From an uncultured Sphingomonadaceae bacterium (lineage in GTDB: Bacteria > Pseudomonadota > Alphaproteobacteria > Sphingomonadales > Sphingomonadaceae): DNA of 64,000 bases. How positions within the stretch are numbered: position 1 is the first letter of the stretch; every line of letters begins with the position of its first letter. The position numbers and the translations under genes were made by a program. This document shows, in pieces, positions 1 to 64,000 of this stretch. The DNA lies in the NCBI GenBank assembly GCA_947493955.1, contig CANLSQ010000001.1, positions 744,001 to 808,000 on the forward strand, given 5' to 3'. The notes under the pieces are model-generated. The model did no database searches and was not told where the DNA came from. It saw nothing but the letters and a program-made list of their open reading frames with translations.

Positions 1-710
1 TCGGTTTTGTCCCAACCCCGCCAGCGGCCTGCACGTGGGTCTTCTCCAGGTTTGACTTTGGAAGTGCAGGGGGCACAGCCAACCGAGAGATAGCCTTGCG
101 CTTCCAGTGGATGGCGGGGCAGGTCATGTTCTTCAAAATAGGCTTCGAGATCATCTTTGACCCAGTCGCCCAACGGATTGATTTTTAATCGACCGTCTTC
201 GACTTCGAAGCGGGGGAGATTTTGTCGGGTGACTGATTGAAAGGCTTTACGGCCGGATATCCAGCTGTTGAGACTGGCCTTGGCGCGGGCCAATGGTTCG
301 ACCTTGCGGATCTCGCAGCAGCCATCCGGGTCAAAAGACCACCGAAGTTCATTCTCATCCTTGGCAGCGAGTACGACGGGGTCTGGCTTTACGACATTTG
401 CGTTTTGGATTCCCAGCGTTTGGATCAGCGTCTCGCGATATTCCAGCGTTTCGGGAAACATTCTCAGCGTATCGACAAAAGTCACCGGAATAGAGGGATC
501 TGCCTGCGCAACCAGATGCAGCAGAACCGCGCTTTCTGTTCCGAAAGAAGAAACAACCGCAATCTCGCCAAGTCCACCTTCTTTGAAAAGGGCCTTCAGC
601 ATTGCTGAGGCATGAACGCCCTCAAAGCGCGCGTTCAGGGCATCGGCGTCTGCCTGTGTAAAGTCAGGACGTGCGTCGATTATATCGATTTTGCGAGCTG
701 GTTCACCCAT
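1..710 (-). CDS. cysH: Phosphoadenylyl/adenylyl-sulfate reductase (partial, C-terminus off the left edge)
   Basis: Reduces activated sulfate (APS or PAPS) to sulfite in the cytoplasm, the step before CysI. I translated it from the ATG at 710; about 236 residues are in the window and no stop is reached. It carries a Cys pair (Cys131-Cys132, in DPDGCCE) and a Cys212-Pro-Ala-Cys215 motif. That CC...CxxC pattern is the hallmark of the 4Fe-4S reductases that prefer APS; E. coli-type PAPS reductases lack it. The visible end (GEDPRAGRWRG) is just short of the usual C-terminal ECGLH motif, so only a few residues are missing. The ATG overlaps the stop of the DUF934 gene by 8 bases, so it is last or near last in the sulfur operon. 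APS preference is inferred from the motif. Confidence 0.93.
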   Translation of the reverse strand, partial: MGEPARKIDIIDARPDFTQADADALNARFEGVHASAMLKALFKEGGLGEIAVVSSFGTESAVLLHLVAQADPSIPVTFVDTLRMFPETLEYRETLIQTLGIQNANVVKPDPVVLAAKDENELRWSFDPDGCCEIRKVEPLARAKASLNSWISGRKAFQSVTRQNLPRFEVEDGRLKINPLGDWVKDDLEAYFEEHDLPRHPLEAQGYLSVGCAPCTSKVKPGEDPRAGRWRGWDKT

Positions 711-1128
711 GACGACGTTTCCAGATGGGCGCACGGCTGTCTGTCGTGCTCTGATAAACCTCTTCATAGAGTTCCAGCGCCTTATCCATGACTCTGGCAT
801 CAATTGGAGCGTCCGGAGCGAAAGCATCAAAGCCACAGCGTCGCATATAGGCGATTTGATCCACCAATACATCACCACTTGCCCGCAATTCGCCTTTGTA
901 ACCTGCTTCACGCAGAATTTGCGCCGCAGAATAGCCGCGACCGTCGCCGAAGACGGGGAAGTCGACCTCGATCAATGCCAAGCGATCCAATAGCGGGAGC
1001 AGCAGCCGGGCGTCTTCGCCTGCCTCTATCCGAACGGCGGTGGCGTTTGACTGATCCAGAAATGCATCGAGCGAAACCGCTGGTTCTTCATGCACGTCGT
1101 CGTCACGAAAACGGATTGCCTCAACCAT
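703..1128 (-). CDS. DUF934 family protein of the sulfite-reduction operon
   Basis: A 141-residue protein of the DUF934 family, which is typically encoded between the sulfite reductase and cysH genes in proteobacteria. Its biochemical role is unknown; a helper role for sulfite reductase is inferred from context. A longer reading from 1188 is possible, but I chose the ATG at 1128 because a perfect AGGAGG lies 7 bases upstream and the start then overlaps the cysI stop by only 8 bases. The sequence has a mid-protein FPVFGDGRGYSAAQILR motif and GDVLVDQ, both typical of the family. The 3' end overlaps cysH by 8 bases, indicating translational coupling. Confidence 0.88.
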   Translation of the reverse strand: MVEAIRFRDDDVHEEPAVSLDAFLDQSNATAVRIEAGEDARLLLPLLDRLALIEVDFPVFGDGRGYSAAQILREAGYKGELRASGDVLVDQIAYMRRCGFDAFAPDAPIDARVMDKALELYEEVYQSTTDSRAPIWKRRHG

Positions 1129-2752
1129 AGATAGCCTCCTTGAAAGCAGCCATGCCGACACGGCGATAGGTGTCGATAAATCGCTCATCCTCCTGCCGTT
1201 CTTTCAGATACAGGTCAGTCACGGTTTCAATGGCATCGATCACGCCGTCCTCATCAAAGCCGGGACCGGTGATTTTGGCGAGGCTAGTGTCCTCGGCAGC
1301 AGAGCCGCCCAGCAGCAACTGATAATTTTCCGTCCCTTTACGGTCGACGCCCAATATACCGATATGGCCGGCATGGTGATGTCCGCAGGCATTGATGCAG
1401 CCCGAGATTTTCAGCTTCAGCTCGCCCAGTTCACGCTGGCGACCGAGATCGGCGAAACGTTCACTGATCTTCTGTGCCAGCGGAATGGAGCGCGCATTGG
1501 CAAGGCTGCAATAATCCAGACCGGGGCAGGCGATGCTGTCGGTGATCAGGTCGAGGTTGGCAGGCGCCAAATCAGCTTGATCCAGTTTCTGCCACAGAGC
1601 ATATAGATCGCTCTTCTTGACATGTGGTAGAACGATGTTCTGACTATGGGTTACGCGCAGTTCATCAAAACTATATTGCTCCGCCAGATCGGCCATTAGA
1701 TCAATCTGCGCCGATGAAGCATCGCCGGGGATGCCGCCTTTCGGCTTCAAGCTGATCGTTGCGATAGCATAGCCGGGTTGTTTGTGCGCAACCGTATTCT
1801 GATCGACCCACAGTTTGAAATCCGGATCGGACAGATCGAGCTCATCGCTTGCATTGCTATCAAAAGCCGGATCAGCAAAATATTCCGTAATCCGTGCCAG
1901 TTCTTCCACTGGTGGATTCAGGCCCAGCGTTTTCATGTGGGCAAATTCTTCTTCGACCTGGCGGGTATATTCTTCCTTACCCAGTTCATGGACGAGGATT
2001 TTGATCCGCGCCTTGTACTTGTTATCGCGCCGACCATAACGGTTATAGACCCGCAGGCATGCTTCGGCATAGCTGATCAGTTCATCTGCTGGCACAAAGT
2101 CGCGGATTTCAGGAGCGATCATTGGTGTTCGGCCCATACCGCCGCCGACATAGAATTTCGCGCCGAGTTCACCGTTCTTGTGAACGAGTTGGATGCCGAT
2201 ATCATGCAGGCGCATTGCCGCACGGTCTTCATCACTGGCAATGACGGCAATTTTAAACTTGCGTGGCAGATACGAGAATTCCGGGTGGAAGCTCGACCAT
2301 TGACGCAGGATTTCTGCCCAAGGACGTGGATCGGCAATTTCGTCGGCCGCTGCGCCAGCATATTGGTCAGAGGAGATATTGCGGATGCAGTTGCCGCTAG
2401 TTTGGATTGCGTGCATCTCGACGGAAGCCAGGTCGGCCAGAATGTCGGGTGCATCTTCCAACTTGATCCAGTTATACTGAATATTCTGACGGGTGGTAAA
2501 ATGCCCATAATCACGGTCATATTTACGTGCGATGTGGCCCAGCATTCGCATCTGCTTGCTGTTCAGCGTGCCATAGGGAATGGCCACGCGCAGCATATAG
2601 GCGTGCAGCTGCAGATAAAGCCCGTTCATCAAGCGCAGGGGTTTGAACTGGTCTTCGGTCAGTTCTCCGGCAAGGCGGCGTTCAACCTGATCGCGAAATT
2701 CCGCAACCCGTGTATCGACCATTTGCTGATCATATTTATCATATTGATACAT
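1121..2752 (-). CDS. cysI: Sulfite reductase hemoprotein (ferredoxin-type nitrite/sulfite reductase family)
   Basis: Six-electron reduction of sulfite to sulfide at a coupled siroheme and 4Fe-4S centre. The 543-residue protein has duplicated nitrite/sulfite reductase half-domains. The cluster ligands are visible: Cys409 and Cys415 (CPGLDYC), then Cys452 and Cys456 (GCINAC), followed by GHHHAGHIGILG. No separate CysJ flavoprotein gene lies in the window, so the electron donor may be ferredoxin or encoded elsewhere. The gene starts two bases after the DUF2849 stop and runs into DUF934. It sits downstream of cobA, which supplies the siroheme precursor. A nitrite reductase is the alternative; the cysH neighbour argues for sulfite. 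Confidence 0.94.
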   Translation of the reverse strand: MYQYDKYDQQMVDTRVAEFRDQVERRLAGELTEDQFKPLRLMNGLYLQLHAYMLRVAIPYGTLNSKQMRMLGHIARKYDRDYGHFTTRQNIQYNWIKLEDAPDILADLASVEMHAIQTSGNCIRNISSDQYAGAAADEIADPRPWAEILRQWSSFHPEFSYLPRKFKIAVIASDEDRAAMRLHDIGIQLVHKNGELGAKFYVGGGMGRTPMIAPEIRDFVPADELISYAEACLRVYNRYGRRDNKYKARIKILVHELGKEEYTRQVEEEFAHMKTLGLNPPVEELARITEYFADPAFDSNASDELDLSDPDFKLWVDQNTVAHKQPGYAIATISLKPKGGIPGDASSAQIDLMADLAEQYSFDELRVTHSQNIVLPHVKKSDLYALWQKLDQADLAPANLDLITDSIACPGLDYCSLANARSIPLAQKISERFADLGRQRELGELKLKISGCINACGHHHAGHIGILGVDRKGTENYQLLLGGSAAEDTSLAKITGPGFDEDGVIDAIETVTDLYLKERQEDERFIDTYRRVGMAAFKEAIYG

Positions 2753-2754
2753 GC

Positions 2755-3051
2755 TTATATCACCCAGTTTCCAGCCTCAGGGTCGGCTGGCTTTAATGTT
2801 AAATCCGGTCTTACAGTTGGTCCAAGCGCGCGCACTCGGTCTTTGATATGAGCGGGACGCGGGCCATCGTCGGTCATCTCTGCTTCAATGGCATAGGGGA
2901 CATTGACCCGGCGGGCCGCCTCTTCTTCATGCAGGATAGCCTCGAAATTCTCGCCGACATCAACAGCATCTTCAACATGGCGGGACCAGTCGCTTCCGGT
3001 CCACCAGGTGACGTCTCCTGTTTTCAGGTCATTTCCCGTCAGTATTTTCAA
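2755..3051 (-). CDS. DUF2849 domain protein
   Basis: A 98-residue cytoplasmic protein of the DUF2849 family, commonly found between cobA/cysG and cysI in alphaproteobacteria. Function is unknown; involvement in sulfite reduction is inferred only from this conserved position. The N-terminus (GNDLKTGDVTWWTG) and tryptophan-rich, acidic composition fit the family. The start is a TTG at 3051 that overlaps the cobA stop (TTTTGA), with a GGAA purine stretch just upstream, so its translation is probably coupled to cobA. The stop is two bases before the cysI ATG. Confidence 0.87.
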   Translation of the reverse strand: MKILTGNDLKTGDVTWWTGSDWSRHVEDAVDVGENFEAILHEEEAARRVNVPYAIEAEMTDDGPRPAHIKDRVRALGPTVRPDLTLKPADPEAGNWVI

Positions 3052-3851
3052 AATTCCACTCCCGCCATTTGCGCATATTCAAGAAATTTGTCCGTTGCAT
3101 CGCCGTAACGCGCAACTTCGCCGACCACCAAGAGGGCAGGGCTCTTCACTTGTTCCCGTTGAACAAGATCACCAAGATCAGTCAGCAATGTCTGGAGGGC
3201 CCGGAAACTGTCCCGCGTTCCGTTTTCCAGCACGGCAACCGGCAAGTCGGGCGCGGCGCCGTCTGCAATAAGTTTTTCAACAATCGCTTCGGCATTGGCA
3301 ACGCCCATGTAGATAACCAGTGTGCGTCCTTTACCGGCCAATCCGGACCAGTTTTGATCAGACAAGCCTTTGCATTGTCCTGCGACAAACGAGACAGCGC
3401 TGGATGCATCACGATGGGTGAGAGGCATTTTTGCCTGCGCCGCACAGCCGAGAGCAGCGCTGATACCGGGAACAACTTCCACTTGTACGCCGGCTTTGAT
3501 GCAGTCACTGGCCTCTTCGCCGCCGCGACCAAAAATAAAGGGATCTCCCCCTTTCAGGCGAACAACTTTGTGCCCCTTTTTCGCTTCGGCAATCAGCAAC
3601 GCGTTGATTTGGTCCTGTGCCAGGCTGTGGCGGGACCGCTGCTTGGCTACGGATACCCGTTGGGTTGTCGCCGGCGCCATATCAAGTATGTCCGAACTCA
3701 CTAGACCGTCATGGACGATGATATCAGCTTCGGACAACAAACGTGCAGCGCGCAGTGTCAGCAGCTCCGGATCACCGGGGCCAGCACCGACGAGATAGAC
3801 CGTGCCATCGGCAGACTGGGCTTGCGGTATAGAAGGTTCTTTGGTTTCCAT
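3048..3851 (-). CDS. cobA: Uroporphyrinogen-III C-methyltransferase
   Basis: S-adenosylmethionine-dependent methylation of uroporphyrinogen III to precorrin-2, the branch point to siroheme and cobalamin. At 267 residues it is a stand-alone SUMT and lacks the dehydrogenase/ferrochelatase half of E. coli CysG. The family signatures are visible: VYLVGAGPGDPELLTLRA near the N-terminus, then LKGGDPFIFGRGGEEA and VVPGISAALG. It is first in the cobA-DUF2849-cysI-DUF934-cysH run, so siroheme supply is matched to sulfite reductase. The 66-base gap to astD upstream is the likely promoter region, but I see no convincing regulator box there. Confidence 0.95.
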   Translation of the reverse strand: METKEPSIPQAQSADGTVYLVGAGPGDPELLTLRAARLLSEADIIVHDGLVSSDILDMAPATTQRVSVAKQRSRHSLAQDQINALLIAEAKKGHKVVRLKGGDPFIFGRGGEEASDCIKAGVQVEVVPGISAALGCAAQAKMPLTHRDASSAVSFVAGQCKGLSDQNWSGLAGKGRTLVIYMGVANAEAIVEKLIADGAAPDLPVAVLENGTRDSFRALQTLLTDLGDLVQREQVKSPALLVVGEVARYGDATDKFLEYAQMAGVEF

Positions 3852-3917
3852 GAAACCGATATGCTCGGGTAAGCGGCGATTTTCAAAGCAGAAGTTTTTT
3901 TAGCGACCTAAGATATA

Positions 3918-5369
3918 CTATTGACCAGAGACTTCAGCTGCGGTTTCGGTTTCTGTCCGGTCTTCGTCTTTCAATCCGATGCCAATGGATGCCCGCGTTT
4001 GCTCGGCTTCCATCGAAACTACCGGATAAGCGCAATAGTCGGCTGCATAATAGGCGCTCGGCCGGTGATTGCCGGAAAGGCCGATGCCGCCAAATGGCGC
4101 TTCGGAAGAGGCACCCACTGTCATCTTGTTCCAGTTTACAATACCCGCACGGCTATTGGACCAAAATTGATCATATTGGGTTGCTGTACCACCAACAAGG
4201 GCCGCCGATAAGCCGTATCGTGTGTTGTTGGCTTCCGCGATTGCTTCCTCAAAATCAGCGACGCGAATGACCTGCAATATCGGGCCGAACAATTCGATAT
4301 CCAGGCGTTCTTCCATGGCCGTGACATCGATAATCCCGGGCGTGAGAAACGGGCGATCATCCAGTGGTCGCGCCATATGTTTGATCGGGCGACCGCCATG
4401 GCTCATCAATGTCAGAAAGCTTTCAGTAAGACCATCAGCGACATCGTTGTCAATCACAGGCCCCATGAAAGGCGCCGGTTTGCTAAAGGGCTCGTCGATG
4501 ATCAACCTGTCCGCAATGCGCTTAACTTCTTTGACCACGCGGTCATAAAGTTCGTCTTTGACAATCATCCGGCTTGCCGCGGAGCAGCGCTGCCCGGCTG
4601 ACAGGAAAGCCGATTGCACAACCAATACCGCTGCACTGTGAATATCATCCGTGTCCCAGACAATGATCGGATTATTGCCACCCATTTCGAGCGCCAATAT
4701 CTTGTTGGGTCGATTGGCAAATTGTCGATTGAGAGCAACGCCTGTTTGGGCGGATCCCGTGAATAACAGACCATCAATACCATCGTTCGCAGTAAGCTGT
4801 TTGCCAACCTCAGGCCCGCCCTGCACAATGTTGACAACGCCACCTGGCAGTCCTGCTTTCTTGAAAGCATCAAACAAAAACTGGCCCACTGCCGGTGTTT
4901 TTTCTGACGGTTTGAACACTACCGTGTTGCCAGCAATCAGTGCTGGAACAATGTGGCCATTGGGTAGGTGGGCAGGAAAGTTATAAGGACCAAGTACCGC
5001 CAAGACCCCATGCGGCTTGTGCCGCAGGGCGGCACGCATATTGGGTTGGCTGGACAGCTGGCGTTGCGGCGTGCGCTCTGCATAGGCCGTGACCGAGATA
5101 TCGATCTTTTTGACGACCGATTCCACTTCGGTTCTTGATTCCCAAATAGGTTTTCCGGTTTCGCGGGAAATCAGCTCAGCCAGTTCTTCTGCTTGCCCGC
5201 GAATTTGATTGGCATATCGACGCACGGCCTCGATACGTTTGGTAACGGGAAGAGCTGCCCATGTCGGCCAAGCTTTCCTTGCATCGGCGACCGCTGCATC
5301 GGCATCGCCAGATTGCCCTTTCCACAAAATCGCGCCAGTGGCTGGTTCTATTGATGTAAATTCAGTCAC
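3918..5369 (-). CDS. astD: N-succinylglutamate 5-semialdehyde dehydrogenase
   Basis: NAD-dependent oxidation of succinylglutamate semialdehyde in the arginine succinyltransferase (AST) pathway. An aldehyde dehydrogenase of about 483 residues with the nucleophile in AGQRCSAASR, the glutamate region LALEMGGNNP and the AstD-like C-terminus SGNHRPSAYYAADYCAYPV. A longer reading from 5432 exists; I prefer the GTG at 5369, which gives the usual AstD N-terminus and has GGAA about 6 bases upstream. No astA, astB, astC or astE lies nearby, so the assignment rests on sequence alone; another semialdehyde could be the substrate. Upstream (5370-5511) I see no recognisable regulatory site. Confidence 0.85.
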   Translation of the reverse strand: MTEFTSIEPATGAILWKGQSGDADAAVADARKAWPTWAALPVTKRIEAVRRYANQIRGQAEELAELISRETGKPIWESRTEVESVVKKIDISVTAYAERTPQRQLSSQPNMRAALRHKPHGVLAVLGPYNFPAHLPNGHIVPALIAGNTVVFKPSEKTPAVGQFLFDAFKKAGLPGGVVNIVQGGPEVGKQLTANDGIDGLLFTGSAQTGVALNRQFANRPNKILALEMGGNNPIIVWDTDDIHSAAVLVVQSAFLSAGQRCSAASRMIVKDELYDRVVKEVKRIADRLIIDEPFSKPAPFMGPVIDNDVADGLTESFLTLMSHGGRPIKHMARPLDDRPFLTPGIIDVTAMEERLDIELFGPILQVIRVADFEEAIAEANNTRYGLSAALVGGTATQYDQFWSNSRAGIVNWNKMTVGASSEAPFGGIGLSGNHRPSAYYAADYCAYPVVSMEAEQTRASIGIGLKDEDRTETETAAEVSGQ

Positions 5370-5511
5370 AATCGTTCCGATACAATATTCAAGCAGGCAA
5401 GCGGAATGTCGCTTTATTAGTTGCAATACCAACTAGCTGATACAGCTTAAAAATCCAGTAACTATAAACCTGTTTTTATTCGCTTCGTCTCATACGAACG
5501 GTTACTTCGCT

Positions 5512-6912
5512 TTACAGTCCCCGTAATGCCTTGCCCATATCTCGTATTGCCTCAACTTTTCTGGTTAACGGTTGCCAATCGTCTTTTTGATCAATGGCAT
5601 CCCAGATTGCTTCGACTTCTTCGATGTGCATGGAGCAGGGTGTATCCAATTGCCAATACTGATGATCGGATGACCGTGCGCGCTTGCGTTTGTCCATCTC
5701 TTCCCGAAAAGTCGCGAATTCGTTGACCTCATAACTTTCGTCTTTCGGTAGAGAATCCTGACCCCAGTCGAAAAAGAACCGGTCAATTGTCACGGCTTTC
5801 TGGGTTAAGGCCTGCTCTGCCGCCATGACGAGGGGTTTGTCCCTTTCAAAGCCTTCACTTTTGACGCCCAGACGCCAGCAGAAATGCTCGGTGAATGCGG
5901 TGCCATATGCTTTGGGAAAACCTTCCAGTGTTTCAACCAACGGATCGCTGTCACAGATCAATCTCAACGCACTTGCCAATTGTGCAAGGTTCCAATGTAG
6001 CGCTTCTGGTTGTCGGGCGAAACAATAGAGCCCTTCCTGATCAAAATAGGCTGCGGTGAACCCTGGTTCCCAATAAGGCGTGAAGCGCCATGGACCGTAA
6101 TCGAAACTTTCTCCCGTAATATTGATATTGTCTGTGTTAAGAACGCCGTGCACAAATCCCGCTGTCATATAACTAGCGGCCAATTGCGCGGCTTTGTCGG
6201 CGACGTTTTGAAACAACTCAATGGCGGGATCGTCTGTCTTGGCACCACCATAGAAATGGGTCAGACAATAATCGACCAGCTTGTGCATCAAGTCTTCATT
6301 CTGTTCTGCTGCGATCCGCTGAAATGTGCCAAAGCGAATATGGCTGTGGCTCAGCCGGGTCATCACTGCAGATCGTGTCGGTGAGGGCTCGTCACCGCGG
6401 TATAATTCTTCGCCCGTCTCGACCAATGAGAACGTCTTAGATGTGTCCACACCCAAAGCCTCCAGCATTTCGGTGGCGAGTATCTCACGAACTCCGCCCT
6501 TCAGTGTTAGCTTGCCATCGCCCGAACGGCTCCACGGGGTGGTGCCGGATCCTTTGGTGGCGAGATCCATCAGACGATCTTCATGGTCACGCATTTGTGC
6601 GAACAGAAACCCGCGTCCATCGCCTATCTCCGGATTGTAGTTGCGAAACTGATGGCCATGATAGCGCAATGCCAAGGGCGGGTTGAGATTGTCGGAAAGG
6701 GGCTGGAAACGACCGAAATGATCGATCCATTCGTCTTCGCTCAAGTCGGAAAGGCCAATCGTTTGGTCCCAGCGATTATTGCGGAAGCGCAGTTCATGGC
6801 GCGGAAACTTGGCCGCTTGAACCGGATCACCAATTTTTTCACCCAGCTGGGTTATCTTTACATCGGGGCGATAGGGTGATTTTGCCGGTTCAGCTTGCGG
6901 TTTATATGCCAT
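5512..6912 (-). CDS. selO: Protein adenylyltransferase SelO (YdiU family pseudokinase)
   Basis: SelO enzymes transfer AMP from ATP to Ser/Thr/Tyr of target proteins, with a role in redox stress. The 466-residue protein matches the family length and shows YHGHQF, the glycine-rich GDGRGFLFAQ, LKGSG-like KGSGTTPWSRSGDG, MTRLSHSHIRFG and the catalytic-metal region GVLNTDNINI followed by DYGPW. Many SelO proteins end in a cysteine or selenocysteine motif; this one ends DMGKALRGL and lacks it. It is divergent from the hydrolase at 6975, sharing a 62-base intergenic region. Confidence 0.92.
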   Translation of the reverse strand: MAYKPQAEPAKSPYRPDVKITQLGEKIGDPVQAAKFPRHELRFRNNRWDQTIGLSDLSEDEWIDHFGRFQPLSDNLNPPLALRYHGHQFRNYNPEIGDGRGFLFAQMRDHEDRLMDLATKGSGTTPWSRSGDGKLTLKGGVREILATEMLEALGVDTSKTFSLVETGEELYRGDEPSPTRSAVMTRLSHSHIRFGTFQRIAAEQNEDLMHKLVDYCLTHFYGGAKTDDPAIELFQNVADKAAQLAASYMTAGFVHGVLNTDNINITGESFDYGPWRFTPYWEPGFTAAYFDQEGLYCFARQPEALHWNLAQLASALRLICDSDPLVETLEGFPKAYGTAFTEHFCWRLGVKSEGFERDKPLVMAAEQALTQKAVTIDRFFFDWGQDSLPKDESYEVNEFATFREEMDKRKRARSSDHQYWQLDTPCSMHIEEVEAIWDAIDQKDDWQPLTRKVEAIRDMGKALRGL

Positions 6913-6974
6913 TGCTCAATAGTGGGGATGAATAGAGAGCGCGGCAAGTAAGAACCGGGGGACGCACGACTTTT

Positions 6975-7838
6975 ATGATCGATCAGGGCAGCTATGACGA
7001 CAAATACTGGGAATCCGAAGATGGTTTGAAGCTGCATTATCGTGACTATCCCGGCGATGATAGGCAAATACCGGTAATCTGTGTTCCTGGACTGACACGC
7101 AATGTTCGGGATTTTGAGCATCTTGGCGATTGGCTTAGTGGAAAACGCCGGATCATCATGATCAATCTGCGCGGGCGGGGCGAGAGCGAATATGCCAAGG
7201 ATAGCGCAAGCTATAACGCGAAAACCTATGTTGCCGATGTAGTCAGACTTATGGATGACATCGAACTGTCAACAGCAATATTTTTTGGTACGTCACTGGG
7301 CGGGATTGTCACTATGATCATGGCATCCCGACATCCGGAACGGGTAGCCGGTGCATTATTGAATGATATCGGTCCTGATGTCGATCAACGCGGATTGGAC
7401 CGTATCGGTGAAAATCTTGGACAAGGTCGCAGTTTTGAAACCTGGGCGCATGCTGCGCGCGACAAGGCTGAGGAAAGTCGCGGTATTCATCCCGACTATA
7501 GCTTGAAAGAATGGATAGCCTTTTCAAAGAAACTCTATCGAATGAACAGCTCCGGCCGGATTAAGCTGGATTATGATATGAAGATATCGGAGCCATTTGA
7601 AGGCAAGGGCGGGGGCAATGAAGCGATCTGGCGCGCACTGGAGGCGCTCGAAAACGTGCCGACGCTTATCTTGCGAGGAGCATTGTCCGATCTTTTCAGC
7701 GAAGCGACCGCCCAAAAAATGCTCGATAAACTGAACAAGGCGGAGCTGGTCACGGTCCCGCGGGTAGGGCATGCGCCGACATTGGAGGAGCAGGCATCGC
7801 TTGACGCGATTGCCGCGTTGCTCCAACGGGTCGATTGA
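6975..7838 (+). CDS. Alpha/beta-fold hydrolase
   Basis: A 287-residue soluble alpha/beta hydrolase of unknown substrate. The nucleophile elbow is GTSLGG (Ser107). An oxyanion-type CVPGLTRNVRDF lies before it, an Asp candidate is in LRGALSDLF and the His is in VGHAPTLEE, giving a full Ser-Asp-His triad. There is no signal peptide, so it is cytoplasmic. The MINLRGRGES strand region resembles esterases and haloalkane-type hydrolases; I cannot name the reaction. It is followed after 34 bases by a glycosyltransferase gene on the same strand. Confidence 0.88.
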   Translation: MIDQGSYDDKYWESEDGLKLHYRDYPGDDRQIPVICVPGLTRNVRDFEHLGDWLSGKRRIIMINLRGRGESEYAKDSASYNAKTYVADVVRLMDDIELSTAIFFGTSLGGIVTMIMASRHPERVAGALLNDIGPDVDQRGLDRIGENLGQGRSFETWAHAARDKAEESRGIHPDYSLKEWIAFSKKLYRMNSSGRIKLDYDMKISEPFEGKGGGNEAIWRALEALENVPTLILRGALSDLFSEATAQKMLDKLNKAELVTVPRVGHAPTLEEQASLDAIAALLQRVD

Positions 7839-7872
7839 TTTTTTCTGACGTTAACGATAGCCGGCATAATCA

Positions 7873-9009
7873 ATGAAACCCTCCAGAATCTTGCATTTGC
7901 ACAGCACGTTCAATCTTGGCGGCAAAGAAGCGCGGGCGGTCAGGCTGATGAATCACTTCGGCGCGCAGGCGCAGCATACCATCCTGTCCGCTGAACCCGA
8001 TAGTCTTTCGGCGCGCGATGCGATTGACAGCAAGATCAAGGTCAGCTTTCCAAAGGATGCGCCATTATTGTCGGGCAAACCGTCATTGAAGCGCTATCGT
8101 GAACTGGTTGATTATTATCGGCAATTTGATCTGATCCTGTCTTATAACTGGGGTTCAATGGACGGCGTTATGGCTCGGACTCTCTTTGCCCGGGTCGAAG
8201 GATTGCCTCCGCTCGTCCACCATGAAGATGGCTTCAACGAAGATGAACGCAAAAAGCTGAACTGGAAGCGCAACTTGTTCCGGAAATTTGCACTGGGCGG
8301 GAGCCAGGCGCTGGTAGTGCCATCTGAGCGACTTCAGAACATCGCTCAATCAGTCTGGAAGCAGCCCGAAGACAAAGTGCACCGTATTCCCAACGGTATT
8401 GATGTGAAGCGGTTCGATAAAAAACCGCAACGCGGTGCGCTTCCAGGGTTTAAAAGGGCAAAAGGCGAAGTAGTCGTCGGGACTCTGGCGGGACTTCGGG
8501 CGGTCAAAAACTTGCCGCGGTTGGTGCGAGCTTGCGCCGAAGCAGGAGACAATGTCCGGCTTGTGATTGTTGGTGAGGGGCCTGAAAAAGAGGCCATTCT
8601 GGCAGAGGCGCAGCAGCGCGGAATGGCCGATCGTCTGCTAATGCCCGGATTTCAGACGGATCCCGCGCGCTATATCGGACTATTCGACATTTTTGCATTA
8701 TCCTCTGACAGTGAGCAATTCCCTATATCTCTGATCGAAGCGATGGCGGCTGGCCTGCCTGTTGCGGCTACAGATGTCGGAGATGTAAAATCTATGGTAT
8801 GTCAGGCCAATCAGGGCTTCATAAAACCCGTGGAAGATGAAGCGCAGTTTGCCGAAGCCTTAACGACATTGATCCAGCATGAGCAGTTACGGCAGGACAT
8901 TGGCGCGCAAAACCGGATGAAGGCTCAGGCGGAGTACAATGAAAGCAAGATGTTGGCACGTTATGCGCTGCTATATGGTCATGCGCTCGGGCGACCAAAA
9001 TTTGCTTAG
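7873..9009 (+). CDS. Glycosyltransferase family 4 (GT-B fold)
   Basis: A 378-residue retaining GT-B enzyme. The N-terminus has the acceptor-side glycine motif HSTFNLGGKEARAVRL; the C-terminal donor domain has VIVGEGPEKEAI and the E-x7-E motif within SDSEQFPISLIEAMAAGLPV. This architecture uses NDP-sugars to build glycans or glycolipids on the cytoplasmic face of the membrane. Donor and acceptor cannot be read from sequence. It is isolated from any polysaccharide cluster and sits between a hydrolase and a flavin-enzyme-like gene, so a housekeeping envelope role is only a guess. Confidence 0.88.
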   Translation: MKPSRILHLHSTFNLGGKEARAVRLMNHFGAQAQHTILSAEPDSLSARDAIDSKIKVSFPKDAPLLSGKPSLKRYRELVDYYRQFDLILSYNWGSMDGVMARTLFARVEGLPPLVHHEDGFNEDERKKLNWKRNLFRKFALGGSQALVVPSERLQNIAQSVWKQPEDKVHRIPNGIDVKRFDKKPQRGALPGFKRAKGEVVVGTLAGLRAVKNLPRLVRACAEAGDNVRLVIVGEGPEKEAILAEAQQRGMADRLLMPGFQTDPARYIGLFDIFALSSDSEQFPISLIEAMAAGLPVAATDVGDVKSMVCQANQGFIKPVEDEAQFAEALTTLIQHEQLRQDIGAQNRMKAQAEYNESKMLARYALLYGHALGRPKFA

Positions 9010-9109
9010 GATTTTATAATGAAAAATAGTTTTGGGTATTCGCTCATTTTTTCGCACAATTTGACATGCGCCGTCTATAAGACGCGCTTGGGGTATATAG
9101 GAGAGTATA

Positions 9110-10513
9110 TTGTTTAAAGGGGTCAAACCTATCCAGTATAATGGCCGTGAAGTTTGGCCATTGATTGAGGGCGGAAAAGGGGTTGCCGCGACCAATCATG
9201 CCAGTTCCGGGGCCTGGGCAGCTGCTGGCGGTATCGGCACTGTTTCGGCCGTTAATGCGGATAGCTATGACGCGGATGGCAATGTCATCCCGCAAATCTA
9301 TCATGGCAAAACCCGCGGCGCACGGCATGAAGAGCTTGTCAAATATGCAATTGATGGCGCGGTTGCACAGGTGACAAGGGCCTTTGAAATGTCCAATGGC
9401 AAGGGTGCAATCAATATCAATGTGCTTTGGGAAATGGGCGGCGCGCAACAAGTGTTGCACGGCGTTTTGGAACAGACCAAGGGCATGGTTGCGGGCGTCA
9501 CCTGCGGTGCCGGTATGCCTTACAAGCTTTCGGAAATTGCCCAGCAATATGGCGTGAATTATCTCCCGATTATCAGCTCCGCTCGCGCATTTCGTGCCTT
9601 GTGGAAGCGGGCTTATCATAAAGTTTCTGATCTTATGGCTGCCGTCGTTTATGAAGATCCTTGGTTGGCTGGCGGACACAATGGTCTCAGCAATGCTGAA
9701 GACCCTCGTAAACCGGAAGATCCATATCCTCGGGTCAAGGCGCTACGTGAGACTATGCGCGGTGAAGGAATTGCTGATAGCGTCCCCATCATCATGGCAG
9801 GCGGTGTTTGGGCTCTAAAGGACTGGGATAACTGGATCGATAATGATGAGCTGGGGCAGATTGCTTTCCAATTCGGCACCCGCCCTCTTCTTACGAAAGA
9901 AAGTCCGATCCCCGACAGCTGGAAGAATGAACTGATTAAAATCAAGGAAGGCGATGTCCTGCTGCACAAGTTTTCGCCCACCGGTTTCTACTCATCGGCG
10001 GTGCGAAATGAGTTTCTTCGCAGTCTGGAAGCACGGTCCGAACGTCAGATTCCCTATTCGACCGAGAAAGCAGGCGAACATACCCATCAACTGGATGTTG
10101 GCGTGAAGGGCAAGAACTTCTGGGTCACGCGCAATGACCTGCTCCGTGCCCGGGAATGGGATGGATTGGGGTTCACCATGGCGCTGAAGACGCCGGATAA
10201 CACAATCGTCTTCACCACACCGGAGGAAGCCAAAATGATCCGCAAGGATCAGGCCGATTGCATGGGTTGTTTGTCCCATTGCGGTTTTTCTTCCTGGAAA
10301 GACCATGACAATTTCAGCACCGGGCGACTCGCGGACCCGCGAAGTTTCTGCATTCAAAAGTCACTGCAGGAAATTGTTCATGGATCTCCTGTGGAAGAGC
10401 ATTTGATGTTCGCCGGGCACGGAGCTTATAATTTCGGTAAAGATCCTTTCTATTCCAATGGCTTTGTTCCAACGGTCAAACAGCTGGTAGATCGCATCCT
10501 GACCGGGGAATAG
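9110..10513 (+). CDS. Nitronate monooxygenase / 2-nitropropane dioxygenase-like flavoprotein with C-terminal cysteine cluster
   Basis: A 467-residue TIM-barrel protein of the nitronate monooxygenase/FabK-like superfamily, seen in the N-terminal NHASSGAWAAAGGIGTVSA, the middle GVTCGAGMPYKL and the phosphate-binding IIMAGGVWAL followed by QFGTRPLLT. It is longer than typical family members (about 320-360). The extra C-terminal part carries Cys384-x2-Cys387-x3-Cys391 (CMGCLSHC) and Cys414, which could bind metal or an iron-sulfur cluster. The start is TTG at 9110, preceded by AGGAGAG; no ATG gives an equally good start. Reaction unknown; oxidation of nitronates or NAD(P)H-dependent flavin chemistry is inferred from the fold only. 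Confidence 0.8.
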   Translation: MFKGVKPIQYNGREVWPLIEGGKGVAATNHASSGAWAAAGGIGTVSAVNADSYDADGNVIPQIYHGKTRGARHEELVKYAIDGAVAQVTRAFEMSNGKGAININVLWEMGGAQQVLHGVLEQTKGMVAGVTCGAGMPYKLSEIAQQYGVNYLPIISSARAFRALWKRAYHKVSDLMAAVVYEDPWLAGGHNGLSNAEDPRKPEDPYPRVKALRETMRGEGIADSVPIIMAGGVWALKDWDNWIDNDELGQIAFQFGTRPLLTKESPIPDSWKNELIKIKEGDVLLHKFSPTGFYSSAVRNEFLRSLEARSERQIPYSTEKAGEHTHQLDVGVKGKNFWVTRNDLLRAREWDGLGFTMALKTPDNTIVFTTPEEAKMIRKDQADCMGCLSHCGFSSWKDHDNFSTGRLADPRSFCIQKSLQEIVHGSPVEEHLMFAGHGAYNFGKDPFYSNGFVPTVKQLVDRILTGE

Positions 10514-10556
10514 TCATGCTTTAGCGCTGTTAACCTTTTGATACCTTTTTCCGTTT

Positions 10557-10572
10557 ACCTGTCGATACAGGT
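10557..10572. repeat. Inverted repeat upstream of the PilZ gene
   Basis: ACCTGT and ACAGGT arms of six bases around CGAT, lying 26 bases before the GTG start of the PilZ gene and 43 bases after the stop of the preceding gene. It has no T-run, so it is not a typical terminator; an operator or a small mRNA hairpin is possible. Confidence 0.4.
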
Positions 10573-10598
10573 GGGTGGAAATTGGCAGGAGGGTAGTC

Positions 10599-10928
10599 GT
10601 GGCGTTAAAGTCGACAAGATACCGTAGAGTGGAGCCGGCAGCATTGAACCGGCGTGCTGTGCCCCGCCATGAAGTGACCGTTTCCAGTGCATCGCTGAAA
10701 CGCAGCGGGAATAAATCCATCGTTGCTACCTTGCTGGATATTTCGATATACGGATGCCGGTTTGAAGCCGACGCCGTGTTTCAGGAAGGCGAGAAAGTAA
10801 CCGTCACCGTCAACAAACATGTGCCGGTCAAAGCCACTTTGGTTTGGCAGAAAACAAAGCAGGCCGGGTGCCGCTTCGCTGATGCTTTGGATACAGAAAT
10901 TCTGCGGACCCTGACACTGACGTCTTAA
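10599..10928 (+). CDS. PilZ domain protein (cyclic di-GMP receptor candidate)
   Basis: A single-domain PilZ protein of about 109 residues. The c-di-GMP-binding signature is present as RRAVPR (RxxxR) followed by DISIYG (DxSxxG), then a beta-barrel region with EGEKVTVTV. Such proteins act as c-di-GMP effectors for motility, envelope or biofilm functions; the partner is unknown. I prefer the GTG at 10599 over the ATG at 10575 because AGGAGGG lies six bases before the GTG and inside the longer version. It is monocistronic in appearance, with 179 bases before the next gene. Confidence 0.87.
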   Translation: MALKSTRYRRVEPAALNRRAVPRHEVTVSSASLKRSGNKSIVATLLDISIYGCRFEADAVFQEGEKVTVTVNKHVPVKATLVWQKTKQAGCRFADALDTEILRTLTLTS

Positions 10929-10988
10929 ACCGTAATTCAGCTTTCTCGTTTCAAAGTTCACACACATCACACTGCATTTTGCGCTATT

Positions 10989-11007
10989 TGGAACGCTATA
11001 TGTTCCA
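10989..11007. repeat. Palindromic site TGGAAC-N7-GTTCCA
   Basis: Six-base inverted arms separated by seven bases, 101 bases ahead of the GNAT gene at 11108. The form is that of an operator for a dimeric regulator. It is not the direct-repeat LexA box of alphaproteobacteria. No regulator can be assigned. Confidence 0.35.
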
Positions 11008-11107
11008 GCAGGTCGGCCCTGTAACAATCAGAAACAATTGATTTAAACTGTCCAAGTGCTCGAACTGTATATATCATCGCGGATGATAGTGGGAAAGCGA
11101 TCGACTC

Positions 11108-11563
11108 ATGGAAATTCGGCCAGATGATCTGACAGGGCAGGCGGTTCAGGATCTGCTGGCCATCCATCTGTCCGACATGCACAAAAATTCTCCCGCAGGC
11201 AGCGTCTATGCGCTTGACCTTTCCGGCTTGAAGGCGCTCGATGTGACTGTATGGGCCGCATGGGAGCGGGATGTTCTCTTGGGCGTTGGCGCGCTGAAAC
11301 AACTGTCTGGCACAGCTGGTGAAATCAAATCCATGCGAACGGATCCGAAGCACGTTCGGAAAGGTGTGGGTTTGTCAATTCTCAACCACATAATTGCCGA
11401 AGCAAAACGGCGCCGATATGAGAAACTCAGCCTTGAAACGGGATCGGGGAAAGAGTTTGAACCAGCTCTTCACCTCTATCGCAAACGCGGTTTCGAAAAT
11501 GGGCCTGCTTTTGGGGATTATATTGCGAGTCCATTTAATCAGTTTTTGCATATGACACTATAA
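11108..11563 (+). CDS. GNAT family N-acetyltransferase
   Basis: A 151-residue acyl-CoA-dependent acetyltransferase. The acetyl-CoA pyrophosphate loop is visible in MRTDPKHVRKGVGLSILNHI (the Q/RxxGxG/A-like motif), followed by LSLETGSGKEFEPALHLYRK and RGFENG, matching YjhQ/ElaA-like small GNATs that end in the LY..GF motif. Substrate not predictable. The next gene, a small membrane protein, begins 17 bases after its stop, so the two are probably co-transcribed. Confidence 0.88.
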   Translation: MEIRPDDLTGQAVQDLLAIHLSDMHKNSPAGSVYALDLSGLKALDVTVWAAWERDVLLGVGALKQLSGTAGEIKSMRTDPKHVRKGVGLSILNHIIAEAKRRRYEKLSLETGSGKEFEPALHLYRKRGFENGPAFGDYIASPFNQFLHMTL

Positions 11564-11580
11564 CAAGCGGGAGCGGTATC

Positions 11581-11943
11581 ATGTTGGAACGGGCTTGCTG
11601 GATTATTCTGGGCATTCTTATCCACTTGCCTCCATTCGCTGCCTTTTTTGTTCCGTCACTGATCACTCGCCTATATGGCGTAGCGCCGGATGGTATGAAT
11701 TTCGCTTTGCTACAGCATCGCGCTGCTTTGTTCGGAGTGATAGTTGTCGCCTGCCTATGGGCCGCATTTGATTCCGATGTACGCAAACTGGCAGTCACTC
11801 TAACGGCGCTTTCGATGATCAGCTTTCTCGTCATCTATGGCATCTATGGCCAACCCGACACTTTGCGCACGATTGCCATTACTGACCTGATTGGCTTGCC
11901 ATTTCTAGCTTATGTCGGTTGGAAGGCCTTTTTATCCAGTTAG
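11581..11943 (+). CDS. Small four-helix integral membrane protein, unknown function
   Basis: A 120-residue hydrophobic protein with about four predicted membrane segments: near residues 5-25, 45-62, 68-88 and 97-115. No catalytic motif or known domain is recognised. It follows the GNAT gene closely and ends 67 bases before the convergent amtB stop. A function cannot be given. Confidence 0.72.
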   Translation: MLERACWIILGILIHLPPFAAFFVPSLITRLYGVAPDGMNFALLQHRAALFGVIVVACLWAAFDSDVRKLAVTLTALSMISFLVIYGIYGQPDTLRTIAITDLIGLPFLAYVGWKAFLSS

Positions 11944-12010
11944 AACAAACCGTTCGTTTCGCTGGTCAACGAAGCTGGCCACCGGGTTTCACGTCTTTTC
12001 GTTTAGGTCG

Positions 12011-13324
12011 TTAGTCTAAGTCCCACGCTCGTTCACCATGGCTGGCAATGTCCAGACCATCGCGTTCGTCATCTTCATTCACCCGCATTGGCAGGATGAA
12101 GCTGATCCCGTAGCCGAGAATCGCGGTGGCGATTGCCGACCAGATCGCTACCACGCCGACGCCGATAAGCTGGGCAACAAACTGGCTGCCAAAGGCCATG
12201 TCATCGCCGTAGCCCGTGCCGCCAAGGCCTTCACTGATGAAAAGAGCCAGCATCAGTGAGCCGAGCATGCCGCCGACGCCGTGAACTGCAAAAACGTCGA
12301 GGCTGTCGTCGATTTTAAAGCCGTTTTTGACCAGGCCAACTGCAAAGAAGCAGACGAAACCTGCCGCTGCGCCAATTACGATGGACGCTCCGGGGCCAAC
12401 AAAACCGGCTGCTGGAGTGATAGTGGCGAGCCCAGCAATAGCGCCGGTTGCTACACCAACAGCGGTTGATTTTCCAACCTTGATCCGCTCGATCAAAATC
12501 CAGACTAAGGCGGCCATGGAAGCCGCGACATGGGTATTGATAATCGCAGAAGATGCATCGTCTGTCGCAGTAAGGGCCGAACCACCGTTAAATCCGAACC
12601 ACCCGACCCAGAGCAAGCCTGCACCCGCGACAGTCAAGGCAGGGCTATGCGGAAGCATAAGTGTTTTAGGCCAGCCAATCCGCTTGCCCATCATGATCGC
12701 GACAACGAGCGCTGAGACGCCTGCTGTGGTGTGGACCACGATGCCGCCGGCGAAGTCGAGCACACCAAGACCGGAAAGCCAGCCGCCGCCCCAAACCCAG
12801 TGGGTAACAGGGGCATATACGACCAGTAGCCAGAGCGAACAGAAGGCCACAACCCAGCCAAAACGCGCACGATCAACCCAGGCGCCAACCATAAGGGCAG
12901 GGGTAATCACCGCAAAAGTCATCTGGAACATGGCAAAGGCGGACTCCGGTATGGTCGTTCCTTCACGAACATTGCCAAGATTGCCAAACATCCAATTGAT
13001 GCCATTGCCTAAAATACCATTTGTAACTTGGCCAAATGCGAGTGTGTAACCCACGATAACCCACAAAACAGAGGCAATACCGGCCACGGCCATGCATTGT
13101 ATGAGTACCGAGAGAAAATTCTTGGACCTGACCAGGCCGCCATAAAACAAGGCGAGACCCGGAAGCGTCATCAGCAAAACAAGCGCGGTAGAGGTCAATA
13201 TCCAGGCAGTATCACCGCTATTGGCAACATCGGCGGCTGGATCGACAACTTCCTGTGCTGCAACTGGTACGTTTGCCAGAATAGCGGCTGCGCCACCGAT
13301 GAGAATTTTACTCAGATATTTCAT
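12011..13324 (-). CDS. amtB: Ammonium transporter
   Basis: A 437-residue Amt/Rh channel with a signal peptide (cleavage near VAAQE) and eleven predicted membrane segments. Family landmarks seen are ALFYGGLVRSKN, GAWVDRARFGW, DFAGGIVVHTTAGVSA (twin-His pore region), LLWVGWFGFNGGSA and FAVHGVGGMLGS. It conducts ammonium or ammonia across the inner membrane. In most proteobacteria amtB is coupled to glnK; neither neighbour encodes a PII protein, so control by PII would be in trans. A 22-base inverted repeat lies in its leader. Convergent with the 11581 gene. Confidence 0.95.
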   Translation of the reverse strand: MKYLSKILIGGAAAILANVPVAAQEVVDPAADVANSGDTAWILTSTALVLLMTLPGLALFYGGLVRSKNFLSVLIQCMAVAGIASVLWVIVGYTLAFGQVTNGILGNGINWMFGNLGNVREGTTIPESAFAMFQMTFAVITPALMVGAWVDRARFGWVVAFCSLWLLVVYAPVTHWVWGGGWLSGLGVLDFAGGIVVHTTAGVSALVVAIMMGKRIGWPKTLMLPHSPALTVAGAGLLWVGWFGFNGGSALTATDDASSAIINTHVAASMAALVWILIERIKVGKSTAVGVATGAIAGLATITPAAGFVGPGASIVIGAAAGFVCFFAVGLVKNGFKIDDSLDVFAVHGVGGMLGSLMLALFISEGLGGTGYGDDMAFGSQFVAQLIGVGVVAIWSAIATAILGYGISFILPMRVNEDDERDGLDIASHGERAWDLD

Positions 13325-13350
13325 GAAGTCCCCTGAACACGGTATTTTAT

Positions 13351-13372
13351 TTCGCTGACCGGCTTCAGCGAA
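13351..13372 (-). repeat. Inverted repeat in the amtB leader
   Basis: Perfect eight-base arms TTCGCTGA and TCAGCGAA around a six-base spacer, centred about 37 bases before the amtB ATG on the minus strand. It is not followed by a T-run. It could be an operator or a leader hairpin affecting amtB expression; which is not decided by the sequence. Confidence 0.5.
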
Positions 13373-13446
13373 TCATATTTTGAGATTTTCTAGTCGCGAA
13401 CGGAACAGGACTCAACCGTGAACTATAGCGGACGGCGGGTAGGAAC

Positions 13447-14460
13447 TCAGGCCCAGCCTTCCAGCACCTGATCTGGTGGCCGGTGTCCGTCGGCCCATAC
13501 GCGGATATTGGCAATGACGCGCTCGCCCGATGCTTCCCGGCCTTCAAAAGTAGCGCTGCCCATATGGGGCAAAAGCACAACATTTTTTAGCGTCAGAAAG
13601 CGCTCGTCGACCGCAGGTTCTTGCGTATAAACATCCAGGCCTGCGCCGCTTATGGTTTCTTTCTGGAGTGCTTCGATCAAGGCATTCTCATCAATCAACT
13701 CACCGCGAGCCGTGTTGATCAAGTATGTAGATGGCTTCATCATGGCAATCCGCTCTGCATTGATCAATTCATGTGTTTGGGGTGTGTGCGGACAGTGGAT
13801 GGTGATAATGTCACAGGTCCGGATCAACTCATCCAAATCTTCGACATAGCTGGCGTTGAGCGATTCCTCGACCGCCGGAGGCAATTGGCGCCGGTTGTGA
13901 TACACGACCGACAATCCGAAACCCGATGCCCGGCGCGCAACCGCCTGACCAATGCGGCCCATGCCGATTATGCCCAGTTTTTTGCCACCAATACAATGGC
14001 CAAGCATGCCCGAAGGCTTCCAGCCCTTCCATTGTCCAGAGCGCATTAGTTTTTCACCCTCTGCCAAACGCCGCGGCACAGACAGGATTAGTGCCATAGT
14101 CATGTCGGCCGTATCTTCGGTAAATACTCCCGGCGTATTGGTAACTAGAATTTTGCGCGCACGGGCAGCCGCCAGATCAATATGATCAACACCGGCGCCA
14201 AAGCTGGCGATCAGCTTGAGCCGTTCCGGTGCGCCGGCAATCATCTCGGCATCAATATGATCGGTGACAGTCGGAACCAGCACATCGCAATCGGCCATGG
14301 CGGCGATGAGATCGTCTCGCGTAAAGGCCCGATCAGTTAAATTCGGAACGACATCAAACAGTTCCCCCATTCGATCGTGGATCGCATCGGCCAGTTCACG
14401 TGTTACAATGACGCGCGGTTTTGCGGGGCGGAGTGTCTCAGTTTGGGATGTTTCAGCCAT
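13447..14460 (-). CDS. D-isomer-specific 2-hydroxyacid dehydrogenase (glyoxylate/hydroxypyruvate reductase-like)
   Basis: A 337-residue NAD(P)-dependent 2-hydroxyacid dehydrogenase. The Rossmann motif is LGIIGMGRIGQAVARR, the catalytic Arg is in INTARGELID, the Glu in YTQEPAVDE and the His in LLPHMGSAT. The N-terminal part resembles GyaR-type glyoxylate reductases and D-3-phosphoglycerate dehydrogenases but lacks an ACT domain, so a reductase of glyoxylate or hydroxypyruvate is the likeliest role. It is followed by amtB after 122 bases and is divergent from the SH3-type gene. Confidence 0.9.
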   Translation of the reverse strand: MAETSQTETLRPAKPRVIVTRELADAIHDRMGELFDVVPNLTDRAFTRDDLIAAMADCDVLVPTVTDHIDAEMIAGAPERLKLIASFGAGVDHIDLAAARARKILVTNTPGVFTEDTADMTMALILSVPRRLAEGEKLMRSGQWKGWKPSGMLGHCIGGKKLGIIGMGRIGQAVARRASGFGLSVVYHNRRQLPPAVEESLNASYVEDLDELIRTCDIITIHCPHTPQTHELINAERIAMMKPSTYLINTARGELIDENALIEALQKETISGAGLDVYTQEPAVDERFLTLKNVVLLPHMGSATFEGREASGERVIANIRVWADGHRPPDQVLEGWA

Positions 14461-14570
14461 AGGGCCATCGCTATGCCTGAATTTTACATGAGGTCAAGCA
14501 GGTGGCGCTTGATGATCGCTCGTCTTTCAGTTTATGGCCTGGGCTGTGGGGGATTGTAAAAGTTAAAAGC

Positions 14571-15062
14571 ATGCGTAACCTTGATTTGAAAATACTATTC
14601 GTTTTTGGTGCTCTGGGTTCGGCCGCAATGACGTCCTCCCCGGCAATGGCCCAACAGGAACCACCCTATTGGGCTTCTATCGATGAGCCGGAGGCACGGA
14701 TGCGCACTGGGCCGAGCACTGAATATCCGACCATGTGGATATATAAGAGGGAACGCCTGCCGATTAAAATTTTGGCACGCTACAAGGCATGGCGAAAGGT
14801 TGAGGATCCCGACGGTGCACAGGGATGGATGCACGCCAGGCTATTGAGCGCCTCAAGGACGGCTATAGTGCTGGGCGAAAAAGGGCAGGCACAACCTTTG
14901 CGGAGTAATCCTCAACGAGATGCCAAGGTTATCTGGCGTGTTGAGACCGGTGTTGTCGGCAAGATCACACAATGTGAGAATGGATGGTGCCTGCTGGATG
15001 TTACTGGTCGGCGGGGCTATATCAATCAGGACGCGATCTGGGGGGATGAACCCCTGAAGTAG
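14571..15062 (+). CDS. Secreted SH3-like domain protein
   Basis: About 163 residues with a signal peptide (LKILFVFGALGSAAMTSSPA, cleavage after AMA) and an SH3-like fold. The first repeat is read at EARMRTGPSTEYPTMWIY...GAQGWMHARLL and a second at AQPLRSNPQRDAKVIWRVETGVVG...WCLLDVTGRRGYI. Bacterial SH3 pairs of this kind usually bind peptidoglycan or mediate periplasmic contacts. The longer ORF from 14502 adds residues before the signal peptide, so I chose the ATG at 14571. It ends 87 bases before the convergent thiolase gene, with a bidirectional terminator between them. Confidence 0.86.
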   Translation: MRNLDLKILFVFGALGSAAMTSSPAMAQQEPPYWASIDEPEARMRTGPSTEYPTMWIYKRERLPIKILARYKAWRKVEDPDGAQGWMHARLLSASRTAIVLGEKGQAQPLRSNPQRDAKVIWRVETGVVGKITQCENGWCLLDVTGRRGYINQDAIWGDEPLK

Positions 15063-15094
15063 AAATGGCAGCGGACAATTCCAAGGTCGTAATT

Positions 15095-15137
15095 AAAAGG
15101 GACAGGAAAATGATGCCTCCCGTCCCTTCAATTTTTT
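15095..15137. terminator. Bidirectional intrinsic terminator between the SH3 gene and the thiolase gene
   Basis: Arms AAGGGAC (15097-15103) and GTCCCTT (15122-15128) with an inner GG/CC pair. There is a T-run at 15132-15137 on plus and TTTTAATT on minus, so it can serve both convergent genes. Confidence 0.65.
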
Positions 15138-15149
15138 ACAAATTGGGAT

Positions 15150-16340
15150 TTAGTCGGCCAGCTCTATGGCAACGGCCGTTGCTTCGCCGCCACCAATACA
15201 CAGCGCTGCAACGCCTTTCTTAAGGCCTTGTTTTTTGAGCGCTGCGACCAGCGTAACCATAATCCGGGCACCACTGGCACCAATGGGATGGCCCAAGGCT
15301 GTTGCGCCGCCGTTTATGTTGAGCTTGTCGCGCGAGATGCCGATATCCTGCATCGCGAACATGGCCACGCAGGCAAAGGCTTCGTTGACTTCCCACAGAT
15401 CAACATCAGCCACGCTCCACCCCGACTTTTCGAGAACTTTCTGGATGGCAGAGACAGGTGCGGTCGTAAATTTCGCCGGTGCATGGGCATGGGCTGCATG
15501 AGCCACAATATGCGCCACAGGCTTCAGACCCTTCGCATCGGCGACACTGGCGCGGGTCAATACCATCGCCGCTGAACCGTCCGAGATCGAAGAAGCATTA
15601 GCGGCGGTTATCGTGCCGTCTTTGGCAAATGCAGGGCGCAATTGCGGAATCTTGTCTGGGTTGCCTTTCAGAGGCTGTTCGTCCTTGTCGATCGTGACGC
15701 TGCCTTTGCGGGTCTTCACCTCAACAGCAACGACTTCATCATCAAATGCATCGCCCTCGACAGCCGCTTTGGCGCGCGCGAGGGATTCAATTGCATATTC
15801 ATCCTGTGCTTCACGGGTTAGCTGATATTCACCGGCTGTTTCTTCGGCAAAGCTGCCCATGGCCCGGCCTTTGTCATAAGCGTCTTCAAGGCCGTCCAGG
15901 AACATATGATCCATGGCCTGTGCATGTCCCAATCGGGCTCCGCCGCGCATTTTGGGAAGCAGATAGGGCGCATTGGTCATACTCTCCATCCCGCCGGTGA
16001 CTATGATATCCACTGAACCGGCTGCCAGCGCCTCTGCACCCATGATTGCGGTCTGCATGCCTGACCCGCACATTTTGTTGACTGTGGTGGCTTCGACTGA
16101 TTCCGGCAGACCGCCCAATATCGCTGCCTGGCGGGCAGGGGCCTGACCTTGCCCCGCGGAAAGGACATTGCCCATATAGATGCGCTCTACATCCGAGCCG
16201 TCAATGCCGGCCCGTTCAACGGCAGCGCGAACCGATACCGCTCCCAAATCCGGCGCGCTTACATCGCTCAAGGCACCTTGCATGCCGCCCATCGGTGTGC
16301 GGGCGTAGGACAGAATGACGACAGGATCAGATTGAGACAT
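15150..16340 (-). CDS. Acetyl-CoA C-acetyltransferase (thiolase II)
   Basis: Condenses or cleaves acetoacetyl-CoA in the cytoplasm; 396 residues, the usual thiolase length. The acyl-accepting nucleophile is Cys91 (NKMCGSGM). The His is in GGATALGHPIGASGARI and the second Cys in CIGGGEATAVAIE. Of the biosynthetic (AtoB/PhaA) and degradative types, the short N-terminus and the MGGMQGALS region fit AtoB/PhaA. No phaB, phaC or fatty-acid gene is adjacent, so the pathway (ketone body, polyhydroxybutyrate or amino-acid degradation) is open. Confidence 0.93.
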   Translation of the reverse strand: MSQSDPVVILSYARTPMGGMQGALSDVSAPDLGAVSVRAAVERAGIDGSDVERIYMGNVLSAGQGQAPARQAAILGGLPESVEATTVNKMCGSGMQTAIMGAEALAAGSVDIIVTGGMESMTNAPYLLPKMRGGARLGHAQAMDHMFLDGLEDAYDKGRAMGSFAEETAGEYQLTREAQDEYAIESLARAKAAVEGDAFDDEVVAVEVKTRKGSVTIDKDEQPLKGNPDKIPQLRPAFAKDGTITAANASSISDGSAAMVLTRASVADAKGLKPVAHIVAHAAHAHAPAKFTTAPVSAIQKVLEKSGWSVADVDLWEVNEAFACVAMFAMQDIGISRDKLNINGGATALGHPIGASGARIMVTLVAALKKQGLKKGVAALCIGGGEATAVAIELAD

Positions 16341-16492
16341 GGGGCTTTCCTTTCAGAGGAATCTTGGGCCGCGCTGGCGGCATTAAACAATTGTTGTCCA
16401 CATAGGGCGCTCATTCCGCTTTTTCAATTGCAGCATTGAACATCTGTCGATGCCATGCCAATCGGCAATTTCGCAATTTGCCGGAGCTTTCC

Positions 16493-17254
16493 TTGCCAGA
16501 TTATCTCTATCCCATCCTTGGAGCTGTTCTCGGACTGGTCATCGGCAGCTTTCTGGCGACGATTGTCAGCCGCTGGCCGGAGGGAAAATCGGTTGTTTCG
16601 GGACGTTCCCGCTGTGATAGTTGCAATCAGCCCTTGCATGCCCGCGATCTGGTTCCGGTACTCAGCTATTTAGCGAGATCAGGTAAATGCGTATATTGCG
16701 GAGCGGCGATCAAGTCCGACCATCTGATGATCGAACTTGGCGCAGGCTTGATTGGCGGTATGGCGATGTTCGTTTCCCCGGGAATGGCAGGTTTGTGGGG
16801 AGCGATATTTGGTTGGTTGCTGCTTACGCTGGCAGCGCTTGATGCACAGCATCATTGGCTGCCTGATCGACTTACGCTATCTCTGGCCGCTACAGGTCTG
16901 GTGTCGTCTTTGTTTGTCGAGAATCCGGATATTTTGAGCCGATTGGTTGGCGGCGTCACCGGGTTCCTCACGCTTTTTCTGATTGGTTGGGGCTACCACA
17001 AGCTTCGTGGCCGGGAAGGCCTAGGCGGTGGCGATCCAAAGCTATTGGGTGCTATTGGGTGCTGGCTTGGATGGTCGGCATTGCCGCTGGTTATTTTGGG
17101 AGCAGCGCTGGCGGGATTACTGGCTGCCCTGATGATGCGTATGCGGGGGCAAGTGGTTATGGCCGACAGCATGTTGCCTTTGGGCGGTTTCATGGCGATT
17201 GTGGCTTTTCCATTGTGGATCATTCAGACAATGACCGGCGGCATTCTCCTTTAA
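16493..17254 (+). CDS. Type IV prepilin peptidase (A24), leader peptidase / N-methyltransferase
   Basis: An integral membrane aspartic protease that cleaves and methylates type IV pilin-like leaders. The zinc-type CxxC pairs are CDSC and CVYC in the cytoplasmic loop. The two catalytic Asp are in LAALDAQHHWLPDRL and in GGGDPKLLG (GxGD motif). I place the start at the TTG at 16493, preceded by GGAG six bases upstream, giving about 253 residues that begin with the first membrane helix as in family members; the reading from 16436 adds an unlikely cysteine-rich extension. No pilin or secretion genes lie nearby, so the substrate operon is elsewhere. Confidence 0.9.
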   Translation: MPDYLYPILGAVLGLVIGSFLATIVSRWPEGKSVVSGRSRCDSCNQPLHARDLVPVLSYLARSGKCVYCGAAIKSDHLMIELGAGLIGGMAMFVSPGMAGLWGAIFGWLLLTLAALDAQHHWLPDRLTLSLAATGLVSSLFVENPDILSRLVGGVTGFLTLFLIGWGYHKLRGREGLGGGDPKLLGAIGCWLGWSALPLVILGAALAGLLAALMMRMRGQVVMADSMLPLGGFMAIVAFPLWIIQTMTGGILL

Positions 17255-17348
17255 CAAGGAAACGCACACACAGAGGGTTGCCAGCAAAAATATACTCCGC
17301 TAACAGGGCGGCGATTTCGTGATAGCCAGTCTGCGGCAACATGAATCA

Positions 17349-17433
17349 GCCCCTGTGGTGGAATTGGTAGACGCGCTGCACTCAAAATGCAGTTCCGCAA
17401 GGAGTGCCCGTTCGAGTCGGGCCAGGGGCACCA
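17349..17433 (+). tRNA. tRNA-Leu (anticodon CAA)
   Basis: An 85-base cloverleaf with the acceptor stem GCCCCTG/CAGGGGC, D-arm GGTGGAATTGGTAGAC, anticodon stem CTGCA/TGCAG around CTCAAAA, a long variable arm as expected for a class II leucine tRNA, T-loop GTTCGAGT and an encoded CCA end. It reads UUG leucine codons. It lies between the prepilin peptidase gene and the first TonB receptor. Confidence 0.97.
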
Positions 17434-17475
17434 CTACCGGCATTTTGGATACATCTGTTGCTCTGGTGCAACGCT

Positions 17476-17504
17476 TTGACAGCATTCACTACAATAATCA
17501 TACT
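17476..17504 (+). promoter_or_regulatory. Sigma-70-type promoter for the first TonB receptor
   Basis: A consensus -35 TTGACA at 17476-17481, a 17-base spacer and CATACT (4 of 6) at 17499-17504. The predicted transcript has a leader of roughly 115 bases before the ATG at 17626. Pattern-based and not proven. Confidence 0.5.
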
Positions 17505-17625
17505 TACGGCGCTGGAAAGCGTGAGAAACGGTAGACTATTGTCGCCAATTCTATCAATGCGGAAAACAGATGGAGGACGGCTTTAATGTAATGCGTCCCC
17601 TCAAAAGGGTTCTTAGGAGTTTATC

Positions 17626-20205
17626 ATGAAAATAACCAAGTTTTTGACCGCTACTGCTGTGGGCGGCCTGATTTCTGCAGTTCCAGCATATGCGCAGGAC
17701 GTTCAGGAAGAAGAAACAGTTGATGATAATGTCATCATCGTGACCGCGACCAAACGCGCACAGTCGCTGCAAGAGACCCCGATTTCGGTCTCAGTGACGA
17801 CCGGAGAAACGCTAGAAGCCGCGCAAATCCGTGATGTGCTCGACCTGCAGACAGTTACGCCTTCGCTCCGCGTCAGCCAGCTTCAGACTTCTTCGGCATC
17901 AACCTTCATCATTCGTGGTTTCGGTAATGGTGATAACAACTTCGGCATTGAGCCATCAGTTGGCGTCTTTATTGATGGCGTGTTCCGCTCACGTTCGGCT
18001 GCTGCTTTGTCAGATCTCCCCAACGTCCAGCGCATTGAGGTGCTGAACGGCCCGCAATCGACGCTGTTTGGTAAGAACGCATCCGCAGGTGTTATTTCGG
18101 TTATCACGCGTGAGCCACAATTTGAATTTGGCGGTGCGGTTGAGGCCAGCTACGGCAATTTCAATTCGGTCGTCCTTAAGGCGGATGTAACCGGACCGAT
18201 CACTGATAACATCGCATTCTCTGTCAACGGCAGCTATAACCGTCGTGACGGTTACTCCACAATCCTTAATCTTGATGAAGAGCAGAATGATCGCAACCGC
18301 TGGTCCGCACGTGGACAGTTGCTGATTGAGCCATCTCCAGATTTGCGTATTCGTGCGATTGCAGATTACTCGCGTATCGATGAGGTCTGCTGTCAGGTGA
18401 GCACGGTTGTTTCCGGGCCTGTTACCGGCGCGCTCAATCTAGTGGGCGGACAGCTAAACACTGATTTCTTTAGTGATGAAGTGTTCCTTAACTTTGTGCC
18501 GACCAACGAAGTCGACAATTATGGCGGTTCAATACAAGTCGATTGGGATGCCGGCCCGATCTCGGTTACGTCAATCACCTCTTATCGTGAACTGAAGAAC
18601 TTCTTCCTGTCAGATATTGATTACACCAGTGCTTCCCTCGCGACGGAAACGCGTGATCAGGATGTCGAAACCTTCACACAGGAAATCCGAATTACTTCGG
18701 ATTTCGATGGTCCGATCAACTTCCTGCTTGGTGGTTTCTATTTTGATGAGTCTATTTCACAGGACAGCGCTATTCAGAACGGCAGCGATATCCGCGACGT
18801 GTTCGAAATTCTCGCTGGCGGCAACCCTGCCGACGTGCTGGCCGGCCTGCCATCCGTGTTCAACGGTGTAGAAGCTGGTCTCGGCCTGCCACAAGAGAGC
18901 ATCTTCAACACGCCTCTGCTGACTTCTGAGCAGTTCAGCATGGACAACACATCCTGGTCGATCTTCGGTACGGTTGATTTCGAACCAGTTGATGGGCTCG
19001 TGTTCACCGGCGGCTTCAATTATACTGACGATTCCAAGGACTTCGCGCTTGCGCAGCAGTCTTTCGACCCGCTTGGTCAGGTTAATCTGGTTGATGCCTT
19101 TATCGTTGGGGCCACTGCTGGCGCCGTCACTACTCGTGATCAGTTCCAGGCACTGCCGGCTGCAAACCAGGCCGCTCTGCTCTCCGTTGCAACTACGCCG
19201 TGTACTGCTCTTACGGCACCAAATTGTAACCAATTGATTGGTCTGGCTGCATTCCAGTTCCAACCTCCATTTGTGACCATTCCAAATGCGGTTGAAGATG
19301 GCCGGACAAATGATGACAAGTTCACCTATTTGTTGCGTGCTTCTTACGAGATATCACCTGAAGTGAACGTCTACGCCAGCTATGCGACCGGATTTAAAGC
19401 GAGTTCGATCAACCTGTCGCGCGATAGCCGTCCGTCGAATGATGTATTTACCGCTGGCCCAGGTGGATCGACATTCGCCGCTCCGTCATCGCCAATCCTC
19501 GATGCTGGCCTGGCCGTTCCAAATCTCGTCACAGGCTCGCGTTTTGCGGGGCCAGAAGAAGCTGAAGTCTATGAAGTCGGCATCAAGGCGCAATGGCCGG
19601 GAATTGGAGTCAACCTTGCTCTGTTCGATCAGACGATTGAGGGTTTCCAAAGCTTTGCTTTCACCGGAACCGGTTTCGCGCTGCGCAATGCTGGTGAGCA
19701 GTCGGTGCAGGGTTTTGAGTTGGATGTTAACGTCCAGCCAACCGACGGTCTGGTGTTCACCTTCGCAATGACCCACCTTGATCCGTTGTTCGATGACTTC
19801 CCGGGCAGTGTGCTTGGTGATCTCACCGGTCAGCGCCCAGGCGGCATTCCAGCGTGGGCAATCGCAACTTCGGCGACATACACGCATGAATTCGGAGCTT
19901 CGGGCAATCGTCTGATCACGCGCGTGGATTACAATCATGAGAGCAACACGGATATCAACAACGGTTTGCCGGAATTTAATACGAATGTGGGCAATACCGA
20001 GATCTTCCGCCGTGAAGTCAATCTCGTGAATGCTTCCATGACGCTTGCTCTCGACAACGGTCTTGAAGTTGGCATCTATGGCCGCAATCTGTTCGATGAC
20101 CGGTATATTGCGACCGTATTCGATGGTGTTGCACAATCGGGAACGGTTTCAGGCTATCCAAGCGCTCCACGTACTTATGGCGGCGTTGTTCGGTTTAAAT
20201 TCTAA
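17626..20205 (+). CDS. TonB-dependent receptor (outer membrane), first of a tandem pair
   Basis: An 859-residue outer-membrane active transporter. It has a signal peptide cleaved near AYAQD and then a TonB-box-like VIIVTATKRAQSLQETPI. The plug domain follows (FIIRGFG, GVFIDGVFRSR, RIEVLNGPQSTLFGKNASAGVI), then a 22-strand barrel ending in the C-terminal phenylalanine of VRFKF. There is no FecA-like signalling domain. The substrate is unknown: the extracellular loops are long, no transport or catabolic genes adjoin, and I see no Fur or cobalamin element upstream. AGGAG precedes the ATG by six bases, and a strong terminator follows. Confidence 0.93.
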   Translation: MKITKFLTATAVGGLISAVPAYAQDVQEEETVDDNVIIVTATKRAQSLQETPISVSVTTGETLEAAQIRDVLDLQTVTPSLRVSQLQTSSASTFIIRGFGNGDNNFGIEPSVGVFIDGVFRSRSAAALSDLPNVQRIEVLNGPQSTLFGKNASAGVISVITREPQFEFGGAVEASYGNFNSVVLKADVTGPITDNIAFSVNGSYNRRDGYSTILNLDEEQNDRNRWSARGQLLIEPSPDLRIRAIADYSRIDEVCCQVSTVVSGPVTGALNLVGGQLNTDFFSDEVFLNFVPTNEVDNYGGSIQVDWDAGPISVTSITSYRELKNFFLSDIDYTSASLATETRDQDVETFTQEIRITSDFDGPINFLLGGFYFDESISQDSAIQNGSDIRDVFEILAGGNPADVLAGLPSVFNGVEAGLGLPQESIFNTPLLTSEQFSMDNTSWSIFGTVDFEPVDGLVFTGGFNYTDDSKDFALAQQSFDPLGQVNLVDAFIVGATAGAVTTRDQFQALPAANQAALLSVATTPCTALTAPNCNQLIGLAAFQFQPPFVTIPNAVEDGRTNDDKFTYLLRASYEISPEVNVYASYATGFKASSINLSRDSRPSNDVFTAGPGGSTFAAPSSPILDAGLAVPNLVTGSRFAGPEEAEVYEVGIKAQWPGIGVNLALFDQTIEGFQSFAFTGTGFALRNAGEQSVQGFELDVNVQPTDGLVFTFAMTHLDPLFDDFPGSVLGDLTGQRPGGIPAWAIATSATYTHEFGASGNRLITRVDYNHESNTDINNGLPEFNTNVGNTEIFRREVNLVNASMTLALDNGLEVGIYGRNLFDDRYIATVFDGVAQSGTVSGYPSAPRTYGGVVRFKF

Positions 20206-20226
20206 TTTAGTCGACATCAAAAAAAG

Positions 20227-20258
20227 AGCCCCGCCGGGAAACTGGCGGAGCTTTTTTT
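20227..20258 (+). terminator. Intrinsic terminator after the first TonB receptor
   Basis: The stem is AGC/GCT plus CCGCC/GGCGG with one mismatch, closing an eight-base loop, followed by seven T residues. It lies 22 bases after the stop codon. Confidence 0.85.
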
Positions 20259-20339
20259 ATGGCTGATTTCAAACCACTTCAGTAACAAAGGTGCAAAAAT
20301 GTAACGCACTGGTGCATTTTTTTTATTTCAGTCTGGACT

Positions 20340-20353
20340 TAATCGATCGATTA
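20340..20353. promoter_or_regulatory. 14-base perfect palindrome upstream of the second TonB receptor
   Basis: TAATCGATCGATTA is a perfect palindrome, centred about 84 bases before the ATG at 20431. It has the form of an operator for a dimeric regulator. It is not a recognised Fur box. The regulator is unknown. Confidence 0.45.
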
Positions 20354-20430
20354 GTTGAAGATCAGGACATCTGGGGGGATGAGCAAAAGCTACACTCTCC
20401 AGAAAAATAGATCGGGATTGGGAGAGAAAA

Positions 20431-23346
20431 ATGCGTAAATCGTTACTGTTAGCCGCCACAGCTATAACTGCAGTGGCTTCACCAGCATGGGCACAAGCCG
20501 ATAGCGATGTTGATGACAACGTCATTATCGTGACGGCACAGCGTCAGGCACAAAGCCTTCAAGAAGTGCCAATTGCCGTTTCCGCTTTCGATTCCGAAGC
20601 CCTGGAAGCACAGCAAATTGAAAATGCATCAGATCTACAGTTAACGCTGCCTAACGTCTCTTTCACCAAAAGTAACTTTACCGCGTCGAGCTTCACCATT
20701 CGCGGCATCGGCGATCTTTGCGTCGGTGTGACGTGTGATTCTGCGACTGCCATCCACTTGAACGATGCCCCGTTGTTCAATACGCGCCTGTTCGAAACAG
20801 AATATTTCGATCTCGAACGGGTAGAGGTCTTGCGTGGTCCGCAGGGCACCTTGTTTGGCCGGAACGCAACATCTGGTGTGGTCAACGTTGTTACAGCGAA
20901 ACCAGAGTTGGGTGAATTTGCTGCATCGCTGGAGGGTGAATATGGTAATTTTCAGTCGATAAAACTCAAAGGCATGGTCAACATACCATTGGGCGATACA
21001 TTGGCATTCCGCGCTGCCGGTTTTTATCTGAACCGTGATGGCTATACGACTAACTTGTTTGATGGTTCCGACATTGATGGTCGTGACATGTATGCAGTGC
21101 GTGGGTCCATCAAATGGGAACCAACGCCAGACACCACTGTAAACCTTATGGGTTATTATTTCCGTGAGGATGATGACCGACTGCGGATCCAGAAACAAAA
21201 ATGTCAGACGGACCCAACAGGTGTTTTGGGCTGTCTCAACAATCGCCTAGACTTCGGCAAGGTCAATACTAACGCGACATTCACAGGCACTTTGAGTTCT
21301 AGGGAGTTTTTGGCCTCACAAGGTGGTGCTGGTTTTGCTACATTGGGACTTGGTAGCATTTATGACCCGAATTCCAATGGTCACGCCAACTTCACTGAAC
21401 CTAATGATGTCCGGACGGTCAATACTGACTTCAATCCTGAGTATTTTACCGACGAGTTACAATTGCAGGCGCATATTGAACATGATTTTGGACCGATCCA
21501 GGTATCCATAACCGGTCTGTATCAGGAAACAGAGGTTGACTCCCGTCAAGATTATAACCTCTCAGTTCTGTCGCGGACTACCATTGATCCTACATTGGCA
21601 ACCTTGGGCGCACTTTCTGGCGTTGGAGGGCCGTTCGAACCCTTTGCGCCGGTTCTAAATGCTGTGACATCCGGTAACCAGTTATGTACGTCGGATACAG
21701 ACACAATTGGGCTCGGTTCTTTTGGAGGTAACCGTATTTGTGCTGATACGCCAATCTCACTTGATCGTTCCAATCAGGACAATACTAGCTGGTCTATAGA
21801 AGGCATCATAAGCAGCGATCTGGACGGACCATTCAATTTCCTTCTGGGTGGTATCTATGCCGAGAATAATCTCGGCCAAAACAGTTATTATGTGAATACC
21901 TTCGCTATTGACTATATCGCCGGTATCTTGGGCGCTTCCAATGGTGGTTTCCTTGGAACACCTTATTTCCGCAACAACACTCGGGAATTCGAACTCGAAT
22001 CCTACGGCATTTTTGGTGAAGTCTATTTCGATGTCACCGACAATTTGAAGCTCACGGGCGGCCTGCGCTACAATAATGACAAGAAATTTGTCGAAGCAAG
22101 ATCTACCCTGGCGAGCTTCCTTGTACCATTTGGCCAAACAACAGACGCGTTTACTTCGCCATTTGTTGGCGGATTTGATGCCGATCCGGGTACGCCGGGC
22201 AATCAGATTGTGCAGCAACGCAGCGTTGCCTTTGACGAGATCACCGGGCGCTTCGTGATTGACTGGCAGTTCACGGATGACAATCTGATCTATGCCTCTT
22301 ACTCGCGCGGCTACAAGTCCGGTGGCATCAATCCGCCTTTGCAGCCGATTTTTGAAGTTCCTGAATCATTCGCTCCCGAGCAGATTGATGCCTTTGAAAT
22401 CGGTTCGAAAAATACATTTGCCGATGGTGCTCTCCAACTCAATTTGACGGCCTTCTACTATAAATATAAGGACCTGCAGTTGAGCCGTATTATCGCTCGA
22501 ACAGCGGTCAACGATACAATTGATGCTGATATTTATGGTGTTGAAATAGAAGGTTTCCTACGGCCCGATCCGGATTGGTTGATTAATCTCGGTTTCAGCT
22601 ATCTGAATACCAAGGTTAAGGGTGATCAGTTCTTCAGCAATCCGCGGGATCCAGGTGGTGGACGCGCGGATGCGGTCATCATCAAGGATATTTCGAACGG
22701 TGCCAATTGTGCGGTCATACCAACCACTGCCGGTGATGCAGCGACTGCAAACGGTTACGTAAATACGGTAAATACCCTGATAAACGGTGGTCTTGATCTG
22801 GATCCCACAAGCCCCGGGTTGGAAATTCAACCCGGTGCGAACCTTCAAGGCACAGCTCCATTCCCGGCTGACGGCGGTATCGCATCAACCGGGGCATTCA
22901 GTTTCTGCGGTATATTGGATGCTCTTGCTCCAACGGTTGGCGCAGGGGCCGTTGAAGTACTTAGCCCGGGTGTGCAGGTCAATTTGCGCGGCAATGATCT
23001 ACCACAGGCACCCAATGTCAAGGTGTCTGCCGGGGTGCAGTATACGCATAACTTTGATAGCGGTTGGTCGTTAGTACCTCGTGTCGATGTTGCTTATACA
23101 GGCGATCAAACGGCGAGTATTTTCAATGGCAATGTCAACAAGATAGAAGGCTTTACGCAGGCCAATGCATCGCTGCAGTTAAATGGTACCGATGATAAGT
23201 GGTTTGTTCGGGCATTTGTTCAGAATATCTTCGACAGCAACTCGATTACGGGTCAATATCTGACTGACGCATCTTCGGGATTGTTCACGAATATCTTTAC
23301 GCTCGACCCACGCCGGTATGGCATCGCGGCAGGCATCAAGTTCTAA
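20431..23346 (+). CDS. TonB-dependent receptor (outer membrane), second of a tandem pair
   Basis: A 971-residue receptor with a signal peptide (cleavage near AWAQA) and the leader DDNVIIVTAQRQAQSLQEVPI, nearly the same as in its upstream neighbour. The plug follows (FTIRGIGD, RVEVLRGPQGTLFGRNATSGVVNVV) and the barrel ends AAGIKF. It is about 110 residues longer than the neighbour, with Cys pairs in extracellular loops (for example KCQTD...LGCLNN and NCAVI...SFCGI). GGGAGAG precedes the ATG. It is probably transcribed separately from the first receptor, because a terminator and a 14-base palindrome lie between. Substrate unknown. Confidence 0.93.
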   Translation: MRKSLLLAATAITAVASPAWAQADSDVDDNVIIVTAQRQAQSLQEVPIAVSAFDSEALEAQQIENASDLQLTLPNVSFTKSNFTASSFTIRGIGDLCVGVTCDSATAIHLNDAPLFNTRLFETEYFDLERVEVLRGPQGTLFGRNATSGVVNVVTAKPELGEFAASLEGEYGNFQSIKLKGMVNIPLGDTLAFRAAGFYLNRDGYTTNLFDGSDIDGRDMYAVRGSIKWEPTPDTTVNLMGYYFREDDDRLRIQKQKCQTDPTGVLGCLNNRLDFGKVNTNATFTGTLSSREFLASQGGAGFATLGLGSIYDPNSNGHANFTEPNDVRTVNTDFNPEYFTDELQLQAHIEHDFGPIQVSITGLYQETEVDSRQDYNLSVLSRTTIDPTLATLGALSGVGGPFEPFAPVLNAVTSGNQLCTSDTDTIGLGSFGGNRICADTPISLDRSNQDNTSWSIEGIISSDLDGPFNFLLGGIYAENNLGQNSYYVNTFAIDYIAGILGASNGGFLGTPYFRNNTREFELESYGIFGEVYFDVTDNLKLTGGLRYNNDKKFVEARSTLASFLVPFGQTTDAFTSPFVGGFDADPGTPGNQIVQQRSVAFDEITGRFVIDWQFTDDNLIYASYSRGYKSGGINPPLQPIFEVPESFAPEQIDAFEIGSKNTFADGALQLNLTAFYYKYKDLQLSRIIARTAVNDTIDADIYGVEIEGFLRPDPDWLINLGFSYLNTKVKGDQFFSNPRDPGGGRADAVIIKDISNGANCAVIPTTAGDAATANGYVNTVNTLINGGLDLDPTSPGLEIQPGANLQGTAPFPADGGIASTGAFSFCGILDALAPTVGAGAVEVLSPGVQVNLRGNDLPQAPNVKVSAGVQYTHNFDSGWSLVPRVDVAYTGDQTASIFNGNVNKIEGFTQANASLQLNGTDDKWFVRAFVQNIFDSNSITGQYLTDASSGLFTNIFTLDPRRYGIAAGIKF

Positions 23347-23368
23347 AGAGATCGTCACGTGGAAAAGG

Positions 23369-23401
23369 AGCCCTGCCAGGAGACTGGCGGGGCTTTTTTT
23401 G
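23369..23401 (+). terminator. Intrinsic terminator after the second TonB receptor
   Basis: An 11-base-pair stem (AGCCCTGCCAG with CTGGCGGGGCT, one G-U) closes a GAGA tetraloop and is followed by seven T residues, 22 bases after the stop. It resembles the terminator of the first receptor in sequence and position. Confidence 0.9.
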
Positions 23402-23433
23402 TTGGGTTACGTTGCCGTGATGTAACAGGGCAC

Positions 23434-23455
23434 TCATCCTGAGCTTGTCGAAGGA
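23434..23455. repeat. Dispersed sphingomonad repeat unit (single copy here)
   Basis: It contains CCTGAGCTTGTCGAAGG, a short element I recognise as widely scattered between genes in sphingomonad and related alphaproteobacterial genomes. Only one copy is seen in this window. It sits between the second TonB terminator and tRNA-Thr. The family assignment is from memory. Confidence 0.55.
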
Positions 23456-23585
23456 CTTTGAGGATTTGGTTAGTGCAGCCCGTAGGATCATTGGTGGTCG
23501 TTACTGTTGTGTACAGCCACCCTTGCTTGCGCTGCGGGAATTTCGCGGGCGTTCGTCCCCCGGACGAACTTTGGTCCGCAAAAAT

Positions 23586-23661
23586 GGTGCCGAATATCCG
23601 ACTCGAACGGATGACCTACCGCTTACAAGGCGGTTGCTCTACCAGCTGAGCTAATTCGGCG
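23586..23661 (-). tRNA. tRNA-Thr (anticodon TGT)
   Basis: A 76-base tRNA on the minus strand with acceptor GCCGAAT/ATTCGGC, D-arm GCTCAGCTGGTAGAGC, anticodon stem ACCGC/GCGGT around CTTGTAA, T-arm ATCCG/CGGAT with loop TTCGAGT, and an encoded CCA end. It reads ACA threonine codons. Short open frames across it are chance readings. Confidence 0.97.
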
Positions 23662-23701
23662 CTGGTGTAATGGCCTTAGCCACGAACGAGCGCTCTTTGC
23701 T

Positions 23702-24574
23702 TCAAAAAACACCAAAGGTCCAGCCCTCTTTTTGTGCTATTTCATCTGTCAGCTTCGGCGGGTGCCACAGCTTTGTATCTTTACTGGCATTTTTCATCCA
23801 GGCCGCAGTTATCAGAGCATCGGTGCTGTGATCATCATAGCGGTCCAGTTTAGCAGGCAATGGCATTCCTAGGGTGCGCAGCGCTGCTTCCAGCCCTTTA
23901 CGATCACGTATCTTGCTTTTTCCTTTGGGCAGTCCAGCAGCCAGCGCAGCAATGGTCGTATAGATTTCGATGATCATTGGGCCGCTATCTGGCACCGGAT
24001 CAAAGGGCCAAACCGGAATGACACCGTTTAACTGGTGCAACATGCGCATCCCGGTCAGACTTGATTTTCCGACTTGCGCTGCACCAACAAGATTGAAGCA
24101 ACTCGCACTGTTTGCCTGACCGGTTTCGCGTTGATGCTGTTCGACCAAACGAAGCCGTCCGATGCTCCCCGTAAAAAGATCACCGACATTGTCACGACTG
24201 TGCCGAAAATGGCGTGCTGCCTGAGGGTGATCTAGGAAAGACAGGACATTCAGATACTGATCAGCGGTAGAATGTTGTTCCACTAACCTCCAGAGCTCTT
24301 TGGCGTTGGATGGACTGTCATCCCATTCCGGGAAATAGCTTCCTGCGTCATGAAAGGGTAGCGACATCGACAGATCAAAACCGATCAACATATCCTGCTT
24401 TGCGTGTGCGATCCGAAGCAACCAGTCGCGCACATCTGATCGAGACCATCTCGGATCGGGGCGGAGCAGGGCCGGTGGTCCATTCGATCCTATGGTCGCG
24501 ACCGCGATCCCATTTGGCCGCTCCGCCTTTGCGCCTGACCAGTCGACACAGGTAAAATGAGAGAAGCGCCGCAT
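23702..24574 (-). CDS. DUF429-like predicted RNase H-fold protein
   Basis: A 290-residue protein that I place tentatively with the DUF429 group. The N-terminal VDWSGAK resembles the first acidic strand of RNase H-like folds. GFDLSMSLPF and a C-terminal DDHSTDALITAAWM carry further conserved acidic residues, and IIEIYTTIAA matches the E-x-Y/H strand. Such proteins are predicted nucleases or phosphotransferases with no demonstrated reaction that I know of. No signal peptide is present. It lies between the tRNA-Thr gene and a channel gene, separated from the latter by a terminator, so it is probably its own transcript. Confidence 0.65.
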   Translation of the reverse strand: MRRFSHFTCVDWSGAKAERPNGIAVATIGSNGPPALLRPDPRWSRSDVRDWLLRIAHAKQDMLIGFDLSMSLPFHDAGSYFPEWDDSPSNAKELWRLVEQHSTADQYLNVLSFLDHPQAARHFRHSRDNVGDLFTGSIGRLRLVEQHQRETGQANSASCFNLVGAAQVGKSSLTGMRMLHQLNGVIPVWPFDPVPDSGPMIIEIYTTIAALAAGLPKGKSKIRDRKGLEAALRTLGMPLPAKLDRYDDHSTDALITAAWMKNASKDTKLWHPPKLTDEIAQKEGWTFGVF

Positions 24575-24604
24575 AGATGATCTCTAAACCATCAGTCTGG
24601 CAAA

Positions 24605-24647
24605 AGAAAAGGGCCAGCCCGCCTGGACCAGCCCTTGTTCCTTTTTA
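24605..24647. terminator. Intrinsic terminator after the CmpX-like gene
   Basis: Arms AAGGGC (24609-24614) and GCCCTT (24631-24636) enclose further complementary GGC/GCC bases. On minus the stem is followed by TTCTTTT, terminating the channel gene at 24659. Confidence 0.6.
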
Positions 24648-24658
24648 TGTCAGCTAGT

Positions 24659-25885
24659 TTATTTTTTGGCCGCCGGTTTCCGTGCAGCAGGTTTACGCGT
24701 GGCTGGCGCTTTGGATTTACCAGAACGCATGTCTTCCAGCGTTTTTGCTGCCGCATCGCGGCCGCCTAGTCCGAAGGCTAAGGCTGCGGCAACTCCGCCA
24801 CCAATGACCAGTGCGCCAAACGCCATGTTGATGATGCTGTCCGCGAGCCCCATATATTTCAGACCCATGGCAACAAACAGGACGATGGTCGCATATTTGA
24901 CGATCTGGCTACCCATGCTGCCTTCAGATGCGCCGCCGACGATTCTTGCCAATATGTTGGCGATCATGAAGCCAAGGCCGATAATCACGCCGCCAAATAT
25001 GACCTTACCGCCAAGCGCCAATACTTCATTCAGGATATTGGTTAGCTCTGGAAATTGCAGCATACGGGTCGCTGCAATCGCTGCGAAAAGCATAATGGCA
25101 ATGATCACGATTTTGGAAACGACGGATGACACTGTCGTTTTCTCGGGCAAAATGCCAAGCGCATTGACCGAACGATCAACACCAAGACCAGGCAATACCT
25201 CTTCAATCAAACCGCCAACCCAGCGCGCAATCATATAGGCGATGCCAAGCAATATTGCAGCACCGATGACCAGCGGGATAGAGGTGAAAATTGTGTTGAG
25301 TAGCGAAGTCGCTGGTTCAGTAATGGTCGACATGTTCAGCGCATCAAGAGCCAATATGGCTATGGGAATAATGATCAGAACATAGACTATCGTGCCAATG
25401 GTCTTGCTGATTGTACTGTTACCGGTAACTTCTTCGGCACCAGCTTTGTTGGCCCATTTGTCGAGATTTACAGTCATCATCGTGGTTTCGACAATCTGTT
25501 TCACAATGTTCGCAACGATCGAACCGACAAAGAAAATAATGCCCGCACCGATGATGTTCGGAATAAAGCCCATTACATCATCAAGTAGGGTTTGCAGAGG
25601 TTCGATGACGCTGTTCAGTCCAAAAGTGGAAAGCACTGCAATCAGACCGAAGAGCCAAATGAGTAAAGAAACGATCTTGCCCAGCGACATCCCGATGGAT
25701 TCTCCTGAACCGGTGTCGCGTTGCAGTAAACTGATGTTGTCGACAAGCTTAGCAAAGGCCCATTTGGCGGCTTTTGCCACGATCCATGTGAGCAGGAGAA
25801 TGATAAGCGCGACGCCGATCTTTTCCCCCCATTCCATCATGAGCTCTGTATCGAGCGCATAGTTTCCTATTCTCAATCCATCCAT
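24659..25885 (-). CDS. CmpX-like mechanosensitive-channel-related membrane protein
   Basis: About 408 residues with repeated conserved membrane helices of the CmpX/TM-helix-repeat type, related to MscS-family channels: paired segments such as FIPNIIGAGIIFFVGSIVAN, LVIGAAILLGIAYMIARWVG and VIFGGVIIGLGFMIANIL. The repeats suggest tandem duplication of a helix-hairpin unit. The final helix (GVAAALAFGLGGRDAA) matches the MscS pore-helix style. The C-terminus is a 20-residue basic Pro-Ala-Lys-Arg tail (KPAARKPAAKK). The start at 25885 is chosen because GGGG lies seven bases upstream. Gating and ion are unknown. Confidence 0.85.
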   Translation of the reverse strand: MDGLRIGNYALDTELMMEWGEKIGVALIILLLTWIVAKAAKWAFAKLVDNISLLQRDTGSGESIGMSLGKIVSLLIWLFGLIAVLSTFGLNSVIEPLQTLLDDVMGFIPNIIGAGIIFFVGSIVANIVKQIVETTMMTVNLDKWANKAGAEEVTGNSTISKTIGTIVYVLIIIPIAILALDALNMSTITEPATSLLNTIFTSIPLVIGAAILLGIAYMIARWVGGLIEEVLPGLGVDRSVNALGILPEKTTVSSVVSKIVIIAIMLFAAIAATRMLQFPELTNILNEVLALGGKVIFGGVIIGLGFMIANILARIVGGASEGSMGSQIVKYATIVLFVAMGLKYMGLADSIINMAFGALVIGGGVAAALAFGLGGRDAAAKTLEDMRSGKSKAPATRKPAARKPAAKK

Positions 25886-26008
25886 TTGCATTCCCCTAAT
25901 TCTGGACATTGTTAAGACTGTCCGAAGGTTAACACGTTCTCTAGGTGAGATATAGTGTGGAGTAGGCGCGGGATGGGCTTATGATGTAATCATATGTAAC
26001 ATCCTGAT

Positions 26009-27001
26009 TCAGGGCGCGATATCAATCACGGCCCGTCCAATGACGGCCCGCTGTTCCAATGCTTCCAACGCAGCAACGGTATCATCCAAAGTAAAGCTAT
26101 GTGAGATATGCGGGCGCATTACGCCTTCTTTTGCCAGTTTGCGGAGCATCGTTTCGCTTCGCTTTGCCAATTCCGGATCGCGTCGTGCACTCTCTCCCGC
26201 ACGCAACCCGATAAGGCTATAGCCTTTTATCAACGCGTGATTGGCGGGAAAGGAAGGAATATCACCGCTCGCAAAACCCACGATAAGATAACGGCCACCC
26301 CAGGCAATGGATCGCGTCGCTTTTATCGCCAGATCACCGCCAACGGGATCAAACACCACATCGACTCCTTTGCCGTCAGTCAGTTCTTTGACCTTGGCGG
26401 CAAGGTCCGGATCGGCGGGATCGAGGCTATGATCCGCTCCGGCTTTTTCTATCGCCCGACGCTTTTCATCGTTGGACCCGGCAGCAATAACGACCGCGCC
26501 TTTATACTTGGCGAGCTTTACCGCTGCCATACCGACACCCCCACTAGCGCCAAGTATCAGAACTGTTTCTCCATTCAGTAATTCGGCTTTATCGTTTAGT
26601 GCATGCCAAGCGGTAATCGCGGCACCATGCCAGCAGGCCCCCTCGGCAAAGGATAAAGCGGTGGGCAGGGGGCGAACAGAGCTTTCAGACAAGATAATCT
26701 GTTCTGCAAACCCGTTTCCCTTGCTGCCACCCATAACGCGATCGCCGGTCGAGAGAGCCGTCACGCCGGACGCCACCTCGATTATCTCTCCGGCGATTTC
26801 GAGACCGGGAACGAAGGGGGGATCAGGACGGAATTGATATTTGCCATAAGTCATGAGCAGATCTGGAAAGTTGAGGCCCGCTGCTTTTACTGCAATCCGC
26901 ACTTCTCCGTCTTTCAGTGGTTTTGCCTTCCTCTCTTTGACCTGAACGGAATCTGGCCCGGTCAAAGCCGTGCAGACAGCAGTGCGGTAGGTATCGCTCA
27001 T
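26009..27001 (-). CDS. Zinc-independent quinone oxidoreductase (MDR superfamily)
   Basis: A 330-residue NADPH:quinone oxidoreductase-like enzyme. The N-terminal GroES-like domain has GLNFPDLLMTYGKYQFRP, as in QOR proteins. The Rossmann motif is ILGASGGVGMAAVKLAKYKG, and no zinc-binding cysteines are present. The catalysed reaction (quinone or enone reduction) cannot be read further. Its ATG overlaps the stop of the serine-hydrolase gene by four bases (ATGA), making it the last gene of the rarA operon. Confidence 0.9.
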   Translation of the reverse strand: MSDTYRTAVCTALTGPDSVQVKERKAKPLKDGEVRIAVKAAGLNFPDLLMTYGKYQFRPDPPFVPGLEIAGEIIEVASGVTALSTGDRVMGGSKGNGFAEQIILSESSVRPLPTALSFAEGACWHGAAITAWHALNDKAELLNGETVLILGASGGVGMAAVKLAKYKGAVVIAAGSNDEKRRAIEKAGADHSLDPADPDLAAKVKELTDGKGVDVVFDPVGGDLAIKATRSIAWGGRYLIVGFASGDIPSFPANHALIKGYSLIGLRAGESARRDPELAKRSETMLRKLAKEGVMRPHISHSFTLDDTVAALEALEQRAVIGRAVIDIAP

Positions 27002-28374
27002 GATCCCACCGACTTCACTACATCCCGTGTAAAGGCGGCAATATCAAAACGATTGTCGCGCGTATCATAACCGCGTCTGACAATCACCAGGTCCATTGAG
27101 GGTATGATTACCAGATATTGCCCGCGATTGCCGAATGCTGCGAAAGCGTCATCCGGTATGCCTTCTGACTTGTTCATGAGCCAGAATGTGGCGCCATAGC
27201 CAAATTCCCGATCCGGCTGCGGGCCTGATGGTGTGCTGACATATTCCCGCCAGTTTTCTGGAAGTAAGCGTTCTGCTCCATCATCCCCGTAGGGCCAAAC
27301 GCCGTTATTGAGATAGAGTATTCCCAATCGACCTAGGTCGCGGGCTGTTGTCCAAACCTGACTAGAGAGGATAGGATGCTCTTGCCAATCGGTCTCGGCA
27401 TAGGTTCGCGTCATACCCATTTTCTGGAAAAATTCATAAGGCTCAAAACGACCGGATCTTGCAGCATAAACTGCCAGTAACGTGTCATTATTGGCATAGC
27501 GAAAACGGCTGCCTGGCGGATAGAGCAGGGGCCAGTTCACCGCCCTTTGGGTGACTGTGGCACCACCCATATAGATAGGATCAGTGCGGTTGCCAGCCGT
27601 GTCGCTAGTCAAGCCGCTCGACATACGCATCAAATGATCGAGTGTTATGTTGCGGCGTGGGTCAAAACCACTCATCCATTCGATGATTTTGGCGGGTGCA
27701 TTGACGTCCGAGAAGCCTTGCTGGACGCTGTGTCCGATTAATGTTCCGGCGATGGACTTGGCAACCGACCAGGTGCGTTGAGCGGTATGCCGATCATGAC
27801 CTTTCTTATACTGCTCGCTGAGTATCTTGTCGTTCCTGATAATCAGCACTGCACTGGTTTTGCCGCCATATTTACTGTTGTCAGAAGCTGCCGATACATA
27901 TTGATGCAAAGACTTGGCGACATTGTTTTGCTTAACAGCTGCGCCGGCATCACCCATTGGCCAAGGCAAATTATCATTGAAGGACCGCAGCACCGGTGGC
28001 TTGTCTAGTTTTATCCCAGCAAAACCGATCGGCATGCCGGTGCAGCCTGTTCGCGGATTCCAGATGGCAATGCGGGGCGGCATGACGTCATTATAGCTGA
28101 CCCGCACTTGGCGCTTTTCCTGATCGATATCTGCCATGAGTGTGGGCACAATGTCTGCGATATGACTATAAATGCCCGTCAGTTCATCAGCCTCGATATC
28201 CGCCAGCGTCTTGCCGCCGTTCCACAGTCCGGAGCAGATGAATTGCGCTTTGTAACCCGCGGCTAGTGCTCTCTGATATTCACTGGGTTCGTTGCTGGAC
28301 TGCCCGGCAACGGGCGTTGATAGAAGAGCGCAACTGATGATCAGTAATTTTCCAAGATTCACTATTTGCTCCAA
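26998..28374 (-). CDS. Periplasmic serine hydrolase of the beta-lactamase / penicillin-binding-protein-like family
   Basis: A 458-residue secreted protein with signal peptide LLIISCALLSTPVAGQ. It has the active-site SVAK motif (SxxK, in WSVAKSIAGTLIGHSV) and a Tyr-Ala-Asn (RYANNDTLL) matching the YxN motif. The region ahead has no known domain. Class C beta-lactamase-like proteins of this sort are often esterases or D-amino peptidases, so antibiotic resistance should not be assumed. It overlaps the upstream gene by 13 bases and the downstream gene by 4. Confidence 0.88.
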   Translation of the reverse strand: MEQIVNLGKLLIISCALLSTPVAGQSSNEPSEYQRALAAGYKAQFICSGLWNGGKTLADIEADELTGIYSHIADIVPTLMADIDQEKRQVRVSYNDVMPPRIAIWNPRTGCTGMPIGFAGIKLDKPPVLRSFNDNLPWPMGDAGAAVKQNNVAKSLHQYVSAASDNSKYGGKTSAVLIIRNDKILSEQYKKGHDRHTAQRTWSVAKSIAGTLIGHSVQQGFSDVNAPAKIIEWMSGFDPRRNITLDHLMRMSSGLTSDTAGNRTDPIYMGGATVTQRAVNWPLLYPPGSRFRYANNDTLLAVYAARSGRFEPYEFFQKMGMTRTYAETDWQEHPILSSQVWTTARDLGRLGILYLNNGVWPYGDDGAERLLPENWREYVSTPSGPQPDREFGYGATFWLMNKSEGIPDDAFAAFGNRGQYLVIIPSMDLVIVRRGYDTRDNRFDIAAFTRDVVKSVGS

Positions 28375-28892
28375 TCTGCGTTCAGGTAAGCCTTGAGCGA
28401 TGCTAAAGGTTGAATATGGCCAGGAAATTTCTGGGAGCCAAATTGCTTGTCCGGTTCACAGGCAAACCTGAAAATACTTACATATCCTGAGTTTGCATAA
28501 GGCAATACCCACTTTGCAGAGTCTTTGAGCCATGTTTCAGTTCGGACTAGTCTTTCATTGCCGTCAAATTCAGAAAGCTCCATCGCAGCGTAGATATGTC
28601 TGTTGCAATCGACCAATATTTTTGAGCGAATGTCTCGGATCTTGGAGATATCATCATCACCTTTATTGGTCTCCGCCATGACAATCTGGGAAATCGAAAC
28701 TGAAACGAGGCCGTCGATCCTTTCAATGCTGGCTTTGTCCGCAAAGAAAATATCAGAGCGATAGTCCGGTGGTTCATCGATAATAATTTCGTCCACGAGA
28801 TACCAATCGGGCTGATTTTGTTTGTCTTCTGCCGCCACAGCAAAAGGCAGGCAAAGAATGATCAATGATATAAGCATCTGATATTTAGTCAT
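28362..28892 (-). CDS. Secreted protein of unknown function (surface-adhesin-E-like)
   Basis: 176 residues with a clear signal peptide (LISLIILCLPFAVAAE). The mature part has two cysteines spaced like those of the surface-adhesin-E type: VDCNRHIYAAMELSEFDGNE and RFACEPD, with WYLVDE near the start. These features suggest a small periplasmic or surface beta-protein, but the family link is tentative. It overlaps rarA by 8 bases upstream and the serine hydrolase by 13 bases downstream, so it is translated as part of that operon. Confidence 0.75.
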   Translation of the reverse strand: MTKYQMLISLIILCLPFAVAAEDKQNQPDWYLVDEIIIDEPPDYRSDIFFADKASIERIDGLVSVSISQIVMAETNKGDDDISKIRDIRSKILVDCNRHIYAAMELSEFDGNERLVRTETWLKDSAKWVLPYANSGYVSIFRFACEPDKQFGSQKFPGHIQPLASLKAYLNADWSK

Positions 28893-30204
28893 TAATCTTA
28901 CACCTCAAGCCATCCCAATAGTCCAGGCGTTCCCGAATTTTATGTTCAAAACCCCGATCTACCGGTTGATAAAATAACTCTGGTTCCATTTCTTCCGGCC
29001 AGTAATTGTCACCCGAAAAGCCTTTGTCACTTTCGTGGTCGTAATTATATCCTTGGCCATAACCGATATCTTTCATCAATTTGGTCGGCGCGTTGAGGAT
29101 GTTTTGCGGTGGCACCAGAGAACCGGTTTGCTTGGCTGATTTCCAGGCGGACTTTTGTGCCTTGTAAGCGGCGTTGGATTTGGGAGCAGTGGCGCAATAG
29201 AGGCAGGCTTGCACTATTGCCAATTCTCCCTCCGGGCTCCCGAGGAAATCATAGGCATCTTTTGCCGCAAGCGCTTGAACCAGCGCTTGCGGATCGGCTA
29301 ACCCGATATCTTCGCTCGCAAAACGAACAATACGCCGCAGTATATAAAGTGGTTCTTCTCCTGCCACGAGCATCCTGGCCAGATAGTAAAGAGCAGCCTG
29401 CGGATCTGACCCACGCAGTGACTTATGCAACGCAGAGATCAAGTTATAGTGACCTTCCCGGTCCTTGTCATAAACTGCCATTCGCCGGTGGAGCAGCTTT
29501 GCAAGTGCGGCGGGGCCCAGCGGCTCTGCAATATCCAGAGAAAGCAAGGTTTCAACCTGATTGAGCAGGAAGCGGCCATCACCATCCGCGCTGGCAATCA
29601 GTGCTTCTCGTGCGCTTTTCGTTACGGGTATATTCTTCTCGGTCAACGCCTCTGCTTTGTTCAACAGTTCGTCCAATGCGTTGCTATCCAAACGATTGAG
29701 GATTAGCACCTGCGTCCTGCTTAAAAGAGCGGCATTGAGTTCAAATGATGGGTTCTCAGTTGTGGCACCTACCAGTGTAACAATGCCTTTCTCAACATAG
29801 GGCAGAAAACTGTCCTGTTGAGATCGGTTAAAGCGATGGATTTCATCAACAAACAACAAGGTTTGCTTGCCAGTCTGTTGGCGTTGCTCTGCTTCCGCAA
29901 AAACCTTCTTCAGTTCTGCAACACCGGAAAAAACGGCAGATATAGCCTTAAAATACAAGTCGGTTTCGTTGGCCAGTAGTCGAGCAAGGCTGGTTTTTCC
30001 CGTCCCCGGTGGCCCCCAGAAGATAATCGAAGACAGTTTTCCCGCCACGATCATCCGTTTGAGCGCGCCGTCCTGGCCGACCAGATGATCCTGACCAACC
30101 ACATTATCGAGGTTTTTTGGCCTCAGTCTTTCCGCAAGTGGAGCACTGACAGGGATATCCTCCTGTCCTCGCGTCGCATCATCAGTGGCAAAGAAATCAT
30201 CCAT
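28885..30204 (-). CDS. rarA: Replication-associated recombination protein A (MgsA/RarA AAA+ ATPase)
   Basis: A 439-residue clamp-loader-like AAA+ ATPase that acts at stalled replication forks. Walker A is GPPGTGKTSLAR, Walker B LFVDEIHRFN, sensor 1 VGATTENPSFELN, and the C-terminal tetramerisation domain begins about YLARMLVAGEEPLYILRR. The length and the N-terminal LAERLRPKNLDNVVGQDHL are standard. It is first in a four-gene overlapping minus-strand operon with a secreted protein, a serine hydrolase and a quinone reductase, an unusual set for a fork-repair enzyme. Confidence 0.96.
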   Translation of the reverse strand: MDDFFATDDATRGQEDIPVSAPLAERLRPKNLDNVVGQDHLVGQDGALKRMIVAGKLSSIIFWGPPGTGKTSLARLLANETDLYFKAISAVFSGVAELKKVFAEAEQRQQTGKQTLLFVDEIHRFNRSQQDSFLPYVEKGIVTLVGATTENPSFELNAALLSRTQVLILNRLDSNALDELLNKAEALTEKNIPVTKSAREALIASADGDGRFLLNQVETLLSLDIAEPLGPAALAKLLHRRMAVYDKDREGHYNLISALHKSLRGSDPQAALYYLARMLVAGEEPLYILRRIVRFASEDIGLADPQALVQALAAKDAYDFLGSPEGELAIVQACLYCATAPKSNAAYKAQKSAWKSAKQTGSLVPPQNILNAPTKLMKDIGYGQGYNYDHESDKGFSGDNYWPEEMEPELFYQPVDRGFEHKIRERLDYWDGLRCKIND

Positions 30205-30321
30205 TGCCGGTGATTATGGCATTTTCTCTATCGAAAACCAGCTTGTTCATTGGTTTACGCGCAAATTTTGTGCTGATCTACGCTCGTGGTATAACGTCTG
30301 AGGAAAATAGGGAGGAAAATC

Positions 30322-30783
30322 ATGTCTACGACAACGGATCCTTTGGTGGAGAACAAAGGCAAGCCAGACACGCCCTGGCATTTATGGGTAGTCGGTGTAA
30401 TCGCAACACTCTGGAATTCTGGCGGTGCGCTGGACTATACAATGACCCAAACGCGCAATGAATCCTATATGAGTGGTTTTACGCCCGAACAGCTTGAATA
30501 TTTCTACTCGTTTCCGGCATGGGCTGATGGAGTTTGGGCATTGGGTGTTTGGGGGGCGTTTATTGGGTCATTGCTCATATTGCTGCGCAGCCGACATGCA
30601 ATCACTGCATTCGGAATATCCTTGGTCGGACTAATTGGTTCGTTTCTATATCAAATGACGGCGGATATGCCGCCCAGCCTCAGCACGCCTGGAATTTGGA
30701 TATTTACAGCTGTAATCGCGCTGTCGATCATTTTTCTACTCTGGTATACGCGGGCAATGGCCGGAAAGGGTGTATTGCGCTAA
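30322..30783 (+). CDS. Small four-helix integral membrane protein, unknown function
   Basis: 153 residues with about four membrane segments, near residues 21-38, 68-90, 95-113 and 122-143. A strong GGGAGG ribosome-binding site stands 5 bases before the ATG. The N-terminus is hydrophilic (PLVENKGKPDTPWH) and an aromatic-rich loop (YFYSFPAWADGVWALG) follows helix 1. No domain is recognised. It ends six bases before the convergent glycosyltransferase stop. Confidence 0.75.
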   Translation: MSTTTDPLVENKGKPDTPWHLWVVGVIATLWNSGGALDYTMTQTRNESYMSGFTPEQLEYFYSFPAWADGVWALGVWGAFIGSLLILLRSRHAITAFGISLVGLIGSFLYQMTADMPPSLSTPGIWIFTAVIALSIIFLLWYTRAMAGKGVLR

Positions 30784-30789
30784 GCAACT

Positions 30790-31971
30790 TCAACGGATGG
30801 CGGCCTGTTTGATAGGACTCTGGCCCGACTGCCGTTGGCGGATGAGGCGTATATAAGTCTCGGCGACGGTTTGATTAATCTGGTCCCAGCTGAATTCGTC
30901 AGCCCGCTTTTCACCGGCAGCGCCATGGGCGCTTCGTAAAGGCTCGTCCTGGCAGTAAAGCTGAAGAACGTCGGCAAAATCGCGAATGGCGCCTGGCGTG
31001 ACCAGTCTTCCCGATTGCTTGTCTTTGACCAGACTCTGGCTGCCTGTCGCCTTTGCTGCCACAACCGGAAGGCCGCAAGCCATTGCTTCCAGTGTCACGT
31101 TGCCGAATGTTTCGGTGACCGAGGGGTTGAAAAGCATATCCATACTGGCCACTGCCCGGCCAAGATCATGACCTTGCTGAAATCCGGCAAAAATCGCGTC
31201 ATCCATTCGCTCTTGAAACCATTGCTGCGCGGGGCCTTCACCGATGATCAGAACGCGGTGCTTGATCCGGCGCCGCTTCAATTCATCAATCGTATCGGAA
31301 AAGACATCAAGGCCCTTTTCCATCACCAGTCGTCCAAGGAAGCCGATGACCGGTTCTTCATCTGTGATGCCGAAAGATTGACGCCATGCCAGATCGCGTT
31401 TTGAGGGATTAAACACATCCTTGTCGACACCGCGGGACCATATTCCGACATCATAGTTCATGCGTTGTTGACGAAGGACCTGTGCCATCGACTCGGAAGG
31501 GGCGACAAGTGCATCGCAGCGCCGGTATAGGCGGCGCAAAATTGCTTCGATAACAGGTTCCAAGAAAGCTAGATTGTAATAGCGTGGATAGGTTTCGAAT
31601 CTTGTATGCACGGATGCGAGTACGGGAATATCATTCCCTCGTGCCCAGCTTACCATCCGGTGTCCGACCCGGTCAGGGCTGGAAATCTGCATGACATTCG
31701 GGTTGAAAGCAGCAAGATCGCGTTTCGCACTACCGGACAAATGAGTCGGAAACCGATATTCTCCGCGCCCCGGAAACGCAACGGATGGAACGCTAATCAA
31801 GTCCCCGGTGGGTTCAAAAGCAGGGGTGTCCGTGGTCGGAGAATAGACACGTACTGCTGCTCCCTGACGCAAAAGATATTCGGCAAGCCTGTTCAGGGCT
31901 TGGTTGGCGCCATCACGCACGAAGTTATAATTGCCGCTATACAAGGCAATGCGCAGATCACTGATATTCAT
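30790..31971 (-). CDS. Glycosyltransferase family 4 (SQD2/MgtA-like)
   Basis: A 393-residue GT-B retaining transferase. The N-terminal SGNYNFVRDGANQALNRL acceptor loop, SVHTRFETYPRYY, WSRGVDKDVFNP, GFLGRLVMEKGLDVF and E-x7-E in TETFGNVTLEAMACGLPVV match the SqdX/SQD2 and MgtA group, which adds sugars to diacylglycerol-based lipids. A glycolipid role in the sphingomonad membrane is therefore inferred, not shown. Isolated; no other lipid glycosyltransferase adjoins. Confidence 0.85.
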   Translation of the reverse strand: MNISDLRIALYSGNYNFVRDGANQALNRLAEYLLRQGAAVRVYSPTTDTPAFEPTGDLISVPSVAFPGRGEYRFPTHLSGSAKRDLAAFNPNVMQISSPDRVGHRMVSWARGNDIPVLASVHTRFETYPRYYNLAFLEPVIEAILRRLYRRCDALVAPSESMAQVLRQQRMNYDVGIWSRGVDKDVFNPSKRDLAWRQSFGITDEEPVIGFLGRLVMEKGLDVFSDTIDELKRRRIKHRVLIIGEGPAQQWFQERMDDAIFAGFQQGHDLGRAVASMDMLFNPSVTETFGNVTLEAMACGLPVVAAKATGSQSLVKDKQSGRLVTPGAIRDFADVLQLYCQDEPLRSAHGAAGEKRADEFSWDQINQTVAETYIRLIRQRQSGQSPIKQAAIR

Positions 31972-32026
31972 TGTCAGCTTGAAGCATAATCTCAGGCAAA
32001 TTGCTAATATGATCTTTGCCGGTTAA

Positions 32027-32698
32027 ATGGTGCGAATGATTGAAACAATTCTGGATAACTTGCTGATCGGCACACCAAAACCATTTCGCGAAGATGGCGA
32101 GATGAGTGCAATAGCCAAACAAACAGTTGCATATCCCGTTCAGCTTGGACTGCTTGGTTTAGAGGGCAATCAGGTGGCTGATCCGCTTCACCATGGCGGA
32201 CGGGACAAGGCGGTACATCTCTATCCAGTGGAGCATTACGCTTTCTGGGCAGACAAATATCCCGGGTCGGAAATCTTGACTCGCCCAGGTGCTTTTGGAG
32301 AAAATTTTAGCTGCACAGGGATGACGGAAGACAAGTTATGTCTTGGCGACATTTTTCGTATCGGAGATGCATTGATCGAATGCAGTCATGCTCGCCAACC
32401 CTGTTGGAAACTCAATCATCATTTTGGGCATGCGGATGTTTTGAAAACGGTGATAAAAACAACAAAGTCCGGCAGCTATTTTCGGGTGCTTGAGCCCGGG
32501 AAGATACGTGCAGGCGATACGATCATTCAGCAGGAGCGAGTACATCCTGATTGGCCATTGCAGCGCCTGTTCGGACTTATCATCGGCGGTAAGCACAAAG
32601 GGCAGGGGCCTGAATTGCGTAAGCTGACCGATATGCCGGTATTGGCAGAAACGTGGCGAAAACGGGCAGCGCAGTTGGCAGAATCTCAGCCGATATGA
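32027..32698 (+). CDS. MOSC domain protein (YiiM-like)
   Basis: A 223-residue molybdenum-cofactor-binding MOSC protein of the YiiM type, whose E. coli member reduces N-hydroxylated bases such as 6-hydroxyaminopurine. Seen: DPLHHGGRDKAVHLYPVEHY, RPGAFGENF, and the cysteine ligand for molybdenum in HARQPCWKLNHHFG. A second ATG at 32036 is an alternative start. The 3' end overlaps the convergent CorC-like gene by 13 bases. The moaD/moaE genes at 49.8 kb show that the cofactor is made. Confidence 0.9.
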   Translation: MVRMIETILDNLLIGTPKPFREDGEMSAIAKQTVAYPVQLGLLGLEGNQVADPLHHGGRDKAVHLYPVEHYAFWADKYPGSEILTRPGAFGENFSCTGMTEDKLCLGDIFRIGDALIECSHARQPCWKLNHHFGHADVLKTVIKTTKSGSYFRVLEPGKIRAGDTIIQQERVHPDWPLQRLFGLIIGGKHKGQGPELRKLTDMPVLAETWRKRAAQLAESQPI

Positions 32699-33660
32699 TG
32701 GGGTGCGGTGGCGTCTGGACCGGGCGGTAACAGGCGTAATTTGGTAACGCGGCGGTCATCAGCATCCAATATTTCAAGTTGCCAGCCACTGGGATGTTGC
32801 AGCATTTCGCCGGTTTTTGGAATGTGGCCAGCCAGCACGAAGGATAGTCCACCAATCGTATCGACATCTTCATCAATCTCGGCCAGTGCCGGGTCGATTT
32901 CTTCGCCGATATCATCCAATTCTGCCCGGGCGTCTGCTTCCCAAATGCCGTTGTCTAGTGATTTTAACATGGGAACCGGTTCATCGTCATGCTCGTCTTC
33001 GATCTCGCCAACAATCTCTTCAACAATGTCTTCAATCGTGACAAGGCCCTCTGTGCCATTATATTCATCGAAAATAATGGCAAGATGAATGCGCGTTGCC
33101 CTCATTTCGGCGAGCAGATCCAATACACCCATCGATTCCGGAACAAATCGGGGCTGACGAAGATAGGGCGTAATGTCCGTCGGCGGCGTTCCACCTTTCG
33201 CAACTAGCGCGAAGATATCCTTGATATGTATCATGCCGATAATCGTATCTAGATTATCGCGATATACCGGGATTCGGCTGTGGCCATGTTCAGAGAATAT
33301 CTCGACATATTCTTCAAATGGTGCGCTTTCCTCAATCGCGACCATATCGGCACGAGGAACCGCAATATCATCAACACGGTGATCACTGAAATGCAGAAGG
33401 TTGCGGAGCATTTCGAGTTCAACCGGTGAAATATCCGGTTCGCCCTTTTTGTCGACGTCGCCATCACTTTCATGCTCATCAATAACTTCTTCGAGTTGCG
33501 CACGCAGCGAATTATCTTCCGCCTCCCCAAAAACCATGGCTTTCAGGCTGCGCCATAATCGCCCGGGTTCATCATCCTCATTGCGAGTGGCAGAGGAAGG
33601 TCGACCGTTCGCCCCATTATTGTTTTTACTATCGTCTGGCATTTTTTTGTCTTTGGACAC
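32686..33660 (-). CDS. CorC/HlyC-type CBS-pair protein
   Basis: A 324-residue soluble protein with two CBS motifs (IAVPRADMVAIE...HSRIPVYRDNLDTIIGMIHIKD and a second about 65 residues later) and the C-terminal transporter-associated CorC_HlyC domain with DEYNGTEGLVTIEDIVEEIVG. It lacks the N-terminal membrane domain, so it is the CorC type linked to magnesium/cobalt handling and envelope stress, not the hemolysin its name suggests. It is last in the nfuA-to-corC operon; lnt, which often follows, is not here. Confidence 0.9.
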   Translation of the reverse strand: MSKDKKMPDDSKNNNGANGRPSSATRNEDDEPGRLWRSLKAMVFGEAEDNSLRAQLEEVIDEHESDGDVDKKGEPDISPVELEMLRNLLHFSDHRVDDIAVPRADMVAIEESAPFEEYVEIFSEHGHSRIPVYRDNLDTIIGMIHIKDIFALVAKGGTPPTDITPYLRQPRFVPESMGVLDLLAEMRATRIHLAIIFDEYNGTEGLVTIEDIVEEIVGEIEDEHDDEPVPMLKSLDNGIWEADARAELDDIGEEIDPALAEIDEDVDTIGGLSFVLAGHIPKTGEMLQHPSGWQLEILDADDRRVTKLRLLPPGPDATAPHHIG

Positions 33661-33663
33661 TCA

Positions 33664-34173
33664 TCATATATGTTGATCGTTATAGGGATTGGCAATGCCC
33701 AATTTTTGCAACGCTTTGACTTCTAAAGCCTCCATGATCAAGGCATCCGACTCTGTTTCATGATCATAGCCCAATAAATGCAAAACGCCATGAACTAGCA
33801 GATGCACTGCATGGTCTGCCATAGGAATGGATTTTTCCTTTGCTTCGTCGGCGCAAACGTCATGCGCCATGATTACATCGCCTAACAGCACTTCGCCGTC
33901 GTCACTGTTGGACAAGGATTTCAGCAAGTCATGAGGAACCAAAGGGAAAGATAGTACATTGGTGGGTTTATCTTTGCCACGATACGTCGAGTTCAGCTCC
34001 TGGACCTCATCGTTGTTTGAGAGTTTTATGCTGATTTCCAATGCAAAATTCCTCTCCGCCAAGTCTCCATAGGACGAAACGGAAAGCGCAGCCCGCGCAG
34101 CCTGTTCACTGTGTTTTTGCCAGTCATTTGAATCTCGCCACTGAGGACCCGCATTGAGTTCAATCTGCAGCAT
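33664..34173 (-). CDS. ybeY: Endoribonuclease YbeY
   Basis: A metal-dependent single-strand endoribonuclease of 16S rRNA 3' maturation and ribosome quality control. The zinc motif HGVLHLLGYDH (HxxxHxxxxxH) is intact and is preceded by LSFPLVPHD and LGDVIMAHDVC. About 169 residues from the ATG at 34173, which has GAAGG five bases upstream; the reading from 34197 adds eight residues. It overlaps phoH by 14 bases and precedes corC by three bases. Confidence 0.94.
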   Translation of the reverse strand: MLQIELNAGPQWRDSNDWQKHSEQAARAALSVSSYGDLAERNFALEISIKLSNNDEVQELNSTYRGKDKPTNVLSFPLVPHDLLKSLSNSDDGEVLLGDVIMAHDVCADEAKEKSIPMADHAVHLLVHGVLHLLGYDHETESDALIMEALEVKALQKLGIANPYNDQHI

Positions 34174-35188
34174 CTTTGCCTTCATAGGCTTCAACAATTT
34201 TGCCGACTAATGGATGGCGGACGACATCGGCTGCACCGAATTTGACGGTACTGACACTGTCAACGCCGTCTAGTTTTTGTACGGCATCGGCAAGGCCGGA
34301 CGTGGCACCGTGCGGCAAATCTACCTGTTTCGGATCACCACAAATGACCATACGGCTGTTCATGCCGAAACGGGTGAGGAACATTTTCATCTGGGCGGTA
34401 GTGGTGTTCTGCGCTTCATCCAATATCACAAAGGCATCGGCCAATGTTCGGCCACGCATGAATGCGATGGGTGCAATCTCGATCTCGCCGCTTTCAATGC
34501 GTCGTTCCACCTGTTCTGCGGGCAGAGTGTCATATAATGCATCGTAAAGAGGGCGCAGGAAAGGATCGACTTTTTCCTTCATATCACCGGGAAGAAAACC
34601 GATTTTCTCGCCCGCTTCTACAGCAGGTCTGGACAGGATAAGACGATCCACCGATCCGGTTATAAGCTGCGATACGGCCTGCGCCACCGCGAGATAGGTC
34701 TTTCCCGTGCCTGCAGGACCAAGCGAGAAGATCAAGTCATCACGGGCCAGCTTTTCCATATAGTCAGCCTGGCGAACAGAGCGCGGAAAGATCGTTTTCT
34801 TGCGCGTCTTGATCATTACTTTCGGGGGTGCTGAGATGTCGCTTTTAGCTGGTTTTGTGGATTGATCAGATTTTGCGGTTTTCGAAACCCGTGGATCGGC
34901 AACCATACCGATGATGGCCTCAACGAGTGCAGCGTCAATTTCCTGTCCCTCTTCCAGGCGGTTATATATCCCGGTCAAGACATCACGCGCTTGGGCTGCC
35001 GCTTCCTCTTCACCCTCAATCTTTAACTTGGTGCCACGAGCGGCGATATAGACACCGAGCCTGTTTTCAATAGCCACAATATTGCGATCATATTCACCAA
35101 AAAGGTCACCCAATATTTGAGGATCGTCAAATTCGACGTCCAGCGTCACCAGATTGAGTTTATCTTCGGCAATGTTTTTTTTGGCCAT
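34160..35188 (-). CDS. PhoH family P-loop ATPase (PhoL/YbeZ type)
   Basis: A 342-residue NTPase with an N-terminal KH-like region, Walker A GPAGTGKT and Walker B FVILDEAQNTT. The ybeY neighbour marks it as the YbeZ/PhoL partner of YbeY, likely an RNA helicase-like factor in ribosome maturation. Despite the PhoH name, a phosphate-starvation role is not indicated: the Pho island is 20 kb away and no Pho box lies upstream. Start overlaps the miaB stop by one base (TAATG). Confidence 0.93.
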   Translation of the reverse strand: MAKKNIAEDKLNLVTLDVEFDDPQILGDLFGEYDRNIVAIENRLGVYIAARGTKLKIEGEEEAAAQARDVLTGIYNRLEEGQEIDAALVEAIIGMVADPRVSKTAKSDQSTKPAKSDISAPPKVMIKTRKKTIFPRSVRQADYMEKLARDDLIFSLGPAGTGKTYLAVAQAVSQLITGSVDRLILSRPAVEAGEKIGFLPGDMKEKVDPFLRPLYDALYDTLPAEQVERRIESGEIEIAPIAFMRGRTLADAFVILDEAQNTTTAQMKMFLTRFGMNSRMVICGDPKQVDLPHGATSGLADAVQKLDGVDSVSTVKFGAADVVRHPLVGKIVEAYEGKDAAD

Positions 35189-36525
35189 TAAGCAGCTTCT
35201 CTCCGTGTCACTTTACCCTGCAGACTGTTGGGCCCGGCGCTTTCAATTGTCACGTCCACCATATCGCCAATCGCCAATTCGGGGGCGATGATATGGACTG
35301 ATTGTAACCAGGGCGTCTTGCCAACAAGTTGCCCGTCGAGTTTGCCATTGCGCTCCAAAAGGATGTCGGTCTGTCGACCAAGAGCTGTTCTGTTGAAATC
35401 ATGCTGCTGTTCATTCAGCAGAGATTGCAACCGCTGAAGGCGTTCATCCATGACATCTGGAGCAATTTGATCTTCCATCACAGCCGCAGGTGTGCCGGGT
35501 CGCGGGGAATATTTAAAAGAATAAGCCTGCGCGTAGTTGGCCTCGCGGACAATCGCCAAAGTTTCTTCAAAATCAGCGTCGGTTTCACCCGGAAAACCAA
35601 CAATAAAGTCGCCAGAAATAGCAATATCCGGCCTGACTTTTCTCATCCGTGACAATATGTTGAGATAGCTTTCGGTCGTATGTGAACGATTCATCGCTTT
35701 CAATATACGGTCACTTCCCGACTGAACTGGAAGATGGAGATAAGGCATAAGCGCCGGTATTTCGCCATGAGACGCGATCAGTGCGTCAGTCATGTCATTC
35801 GGGTGGCTGGTTGTATAACGGATACGTTCCAAACCATCGATATCGTCCAGTGCACGGATCAGGCCGTCGAGACCTTGCATCCGGCCCTTATCATCTTCGC
35901 TTGTCCAAGCGTTTACATTCTGGCCGAGCAAGGTGATTTCCTTGACGCCGCCATCAACCAATGCCTGTGCTTCGTTTACTAGATCACCCCAAGGGCGCGA
36001 AATCTCCGCTCCGCGCGTATAAGGCACAACGCAATAAGTGCAGAATTTGTCGCACCCTTCCTGCACAGTCAAAAAGGCGGTCGGGCGTGCCTGTTTCTTG
36101 CGGGTTGGCAAAACATCGAACTTGGACGCCGCTGGCATATCCGTGTCCAGTGCCTTTTTACCGGTCTTGGCCCGATCGATCAGCTCCGGTAGCCGGTGAT
36201 AGGCCTGTGGGCCAACCACGATATCAACACTTGGCGCGCGCCGCGAAATTTCTTTGCCCTCTGCTTGTGCGACACAACCAGCGACGGCAATCATCGGGCT
36301 ATTACCATCTTTGTCACGCAGTCGTCCGATGTCGGAATAGACTTTTTCGGCCGCTTTTTCACGGATATGACAGGTGTTGAGGACAACTAGGTCAGCGTCT
36401 TCACCATCGCCAGCGCTCGACATGCCCTGATCAACAAGCATTTCGGACATGCGCTCACCATCATAGACATTCATCTGACAGCCAAAGGATTTAATGCGGA
36501 ATTTTTTCGGATCGGATCGATTCAT
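35188..36525 (-). CDS. miaB: tRNA-2-methylthio-N6-dimethylallyladenosine synthase
   Basis: A radical SAM methylthiotransferase modifying A37 of tRNAs reading UNN codons. The UPF0004 domain has [12 protein letters not shown] and [11 protein letters not shown]. The radical SAM cluster is CDKFCTYC in [16 protein letters not shown], and a C-terminal TRAM domain follows (PWLQSVHI...GDMVDVTIE). The 445-residue length is normal. It sits in the conserved fur-plsC-miaB-phoH-ybeY order, 9 bases after plsC. Confidence 0.96.
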
Positions 36526-36534
36526 AACCGCGGC

Positions 36535-37335
36535 CTATACAACGGGCTCTCCGGACAGGGAAGCGGAAAGCGCGCTGGCAATCCGTCGTTCGGCCTCTGC
36601 GCAAATGGCCTTGCGATCAGCAAAGTCGGCGGGATCGAAAGGTTCCAGAAAATGCAAAGTGGTCGGAATTGTTCCCAATCGTGCAAACAGCCGCTTGGCA
36701 TTGTCAATAGCCGGTTCTTCACCGACCCATGCGATATCTTTGCTGGCCGCACCATAATCGAGCAACATGGGTTGGATCATGGTTGGTTTGGGTGGTGGTG
36801 CCATTGCTTGGAAAAGTGAAGGCTTGAATGGCAGTAGGCGATGTCCGTCTGTCGTTGTTCCCTCGGGAAACACCGTGATCGGGTATTTTTCCTCAATGGC
36901 CTCCCGAATAATATCAATTTGGTTGCCAACTTGCATACGGTCTGTTCTGGAGACAAAAATGGTCTTGTTGATGCGACATAGCCATCCGATAATCGGCCAA
37001 CTTGCGATACCGTCCTGGGCCACAAAGGTGCAACCAGTTACCCCTGCAATAACCGGGATGTCGAACCAGCTTATGTGGTTTGAAACATAGAAAACATTTT
37101 GCTTGAGACGATGTCCCTCGGTTTTGATAATCGCACCACAACTGGTGGCGACTGACCACAGGAAAAAGCGGGGCCACGGGGAGGGGATACGGAACAGTCG
37201 CCAGAGATAATGCATTGGCAGACAGAGGGCCAAGCTTAGCAGGATCGCCGCTATACGTAGTGCTATAAACAGCATTCCAACCACTGAAATCGAAAAACGC
37301 TCTGCTTCAGCTCTTTCGGTCAGAGGATACGCCAT
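36535..37335 (-). CDS. plsC: 1-acyl-sn-glycerol-3-phosphate acyltransferase (PlsC family)
   Basis: Acylates lysophosphatidate to phosphatidate at the inner membrane. It has the acyltransferase motif HxxxxD in NHISWFD, the glycerol-phosphate-binding FPEGTTTDG and an N-terminal hydrophobic segment. About 266 residues from the ATG at 37335, chosen because GGAA lies five bases upstream and the longer ORF start lies far inside fur. It overlaps the fur 3' end by 29 bases. A lysophospholipid acyltransferase of other specificity is possible. Confidence 0.88.
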   Translation of the reverse strand: MAYPLTERAEAERFSISVVGMLFIALRIAAILLSLALCLPMHYLWRLFRIPSPWPRFFLWSVATSCGAIIKTEGHRLKQNVFYVSNHISWFDIPVIAGVTGCTFVAQDGIASWPIIGWLCRINKTIFVSRTDRMQVGNQIDIIREAIEEKYPITVFPEGTTTDGHRLLPFKPSLFQAMAPPPKPTMIQPMLLDYGAASKDIAWVGEEPAIDNAKRLFARLGTIPTTLHFLEPFDPADFADRKAICAEAERRIASALSASLSGEPVV

Positions 37336-37738
37336 ATAGTTCCATACGATGGTCGACCAATCGATACCCAAGCTTCTCCGCAATTACCTTTTGTAACGCT
37401 TCGAGTTCGGGGTCGACAAATTCTATCACCTTACCAGTTTCAACGTCGATAAGATGGTCGTGATGCGCTTCTGGAACAGCCTCGTAGCGTGCCCGACCAT
37501 CGCCAAAGTCATGACGATCGAGAATACCAGCTTCCTCAAATAGGCGAACAGTTCGATAAACAGTGGCTATCGAAATGCGGGAATCCACCGCAGAAGCACG
37601 TTCATGCAATGTTTCGACATCGGGATGGTCGTCTGCGTCAGAAATGACTCTGGCAATCACCCGGCGTTGGTCGGTTATCCGCAAGCCTTTTTCTGCGCAT
37701 AGCTTCTCAAGATCAATTTTGTCCGGCATTCGCTCCAT
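37307..37738 (-). CDS. fur: Fur family ferric/manganese uptake regulator
   Basis: A 143-residue winged-helix metalloregulator. It has the DNA-binding ITDQRRVIARVISDADDHPDVETL, recognition SRISIATVYRTVRLFEEAGIL and metal ligands HHDHLIDVETGKVIEF. The CxxC pairs of E. coli Fur are absent (IDVETG instead of ICLDCG), as in alphaproteobacterial Fur/Mur proteins. It could respond to iron or manganese; sequence alone does not decide. It is followed by plsC with overlapping ends. Confidence 0.93.
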   Translation of the reverse strand: MERMPDKIDLEKLCAEKGLRITDQRRVIARVISDADDHPDVETLHERASAVDSRISIATVYRTVRLFEEAGILDRHDFGDGRARYEAVPEAHHDHLIDVETGKVIEFVDPELEALQKVIAEKLGYRLVDHRMELYGVSSDRKS

Positions 37739-37843
37739 CCTGATAATTGCTTATACTCTATTCGTGACAGACAATAAAGCAAAGGGAAAATTGCGAAACA
37801 CATCCGCAATTTTCCATAGACAAAATCTAACGAAAAGGAGACG

Positions 37844-38257
37844 TTAGCCCTTTTTCTTTTTCTTTCCCAAGCCGATGGCCTTGGCCAGTTCGCGGCGTTG
37901 TTGAGCATAGTTGGGTGCAACCATCGGGTAGTTACTGGGCAGACCCCATTTTACCCGATATTCGTCCGGTGTCATACCGTAGTGGGTCATTAAGTGCCGT
38001 TTCAACATCTTCAGTTTCTTGCCATCTTCCAGGCAAACGACATAATCGGGTTTTATCGATGATTTGATTGGCACTGCCGGCTCCGGCTTGGCTTGTTCTG
38101 CGGCTTTTCCCGCAAGTCCTGACAACGCGTCGTGAACGTTGCTAATAATGAGTGGCAAGTCTGAAACAGCTACGCTGTTGTTGCTAACATGTGCAGCAAC
38201 AATATCCGAAGTGAGCGTAATCAACGTCTCGTTCAGAGCAACATCTTCCTCTGTCAT
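37844..38257 (-). CDS. mucR: MucR/Ros family transcriptional regulator
   Basis: A 137-residue alphaproteobacterial regulator with a short C2H2-type zinc finger (CLEDGKKLKMLKRHLMTHYG) and the flanking YRVKWGLPSNYPMVAPNYAQ. The C-terminal KKKKK tail is part of the DNA-binding end. Such proteins silence exopolysaccharide, motility and cell-cycle genes by binding AT-rich DNA. The N-terminal half forms the oligomerisation region. It lies upstream of fur with 105 bases between. Confidence 0.94.
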   Translation of the reverse strand: MTEEDVALNETLITLTSDIVAAHVSNNSVAVSDLPLIISNVHDALSGLAGKAAEQAKPEPAVPIKSSIKPDYVVCLEDGKKLKMLKRHLMTHYGMTPDEYRVKWGLPSNYPMVAPNYAQQRRELAKAIGLGKKKKKG

Positions 38258-38383
38258 ATATACCTCTTAGTGCGACCATTTTATGGTTTTGAGCAATTTT
38301 TTGCTGTGAGTTTAGTCGCATGGGGCAGGTGGATTATCAATCATCAACCTATATACTGTGTTGATTTTGCGTTACTTTAAGCA

Positions 38384-38896
38384 TCACAAAGGTTTTTTGT
38401 AGGTGATGGCATCATATTTTTCTTTGTTGTCGCCCGAATAATAAGCACGCCGTAGTCCAATTTTTTGGAAACCAAGTCTTTCATAAAGATGTTGGGCTGG
38501 ATTGTTGGACCGCACTTCCAAAAAAACCGCTGTAACCTCGTTTTTAACTGCGTTCGCGATAAGCCGCTCAAGAAGAGCGATCCCGATACCTTTATTCTGA
38601 TATTGCGGATCTACTGCTATCATCAGCAATTCTTCCTCGCCGGCCGCACTCCTGCTGATAGCAAAGCCACAAGTTTCGAGGTTGTAACTGGCAATCAATA
38701 GCTGCGTGCCGGGCAAAGCGAGCATTGAACGGCACTGGTGCTCGTTCCATGACTCACCATAGAGGCTTGAAAAGGAAGCCTGCATAATCCGCATAACGAC
38801 TTTCAGTTCATCAAAACTGCCATATTCAAGCTTTATTGCTGTTGTGGAATCTAAGGGCGCTTCATTGCTTTCAGGATAGGGGTTCACATCTGACAT
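38384..38896 (-). CDS. rimI: Ribosomal-protein-alanine N-acetyltransferase (GNAT)
   Basis: A 170-residue GNAT with the acetyl-CoA loop YQNKGIGIALLERL, FLEVRSNNPAQHLYERLGF and the RRAYYSGDNKEKYDAI end typical of RimI, which acetylates the N-terminus of ribosomal protein S18. The tsaB gene ends three bases upstream, the usual tsaB-rimI pairing. The N-terminal 20 residues are longer than in E. coli RimI. A different N-terminal acetylation target is possible. Confidence 0.88.
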   Translation of the reverse strand: MSDVNPYPESNEAPLDSTTAIKLEYGSFDELKVVMRIMQASFSSLYGESWNEHQCRSMLALPGTQLLIASYNLETCGFAISRSAAGEEELLMIAVDPQYQNKGIGIALLERLIANAVKNEVTAVFLEVRSNNPAQHLYERLGFQKIGLRRAYYSGDNKEKYDAITYKKPL

Positions 38897-38899
38897 ACT

Positions 38900-39526
38900 C
38901 TAGTCCCGATGAGCTGGCTGTGCATCTGGCGCGCGGCCATAAATAGGTGTTGGGTCTATATATTGATAGGCTTGGTACAATAGGCTGTATTTGGCGGCGT
39001 TCGGCAATATGGATGAATAAGAAAGCCCATCGGTCAGGTTCGCTAAAGCCTTTGCTGCGGAGCCCGCTAAATGGTCTGCTTTTCTGTGGCGTAAAGCCGA
39101 TTCAGGTGACAGGGACAGGAGATCATCTATAGGGCTGCCGTCTTCAGCAAAATTTTGAACAAAATATTCCCCGTGGCCTCCAAGCATCACTACAAAAACA
39201 GGAGCGGGGGATTCCATTTCATTCAAAGCCTGCGCAGCAACAAGATGTAAGCATTGATATCCGGAAATTTCGGCTTGCCAAGCTAGTGCCAAAGCTTTTG
39301 CGGCAGAAAGACCTATTCTGACGCCGGTAAAGCTTCCCGGTCCGCAATTGATCATGATGCGATGCGCACGTCCTTTGTCAGGCAGTTCCGCAATCATCGG
39401 CACCAACTTCTCTGCATGGCCACGACCAATTTCTTCATAGGTGCTGGCCAATATTTTTTTGTCTTCGAACAGAGCAACCGAGCAGGCCGTTGTGGCAGTG
39501 TCTATGGCTAGAATACGGTTGTCCAT
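38900..39526 (-). CDS. tsaB: tRNA threonylcarbamoyladenosine biosynthesis protein TsaB
   Basis: An ASKHA-fold protein that pairs with TsaD and TsaE to add threonylcarbamoyl to A37 of ANN-decoding tRNAs. The signatures are ILAIDTATTACSVALF, GRGHAEKL and NCGPGSFTGVRIGLSAAKAL. A 208-residue version, of usual length. Directly upstream of rimI; no tsaD or tsaE in the window. Confidence 0.95.
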   Translation of the reverse strand: MDNRILAIDTATTACSVALFEDKKILASTYEEIGRGHAEKLVPMIAELPDKGRAHRIMINCGPGSFTGVRIGLSAAKALALAWQAEISGYQCLHLVAAQALNEMESPAPVFVVMLGGHGEYFVQNFAEDGSPIDDLLSLSPESALRHRKADHLAGSAAKALANLTDGLSYSSILPNAAKYSLLYQAYQYIDPTPIYGRAPDAQPAHRD

Positions 39527-39543
39527 GGCTCTGACGCCTGTCG

Positions 39544-40155
39544 TCAGATGATTGTGTTGAATTTGTCGAATCCGGGACGCGGGCTGCGGTCAAAAACTGT
39601 TGAAGGATCACCGTACCCAAGCGTCGAGATGAAATTCGATTTTACGCTTGGTTGATCACCAAAAAAAGCGACATCGACTGCCGCATTGTCAAATCCTGAC
39701 ATTGGGCCGGTATCCAGACCCAAAGCTCGCGCCGCCAGAATGAAATAGGCCCCTTGCAAGGAACTGTTTCGCATCGCACCCTCGGCACGCCCCTCCGGAT
39801 CGCCATCAAACCAGCTCTTCGCATCGGTATGCGGGAAAAGTTCGGGAAGATATTCATGAAAATTCTGATCCATGCCGATGATGACCGCGGCAGGGGACTT
39901 CACAATTTTTTCTTTGTTACCTTCGCCCGCACAGTCTGCAAGACGTTGCTTGGATTCCTGACTGTGGCACCACACCATCCTTGCGGGCAGCATGTTTGCG
40001 CTGGTTGGTCCCATCTTCATGAGATCCCAGATCGCGTGCAGTTGTTCGGTAGTCACCGGCTTGTCATGATAGCCGTTATAGGTTCGTGCTGTTCGGAAAA
40101 GTTGGTCCAGTGCAGCGTCATCAAGTGGTTGATTCATAAGTTTATCATTATCCAT
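39544..40155 (-). CDS. Malonic semialdehyde reductase / RutE-like nitroreductase
   Basis: A 203-residue flavin-dependent nitroreductase-family protein. The FMN-binding [14 protein letters not shown] near the N-terminus, [14 protein letters not shown], and the C-terminal [19 protein letters not shown] match RutE/YdfG-type reductases (3-hydroxypropionate from malonic semialdehyde in pyrimidine breakdown). No rut genes adjoin, so the physiological substrate is open. It lies between nfuA and tsaB. Confidence 0.85.
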
Positions 40156-40170
40156 TTTGCGCCGACTCGA

Positions 40171-40743
40171 TTAAGCGGCTCTAACTTCCACAACCTCTGG
40201 GACATAATGTTTGAGTAGAGATTCAATTCCGTGCTTTAACGTCGCGGTGGATGATGGGCATCCCGCGCAAGCGCCCTGCATTTTCAGGAAAACGATACCG
40301 CGGTTGAAACCACGGTAGATGATATCACCACCATCATTGGCAACGGCCGGGCGCACCCTGGTTTCGATCAATTCCTTTATCTGAGATACAATCTCCGCAT
40401 CTTCCGGATCATCATGAACTTCTTCCTCAGGGGGGATTTGTATTTCGCCTGCTGAGCCCGGTTTGAACAAGGGAAGCCCGGCGGAAAAATGATCAAGCAA
40501 AATACTAAGCACCTGCGGTTTTACATCTGACCATTCTGATCCAGGGCCAGCCGTTACCGAAACGAAATCTGAGCCAAAGAAAACTCCGGTCACGTCTCCA
40601 AGAGTAAACAAGGCTTCTGCGAGTGGGGAGATTTCTGCATCTTCTGGCGATGCGAAATCCCTTGTCCCGTCGGCCATAACTGTCTGGCCCATCAGGAATT
40701 TGAGCGTGGATGGGTTGGGCGTTTTTTCGGTTTCTATCAACAT
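40171..40743 (-). CDS. nfuA: NifU-like iron-sulfur scaffold/carrier (NfuA type)
   Basis: About 190 residues with an N-terminal Nfu domain (TEKTPNPSTLKFLMGQTV, SVTAGPGSEWSDVKP) and a C-terminal NifU domain with the cluster motif CAGC in GACAGCPSSTATLKHGIES. It transfers 4Fe-4S clusters to client enzymes. The longer ORF from 40914 is not convincing; I chose the ATG at 40743, the standard alphaproteobacterial N-terminus. It heads the operon; the M16 protease is divergent from it. Confidence 0.93.
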   Translation of the reverse strand: MLIETEKTPNPSTLKFLMGQTVMADGTRDFASPEDAEISPLAEALFTLGDVTGVFFGSDFVSVTAGPGSEWSDVKPQVLSILLDHFSAGLPLFKPGSAGEIQIPPEEEVHDDPEDAEIVSQIKELIETRVRPAVANDGGDIIYRGFNRGIVFLKMQGACAGCPSSTATLKHGIESLLKHYVPEVVEVRAA

Positions 40744-40892
40744 GTTTGATATGTGGGAGCATTTGGCTGGGCTATCAAGGCTAAACTGCCTTTTAGCAGC
40801 GGAAAAGTTGACCGATTGCCATCTATATTTTGCATGGCAATCAATATCGTTATTCACTGGCCAGTAAGATTGAGCCTGCTTATAACTGCGCC

Positions 40893-43817
40893 ATGAAATA
40901 TTATCAAAGCGCATCCGGTCGTCTTTTCACTGCCTTTGCCATTTTTGCCAGCGTCTCGTTCTTGGTGCTGACAACGCCAGTCGAGGCACAGCCGCAGCCT
41001 GCCCAGACTGAGGTTAGCGCACAACAGCCATGGCTTTATGAAGGCAGTGACGTTCCTGTCGACACGAGCTGGACTTTCGGATCGTTGGACAATGGGCTGC
41101 GCTATGCGGTCAAGAATAATGGCGTTCCTCCCGGGCAAGTATCAATCCGGGTCCGTCTTGATGTTGGCTCATTGATGGAACAGGATCATGAGCAGGGTTT
41201 CGCACATTTTATGGAGCACCTTTCGTTCCGGGGCTCCGAATATGTTCCTGACGGTGAAGCTAAACGCATTTGGCAGCGGTTAGGTGCGACGTTCGGCAGT
41301 GACAGCAATGCAGAAACCACGCCAACTCAGACGGTGTACAAGCTTGATCTGCCCAATGCCAATCCGACAAGTCTGGATGAGAGTATCAAGATTATTTCCG
41401 GTATGATTAGTGCGCCGGGTTTGACTGCGCAGGCAATCAACGCCGAGCGCCCTGTCGTCATGGCAGAATTGCAGGAGCGTCAGGGGCCACAGACAAAAGT
41501 CCAAGACGCCACGCGAGAACTTTTCTTTACCGGCCAGCGCTTGGCCAACAGGGCGCCCATCGGGACCCCGGAAACTTTGAGTGCCGCGACACCCCAAGCG
41601 CTACAACTCTTCCATCGCCGCTGGTATCGACCAGAAAATACAGTGATTGTCATCGCCGGAGACGGCGATCCGGCAGAATTTGAAGCGCTGCTGAAAAAAC
41701 ACTTTTCTGACTGGAAGGGCAAAGGTGAGCCAGGTGTCGCACCAAATTTCGGAGATCCTGTGGCTGGTGCTGATATCAGCCGGGTGTTGATCGAACCAAC
41801 CCTGCCACGTTTCATATCAATGGCGACCGTCCGGCCATGGCGTAAGGTGGACGACACCATCGCTTATAATCAACAATTGTTGATCGATCTTTTGGCGCTC
41901 CAGATGATCAATCGTCGCCTTGAGGCGCGTGCGAGGGCAGGGGGCAGCTACCTTCAAGCGAATGTGAATCAGGAGGATGTTAGCCGGTCGGTGGACGGCA
42001 CCTTCGTGAATATCGTGCCCTTGGGTGATGACTGGGCTGCTGCTTTGAAAGATGTACGGGCTGTAATAGCTGACGCAACCACTCATGCACCTTCCGAACA
42101 GGACATCGCAAGGGAAATAGCAGAGTTTGACGCGGCGCTTTCCATTGGTGCCGAAGGCTATGCAACAGAGGCCGCCCGAAAGCAGGCGGATGATATTGTC
42201 AATGCCGTTGATATTCGAGAAACCGTGGCCACACCACAAACAGCGCTTGATGTGTTCCGTGAGATGCGGGACCTTTACACACCTCAGCGCTTGCTTGAAT
42301 CAACACAAAAGCTGTTTGATGGCATTGCAACGCGAGCTTTGCTGACCTCTCCCACGGCAGTAGACGACGGCAATTCCAAACTTGCTGCTTCGTTGCTGGA
42401 AGAAGTCCAGGCGGCAACGAACGTGCGGGTGGAACAAGCGAACCTTGGTTTTGACGCGCTGCCACGTATCGGACGCAAGGGGAAGGTTGTCTCATCACAG
42501 ATGAACAAGCGTTTCGAGATCGAACAGCTGATATTGTCAAACGGTGTTCGGGTGCTGCTTTTCCCCAACAAAGCCGAACGCAATAAGATCATGGTCAACA
42601 CCCGTTTTGGTACGGGATATAGTGGTCTAAGCACCGATGATAAAGGATTAGCCTGGACTGGAGCAATGGCTTTGATGGCGAGCGGTGTCGGTGATCTGGG
42701 ACAAGAGGAGCTGGACAAAATCACTACCGGTCGGAGGATCGGGCTCGGGTTTGAAATCGATGATGACGCCTATGAAATCAAGGCCGATACGAGAGCAGCC
42801 GACCTTGAAGATCAATTGCATTTGATAGCTGCCAAGTTGCAATATCCGAGATGGGATGCTGCACCAGTTATTCGCGGGCGTGCAGCCTCTTTGATAGGCT
42901 ATGACAGTTTTGCCGCTTCGCCGCAGGCGGTGTTACAACGAGATTTGGAATGGTTGATACGCGGCAAAGATCCGCGCTGGAAAACACCGGACAAACAGGA
43001 TTTTGAAGCGCTGACGCCCAAGGATTTCAAGAAATTTTGGAAACCGATTTTGTCGAGCGGCCCTATTGAATTGATGTTATTTGGTGATTTCGAACGGGAC
43101 GAAGCGGTTGACGCGGTGCTGAAAACCTTCGGCGCACTGCGCAAACGAAAAGTCTCTGTCATTCCGGACGATAGTCGGTCGCCTATGTTCCCGTCTTCTA
43201 AAGCGGGGCCGGAAATTCTTGTTCACAAAGGGGATGCAGAGCGCGCAGCCGCTTTAATTGCCTGGCCAACCGGCGGCGGACTGCAGAATATCAAAGAAAG
43301 CCGTCAGTTGGAGGTTCTGGTATCAATCTTCAATGATCGCATGTTTGAAATTTTACGCTCCAAAGAAGGGGCGAGCTATAGCCCGCAAGTGATAAATAGC
43401 TGGCCGGTCGCTTTTCAAAAGGGCGGATATATAAGCGCCTCCAGTCAGTTGACGCCAAATAATATCGACCGTTTTTACGGCGTGGCCGAATTGATCGCGA
43501 AAGACCTGCGAGAAAAACCGGTTAGCCTTGATGAGTTGAACAGGGTGGTAGAACCGCTGCGCCAACTCATATCTAGAGCGAGCAGTGGTAACAGCTTCTG
43601 GATGAGTCAGTTGGAGGGTGCGAGTTTTAACCCTAAGAAGTTCATGGTTTTAAGAACGTTACTGAGAGATTACACGGTGATCACACCTGGAGAAGTTCAG
43701 CAGCTGGCTCAAAAATATCTCAAGGATTCAACCAAGTGGAAACTGGTTGTGCTACCGGAAGGAAATGAAAAAGCCGAAGTCGGAGCCGACGCGGCTTCTT
43801 CCTCGGCTTCCCGATAG
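40893..43817 (+). CDS. Secreted M16 family zinc metallopeptidase
   Basis: About 974 residues from the ATG at 40893, which begins a signal peptide (LFTAFAIFASVSFLVLTTPV, cleavage near VEAQ). The zinc site HxxEH is His105-Phe-Met-Glu-His109 (AHFMEHLSFRG), and a second M16 half follows the inactive-domain linker, so this is a single-chain pitrilysin-like or PqqL-like protease. Related sphingomonad proteins degrade short peptides in the periplasm. An N-terminal extension of 21 residues from 40830 is unlikely. Confidence 0.9.
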   Translation: MKYYQSASGRLFTAFAIFASVSFLVLTTPVEAQPQPAQTEVSAQQPWLYEGSDVPVDTSWTFGSLDNGLRYAVKNNGVPPGQVSIRVRLDVGSLMEQDHEQGFAHFMEHLSFRGSEYVPDGEAKRIWQRLGATFGSDSNAETTPTQTVYKLDLPNANPTSLDESIKIISGMISAPGLTAQAINAERPVVMAELQERQGPQTKVQDATRELFFTGQRLANRAPIGTPETLSAATPQALQLFHRRWYRPENTVIVIAGDGDPAEFEALLKKHFSDWKGKGEPGVAPNFGDPVAGADISRVLIEPTLPRFISMATVRPWRKVDDTIAYNQQLLIDLLALQMINRRLEARARAGGSYLQANVNQEDVSRSVDGTFVNIVPLGDDWAAALKDVRAVIADATTHAPSEQDIAREIAEFDAALSIGAEGYATEAARKQADDIVNAVDIRETVATPQTALDVFREMRDLYTPQRLLESTQKLFDGIATRALLTSPTAVDDGNSKLAASLLEEVQAATNVRVEQANLGFDALPRIGRKGKVVSSQMNKRFEIEQLILSNGVRVLLFPNKAERNKIMVNTRFGTGYSGLSTDDKGLAWTGAMALMASGVGDLGQEELDKITTGRRIGLGFEIDDDAYEIKADTRAADLEDQLHLIAAKLQYPRWDAAPVIRGRAASLIGYDSFAASPQAVLQRDLEWLIRGKDPRWKTPDKQDFEALTPKDFKKFWKPILSSGPIELMLFGDFERDEAVDAVLKTFGALRKRKVSVIPDDSRSPMFPSSKAGPEILVHKGDAERAAALIAWPTGGGLQNIKESRQLEVLVSIFNDRMFEILRSKEGASYSPQVINSWPVAFQKGGYISASSQLTPNNIDRFYGVAELIAKDLREKPVSLDELNRVVEPLRQLISRASSGNSFWMSQLEGASFNPKKFMVLRTLLRDYTVITPGEVQQLAQKYLKDSTKWKLVVLPEGNEKAEVGADAASSSASR

Positions 43818-43832
43818 GCGATTAAAAAGGCG

Positions 43833-44462
43833 TTATATCGCGTCGACGATCGCCAGCAGTTGATCATTTGTTGGGCGTTTCTTGAAATCACCCGACACAG
43901 ATTTGGCAATGATCTTGCCATCCTTGTCGACAACGATGACTGAAGCATACGGAACGCCAACGGCTTTTCCTTCGGTATATTGTGGATCGCGCAATTCAAA
44001 CGCATCGATCACTGCAGAATTCTCGTCAGACAGCATTGTATATTCCAACATCTGGTTTTTGGAGAAGCGGTCCTGGCTTTCGACACTGTCATAGCTGACG
44101 CCGTATAGTTTATAGCCCCTCTGATCGAGGTCGCTGACAATTGCGTTAATGCCTTTCAACTGAGTCTGACAGAATGGACACCACTCTACCGAACGTGTGA
44201 ATACTAGAATCGCTGGACCATCCTCCAGGATACTGGCCAGTGTCTTGCTACCGTCGCCGGTATTAAATTCTGCCTTAATAGGAGCCGAAGAACCAACAGT
44301 AAGGCCGGCGTCGATGGTCGGAACTTCCTCGACTGTTCCAGCCACTGCGGGTTCAGCTGCTTCTGATGTTTCTTCGCCGTCATCCACTGGATTTCCAGAT
44401 TGTGAACATGATGCGAGGGCCAGTGCAGAGGTCAAAGCCAAAAGAGATACACTCTTTTTCAA
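43833..44462 (-). CDS. Peroxiredoxin/AhpC-TSA-type thiol lipoprotein
   Basis: About 209 residues from the TTG at 44462, which has AGGAG seven bases upstream; a longer reading from 44492 places codons before a poorer start. The lipobox LALASC (cleavage before Cys) marks it as a lipoprotein. A long acidic linker (DDGEETSEAAEP) precedes the thioredoxin-fold domain with RSVEWCPFCQTQL, a CxxC redox motif in AhpC/TSA style, and a cis-Pro VPYASVIVVD. It is likely a periplasmic-facing thiol peroxidase or redox protein. Convergent with the M16 gene. Confidence 0.85.
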   Translation of the reverse strand: MKKSVSLLALTSALALASCSQSGNPVDDGEETSEAAEPAVAGTVEEVPTIDAGLTVGSSAPIKAEFNTGDGSKTLASILEDGPAILVFTRSVEWCPFCQTQLKGINAIVSDLDQRGYKLYGVSYDSVESQDRFSKNQMLEYTMLSDENSAVIDAFELRDPQYTEGKAVGVPYASVIVVDKDGKIIAKSVSGDFKKRPTNDQLLAIVDAI

Positions 44463-44532
44463 AATAATTCTCCTGTGGTTTCTCAGCGGCAATTCGCCGC
44501 AGGACGGTATACGGTTAAGGATTCAAGACAGA

Positions 44533-44934
44533 TTATTCCTGCGGTGGAAAGCGATCAAAGGCCGGTAACTCGTGTGCGACCTTTTCCCAAGAGATTTGTT
44601 CCGCAAGCTGGATGTTCATTTGAGGAATATAGGCTTCTGGCTCATCAAGTGTGGCCGTTTGCACGTCGATCATACCCGGTAAGATATTGGCATTTTTATA
44701 AGCGATTCCTGTGCCGCAATTGTTGCAGAAAAGCCGTTCTGCACCGTTTTTGCCCTCGACTGTTTTGGGTTCACCACTAACTAGGGAAAATTCATCATTT
44801 TCTAGCATAATCCACGCCACGGAAGCCGAGCCGCTGCTTTTCTGGCAGTCACGACAATGGCATATGGACTGGTTGATCGGCTCACCAGATATTTCATAGC
44901 GCACTGCTCCACAATAGCACCCACCCTCAGCCAT
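44533..44934 (-). CDS. GFA family (glutathione-dependent formaldehyde-activating-like) zinc protein
   Basis: 133 residues with the CENP-V/GFA zinc-binding cysteines in GGCYCGAVRYEISG, CHCRDCQ and FCNNCGTGI. The catalytic role proposed for the family (S-hydroxymethylglutathione formation) is uncertain for most members; binding of glutathione-like small molecules is possible. It is monocistronic in appearance, 33 bases after the hslU stop side and close to the peroxiredoxin-like gene. Confidence 0.87.
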   Translation of the reverse strand: MAEGGCYCGAVRYEISGEPINQSICHCRDCQKSSGSASVAWIMLENDEFSLVSGEPKTVEGKNGAERLFCNNCGTGIAYKNANILPGMIDVQTATLDEPEAYIPQMNIQLAEQISWEKVAHELPAFDRFPPQE

Positions 44935-44967
44935 ATTCTGCTCCCGTCAGATCAAGTTTGGAAAATC

Positions 44968-46269
44968 CTATAGCACATATTTGGACAAGTCTGTGTCCTT
45001 CGCAACATCAGATAGCTGGCTATCGACATAGGTGGCATCCACCGCGATTGTTTCCCCTTTGTGATTTTCTGCATCGAAACTTATCTCTTCCAGCAGTTTC
45101 TCCATCACGGTCTGCAATCGGCGTGCACCGATATTCTCTACCGTTTCGTTCACATTGGCTGCAATTTGGGCAAGTTTTTCAATAGCATCTTGTGTGATGT
45201 CGATGGTGACTTCTTCGGTGCCCAAGAGCGCGACATATTGCTCAGGCAGATTGGCTTTCGTTTCTGTAAGAATGCGAACAAAGTCTTTTTCAGTTAACGC
45301 GCGAAGTTCAACTCGAATGGGAAGTCGACCTTGTAGCTCAGGCAACATGTCACTGGGTTTGGAGATAGAAAAAGCGCCGGATGCGATGAACAGGATATGA
45401 TCCGTTTTCATCGGACCGTATTTTGTCGCGACCGTCGTGCCTTCAATTAAGGGGAGGAGATCGCGTTGCACCCCCTCTCGGCTGACTGAACCACCGCGCA
45501 CATCGCTGACCGCGATTTTGTCAATTTCGTCAAGAAATACGATACCGTTGGATTCCGCGTCGGTGATCGCTGCTCGTGCAATATCATCATCGTCGAGGCG
45601 TTTGTCTGACTCTTCCTCGATCAATTTGTCCCAGGCATCGGCAACCCGCATTTTCCGTCGTTTCATCGCATTCTGGCCAAATGCCTTACCCATCATGTCA
45701 GACAGATTGATCATTCCGACCTGACCGGACATCCCCGGTATGTCCATCGGTGCACTGGGGGTATCCTCTACCTCAATCTCGATTTCGGTGTCGTTCATAT
45801 GATTATCGACCACCCGTTGGCGGAAACTTTCCCGCGTCGCTTCGCTGGCATTTTCGCCGCACAATACGTCCAGCAAACGCTTCATGGCTGCATCGCTGGC
45901 TACATCACTGACCGCCGAGCGGCGGCGTTCGCGTTCCAGCCTCACCGCTTCTTCAGCAAGATCGCGGGCAATTTGCTCTACGTCACGACCGACATAACCG
46001 ACTTCAGTAAATTTTGTGGCTTCAATCTTGATAAACGGTGCATCCGCCAGTTTTGCGAGACGCCTCGATATTTCAGTCTTGCCGCAACCCGTGGGGCCAA
46101 TCATCAGAATGTTCTTCGGCGTCACCTCTTCGCGGAGATCTGCAGGCAATTTCTGACGCCGCCAGCGGTTACGCAATGCGACTGCGACTGCGCGTTTCGC
46201 GTCTTTCTGTCCTACAATATGTTCGTCCAGAGCCTTAACGATGGCTTTTGGGGTAAGATTATCTAGCAT
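44968..46269 (-). CDS. hslU: ATP-dependent protease ATPase subunit HslU
   Basis: A 433-residue AAA+ unfoldase that feeds HslV. The starting [20 protein letters not shown], Walker [18 protein letters not shown], the GYVGRDVE pore loop, Walker [11 protein letters not shown] and the C-terminal [17 protein letters not shown] end are standard. Start at 46269 is chosen because the ORF to 46320 adds a non-conserved piece and AGG precedes the ATG. It follows hslV by 56 bases. Confidence 0.97.
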
Positions 46270-46325
46270 GTGAAACCTGTAATAGAATAAAAAATGGAAA
46301 TTCGTGGCTGAATGGCGCAAGTAAC

Positions 46326-46892
46326 CTAAGTAGCGCTTTTCAGTGTTTCGACCGTAAGCTGATCATTGGTATAAACACAGACTTCCGCGGCAATAGCCAT
46401 GGCTTTGCGCGCAAGCTTCTCGGCATCTTTTTCATAGTCAATCAGTGCTCTCGCAGCGGCAAGAGCAAAGTTTCCACCAGACCCTATCGCAGCAATGCCC
46501 TGCGTGGGCTCAAGGACATCGCCATTGCCGGTCAGGATCAGTGTGACCTCTTTATCTGCAACGATCATCATGGCTTCAAGGTTGCGCAGATATTTATCGG
46601 TGCGCCAGTCCTTTGCGAGTTCCACTGCCGCACGCATTAACTGACCATTGTGGCGTTCCAGTTTCGCTTCTAGGCGCTCGAATAACGTAAAGGCATCTGC
46701 AGTAGCCCCTGCAAAACCGCCTATGACTGATCCATCATGCAGTTGCCGAACTTTTTTGGCATTGGGTTTCATAACGGTTTGGCCCATGGAAACCTGGCCA
46801 TCGCCAGCGACGATCACTTTACCATTTTTGCGGACGGAGAGGATGGTGGTGCCATGCCATTGTTGCATGCCATGGTGCTGATTTTCTGTCAT
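46326..46892 (-). CDS. hslV: ATP-dependent protease proteolytic subunit HslV
   Basis: The threonine peptidase of the HslVU (ClpYQ) complex, 188 residues. The catalytic Thr follows an N-terminal propeptide-like stretch ending QQWHG, with [34 protein letters not shown] is the conserved binding region. The stretch before the Thr is about 14 residues. Upstream of hslU in the usual order. Confidence 0.96.
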
Positions 46893-46977
46893 AAACCGGA
46901 TATGGGAAATCTGTCGGTCAAGTGCAACCGTTTGTGCCTCAATAGCTATTTTTCATACTTACTGATACCTATTGCGC

Positions 46978-47008
46978 AAAAAAAATGGCGACCAAAAGGC
47001 CGCCATTT
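46978..47008 (-). terminator. Intrinsic terminator of the small secreted/membrane protein gene
   Basis: On minus: an AAATGGCG/CGCCATTT stem with GCC/GGT and a TTTT loop, followed by five further T residues. It begins 22 bases after the stop at 47031. Confidence 0.85.
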
Positions 47009-47030
47009 CAAAATCATTTAGCGCCTGAAC

Positions 47031-47279
47031 TCAGGGGCTTGTTGGATCGTCATCACTTCCATCAGCAGCGATGATGATACCGCCAATAACTGCGGCAGCA
47101 GCAAGAACGGCGATGATGATGCCTGATCCGCCTTCAAGTTTGCTTTCTTCATCTGCAGATGCACCAGCACGAACAGGTTGAGAAACTTTAGCCACTGGCT
47201 GTGCAGCCTGTGCGAACACAGGTGTAGCAACCAGAGATGCAGCTGCAACTGCAGCCATACCAATTTTACCGAAACGCAT
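47031..47279 (-). CDS. Small signal-peptide and single-helix membrane protein, unknown function
   Basis: About 82 residues from the ATG at 47279, which has AAGGAG 8 bases upstream. A signal peptide (MAAVAAASLVATPVFAQA) is followed by an acidic linker, a glycine-alanine-rich hydrophobic helix (IIIAVLAAAAVIGGIIIAA) and an acidic tail DGSDDDPTSP. No catalytic residues. Proteins of this design recur in sphingomonads without known function, as I recall. The terminator after it suggests a well-expressed separate transcript. Confidence 0.8.
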   Translation of the reverse strand: MRFGKIGMAAVAAASLVATPVFAQAAQPVAKVSQPVRAGASADEESKLEGGSGIIIAVLAAAAVIGGIIIAADGSDDDPTSP

Positions 47280-47540
47280 ATTTTGCTCCTTCAGGGTTTC
47301 GCATTTCACTCAATACGTAGTGCCCATTGCCATAACAATTGTTTGAAATCAACAAGGTTTATGGTTTTGATCCTTAATGTTAGTCATTGTTGCAAAGATC
47401 ACACATTCTTTGATTTCACTCCATTCTGGATAAATATTCTGCCTTGGAAGCATCCATAGGACTGTGTCATCTTAATACAAAAGGGCAGAGTGGCAATTTT
47501 CTGTTGGATTCTATGACTAACAAATTGTTAACAAGCCGGC

Positions 47541-47759
47541 ATGAAAAAGAATCTGAACCGCTCACTTGCATTGCATCACGAAGGCGTGAGGCATCCTTTT
47601 CGGCTTAGTCTGCCGCTTGAAGCTTTGTCTCTGAATGATGAGCAAATCAGTTTGGCAGAAACTGCCAAAAAGCCAAGAAAACGACTGAGTGAGGATGCAA
47701 GCCTCTTTCTTTTGAGTTTTTCGGCGTTCTTTACCGCTTTTTACCTGTTCATCTTTTGA
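47541..47759 (+). CDS. Possible small C-terminally anchored membrane protein
   Basis: 72 residues with a basic, hydrophilic N-terminal half, a KKPRKR basic patch and a C-terminal hydrophobic helix (LFLLSFSAFFTAFYLFIF). The ribosome-binding site is weak. It lies alone on plus between two minus-strand genes, and its composition looks more protein-like than its neighbours' shadow frames, but without homologues I cannot exclude a chance ORF. Confidence 0.45.
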   Translation: MKKNLNRSLALHHEGVRHPFRLSLPLEALSLNDEQISLAETAKKPRKRLSEDASLFLLSFSAFFTAFYLFIF

Positions 47760-47778
47760 ACAGTTTTTCAAGACGGCT

Positions 47779-49065
47779 TTAGTCGCAGGCGAGATGCAAT
47801 TGCTGGCCTAGCCATGCCGCGACGATGCACATTCCCGTTACCAACAACAGCTGTTCAGTGGTTGAAACACCCAACAGGCTCAGTCCCAATGCGGCCAATG
47901 CGCCTAGCACCATACATCCCGAGTTGACCACGTTGTTGGCTGCGATTGTCCTCGCAGTTTCGCTGATATCGACGGTCGTAGTCAAGAAAGCGTAAAGCGG
48001 GACAACAAACATTCCACCAAAAACCGCTACGCCGGCCAAAGTGCCAAGCAGAGCCCATGCGCCGTCGTGCATCATGAATGTGCTGAATGTATAGAGCTCG
48101 CCATTGGGTAGACCTTCCCAGCCGCGAGCGATGAAATATAGTATCAATACGAATATGCCCATCGCGATGACACTATACGGAGCGTATCGCGCAGAAACTT
48201 CGCTTTTTAGCAGGCGATTTATCAAAATGGATCCCACCGCAATACCAACCGAAAAGACCCCCAGAAAAAGGCTGGCGACTGCAGGTGTCGATGTCAGGAC
48301 ATTTTCCACCAATGGCGGAAACTGAATGATCAGCACCGACCCTATTGTCCAAAAGAAACTGATGGCCACGATTGCGAGATATAGCCTCCGAACGTGCAAG
48401 GTTGCGGAGATCAGTTTGATGGACGAACGAATAAAGTTGAAATCAATCTTTTCGATTTCTTTTTGTGGCGGCGCGCTTGGCATAAACTGCGCGCCTATAC
48501 GGCCCACCAGCGCCACCAGAAACACGGAAACTACCGCCAGTTCAACGCCATTGCCATTGCGATCGATAATGATTCCGCCCAATATTGTGCCCGCTAATAT
48601 CGCGATATAGGTCCCGGCTTCTACCAATCCCGTTCCCGCTAACACTTCATCTTTTTCAAGATGTTGGGGCAAAATCGCATATTTAATTGGTCCAAAAAAT
48701 GTCGATTGTAAGCCAAGCAGGAACAGAGCGGTCAGCATGATCGGGATTGATGGTATCAACAGACCAATGCCACCGATGACAGCGATCGCAATTTCAAGCG
48801 TTTTGACGAGCCTTGTGATCCTTGCTTTGTCATAATTGTCCGCCAGTTGCCCGGCGAGCGACGAGAACAGAAAAAAGGGCAGGATGAAAATTCCAGAAGC
48901 CAATGCATTAAACTGAAAATCCTGTGCTGGATCCTTATAGATGCCATATGTTACCAGGATAACCATTGAGAATTTGAACAAGTTATCGTTAAATGCTCCA
49001 AGCATTTGCGTGATGAAAAGCGGCCAAAAGCGGCGCTTTGCCAATAGTCGAACGGCTGATTTCAT
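47779..49065 (-). CDS. MFS transporter, lysophospholipid-transporter-like (LplT family)
   Basis: About 428 residues with 12 predicted membrane helices, starting at the ATG at 49065 (LLAKRRFWPLFITQMLGAFNDNLFKF). The ORF to 49284 adds a hydrophilic piece lying across the divergent pgsA start and is not supported. The FNDNLFKFS and QLADNYDKARITR motifs match LplT-like proteins that flip lysophospholipids inward for reacylation. The divergent pgsA gene strengthens a phospholipid role. Substrate inferred. Confidence 0.82.
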   Translation of the reverse strand: MKSAVRLLAKRRFWPLFITQMLGAFNDNLFKFSMVILVTYGIYKDPAQDFQFNALASGIFILPFFLFSSLAGQLADNYDKARITRLVKTLEIAIAVIGGIGLLIPSIPIMLTALFLLGLQSTFFGPIKYAILPQHLEKDEVLAGTGLVEAGTYIAILAGTILGGIIIDRNGNGVELAVVSVFLVALVGRIGAQFMPSAPPQKEIEKIDFNFIRSSIKLISATLHVRRLYLAIVAISFFWTIGSVLIIQFPPLVENVLTSTPAVASLFLGVFSVGIAVGSILINRLLKSEVSARYAPYSVIAMGIFVLILYFIARGWEGLPNGELYTFSTFMMHDGAWALLGTLAGVAVFGGMFVVPLYAFLTTTVDISETARTIAANNVVNSGCMVLGALAALGLSLLGVSTTEQLLLVTGMCIVAAWLGQQLHLACD

Positions 49066-49240
49066 TCTTGGAGTTTTCCTGTTGTTGAGCATTGTCAGAC
49101 AGGGGGATAGATTTGGCGGTACCCTAACGATGTTGCCCGATAGCGCAAGGCGTTGGATGCGAGAAAATTTACGCATCAATGCCGGGATCGCAACGATAGG
49201 ATTTAACTTTTGGCCAAACCTCGTTATGGCAGCGGGCAAT

Positions 49241-49792
49241 ATGTTGAATCTACCGAATATTTTGACCCTTTCCCGTATATTCACGGTGCCGTTTCTGGTC
49301 GGTTTGCTATGGTGGCCAGACTGGAAACTGGGCTATTTGCTGGCGACGGTATTGTATGGGTTGATGGCCATAACGGATTATTTTGATGGCTACCTTGCAC
49401 GATCCCAGGGCACAGTGTCCAAGCTAGGCATCTTTCTCGACCCAATTGCCGATAAGATCATGGTCGCTTCGGTCATTCTTATCCTCTGCGCAACCGGCGA
49501 CATAGAAGGTTATAACGTTATAGCGGCTCTGATTATTCTGCTTCGCGAAATTGCAGTGTCGGGATTGCGTGAATTTCTGGCAGGACTTCAAGTCAGCGTT
49601 CCGGTTTCACAGCTGGCCAAATGGAAAACCACATTTCAGCTCATTTCGCTTGGCGCTTTGATATTGTCCGGTGGGTTACCGCAGTTTGGATTTATTCTTA
49701 CCGTCGGCATATGGACACTTTGGGCTGCGGCGATATTGACGCTCATTACAGGCTGGGACTATCTACGGGTTGGTCTGAAGCATATGGATTAG
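49241..49792 (+). CDS. pgsA: CDP-diacylglycerol-glycerol-3-phosphate 3-phosphatidyltransferase
   Basis: Makes phosphatidylglycerophosphate for phosphatidylglycerol and cardiolipin. The CDP-alcohol phosphotransferase motif DG..AR....G..LD...D is present as DYFDGYLARSQGTVSKLGIF then LDPIADK. Four to five membrane helices. I chose the ATG at 49241 (MLNLPNILTLSRIFTV), giving about 183 residues, the family length; the earlier ATG at 49226 is also possible. The stop abuts the moaD start, so these are one transcript. Confidence 0.94.
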   Translation: MLNLPNILTLSRIFTVPFLVGLLWWPDWKLGYLLATVLYGLMAITDYFDGYLARSQGTVSKLGIFLDPIADKIMVASVILILCATGDIEGYNVIAALIILLREIAVSGLREFLAGLQVSVPVSQLAKWKTTFQLISLGALILSGGLPQFGFILTVGIWTLWAAAILTLITGWDYLRVGLKHMD

Positions 49793-50068
49793 ATGACCAA
49801 AGAAATGCCCAACCAGATCAACATTGTCTATTTTTCCTGGGTAAAAGAGCGGCTTGGCCGTGATCAGGAACTATTGGAGCTTCCTGAAATTGTGGAGAAT
49901 GTTGGTCAACTTGTCGAGCATCTGCAAAATTGTGATCCAGTCTATCGCGATGTATTTTCCGATCTTAAAAAGCTGCGTTTCGCTTTGGATCAGGGTTTTG
50001 TCGGGCTGGAAGCGTCATTGCGTGATGCTAAGGAACTTGCGATATTTCCACCGGTAACGGGCGGATGA
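49793..50068 (+). CDS. moaD: Molybdopterin synthase small subunit (sulfur carrier)
   Basis: A 91-residue ubiquitin-fold sulfur carrier ending in the essential Gly-Gly (FPPVTGG), which is thiocarboxylated and donates sulfur to precursor Z. The start follows the pgsA stop directly and the stop overlaps the moaE ATG by four bases (ATGA). Its presence with MoaE and a MOSC protein shows molybdenum-cofactor synthesis in this organism. Confidence 0.94.
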   Translation: MTKEMPNQINIVYFSWVKERLGRDQELLELPEIVENVGQLVEHLQNCDPVYRDVFSDLKKLRFALDQGFVGLEASLRDAKELAIFPPVTGG

Positions 50069-50508
50069 TCAGGGTATCTGTCATAGAAAGTGACTTTGAT
50101 GCCGGTGCGGAAATCAAAAACCTGTCTGCGCTCGGTGGTGGCGCCGTGACCAGCTTTGTCGGACAAGTGCGAGGCGATGGCACGCTTGATGCGCTGGAAC
50201 TTGAACATTATCCTGCCATGACCGAGAAGGCGCTACGCAAAATTGCTGATGAAGCGCTAGAAAAGTGGGATCTTCACGGGATTACTATCATCCACAGGGT
50301 AGGGCGTTTAGGCGTTGGTGAACAGATTGTTTTGGCATGCACCTGTTCCAACCACCGTCAGGCTTCGATTGAAGCCTGTTCCTACATCATGGATCAGCTC
50401 AAGACAGTTGCGCCGTTCTGGAAAAAAGAAATAAAACAGGATGGCAGCGAGAGCTGGGTCGAAGAACGTCAGTCAGACCTTGATGCCGCCAAAGGCTGGG
50501 AAAACTAG
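50065..50508 (+). CDS. moaE: Molybdopterin synthase catalytic (large) subunit
   Basis: A 147-residue MoaE that converts precursor Z to molybdopterin with thiocarboxylated MoaD. Seen: GAVTSFVGQVRGDG, LELEHYPAMTEKALRKI, HRVGRLGVGEQIVLACTCSNHRQASIEAC, APFWKKE. It overlaps moaD by 4 bases. Its stop shares the CTAG with the convergent oxyR stop. Confidence 0.96.
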   Translation: MIRVSVIESDFDAGAEIKNLSALGGGAVTSFVGQVRGDGTLDALELEHYPAMTEKALRKIADEALEKWDLHGITIIHRVGRLGVGEQIVLACTCSNHRQASIEACSYIMDQLKTVAPFWKKEIKQDGSESWVEERQSDLDAAKGWEN

Positions 50509-51428
50509 GCAGCTTTTTCTGTAACCCAGCTTTGACTCTGGCGCATGATCTCCGCCAGAAGCTTGAATTCCTCTTTGCGAGGACTGTTTTTGCGCCATAC
50601 CAAAGCGATATCACGAAATGCACGATCCGACTTGATAGGCCGTGCCAAAATATCGGTATGGGTCAGAATTCCGCTATCGATGGCCATTTTTGGAAGTAAA
50701 GTCAGACCCAACCCGTTATCGACCATTTGAACCAGGGTATGAAGTGACGTACCCATCATACGCGCGGATGCTCTGAGCTCCGGGCGATCACAGGCGGCAA
50801 GAGCATGATCTTTCAGGCAATGGCCGTCCTCCAGCAACAAGAGTCTATTTTCATCTATGATCGCTGGATCAATCACTTTGGGCGGATCGCGAGGATCATC
50901 CTTTGGAAAAGCAACAAAAATTTCATCATTGAATAGAGTTTCCGATTCAACATCACCGCATGAAAAGGGCAGGGCTAACAGAACACAGTCCACTTGCCCG
51001 TGATTGAGTGAATCACAGGCCGAATGACTGGTTTCTTCCTTGAGATAGAGTTTGAGTTCCGGCCGTTCTTTTCGCAATCTGGGGAGCAGTTTGGGCAATA
51101 GAAATGGCGCAATTGTTGGAATTACACTCATGCGGACATCACCAACAAGTGGCTGACCAGCGGAACGCGCCATGTCGGAAAGCTCTTCCGCTTCCCGCAA
51201 AATACGGTGTGATTTTTCCACCATTTGCTTGCCAAGTTCAGTAAAGCGAACCACGCGGCGTGTCCGTTCTACCAGCATTACATCAAGCAATGTCTCCAGT
51301 TCTTTAATGCCGGCTGAAAGGGTCGACTGGGTAACGTAACAAGCTTCCGCCGCCCGTCCAAAATGACCATGCTCTTCCAGTGCCACCAGATATTGCAGCT
51401 GCTTCAGTGTCGGCAGGTAGTTTGACAT
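50505..51428 (-). CDS. oxyR: Hydrogen-peroxide-inducible regulator OxyR (LysR family)
   Basis: About 307 residues. An N-terminal LysR helix-turn-helix (HFGRAAEACYVTQSTLSAGI) and an effector domain with the OxyR redox pair Cys204 and Cys213 in DGHCLKDHALAAC, with the same eight-residue spacing as the C199-C208 disulfide of E. coli. It therefore senses peroxide through disulfide formation. The start at 51428 (MSNYLPTLKQLQYL) is the usual one; the ORF from 51458 adds ten residues. It is divergent from cysE across 152 bases. Confidence 0.93.
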   Translation of the reverse strand: MSNYLPTLKQLQYLVALEEHGHFGRAAEACYVTQSTLSAGIKELETLLDVMLVERTRRVVRFTELGKQMVEKSHRILREAEELSDMARSAGQPLVGDVRMSVIPTIAPFLLPKLLPRLRKERPELKLYLKEETSHSACDSLNHGQVDCVLLALPFSCGDVESETLFNDEIFVAFPKDDPRDPPKVIDPAIIDENRLLLLEDGHCLKDHALAACDRPELRASARMMGTSLHTLVQMVDNGLGLTLLPKMAIDSGILTHTDILARPIKSDRAFRDIALVWRKNSPRKEEFKLLAEIMRQSQSWVTEKAA

Positions 51429-51580
51429 GATTTGACCCTTCGATGAATGGCTGCCCAATAATTCAAGATGATCATAAATACGAGTGCAAAAAGACCCGTT
51501 TTAAATGAGTTGCAAGAAAGGACTGGAAATATCCGATCGGGGTCCTTAGCTTATCTACTTGTAAATTGTCGGAGGAAGAC

Positions 51581-52285
51581 ATGTTTCGGGACCTTGGTGA
51601 GTATCTGGACTCCATTAAAGCGAGAGACCCCGCTCCTCGCTCCCGCTGGGAAGTGCTCCTTTATCCGGGTGTATTAGCTTTGGGTTTGCACCGGATTGCA
51701 CATTGGTTCTTCAAAGGTGAACTCTTCTTTTTTGCGCGTTTTGTGAACCATTTTTCTCGCCTTTTTACTGCTATCGATATTCATCCAGGTGCCAAGATTG
51801 GCCGACATTTGTTTATTGATCACGGTTTTTCGGTAATTGGTGAAACTGCCGAAATCGGGGACAATGTTACAATCTATCAATGCGTGACGCTTGGCGGAAC
51901 CAATCCCGCAAACGGTGTCGGTGGCAAGCGGCATCCAACCATTGAGGACGATGCCATCTTAGGATCTGGCGCACAGATACTAGGGCCCATTACGGTAGGT
52001 AAAAGATCACGTATCGGGGCCAATGCCGTGGTGACGCAGGACGTACCAGAGGGTGCGACGATGGTGGGTGTTAGGGCTCGTCCAACGCTTGTTCAAGTAG
52101 AACAATATCAGGAAGAATTCACCCCCTATGGAACTCCATGCAGTGAGGTTTTTGATCCCGCAACGCAGAAGCTTGAAATCTTGCAATGTGAAATGGAGCA
52201 GCTGCAAAAACGGATCGCCGCCTATGCAGAGGGCCGTGACAAGCCTCAGAACGATAAATCGGAAAGCAAAAGAGATAGCGCCTGA
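51581..52285 (+). CDS. cysE: Serine O-acetyltransferase
   Basis: Makes O-acetylserine for cysteine synthesis. The left-handed beta-helix hexapeptide repeats are visible from IDIHPGAKIGRHLFIDHG through VIGETAEIGDNVTIYQ to GPITVGKRSRIGANAVV, with the Gly-rich GGTNPANGVGGKRHPTI loop. About 234 residues from the ATG at 51581, chosen because GGAGG lies 5 bases upstream; the ORF from 51566 starts with TTG. It is the shorter SAT type without the N-terminal helical domain. Co-transcribed with DUF2794 (TGATG overlap). Confidence 0.94.
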   Translation: MFRDLGEYLDSIKARDPAPRSRWEVLLYPGVLALGLHRIAHWFFKGELFFFARFVNHFSRLFTAIDIHPGAKIGRHLFIDHGFSVIGETAEIGDNVTIYQCVTLGGTNPANGVGGKRHPTIEDDAILGSGAQILGPITVGKRSRIGANAVVTQDVPEGATMVGVRARPTLVQVEQYQEEFTPYGTPCSEVFDPATQKLEILQCEMEQLQKRIAAYAEGRDKPQNDKSESKRDSA

Positions 52286-52641
52286 TGCGCTCTGAAAATT
52301 CCAACGTTTCATCTTTTCCCAACAGGAAAGTGTCCTCCGTTCAGGTAGGATTTGAAAGGAAAGAAATGGAACGGATTCTCAATCTTTACGGGCGAATGGT
52401 CGCGGCAGGCCATTGGCGTGATTACGCCATGGATATGGGTAAGGACGCAGCCGTTTTTGCTGCATTTCGGCGGACATCGGAACGCCCACAGATGCGAATC
52501 GAGAAGCGTCCGGCGGATCGCAATAAACAAGGTATGTGGACGTTGCATGGCGAGCATGGGCAGATACTAAAGCGTGGCCATGAGCTTGCCGGGGTGCTTG
52601 CTCCAATGGAACGCAAATTATTGAAACTGGTCTCAGAATAA
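52285..52641 (+). CDS. DUF2794 family protein
   Basis: 118 residues of the DUF2794 family, a small alphaproteobacterial protein of unknown function, with ERILNLYGRMVAAGHWRDYA and the repeat-like MWTLHGEHGQILKRGHEL. No signal peptide and no cysteines. It starts in the cysE stop (TGATG), so translation is coupled to cysE. A role in cysteine metabolism is only positional inference. The start at 52285 gives a hydrophilic N-terminus of about 20 residues that may be extended. Confidence 0.85.
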   Translation: MRSENSNVSSFPNRKVSSVQVGFERKEMERILNLYGRMVAAGHWRDYAMDMGKDAAVFAAFRRTSERPQMRIEKRPADRNKQGMWTLHGEHGQILKRGHELAGVLAPMERKLLKLVSE

Positions 52642-52720
52642 GGCATTTTAGTCCGGAAAATTGGGAAACAATCAACTCGTAAAAAAACTGCAATAAAAAA
52701 GACGTTTTTCCGAAACCTAA

Positions 52721-52738
52721 AAATCATAGAGCCGTCAT
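52721..52738 (+). promoter_or_regulatory. Candidate Pho box upstream of the OprP-like porin gene
   Basis: Two seven-base units AAATCAT and CCGTCAT separated by four bases, 33 bases before the porin ATG. Against the CTGTCAT-N4-CTGTCAT consensus they match 4 and 6 of 7. Weaker than the pstS site; supported by the porin's place in the phosphate island. Confidence 0.45.
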
Positions 52739-52770
52739 CAATCAAGACATTGTTTGGGGATTCTGTGAAC

Positions 52771-54126
52771 ATGAATTTGAAATCTACTCTTGTAACAAGT
52801 GCCGCGATCTTGGCACTCTTGCCGAACCAGGCTATTGCGGCGCAAATATCGAGCGAGGAAGCAGCAGCGCTATTGGAGCGTCTTAATCAGCTTGAGCAAG
52901 AAGTCGTCAGCTTGCGCGCGCAGCTTGGTAGTGTTGAAACCTTGCAACAACAGCAAGGCAAGCAAGTCGCTGCGGTAGAAAAAGTCGCTCAAACCAAAGA
53001 GAAAACCAGTATCAAGTTTAAGGGCGCTCCTGAAATCAAAACCGACGACGGTTGGAGCTTCAAGCCGCGCGGTCGTATTCTCTACGATTTCAATAATCTT
53101 TCATCTGTACCATCGACAATTGATATTCCTGGCGAGGGTTTCTCAAACGAAGCACGGCGTGTTCGCTTGGGCGTGCAGGGTAAGATTCCTGGCGGTTTCG
53201 GCTATAAGCTTGAGGCCGATCTTTTGGACGGTGTTGAACTAACCGACGCCTATCTGGATTATAAAAGCGGTGGTCTAACGGTAACGGTTGGCCAGCATAA
53301 TAACTTCCAGTCATTGGAAGAAATATCGAGCAGCAACGATACCAGCTTTATTGAACGTTCTGCCTTTACCGATGCATTTGGTTTTCAGCGTAAGGTCGGT
53401 GTTTCCGCAGCTTACAAGAACGGTGATTTGTTGCTGCAAGGCGGTGTATTTACCGACAATATTGATGACCTGAGTGACGGTAATGACAGCATCAGCCTTG
53501 ATGGCAGGCTGGTGTTTGCGCCAAAACTTGGCGATGCCCAGCTTCATCTGGGTGGCTCCGTTCACTGGACGGATCTTGGAGATACCATTGATTCCGTCCG
53601 CTATCGGCAGCGCCCTTTGATCCACAGCGTGGATACGCGTTTCATCAACACTGGCAACATCTCCGCAGAAGAGCAGCTGACTTATGGTCTGGAAGCTGCT
53701 TTGATTTCCGGTCGTTTTCATGCCGCTGCCGAAACTCACTGGGCAAAGGTCAGTCGGCCCGGACTGGCTAATCCCACCTTTTTTGGCGGTTCGATAGAAG
53801 CCGGGTTGTTTCTGACCGATGACAAGCGCGAATATAAGGGCGGTGTTTTCAAAGGTGTGAAAGTTAACAATCCCGTTGGTTCGGGTGGTTCTGGTGCCTG
53901 GCAAGTAAATGTGCGCTATGACCGGCTTGATCTTACAGACGCTGGAATCATTGGCGGTACGCAAGACGGATATATGGCATCACTAATTTGGACTCCGGTC
54001 GATTATGTTCGTTTTCTGGTAAACTACGGCCATCTATCTTATGGTAATGCTCTTGGCATCGTTACTGGAGCCCCGGATGACTATTCGGTTGATGTTATCG
54101 GAGCACGGGCGCAGATTTCTTTCTAG
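52771..54126 (+). CDS. Phosphate-selective porin OprP/OprO-like outer-membrane protein
   Basis: About 451 residues: a signal peptide (TSAAILALLPNQAIA, cleavage after AIA), a coiled-coil stretch rich in Leu and Glu (EEAAALLERLNQLEQEVVS) and then a beta-barrel with alternating hydrophobic strands ending in the aromatic ARAQISF. OprP/OprO porins bring phosphate or polyphosphate across the outer membrane, trimerise, and are induced on phosphate starvation. The start at 52771 is chosen over 52750 because it begins the signal peptide. It faces the pst-pho operon. Confidence 0.88.
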   Translation: MNLKSTLVTSAAILALLPNQAIAAQISSEEAAALLERLNQLEQEVVSLRAQLGSVETLQQQQGKQVAAVEKVAQTKEKTSIKFKGAPEIKTDDGWSFKPRGRILYDFNNLSSVPSTIDIPGEGFSNEARRVRLGVQGKIPGGFGYKLEADLLDGVELTDAYLDYKSGGLTVTVGQHNNFQSLEEISSSNDTSFIERSAFTDAFGFQRKVGVSAAYKNGDLLLQGGVFTDNIDDLSDGNDSISLDGRLVFAPKLGDAQLHLGGSVHWTDLGDTIDSVRYRQRPLIHSVDTRFINTGNISAEEQLTYGLEAALISGRFHAAAETHWAKVSRPGLANPTFFGGSIEAGLFLTDDKREYKGGVFKGVKVNNPVGSGGSGAWQVNVRYDRLDLTDAGIIGGTQDGYMASLIWTPVDYVRFLVNYGHLSYGNALGIVTGAPDDYSVDVIGARAQISF

Positions 54127-54147
54127 AAACTCCAAGCAGAGCAAATG

Positions 54148-54177
54148 AAAAAGGCCGGTAACAGCCGGCCTTTTTTT
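54148..54177. terminator. Strong bidirectional terminator between the porin and phoB
   Basis: Arms AAAAAGGCCGG (54148-54158) and CCGGCC then seven T residues (54165-54177). Perfect GC-rich stem with A-run and T-run on either side, so it terminates both convergent transcripts. Confidence 0.9.
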
Positions 54178-54201
54178 ACGCTCATTGCAGAACATCCTAG
54201 T

Positions 54202-54897
54202 CTAAGCGGCTTCCGTATCAAGAGCATAGCCGGCAGACCGGACTGTCCGAATAATATCCGGACGCTGATTTGCGTTCAACGCCTTGCGCAGGCGCCGAAT
54301 ATGAACATCGACGGTCCTTAGCTCTATGTCGCTGTCTTGCCCCCAGACACTGTCGAGCAAGCGTTCACGCGAGAATACCCAATTGGGATGCTCCAGAAAA
54401 TGGCGCAACAGCCGAAATTCAGTTGGGCCGAGAGGAATGGTGTCGCCATCACGTTTCACCTTGTGGCCCACAGTATCCATCTCCAGGTCCCCAAAAGCGA
54501 GCTTCTCGCCCGCCAGTGCAGGTCGGACACGCCGCAATACAGCTTTGACCCGTGCTATCAATTCGCGCGGGCTGAACGGCTTCGTAATATAATCGTCTGC
54601 ACCGGTCTCCAGTCCCCGGATTTTGTCTTCTTCTTCACCACGAGCAGTCAGCATAATGATCGGAATGTTTGCAGTTTCGGGGGAACGACGGAGACGACGG
54701 CAAACTTCGATACCCGAGAGGTTCTCGATCATCCAATCCAGCAAGATAACATCGGGACGATTCTCCTTCACAAGCAGCAATGCTTCCTCACCATCAGCGG
54801 TTTGAATGACGTCATATTCTTCTTTTTTGAAGTTCCATGACAGCAGTTCGGCCAGTGCAGCGTCATCTTCAACCAGTAACAGTCTTGCATTGGACAT
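54202..54897 (-). CDS. phoB: Phosphate regulon response regulator PhoB
   Basis: A 231-residue OmpR-family regulator: receiver domain with acidic Asp11-Asp12 and the phosphorylation site Asp54 (ILLDWMIEN), a switch Thr/Lys (LTARGEEEDK, KPFSPREL) and a C-terminal winged helix (RERLLDSVWG...VDVHIRRLRKAL). Phosphorylated PhoB binds the Pho boxes listed at 52721 and 60381. It starts 4 bases after the phoU stop as the last gene of the operon. Confidence 0.97.
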   Translation of the reverse strand: MSNARLLLVEDDAALAELLSWNFKKEEYDVIQTADGEEALLLVKENRPDVILLDWMIENLSGIEVCRRLRRSPETANIPIIMLTARGEEEDKIRGLETGADDYITKPFSPRELIARVKAVLRRVRPALAGEKLAFGDLEMDTVGHKVKRDGDTIPLGPTEFRLLRHFLEHPNWVFSRERLLDSVWGQDSDIELRTVDVHIRRLRKALNANQRPDIIRTVRSAGYALDTEAA

Positions 54898-54901
54898 ATT
54901 G

Positions 54902-55627
54902 CTATCTCCCGTCGGTCGGTTCTTCTATTAAATCAGTGGGGTTCTCGCCGCGATCACGTTCCGGCATCGGCTCACCTTTGGCGGCAAAATAGACCATTTC
55001 CGCAACATTGGTTGCGTGATCACCGATACGTTCGAGATTTTTGGCGATGAAAAGCAGATGCGCTGCTTCCCCAATGTCCTTTGGATTTTCGATCATGTAA
55101 GTGATAACCGAGCGAAATATACTGGTATAAAAATCATCAACGATCTGGTCACGCTCGCTAACATCAAGAGCCAGATCGGCGTCTCGCCTGGCAAAAGCTT
55201 CCAGAGAGTCTCTCACAAGTTCTGAAGCCACATTTGACATTGAGGGCAATAACGAAGCAGGACCCAGTTTATGGGTGCTGGCGATAACGGGGACGCGTTT
55301 CGCTATGTTCTTCGCATAATCACCGATGCGTTCGACAACGCCGGATATCTTGAACGTAGCGATTAACTCACGCAAATCGTCAGCCATCGGTGCACGCAGG
55401 GCAATTGTCTGAAAAGTCAGATCATCTATTCGCTTTTCCAAGTCGTCGATCAACTTGTCTTCTGCAACAACTTCTTCAGCCAGTTTCAGGTCATGCTTTT
55501 CAAGGGCACGCATTGCCTTCGAAATCGCCTGTTCGCTGCGACCACCAATTTCTGCAACCATGCCGCGCAGCTCATTAATATCGGTGTCAAAAGCTTTAAC
55601 GGTATGTTCTGTGCCGCTATTTGGCAT
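54902..55627 (-). CDS. phoU: Phosphate signalling complex protein PhoU
   Basis: A 241-residue protein of two three-helix PhoU repeats (EEVVAEDKLIDDLEKRIDDL, LDVSERDQIVDDFYTSIF). It links PstB transport status to the PhoR kinase, keeping the regulon off in high phosphate. Metal-binding Glu/Asp of EDKLIDDLE and ERDQIVDDF are conserved. 29 bases after pstB, 4 bases before phoB. Confidence 0.96.
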   Translation of the reverse strand: MPNSGTEHTVKAFDTDINELRGMVAEIGGRSEQAISKAMRALEKHDLKLAEEVVAEDKLIDDLEKRIDDLTFQTIALRAPMADDLRELIATFKISGVVERIGDYAKNIAKRVPVIASTHKLGPASLLPSMSNVASELVRDSLEAFARRDADLALDVSERDQIVDDFYTSIFRSVITYMIENPKDIGEAAHLLFIAKNLERIGDHATNVAEMVYFAAKGEPMPERDRGENPTDLIEEPTDGR

Positions 55628-55656
55628 TTTTGGGGTTCCTTCCCTTTGCAGTTCGC

Positions 55657-56499
55657 TTAGCCGTAGCGTCCGGTAATATAGTCCCGCGTTTTCTCTTCCG
55701 TAGGATTAGTGAATATGTCGGACGTTACGCCATATTCCACCAAAGTTCCCAAATGGAAGAAGGCGGTACGTTGCGACACCCGGGCAGCTTGCTGCATATT
55801 ATGTGTCACGATTACGATAGCATATTTCCCACGCAGTTCGTGGATCAGTTCCTCAATCTTCGCCGTTGCGATGGGATCAAGCGCTGAACAAGGCTCGTCC
55901 ATCAAGATTACTTCGGGGTCAACTGCGATAGCACGGGCGATACACAGCCTTTGCTGTTGACCGCCGGATAGGGCGGTTCCGCTGTCCTGTAACCGATCTT
56001 GTACCTCACCCCAAAGACCTGCCCTCTGCAGCGACGTTTCTACAATATTGTCGAGCTCATCCTTGCTGCTGGCAAGCCCGTGAATACGGGGGCCATAAGC
56101 GATATTGTCATAAATTGACTTGGGAAATGGATTGGGTTTTTGAAAAACCATCCCGACCCGTGCTCGCAGTTGCACGACATCCATCTTCGGCGCGTAAATA
56201 TCCTCGCCTTCCAACGTAATGTCGCCGGTCACCCTAGCAATGGGAATAGTGTCATTCATCCGGTTCAGGCAGCGCAAAAAGGTAGATTTCCCGCAACCGG
56301 AAGGGCCAATGAATGCAGTGACGTTGTCCATAGTAACGTCAATGGACACATCTTTGATCGCCTGTTTCTCACCATAAAAAACATCCACGTTGCGGGTTGT
56401 CATTTTCAATGGTCCATCGCCAGCAGAAATGGCGGAAGCTGTGGTCTCTGTCATGATTGGACTTTCACTGGAACTGGTACTGTCTAATAATTCTGTCAT
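55657..56499 (-). CDS. pstB: Phosphate ABC transporter ATP-binding protein PstB
   Basis: A 280-residue ATPase with Walker [10 protein letters not shown], the ABC signature LSGGQQQRL, Walker [14 protein letters not shown] and the H-loop [15 protein letters not shown] 30-residue N-terminal stretch rich in Ser/Thr precedes the core. It begins 8 bases after the pstA stop, so it is co-translated with the permease genes. Confidence 0.97.
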
Positions 56500-56507
56500 A
56501 TCACGAT

Positions 56508-57776
56508 CTACCAGCGGGTTTCAAAACGATTGCGAAGATATATCGCAAGAGCGTTCATTGTGAGAAGGAACAGTAGCAGCACAATAATTGCCGCCGAGGT
56601 TTTTTCGACAAAGCCGCGATTTACCTCATCCGACCAAAGGAAAATTTGCACCGGTAGAACGGTGGCAGGTTCAACAATACCGCCCGGTGGTGTAGCGATA
56701 AAGGCACGCATGCCAATCATCAGCAAAGGCGCCGTTTCGCCCAAGGCCCGGGCCATGCCAATAATCGTACCTGTTAGGATGCCGGGCAGGGCGAGCGGTA
56801 GAACATGATGAAAGACAACCTGCATTTGGCTGGCACCTATGCCCAAAGCCGCCTCACGAATAGATGGAGGTACGGCTTTGACGGCATTGCGCCCGGATAT
56901 CACGATTACCGGCATGGTCATAAGAGCCAGCGTTAGCCCCCCTACCAGTGCAGCGGATCGCGGCAAACCAAAGAGATTGAGGAATACAGCCAAACCAAGC
57001 AAACCAAAGATAATCGATGGAACGGCAGCAAGATTGTTGATGGAAACCTCAATCAAGTCGGTGAAACGGTTTTTTGGCGCATATTCTTCAAGATAAAGGG
57101 CAGAAAGTACACCTATCGGGAAGGCAATGAGCAATGTGATGAACATTGTTATCAATGAACCTTTCAGCGCCCCCCATATCCCGACTTGCATCGGGTCAGT
57201 CGCGTCAGAATTGGTCAAGAAATTCCAGTTAAATCCAGTGCTCAACTGGTCTTTCAACTCGGCGACCATGTCTTCCGCAGTCTCGCTGCCACTTCCTTTA
57301 AACGCGACATCAATTTCTGATTCGACCGGCAGGTATAGCGTCGTTTTTGTTTCTACAATCTGGGGGTTTTTGAGTATCTCTTGATTGACGGTCTGCCACC
57401 CGCCAGCTGAGAACAATTCGCTGCCTTCTTCGCCATATTGAATTTGAACACTGGTGTTTACAATATCCTGAACACCCAATGTCCTGAGATTGGCCGGGCC
57501 ATTTGCTCCTTTAAACTGATCTGCAGAGGCGCCTCCCGTCATGGCAGGAAAGTCAATTTCGACTGGTAGTTCAGTTTGGGTAAAGCCGCGCAAGCCGTTT
57601 CCGACCATCACGATCATCAAAAATGCCAGAAAGCCCGCTGATAATATGATCGCACTGATGCCCAGCGCCTTGAATCGTCGTTCGGCGGCATAGCGCTTAC
57701 GAATGCGCTGTTGCATCGCACGGCTCTGCCAATCCGTGGGGTTCCGTTCTTCCACAAAGGTCGCGCTGCTATTCAT
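56508..57776 (-). CDS. pstA: Phosphate ABC transporter permease PstA (long form with N-terminal domain)
   Basis: A 422-residue permease, about 125 residues longer than E. coli PstA. The extra part follows one N-terminal membrane helix and forms a probable periplasmic DUF3333-type domain (residues about 60-190). The core has the permease motif for PstB contact ([20 protein letters not shown]) and helices starting [15 protein letters not shown]. It overlaps pstC by 8 bases. Confidence 0.95.
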
Positions 57777-59151
57777 AAGCTTCTCGATATTTTTTGACGA
57801 CTCTAAGCGCTATGAGGTTGAGCAGAAGGGTTACTATGAACAGCACAAGCCCAAGCGCAAAGGCGGCAAGAGTTTTGGGACTGTCAAATTCCTGATCACC
57901 GGTCAGCAGTTTAACGATCTGGGTCGTTACAGTTGTTACACTAGAAAACGGATTGGCGGTCATATTTGCAGCGAGACCTGCAGCCATAACAACGATCATC
58001 GTTTCACCAATGGCACGACTTACGGCGAGTAAAACGCCACCGACCACGCCCGGTAAAGCAGCCGGAATGAGGACCTTTTTTATGGTTTCACTCTTTGTCG
58101 CGCCCATGGCGAGGGATCCATCACGCATCGCACTGGGAACCGCGGCAATGCTATCATCAGCCATAGAGGAAACAAAGGGTATGATCATGATGCCCATAAC
58201 TACACCAGCAGCCAGTGCGGATTCTGAAGAGGCTCCGCTAATGCCGATGGAAACCGCAAAATCCCTCAGGGCCGGCGCAACAGTCAAAGCTGCAAAATAG
58301 CCATAAACAACCGTCGGAACGCCAGCGAGTACCTCCAAAATCGGTTTCATCCATGCGCGAAAGTTAGGTGGTGCATACTGGGTGAGATAAATTGCGCTCA
58401 TCAAACCCAGCGGGATGGCAACTATCATCGCAATGATAGCGCCGATAAACACAGTGCCCCAAAATAGAGGAATTGCACCGAATCCAGTCTCGCCCCGTGG
58501 CCCTGCGACGGCCTTGGGATTCCATTCGGTTCCGAATAAAAAGTCGATGGGAGATACCATCGAAAAGAATCGTGCCGATTCAAAGATCAATGATACAAAT
58601 ATACCGATGGTGGTAATGGTGGCGATGAGCGATGCAAAAAGCAGCAGCACCATGGTTGCGCGTTCAATCTTTGTACGTGCCCTGAGTTCCGGCTTTAGCC
58701 TAAGCCATCCGAAAGCACCGCAGGCAAACACCAACAAGAGCGCAGCAACCATCCCGAGTGTCCGATAATAGGATATTGCGGTTCGATAAGGTTCAACCAT
58801 GGATTGAGAGAGAGGGTTAAAGGCTTGAACTTGTTGCCCCGATGCGATGGAGCGCGCTTCCGCTAATATGGCGCCTCGCGCGAAAGGATCTTGTGGGAGT
58901 TGTTCTGCCGCTGGGCTGGTCAACGCCGCATCGGTGATGAGCGCCGGGCTAGCCGTGTTCCAGATCATAAGAAATAAAAGGGCAGGGCCGATAGTCCAAA
59001 GGGCGACATACCAACCATGATAATTGGGGAGTGAGTGTACAGCTCTTCTTTTTTTGTTGTCAGCTGAAAAACGGCTGGCTTTGACGCGGCCGAAAAACCA
59101 CGCAATGCCACCAAGGACAATGATCAGCATGAAGAGTATGGAGCCTGTCAC
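57769..59151 (-). CDS. pstC: Phosphate ABC transporter permease PstC (long form)
   Basis: A 460-residue permease, about 140 residues longer than E. coli PstC. The N-terminus has two membrane helices and a periplasmic Pro/Ala-rich loop (EQLPQDPFARGAI...VQAFNPLSQSMV) of the alphaproteobacterial long type; the transport core follows from about residue 170, with EWNPKAVAGPRGETGFGAIP, GVPTVVYGYFAALTVAP and the coupling motif SLAMGATKSETIKKVLIPA. It starts after the stem-loop that follows pstS. Confidence 0.95.
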   Translation of the reverse strand: MTGSILFMLIIVLGGIAWFFGRVKASRFSADNKKRRAVHSLPNYHGWYVALWTIGPALLFLMIWNTASPALITDAALTSPAAEQLPQDPFARGAILAEARSIASGQQVQAFNPLSQSMVEPYRTAISYYRTLGMVAALLLVFACGAFGWLRLKPELRARTKIERATMVLLLFASLIATITTIGIFVSLIFESARFFSMVSPIDFLFGTEWNPKAVAGPRGETGFGAIPLFWGTVFIGAIIAMIVAIPLGLMSAIYLTQYAPPNFRAWMKPILEVLAGVPTVVYGYFAALTVAPALRDFAVSIGISGASSESALAAGVVMGIMIIPFVSSMADDSIAAVPSAMRDGSLAMGATKSETIKKVLIPAALPGVVGGVLLAVSRAIGETMIVVMAAGLAANMTANPFSSVTTVTTQIVKLLTGDQEFDSPKTLAAFALGLVLFIVTLLLNLIALRVVKKYREAYE

Positions 59152-59186
59152 GGTAGAATAACTGATCCTTGGTTAGGAATAGGTAT

Positions 59187-59228
59187 AGCGGAATGCGGAC
59201 CCTTTAAGAAAGCGGCCCGCATTCCGCT
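59187..59228 (-). other. Long stem-loop between pstS and pstC
   Basis: Perfect 12-base arms AGCGGAATGCGG and CCGCATTCCGCT around an 18-base loop, 6 bases after the pstS stop on minus and 35 bases before the pstC start. No T-run follows, so it is more likely an mRNA-stabilising or attenuating hairpin than a full terminator. It would raise pstS over pstCAB levels. Confidence 0.75.
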
Positions 59229-59234
59229 AGCAAA

Positions 59235-60278
59235 TTATTTCAGTTCATCACCGGTCAAGACTGGCAGACTTTTTACTGTGTCGGCCATTTGTGTTCGAAT
59301 GTCATCAGGTGATGCGATCAGGCCAGCTTTAATAAGGTAGCCATCAGACCCACCAGCACTGACGAACTCTGTCAAATACTCCTGAAGACCAGGGATAACA
59401 CCTACATGCTGCTTTTTAGCATAGATATAAAGTGGTCGCGCTCCTGGATATTCACCAGATGCAATGGCGTCATACGCTGGTTCGACATCGGAAACAGCAA
59501 CGCCGCGGACCGAGTCGGTATTTTCCTCCAGAAAGCTATAGCCAAAAATTCCAAGACTGTTTGGGTTTGCCTTCAACTTCTGGACGATCAGGTTATCATT
59601 CTCACCGGCATCGATATAGGCACCGTCGGCACGGACATCATGGCAGATAGCGTCATATTCATCTTCATTTGTGTCTTTCAACGCTTTGGTTGTGGCGTCG
59701 GTTTTACAGCCGACTTCCATGATCAACTCGGTAAGTGCGTCACGTGTTCCAGACGTTGATGGCGGGCCATAAACACTGATTGCGATATTAGGGAGTGAAG
59801 GATCAATATCGGACCAGTTTTTCGTCTCATTCTTTTTACCAAATGGTCGTTCTGCAATGGCTTCATATATTTGCGTCGGCGTCAATTTGATCGATGGGCC
59901 TTCATTGGCTTGTGCAATCGCGATGCCGTCAATTCCGATTTGCACTTCGACCACATCAGTGACGCCGTTTTCCTTGCACATTTCAAACTCGGTTGCCTTC
60001 ATCCGCCGCGAAGCGTTGGCAATATCAGGAGTATTGGCTCCAACACCTGCGCAGAATAGCTTCATTCCGCCGCCGGTGCCGGTTGATTCCAGGATGGGTG
60101 ACGTGTTTGCTCCACCAGCGCTAAATTGTTCCGCCACCGCTTTAGCGAAAGGGAAGACGGTTGAAGAACCGACAATGCGAACTTCACTGCGTGTTCCGCC
60201 CTGTCCGCCAGAAGCCTGATCCTGACATGCTGCCAAGGCGAGTGTTGATACCGCCAAAAGAGCGATTTTCTTAAACAT
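59235..60278 (-). CDS. pstS: Phosphate-binding lipoprotein PstS
   Basis: A 347-residue periplasmic binding protein with the lipobox LALAAC near residue 19, so it is anchored to the membrane. The phosphate-contact motif SSTVFPFAKAVAEQ and STGTGGGMKLFCAG, then GPPSTSGTRDALTEL, match PstS. It is the first pst gene after phoR and carries the triple Pho box in front, with the stem-loop after it. Confidence 0.96.
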   Translation of the reverse strand: MFKKIALLAVSTLALAACQDQASGGQGGTRSEVRIVGSSTVFPFAKAVAEQFSAGGANTSPILESTGTGGGMKLFCAGVGANTPDIANASRRMKATEFEMCKENGVTDVVEVQIGIDGIAIAQANEGPSIKLTPTQIYEAIAERPFGKKNETKNWSDIDPSLPNIAISVYGPPSTSGTRDALTELIMEVGCKTDATTKALKDTNEDEYDAICHDVRADGAYIDAGENDNLIVQKLKANPNSLGIFGYSFLEENTDSVRGVAVSDVEPAYDAIASGEYPGARPLYIYAKKQHVGVIPGLQEYLTEFVSAGGSDGYLIKAGLIASPDDIRTQMADTVKSLPVLTGDELK

Positions 60279-60380
60279 TTTACCGTCCCCGTTTTCTATG
60301 GAGTGTTAAAAAATTAGCCAAGAATCGGTCCTGATTTCTGGCCGGTTGCACAGCATTTAAAAGTCCGCAGTGTCCTAATG

Positions 60381-60409
60381 ATTACATATTTATGACACTT
60401 ATATTACAT
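60381..60409 (-). promoter_or_regulatory. Triple Pho box upstream of pstS
   Basis: On minus, three seven-base units at an 11-base spacing: ATGTAAT, GTGTCAT, ATGTAAT, separated by ATAA and AAAT. They match the CTGTCAT consensus 5, 6 and 5 of 7. The upstream end overlaps the phoR 3' end by eleven bases. It lies 103-131 bases before the pstS ATG. The spacing, repeat match and position ahead of pstS make PhoB binding likely. Confidence 0.75.
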
Positions 60410-61667
60410 CGGGTATGGTGATGCTTCCGCTCTGTGGTTTGATAACCGGCAGGAATATTGCGACAGTCGTGCCAACGCCTTGTTCACTGGTTACTTCCAT
60501 CCGGCCGCCGTGCCGTTCGGTGATATGCTTGACAATGGCTAGCCCTAGCCCGGTTCCACCGATCGATTTGCTCCGCCCTTTGTCTACGCGATAAAAACGT
60601 TCCGTTAGTCGCGGAATATGCTCTGCAGCTATTCCATCGCCTTGATCCGTGACGGACAGGCGAAGCATCGAGCCATTTCGGTTGGGTTTGACTGCAACTG
60701 ATACAGGCGTACCCCGTCGTCCATATTTAATGGCATTGCTGACGAGATTATGAAGCAGCTGGGATATCTGCGCATGGTCACCCTGGATCATCGGCAAGTT
60801 GTCGGGCAGAGAGATAACAAAATTGTCTTCATTTTTGCTACGACCGTTCAGAAAAACCGTTCTCACTTCTGCCACAAGCTTGGCCAGATCAACTGGCTCT
60901 GCGGGTAGTTGATATTTTTCGGCTTCTATACGGGACAGCGACATCAGATCTTCGACCAATCGCTGCATGCGGCCGGCTTCACGATACATGATTGTCAGAA
61001 AACGTGCACGTGTGTCTTCATCTTTGCCTGCTTCGGGGTTCTCCAGAGTCTCGATAAAACCTTTTAAGGCCGCCAATGGCGTACGTAGTTCGTGACTGGC
61101 ATTGGCCACGAAATCAGTACGCATACGTTCTGCGGCGTAGCGGCTGCTTTGGTCTGACAGCTGAACCAGCTTTAGTCCGTCATCGAGTGCATGAATCCGT
61201 AATTCCCAGCGCTGATCAGCACTGCCGACTCCGACTAATAAAATCGGTTCTCCGGTATGTTCGGCATTGGGATTAGCCAAGCGGTCGGCCGCTGCCGGAT
61301 GACGAATCGCGACCCGCACGTCCTCTCCGATAATATGATTGCCTAGAAAATTTTTCGCAGCCGGATTAGCCATCGCCACTTTGGCATTGCGGATAAGTAG
61401 AATCGGGTCGGTAATGGGATCAACCACATTCTGGTAAGCTTCCGCCCTACCTTGGTATAGTAGCCGTTTTTTCTGTCGTTCCAGCGCGTTGAAATCTGGT
61501 GGCGGCGGTGCGCGATCTTCCAAGGCAACAATGGCAAGGGCGACGATTCCAAATGCCGACATAATTATAATTTTCATCAGTGCCGCGGAAGTTTGAGCAG
61601 CCAAAACTGATCCCCCGATGATCAAGAGAATCGCAAAAATCAGCCGAAATGGGGAAATTGTGTTCAT
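60399..61667 (-). CDS. phoR: Phosphate regulon sensor histidine kinase PhoR
   Basis: A 422-residue sensor kinase: two N-terminal membrane helices, a PAS-like region (about residues 80-175), the H-box with His192 (NASHELRTPLAALKGF), N-box HNLVSNAIKYG, G1 DQGDGIA, and G2 GGTGLGLAIVKHITERHGG. It phosphorylates PhoB under phosphate limitation. Its 3' end overlaps the pstS Pho box, so phoR may have its own weaker expression, while pstS has a strong inducible promoter. Confidence 0.96.
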   Translation of the reverse strand: MNTISPFRLIFAILLIIGGSVLAAQTSAALMKIIIMSAFGIVALAIVALEDRAPPPPDFNALERQKKRLLYQGRAEAYQNVVDPITDPILLIRNAKVAMANPAAKNFLGNHIIGEDVRVAIRHPAAADRLANPNAEHTGEPILLVGVGSADQRWELRIHALDDGLKLVQLSDQSSRYAAERMRTDFVANASHELRTPLAALKGFIETLENPEAGKDEDTRARFLTIMYREAGRMQRLVEDLMSLSRIEAEKYQLPAEPVDLAKLVAEVRTVFLNGRSKNEDNFVISLPDNLPMIQGDHAQISQLLHNLVSNAIKYGRRGTPVSVAVKPNRNGSMLRLSVTDQGDGIAAEHIPRLTERFYRVDKGRSKSIGGTGLGLAIVKHITERHGGRMEVTSEQGVGTTVAIFLPVIKPQSGSITIPDVI

Positions 61668-61903
61668 ATTTGCCGTTGCGCTGGAATTCGGTCTGCTTGT
61701 TTAGGCGGGTTTGCACAGAAACAGCAACGGCTATGTAAAAATTGTAGTCGATGATGCTCATCCGGAGATTGCAATCAAATCTCAGGTATTAACGGTTTTA
61801 GCCAATTTGTCCCGTTTATGGACGACGATTTGCTGTTGCGACTGTTCACTCGCATTTAATCGTTTTTCTCTTTAAGGGCTAAGTTCAGAGGAAAATATAC
61901 TTG

Positions 61904-62332
61904 ATGACCGATAATCCAACTCAGAATGGGAAAACTGCAGATTCCCAGGACGCTTCTCAGAATGCTGCGATCGTCACTCGCCGCCGTGCGTTGATGATGG
62001 GGGCCGTGACGGCTTCGGCGGTTGTTAGTATCAAGCCGGCTTTAGCGCAGACCGCTGGTTCGGTGCTGAATTGTGAAATTCCGGTCCCGGGAAATCATGC
62101 CGCGGGTGGGTATATCGGTCCTGACGGAAAAATTGTATCACCAGATACGCCGGGTGCATTTCCGCCCGCAGGCCGGAATTTTACCGGTGAAGAAGTGAAG
62201 CGCGCGATGAATGGCCGGTCTCTACCAGGCACATCCTATGATCAATCCAAAGCCTATGTGAACTATATCCGGCGGCTCCAGTCCGGGCAAAGCGGCTTTA
62301 CCTGCTACGCATCTCTGCAAATGCCGCGATAG
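61904..62332 (+). CDS. Tat-exported small protein of unknown function preceding the HprK-related cluster
   Basis: About 142 residues from the ATG at 61904; a TTG at 61901 is an alternative start, with GAGG upstream. The N-terminal 28 residues are polar, then a twin-arginine signal TRRRALMMGAVTASAVV ends at ALAQ. The mature part holds two cysteines (VLNCEIP, GFTCYAS), a glycine-proline-rich middle (GGYIGPDGKI, TPGAFPPAGRNF) and a C-terminal LQMPR. No known domain recognised. It lies 101 bases before the PqqD-like gene, on the same strand. It is a candidate substrate or partner of that system; this is inference. Confidence 0.7.
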   Translation: MTDNPTQNGKTADSQDASQNAAIVTRRRALMMGAVTASAVVSIKPALAQTAGSVLNCEIPVPGNHAAGGYIGPDGKIVSPDTPGAFPPAGRNFTGEEVKRAMNGRSLPGTSYDQSKAYVNYIRRLQSGQSGFTCYASLQMPR

Positions 62333-62433
62333 CTTTGCACTGAATTTTGGCTTCAAAGCCAATGCTTATTAACATATTCATGCTAATGGCTTTTTCGAAT
62401 GATTTGCCGTGATCAGGAATAGTGTAACCGCCA

Positions 62434-62712
62434 ATGAGCCAGCTTTATCGCGCCGCCGCCTCCGAAGGGCTGATCCAGCATCCGCTGGACAGTATGACGC
62501 TGATTTTCCAGAAATCATCGGGTATCACTCATATGGTTGTAGACCCGGTACCCGCAATACTGGCGGTTATGAACAAGGATGCTCTGACGGCCGAGGATAT
62601 CGCGGGCAGACTGTCTGATAGCTATGATCTGGAGGACAGCGGCGCCGCCGCTGATATTGTGCTGGCGAGGCTTGTCGAGCTGTGTTCGCTTGGCCTTGTG
62701 GAACAGGTTTAA
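62434..62712 (+). CDS. PqqD-like peptide chaperone (HPr-rel-A system type)
   Basis: 92 residues with the small PqqD/RRE winged-helix fold expected from its layout (LIFQKSSGITHMVVDPVPAILAVMN, then TAEDIAGRLSDSYDLED and a C-terminal helix LVELCSLGLVEQV). In RiPP pathways such domains hold a leader peptide for the modifying enzyme. I recall that protein-family databases carry an uncharacterised HPr-rel-A PqqD-like model for this context; no function is established that I know. Close upstream of the kinase gene (14 bases to its ATG). Confidence 0.78.
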   Translation: MSQLYRAAASEGLIQHPLDSMTLIFQKSSGITHMVVDPVPAILAVMNKDALTAEDIAGRLSDSYDLEDSGAAADIVLARLVELCSLGLVEQV

Positions 62713-62726
62713 GACCGGTGGTGCGC

Positions 62727-63587
62727 ATGCATCAGCTCTATCTTACGGTTGGGCCAACGCGATTTCGGTTGGCGTCGACCTGGCGGCGGCCTCTCGATCA
62801 ACTGGCAGCCCTCTACAAGGACTATCCAACGTCACAGGATGGCTACGCTGACTTCACCGTCCGGTTGGAGCCTGAAAAACCTTGGCGGCGCTATTTTCGG
62901 CCTTCTGTTCACATCTCCGGTGATTTTTGGCTTCCTGATGCTGCGCCGCTCCCGCTTGATCAAAGCCTATTGGCTGCGGAAATGGGTATGAATCTCCAAA
63001 TGGCACTGGGTTGGCGGCGGCATCTTTTGCTGCACGCCAGCAGTGTCGAAAAGGATGGTAAGGCATTGCTAATGACCGGCTTGTCAGGTTCGGGAAAGTC
63101 GACGCTATCCGCCATGCTCGCGGAAAAAGGCTGGCGATTCATGGGCGATGAATTTGCCTTGCTCAATCCGGACACCGGCATGGCGCACAGCTTCCCTCGG
63201 TTGATCAGCCTCAAGAATGAGGCAATTGCGGCAATGCAGGCAATTGTACCTGAAAATCGTTTTGGCCCCTTGATGAAGGGGACGCCGAAAGGAGATATCC
63301 GCCATATCGTCCCGCCGCTGGATGCGGTGAACAGAATGGTGGACGCCGCCAAGCCTGCATTGCTTCTGTTTCCGCGCTTTGGTCATGATCCTGCTCTACG
63401 CGACATGGGCAAGAGCGAGATATTTGTTCGGCTGACCCAGGCATCGACCAACTATGTGGCTCTTGGAGAGACAGGCTTTCGGGCATTGACTCAGTTTGTT
63501 GATACAGTTCCCACGAGAGCGATGGACTATCAGTCGGGCGATCAGGCCGAAGAGCTGATTGATAGCTTGTGGAGCAAGCTCCCATGA
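62727..63587 (+). CDS. HprK-related kinase A
   Basis: About 286 residues from the ATG at 62727; GTG codons at 62718 and 62721 are possible starts. It has the Walker A GLSGSGKST (residues near 118-126) and the downstream acidic motif GDEFALL near residue 140, as in HPr kinase/phosphorylase C-domains and lasso-peptide kinases. The N-terminal 100 residues are not the HprK N-domain. A phosphotransfer to a protein or peptide Ser is inferred. No ptsH gene is in the window. It overlaps the next gene by 4 bases. Confidence 0.83.
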   Translation: MHQLYLTVGPTRFRLASTWRRPLDQLAALYKDYPTSQDGYADFTVRLEPEKPWRRYFRPSVHISGDFWLPDAAPLPLDQSLLAAEMGMNLQMALGWRRHLLLHASSVEKDGKALLMTGLSGSGKSTLSAMLAEKGWRFMGDEFALLNPDTGMAHSFPRLISLKNEAIAAMQAIVPENRFGPLMKGTPKGDIRHIVPPLDAVNRMVDAAKPALLLFPRFGHDPALRDMGKSEIFVRLTQASTNYVALGETGFRALTQFVDTVPTRAMDYQSGDQAEELIDSLWSKLP

Positions 63588-64000
63588 TGCGCGATGCTCA
63601 ACCTTTGGTCGATGCCTTGCGCGAACCAGAGACGGTTCTCTCACTTGATGGCGCTGGATGGACCAACCTGATCAGCATTGCCCGAGCAGAATCGCTCATC
63701 GGCAGTCTTGCCCATCGGTTGGCCGAAATTGCTGTCCCGGAGCAAGTCGGGCCCATTCTGAAAGATGCGATTCAAGCTACTGATCTTGCAAGACAGCAAG
63801 CGCTTTGGGAGGCAGATTGCGCGCGCCGGGCTCTTGCGCCGCTAAATTGCAAGGTCGTGCTGATGAAAGGCACCGCCTATGTAGCGGCGGATCTTGATGC
63901 GGGGGTTGGTCGAAGCATTGGTGATCTTGATATCATGGTCGCACAAGATTCGCTGCCCGCTGTTGAAGAGGCGTTGCTGGATGCGAGTTGGGAATGGGTA
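63584..64000 (+). CDS. Nucleotidyltransferase-fold protein (NTP_transf_5-like), partial at the right edge
   Basis: The first 139 residues are in the window; the reading is open to base 64000. It starts at ATG 63584, overlapping the kinase stop by four bases (ATGATG; a second ATG at 63587). An alpha-helical N-terminal part is followed by LMKGTAYVA and GRSIGDLDIMV, matching the nucleotidyltransferase pattern of a conserved Lys-Gly then D-x-D for metal binding. In kinase-bearing lasso-peptide clusters a similar protein accompanies the kinase and PqqD-like protein. It probably transfers a nucleotide, but acceptor and donor are unknown. Confidence 0.78.
   Translation, partial: MMRDAQPLVDALREPETVLSLDGAGWTNLISIARAESLIGSLAHRLAEIAVPEQVGPILKDAIQATDLARQQALWEADCARRALAPLNCKVVLMKGTAYVAADLDAGVGRSIGDLDIMVAQDSLPAVEEALLDASWEWV

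Follow-up and report, generated by a model that had tools for sequence, protein, structure and literature searches.

The window, a 64,000-nucleotide stretch of DNA from an uncultured Sphingomonadaceae bacterium, ends inside the last gene of a four-gene unit on the + strand, which encodes a protein with an RR-type signal, a PqqD-like protein, an HprK-related kinase and an NTP_transf_5 protein. The genes and features are as follows.

61806..61824, no strand assigned: inverted-repeat element TTTGTCCCGTTTATGGACG (GTCC-N7-GGAC) upstream of the first gene; conserved, putative operator
61904..62332, + strand: open reading frame for an RR-signal (Tat-like), putatively exported protein of 142 aa; candidate substrate
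62294..62329, + strand: C-terminal tail GFTCYASLQMPR of the RR-signal protein (residues 131-142), identified by conservation and flexible in the predicted model
62434..62712, + strand: PqqD-like, RiPP recognition element (RRE)-like protein, PqqD_rel_X (TIGR04353; predicted structure)
62727..63587, + strand: HprK-related kinase A (TIGR04352), catalytic residues kept
63584..64000, on to G000:C1:808603, + strand: nucleotidyltransferase-fold protein NTP_transf_5 (PF14907), D-x-D kept

The first gene starts with ATG at 61904, and a TTG at 61901 is likewise open; the kinase gene has an alternative in-frame GTG start at 62682. The codons of Ser137, the proposed acceptor, and of Cys134 in the RR-signal protein are at 62312-62314 and 62303-62305, respectively. 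The NTP_transf_5 gene leaves the window on the right and ends at L002:4104 (G000:C1:808603). It is followed by a phosphatase-like gene (Gph), GlmU, GlmS, katG-like genes and others. Gene names for which no model is cited (phoR, Gph, GlmU, GlmS, RapZ, PrsK/PrsR-like, 'EPS export') were given by eye.

With up to 3 mismatches allowed, the element TTTGTCCCGTTTATGGACG matched its own genome once, compared with 1 forward and 2 reverse for a reversed-pattern control, and its 17-base core (up to 4 mismatches) was found in 24 of 79 relatives versus 8 of 1580 shuffles. The element might possibly act as an operator. Pho-box regulation was considered because of the neighbouring phoR-like gene, but a simple pattern had no match in the intergenic stretch.

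All three enzyme and adapter genes scored above the cut-offs of their families. The PqqD-like product reached 48.7 bits against TIGR04353 (cut-off 35), which NCBIfam describes as the HPr-rel-A system PqqD family peptide chaperone, the kinase 244.2 bits against TIGR04352 (HprK_rel_A, cut-off 200), and the NTP_transf_5 product 69.2 bits for its in-window part and 159.2 bits for the whole gene against PF14907 (cut-off 31.2). This agrees with the preliminary description, which had read from the letters a PqqD-like protein, an HprK-related kinase with intact Walker A and a D-x-D nucleotidyltransferase in one direction, with junctions of 14 bases and a 4-base overlap. The predicted model of the PqqD-like protein (pLDDT 86.7) had lasso B1 proteins and PqqD as its top PDB matches (TM 0.71 and E 7e-4 for TbiB1, a lasso B1 protein with leader peptide; TM 0.69 for PqqD), and a function as RRE-like holder fits this predicted fold. 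The Walker A of the kinase reads GLSGSGKST, and its His, Walker-A Lys and Asp-Glu pair (H103, K124, D141 and E142 in the 286-residue numbering) were invariant (138/138). A search of PDB sequences with the kinase gave only weak P-loop and HprK matches (E 0.76 for HprK). The NTP_transf_5 protein carries G-D-L-D, with both Asp of the D-x-D present in all 121 ungapped sequences among 123 aligned. The kinase and the PqqD-like gene thus belong by curated cut-off to the HPr-rel-A system, a name of NCBI's under which NCBIfam names genes only, and the candidate substrate matched no NCBIfam or Pfam model. No paper on HPr-rel-A or the HprK-related kinase was found among open-access full texts. A function in anti-phage defence was considered and rejected: with PADLOC models the kinase had only weak P-loop matches (E 0.0055 and 0.0074), and the remaining genes of the unit had no match.

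The best 80 of 223 kinase relatives in named genomes, together with the locus itself, gave 81 sphingomonad loci. Among these the RR-signal gene was found upstream in 79, the two exceptions (L027 and L056) having a contig edge at that side, PqqD in 80 and NTP_transf_5 in all 81. The genes on the right flank were less constant (phosphatase 31/81, glmU 45/81). Given counts of 79 to 81 out of 81, with both misses of the RR-signal gene at contig edges, we regard the RR-signal gene, pqqD, the kinase gene and the NTP_transf_5 gene as the conserved unit. The joint conservation on which the preliminary description had made its proposal depend was therefore found, and a peptide- or protein-modifying system, as it had proposed, fits a conserved unit with an RRE-like holder, a kinase that keeps its catalytic residues and a D-x-D transferase. 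The Tat-type gene, which it had listed as a neighbour, does adjoin the others, and is on the above counts a fixed member of the unit and the best substrate candidate.

The distribution of the genes was further examined in samples of 398 genomes of the phylum, 147 of the order and 64 of the own family. The TIGR04352 kinase was above cut-off in 61/398 phylum and 79/147 order genomes. In the own family, strong matches to an RR-signal protein profile built from 33 rows were present in 22 of 23 kinase-positive and none of 41 kinase-negative genomes (Fisher p 3e-16, shared ancestry ignored). The RR-signal gene was still retained where it shared a contig with the kinase but lay at a great distance (G495, G456 and G214) or on a separate contig (G473). 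In the 23rd kinase-positive genome, G268, the RR-signal match was weak and away from the kinase; here the PqqD-like gene lies beside the substrate-candidate gene, and the kinase and NTP genes are on another contig. This is a single natural split, and it pairs PqqD with the candidate substrate.

The Tat label of the RR-signal protein comes from the motif alone, as the window protein matched no Tat-signal model, and by eye it shows no PEP-CTERM-like end. Its predicted model (mean pLDDT 59.7) is ordered at about residues 71-120 and flexible at both ends, including the tail; matches in PDB did not reach E 0.001, the best being at E 4.2. The tail has the consensus GFTC[YF][AT]S[LI] over 79 sphingomonad proteins, with T, C and S each present in 79/79. 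The mean column conservation in the alignment (A1) was 0.92 for residues 129-142, 0.88 for 117-128, 0.71 for 50-116, 0.81 for 26-49 and 0.37 for 1-25. In the eight codons of GFTCYASL, pairwise comparison of the 79 proteins gave 10096 synonymous and 1556 non-synonymous codon differences; since the differences are mostly synonymous, the constraint acts on the protein (purifying selection).

To cover more distant relatives, 60 loci (L087-L146, with L144-L146 from the own family) were taken as the best 30 hits each from the phylum and order samples and filtered for an RR-type protein encoded 150-900 bases upstream of the kinase and carrying [STCAG]CxxS[hydrophobic] close to its C terminus. A motif-bearing RR-signal protein was found by the kinase in 52 of the 60 loci, 49 by the filter and 3 by inspection (L103, on the opposite strand, L109 and L120, with two copies); in a further locus (L119, in G268) it was present and unlinked. 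The filter let through 14 of 1261 other ORFs (100-260 aa), of which on inspection 12 were further substrate-like proteins and 2 were not, corresponding to a chance rate of 2 in about 1249. The residue before the Cys, S or T, and the type of residue after it were left free or wider by the filter; in 59 distinct distant tails the former was S (47) or T (12) and the latter always W, L, V, I, Y or F. The distant proteins are 13-33% identical to the window protein. Over 42 divergent sequences only four columns were invariant, a signal Arg, the first Cys of the mature part, the motif Cys and the motif Ser, of which the motif Cys and Ser were filter criteria for the distant members and the first mature-part Cys was unselected. 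The second Arg of the twin-arginine pair was present in at least 90% of the 42 sequences, the RR-type pattern being part of the selection.

Seven of the 60 loci were exceptional, and the acceptor rule is therefore not universal. In three (L105, L106 and L112) no substrate-like protein was recognised in about 1.5 kb upstream, and in four (L087, L089, L090 and L104) this region encoded another RR-signal protein that lacks the motif, clear in two and only loosely similar in L087 and L104. In other loci the kinase is accompanied by another class of RR-signal protein, marked by C-x-x-S-G and often also by [ST]PG[WFY]; it belongs to no NCBIfam or Pfam family, a formate dehydrogenase TAT-target model giving one match below its cut-off. 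Tandem copies of the candidate substrate were seen at L120/L166 and L180.

Taken together, the four genes probably encode a substrate, the RR-signal protein, and the machine that modifies it. This reading builds on the observed association and co-retention of the genes, the conserved motif, the conserved catalytic residues and the predicted RRE fold.

In many genomes the cassette lies within or near polysaccharide loci of the exosortase A (XrtA)/PEP-CTERM type. The own genome carries exosortase A 92 kb from the cassette, L165 contains an exosortase A, and in 34 order genomes the kinase is within 20 kb of exosortase A (sub-cut-off exosortases counted for distance). The gene order in L153 is XrtA deacetylase (TIGR03006), FemAB (TIGR03019), stp1, stp2, candidate substrate, PqqD, kinase, NTP_transf_5 (read in L099, the same place) and XrtA amidotransferase (TIGR03108). 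In the order sample 65 genomes had both kinase and exosortase A, 14 the kinase only, 34 the exosortase only and 34 neither (odds ratio 4.6, p 4e-5); the corresponding numbers in the phylum sample were 25, 36, 10 and 327 (odds ratio 22.7, p 2e-15), shared ancestry being ignored in both tests. A strict exosortase A was missing in 14/79 kinase genomes of the order, 8 of which had a sub-cut-off match above 170 bits, and in 36/61 of the phylum, 6 of which had a hit with an E of 1e-30 or lower. Given that exosortase A is absent from part of the kinase genomes, the link is an association and not a rule. In addition, a GT4 glycosyltransferase gene lies between the substrate-candidate gene and pqqD in 16 of the 78 sphingomonad loci that have these two genes. 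To our knowledge, the chemistry of cargo attachment in exosortase-A polysaccharide biology is poorly understood.

These associations and the in-operon GT4 would also fit a reading in which the RR-signal protein is a periplasmic partner or reader and the modified molecule is another one, e.g. a sugar or polysaccharide precursor, and NTP_transf_5 has no proven peptide substrate in an HPr-rel-A-type system. We consider this unlikely: RRE-like adapters normally present a ribosomal peptide, PqqD stays beside the short protein in a split cassette (one genome), and no part of the protein is more conserved than the tail motif, despite its predicted disorder.

Two characterised systems resemble the cassette under the reading of a protein substrate with its modification machine. 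In the linear polyphosphorylated peptides (LPP; Popov et al. 2026), described for Bacillota, precursors of 35-200 aa with variable C termini are polyphosphorylated by LppK on a Ser of the core, and leader processing is RRE-dependent and involves LppB; the core set includes an SpI-type leader peptidase and an MsbA-like exporter (PMC13381572). LppK did not phosphorylate an S3T variant, and deletion of LppN had no visible effect in a heterologous test, so that the chemistry of NTP_transf_5 is uncertain. The LPP locus is rich in glycosyltransferases, and an exopolysaccharide gene was up-regulated simultaneously in the host studied (PMC13381572). Both systems have a discrete RRE, an HprK-like kinase and an NTP transferase and no cyclase, whereas the present cassette is proteobacterial, with an RR signal in place of a dedicated exporter and a conserved C-terminal motif; the terms Proteobacteria, Pseudomonadota, Sphing-, exosortase and twin-arginine had no match in a term search of PMC13381572. 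No SpI-type peptidase or MsbA-like exporter was recognised among the neighbouring ORFs on inspection of the right flank. In the paeninodin/pseudomycoidin type, according to a review, an HprK-like kinase phosphorylates a Ser near the C terminus, and PsmN, annotated as a nucleotidyltransferase, adds hexoses to the phosphoserine made by PsmK (PMC9266682). A B1-type RRE, an HprK-like kinase and NTP_transf_5 are shared with the cassette, which differs in having no cyclase or B2 protease and in encoding an RR-signal protein of about 140 aa. The paeninodin kinases are reported there as His-Lys-Asp-Asp, compared with H-K-D-E here, the fourth position being Glu (correspondence by eye). The cassette is thus a variant of paeninodin/LPP phospho-tailoring; it is not classed as an LPP member because no adjacent peptidase or exporter was recognised and the phylum is another one.

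By analogy with LppK/LppB (PMC13381572) and PsmK/PsmN (PMC9266682), we infer a substrate role for the RR-signal protein, the acceptor residue, the order of the steps, the nature of the second group and Tat export. The RR-signal protein would be made in the cytoplasm and held by its N-terminal part by the PqqD-like RRE-type adapter, the HprK-related kinase would phosphorylate the invariant Ser of [ST]-C-x-x-S (Ser137), NTP_transf_5 would then add a sugar or nucleotide onto the Ser137 phosphate, and the modified protein would be exported by the Tat pathway. Export by Tat rather than Sec would fit modification of a folded protein in the cytoplasm. The proposed acceptor is Ser and never Thr, which fits the failure of LppK on S3T. 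A [YW]xxP motif, as with lasso and LPP RREs, was not evident by eye in the N-terminus of the RR-signal protein, and this speaks against the substrate reading.

The short protein could be the substrate with a different acceptor, i.e. the Thr/Ser before the Cys, the Cys, the Tyr or several residues. The residue before the Cys was S or T in 79/79 sphingomonad and 59/59 distant tails and the motif Cys is likewise invariant, but the residue at Cys+3 is always Ser, and the characterised HprK-like peptide kinases act on Ser (PMC9266682, PMC13381572). We judge another acceptor than Ser137 to be distinctly improbable.

Much less probable still is a truncated or split paeninodin-type lasso cluster with the cyclase, B2 protease and short precursor elsewhere, which would account for the shared B1-like RRE, HprK-like kinase and NTP_transf_5 and for the asparagine-synthetase-like gene after the cassette in L148 and L153. 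The latter gene is an XrtA amidotransferase (1017.9 and 979.2 bits against TIGR03108, cut-off 816.9), scoring 239.5 and 238.1 bits on the lasso-cyclase model (cut-off 525). The preliminary description had suggested that a cyclase or B2 protease might lie right of the window. That flank holds the Gph, GlmU and GlmS genes and others instead, the best match to the lasso-cyclase model anywhere in the own genome was 222.8 bits and adjoins exosortase A, and PF13471, which we take to be the family of the B2 leader peptidase (transglutaminase-like fold), had no match in that genome. Moreover, the conserved companion of the kinase is a protein of about 140 aa (142 aa in the own locus; the systematic search covered ORFs of at least 50 aa). 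The cassette falls outside the lasso definition, which includes cyclase and B2, and of the earlier proposal the modification system stands and the lasso reading does not.

That the kinase serves the cell as HPr kinase or as PTS regulator, with the other genes acting separately, is scarcely credible and was rejected: its similarity to HPr kinase is distant (19.7 bits against TIGR00679, far below the cut-off of 240, and 16.9 bits against Pfam, also below cut-off), a separate short HprK-like gene (144 aa) adjoins a RapZ-like ORF and a sensor kinase (RapZ and ordinary HprK labels by eye), and the kinase is patchy across genomes with its partner genes travelling with it.

If the unit does encode a substrate together with the machine that modifies it, a more far-reaching picture can be drawn, which we offer tentatively and hold to be doubtful as a whole. 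A RiPP-type adapter-kinase-transferase machine would act on a Tat-exported protein instead of a small natural-product precursor. Inside the cell it would join a sugar through a phosphodiester to a single C-terminal serine, and after export the phosphoglycoprotein would anchor, prime or organise exosortase-A exopolysaccharide at the cell surface in several proteobacterial lineages. The HPr-rel-A genes have so far been named families without a known substrate, and the present analysis provides the system with a candidate substrate, a single proposed acceptor residue and a recognition partner. If the proposed modification of this protein is right, RiPP-type phospho-tailoring reaches Tat-exported proteins and is tied to exosortase-A polysaccharide biology.

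In its own genome the cassette is flanked, on the side of the RR-signal gene, by the following features.

55657-61667, phoR-like and pst-like genes, adjoining the cassette
61806-61824, conserved element lying between the RR-signal gene and the divergent phoR-like gene, with GTCC-N7-GGAC as its inverted repeat

Many relatives also carry phoR-like and pst-like genes adjoining the cassette, and of 81 loci (the own locus and the best 80 of 223 kinase relatives) 75 have ORF cluster F6, identified as PhoR-like, and 63 have ORF cluster F11 (PstS-like). The inverted-repeat element occurs as a single copy in the own genome, and in a subclade it is retained at nearly constant spacing. A simple pattern for the Pho box gave no match in the intergenic stretch beside the cassette.

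Further genes were located around the kinase relatives (loci with L handles).

L148:11700-13610, XrtA (exosortase A) amidotransferase (TIGR03108), directly 3' of NTP_transf_5
L153:6181-8190, minus strand, the same
L165:6611-7381, trypsin-like protease gene (PF13365 match), adjoining the cassette
L180:8734-9474 and 9667-10320, minus strand, two tandem substrate-like proteins
L120:1-426 and 795-1373, plus strand, the same

The preliminary description had allowed for a lasso cyclase to the right of the window, and the closest counterpart of such a cyclase is the XrtA amidotransferase of L148 and L153, an asparagine-synthetase relative. ORFs resembling the protease, as judged by eye, lie near the cassette in L149, L150, L154 and L162.

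An RR-signal companion protein of a second kind was observed in L089, L090, L158, L160, L162 and L163. It has C-x-x-S-G close to where the mature part starts, often together with [ST]PG[WFY], and none of the NCBIfam or Pfam families scored above cut-off. In L180 and in L120 the two tandem substrate-like genes are accompanied by a single enzyme set, an arrangement that resembles RiPP clusters with several precursors.
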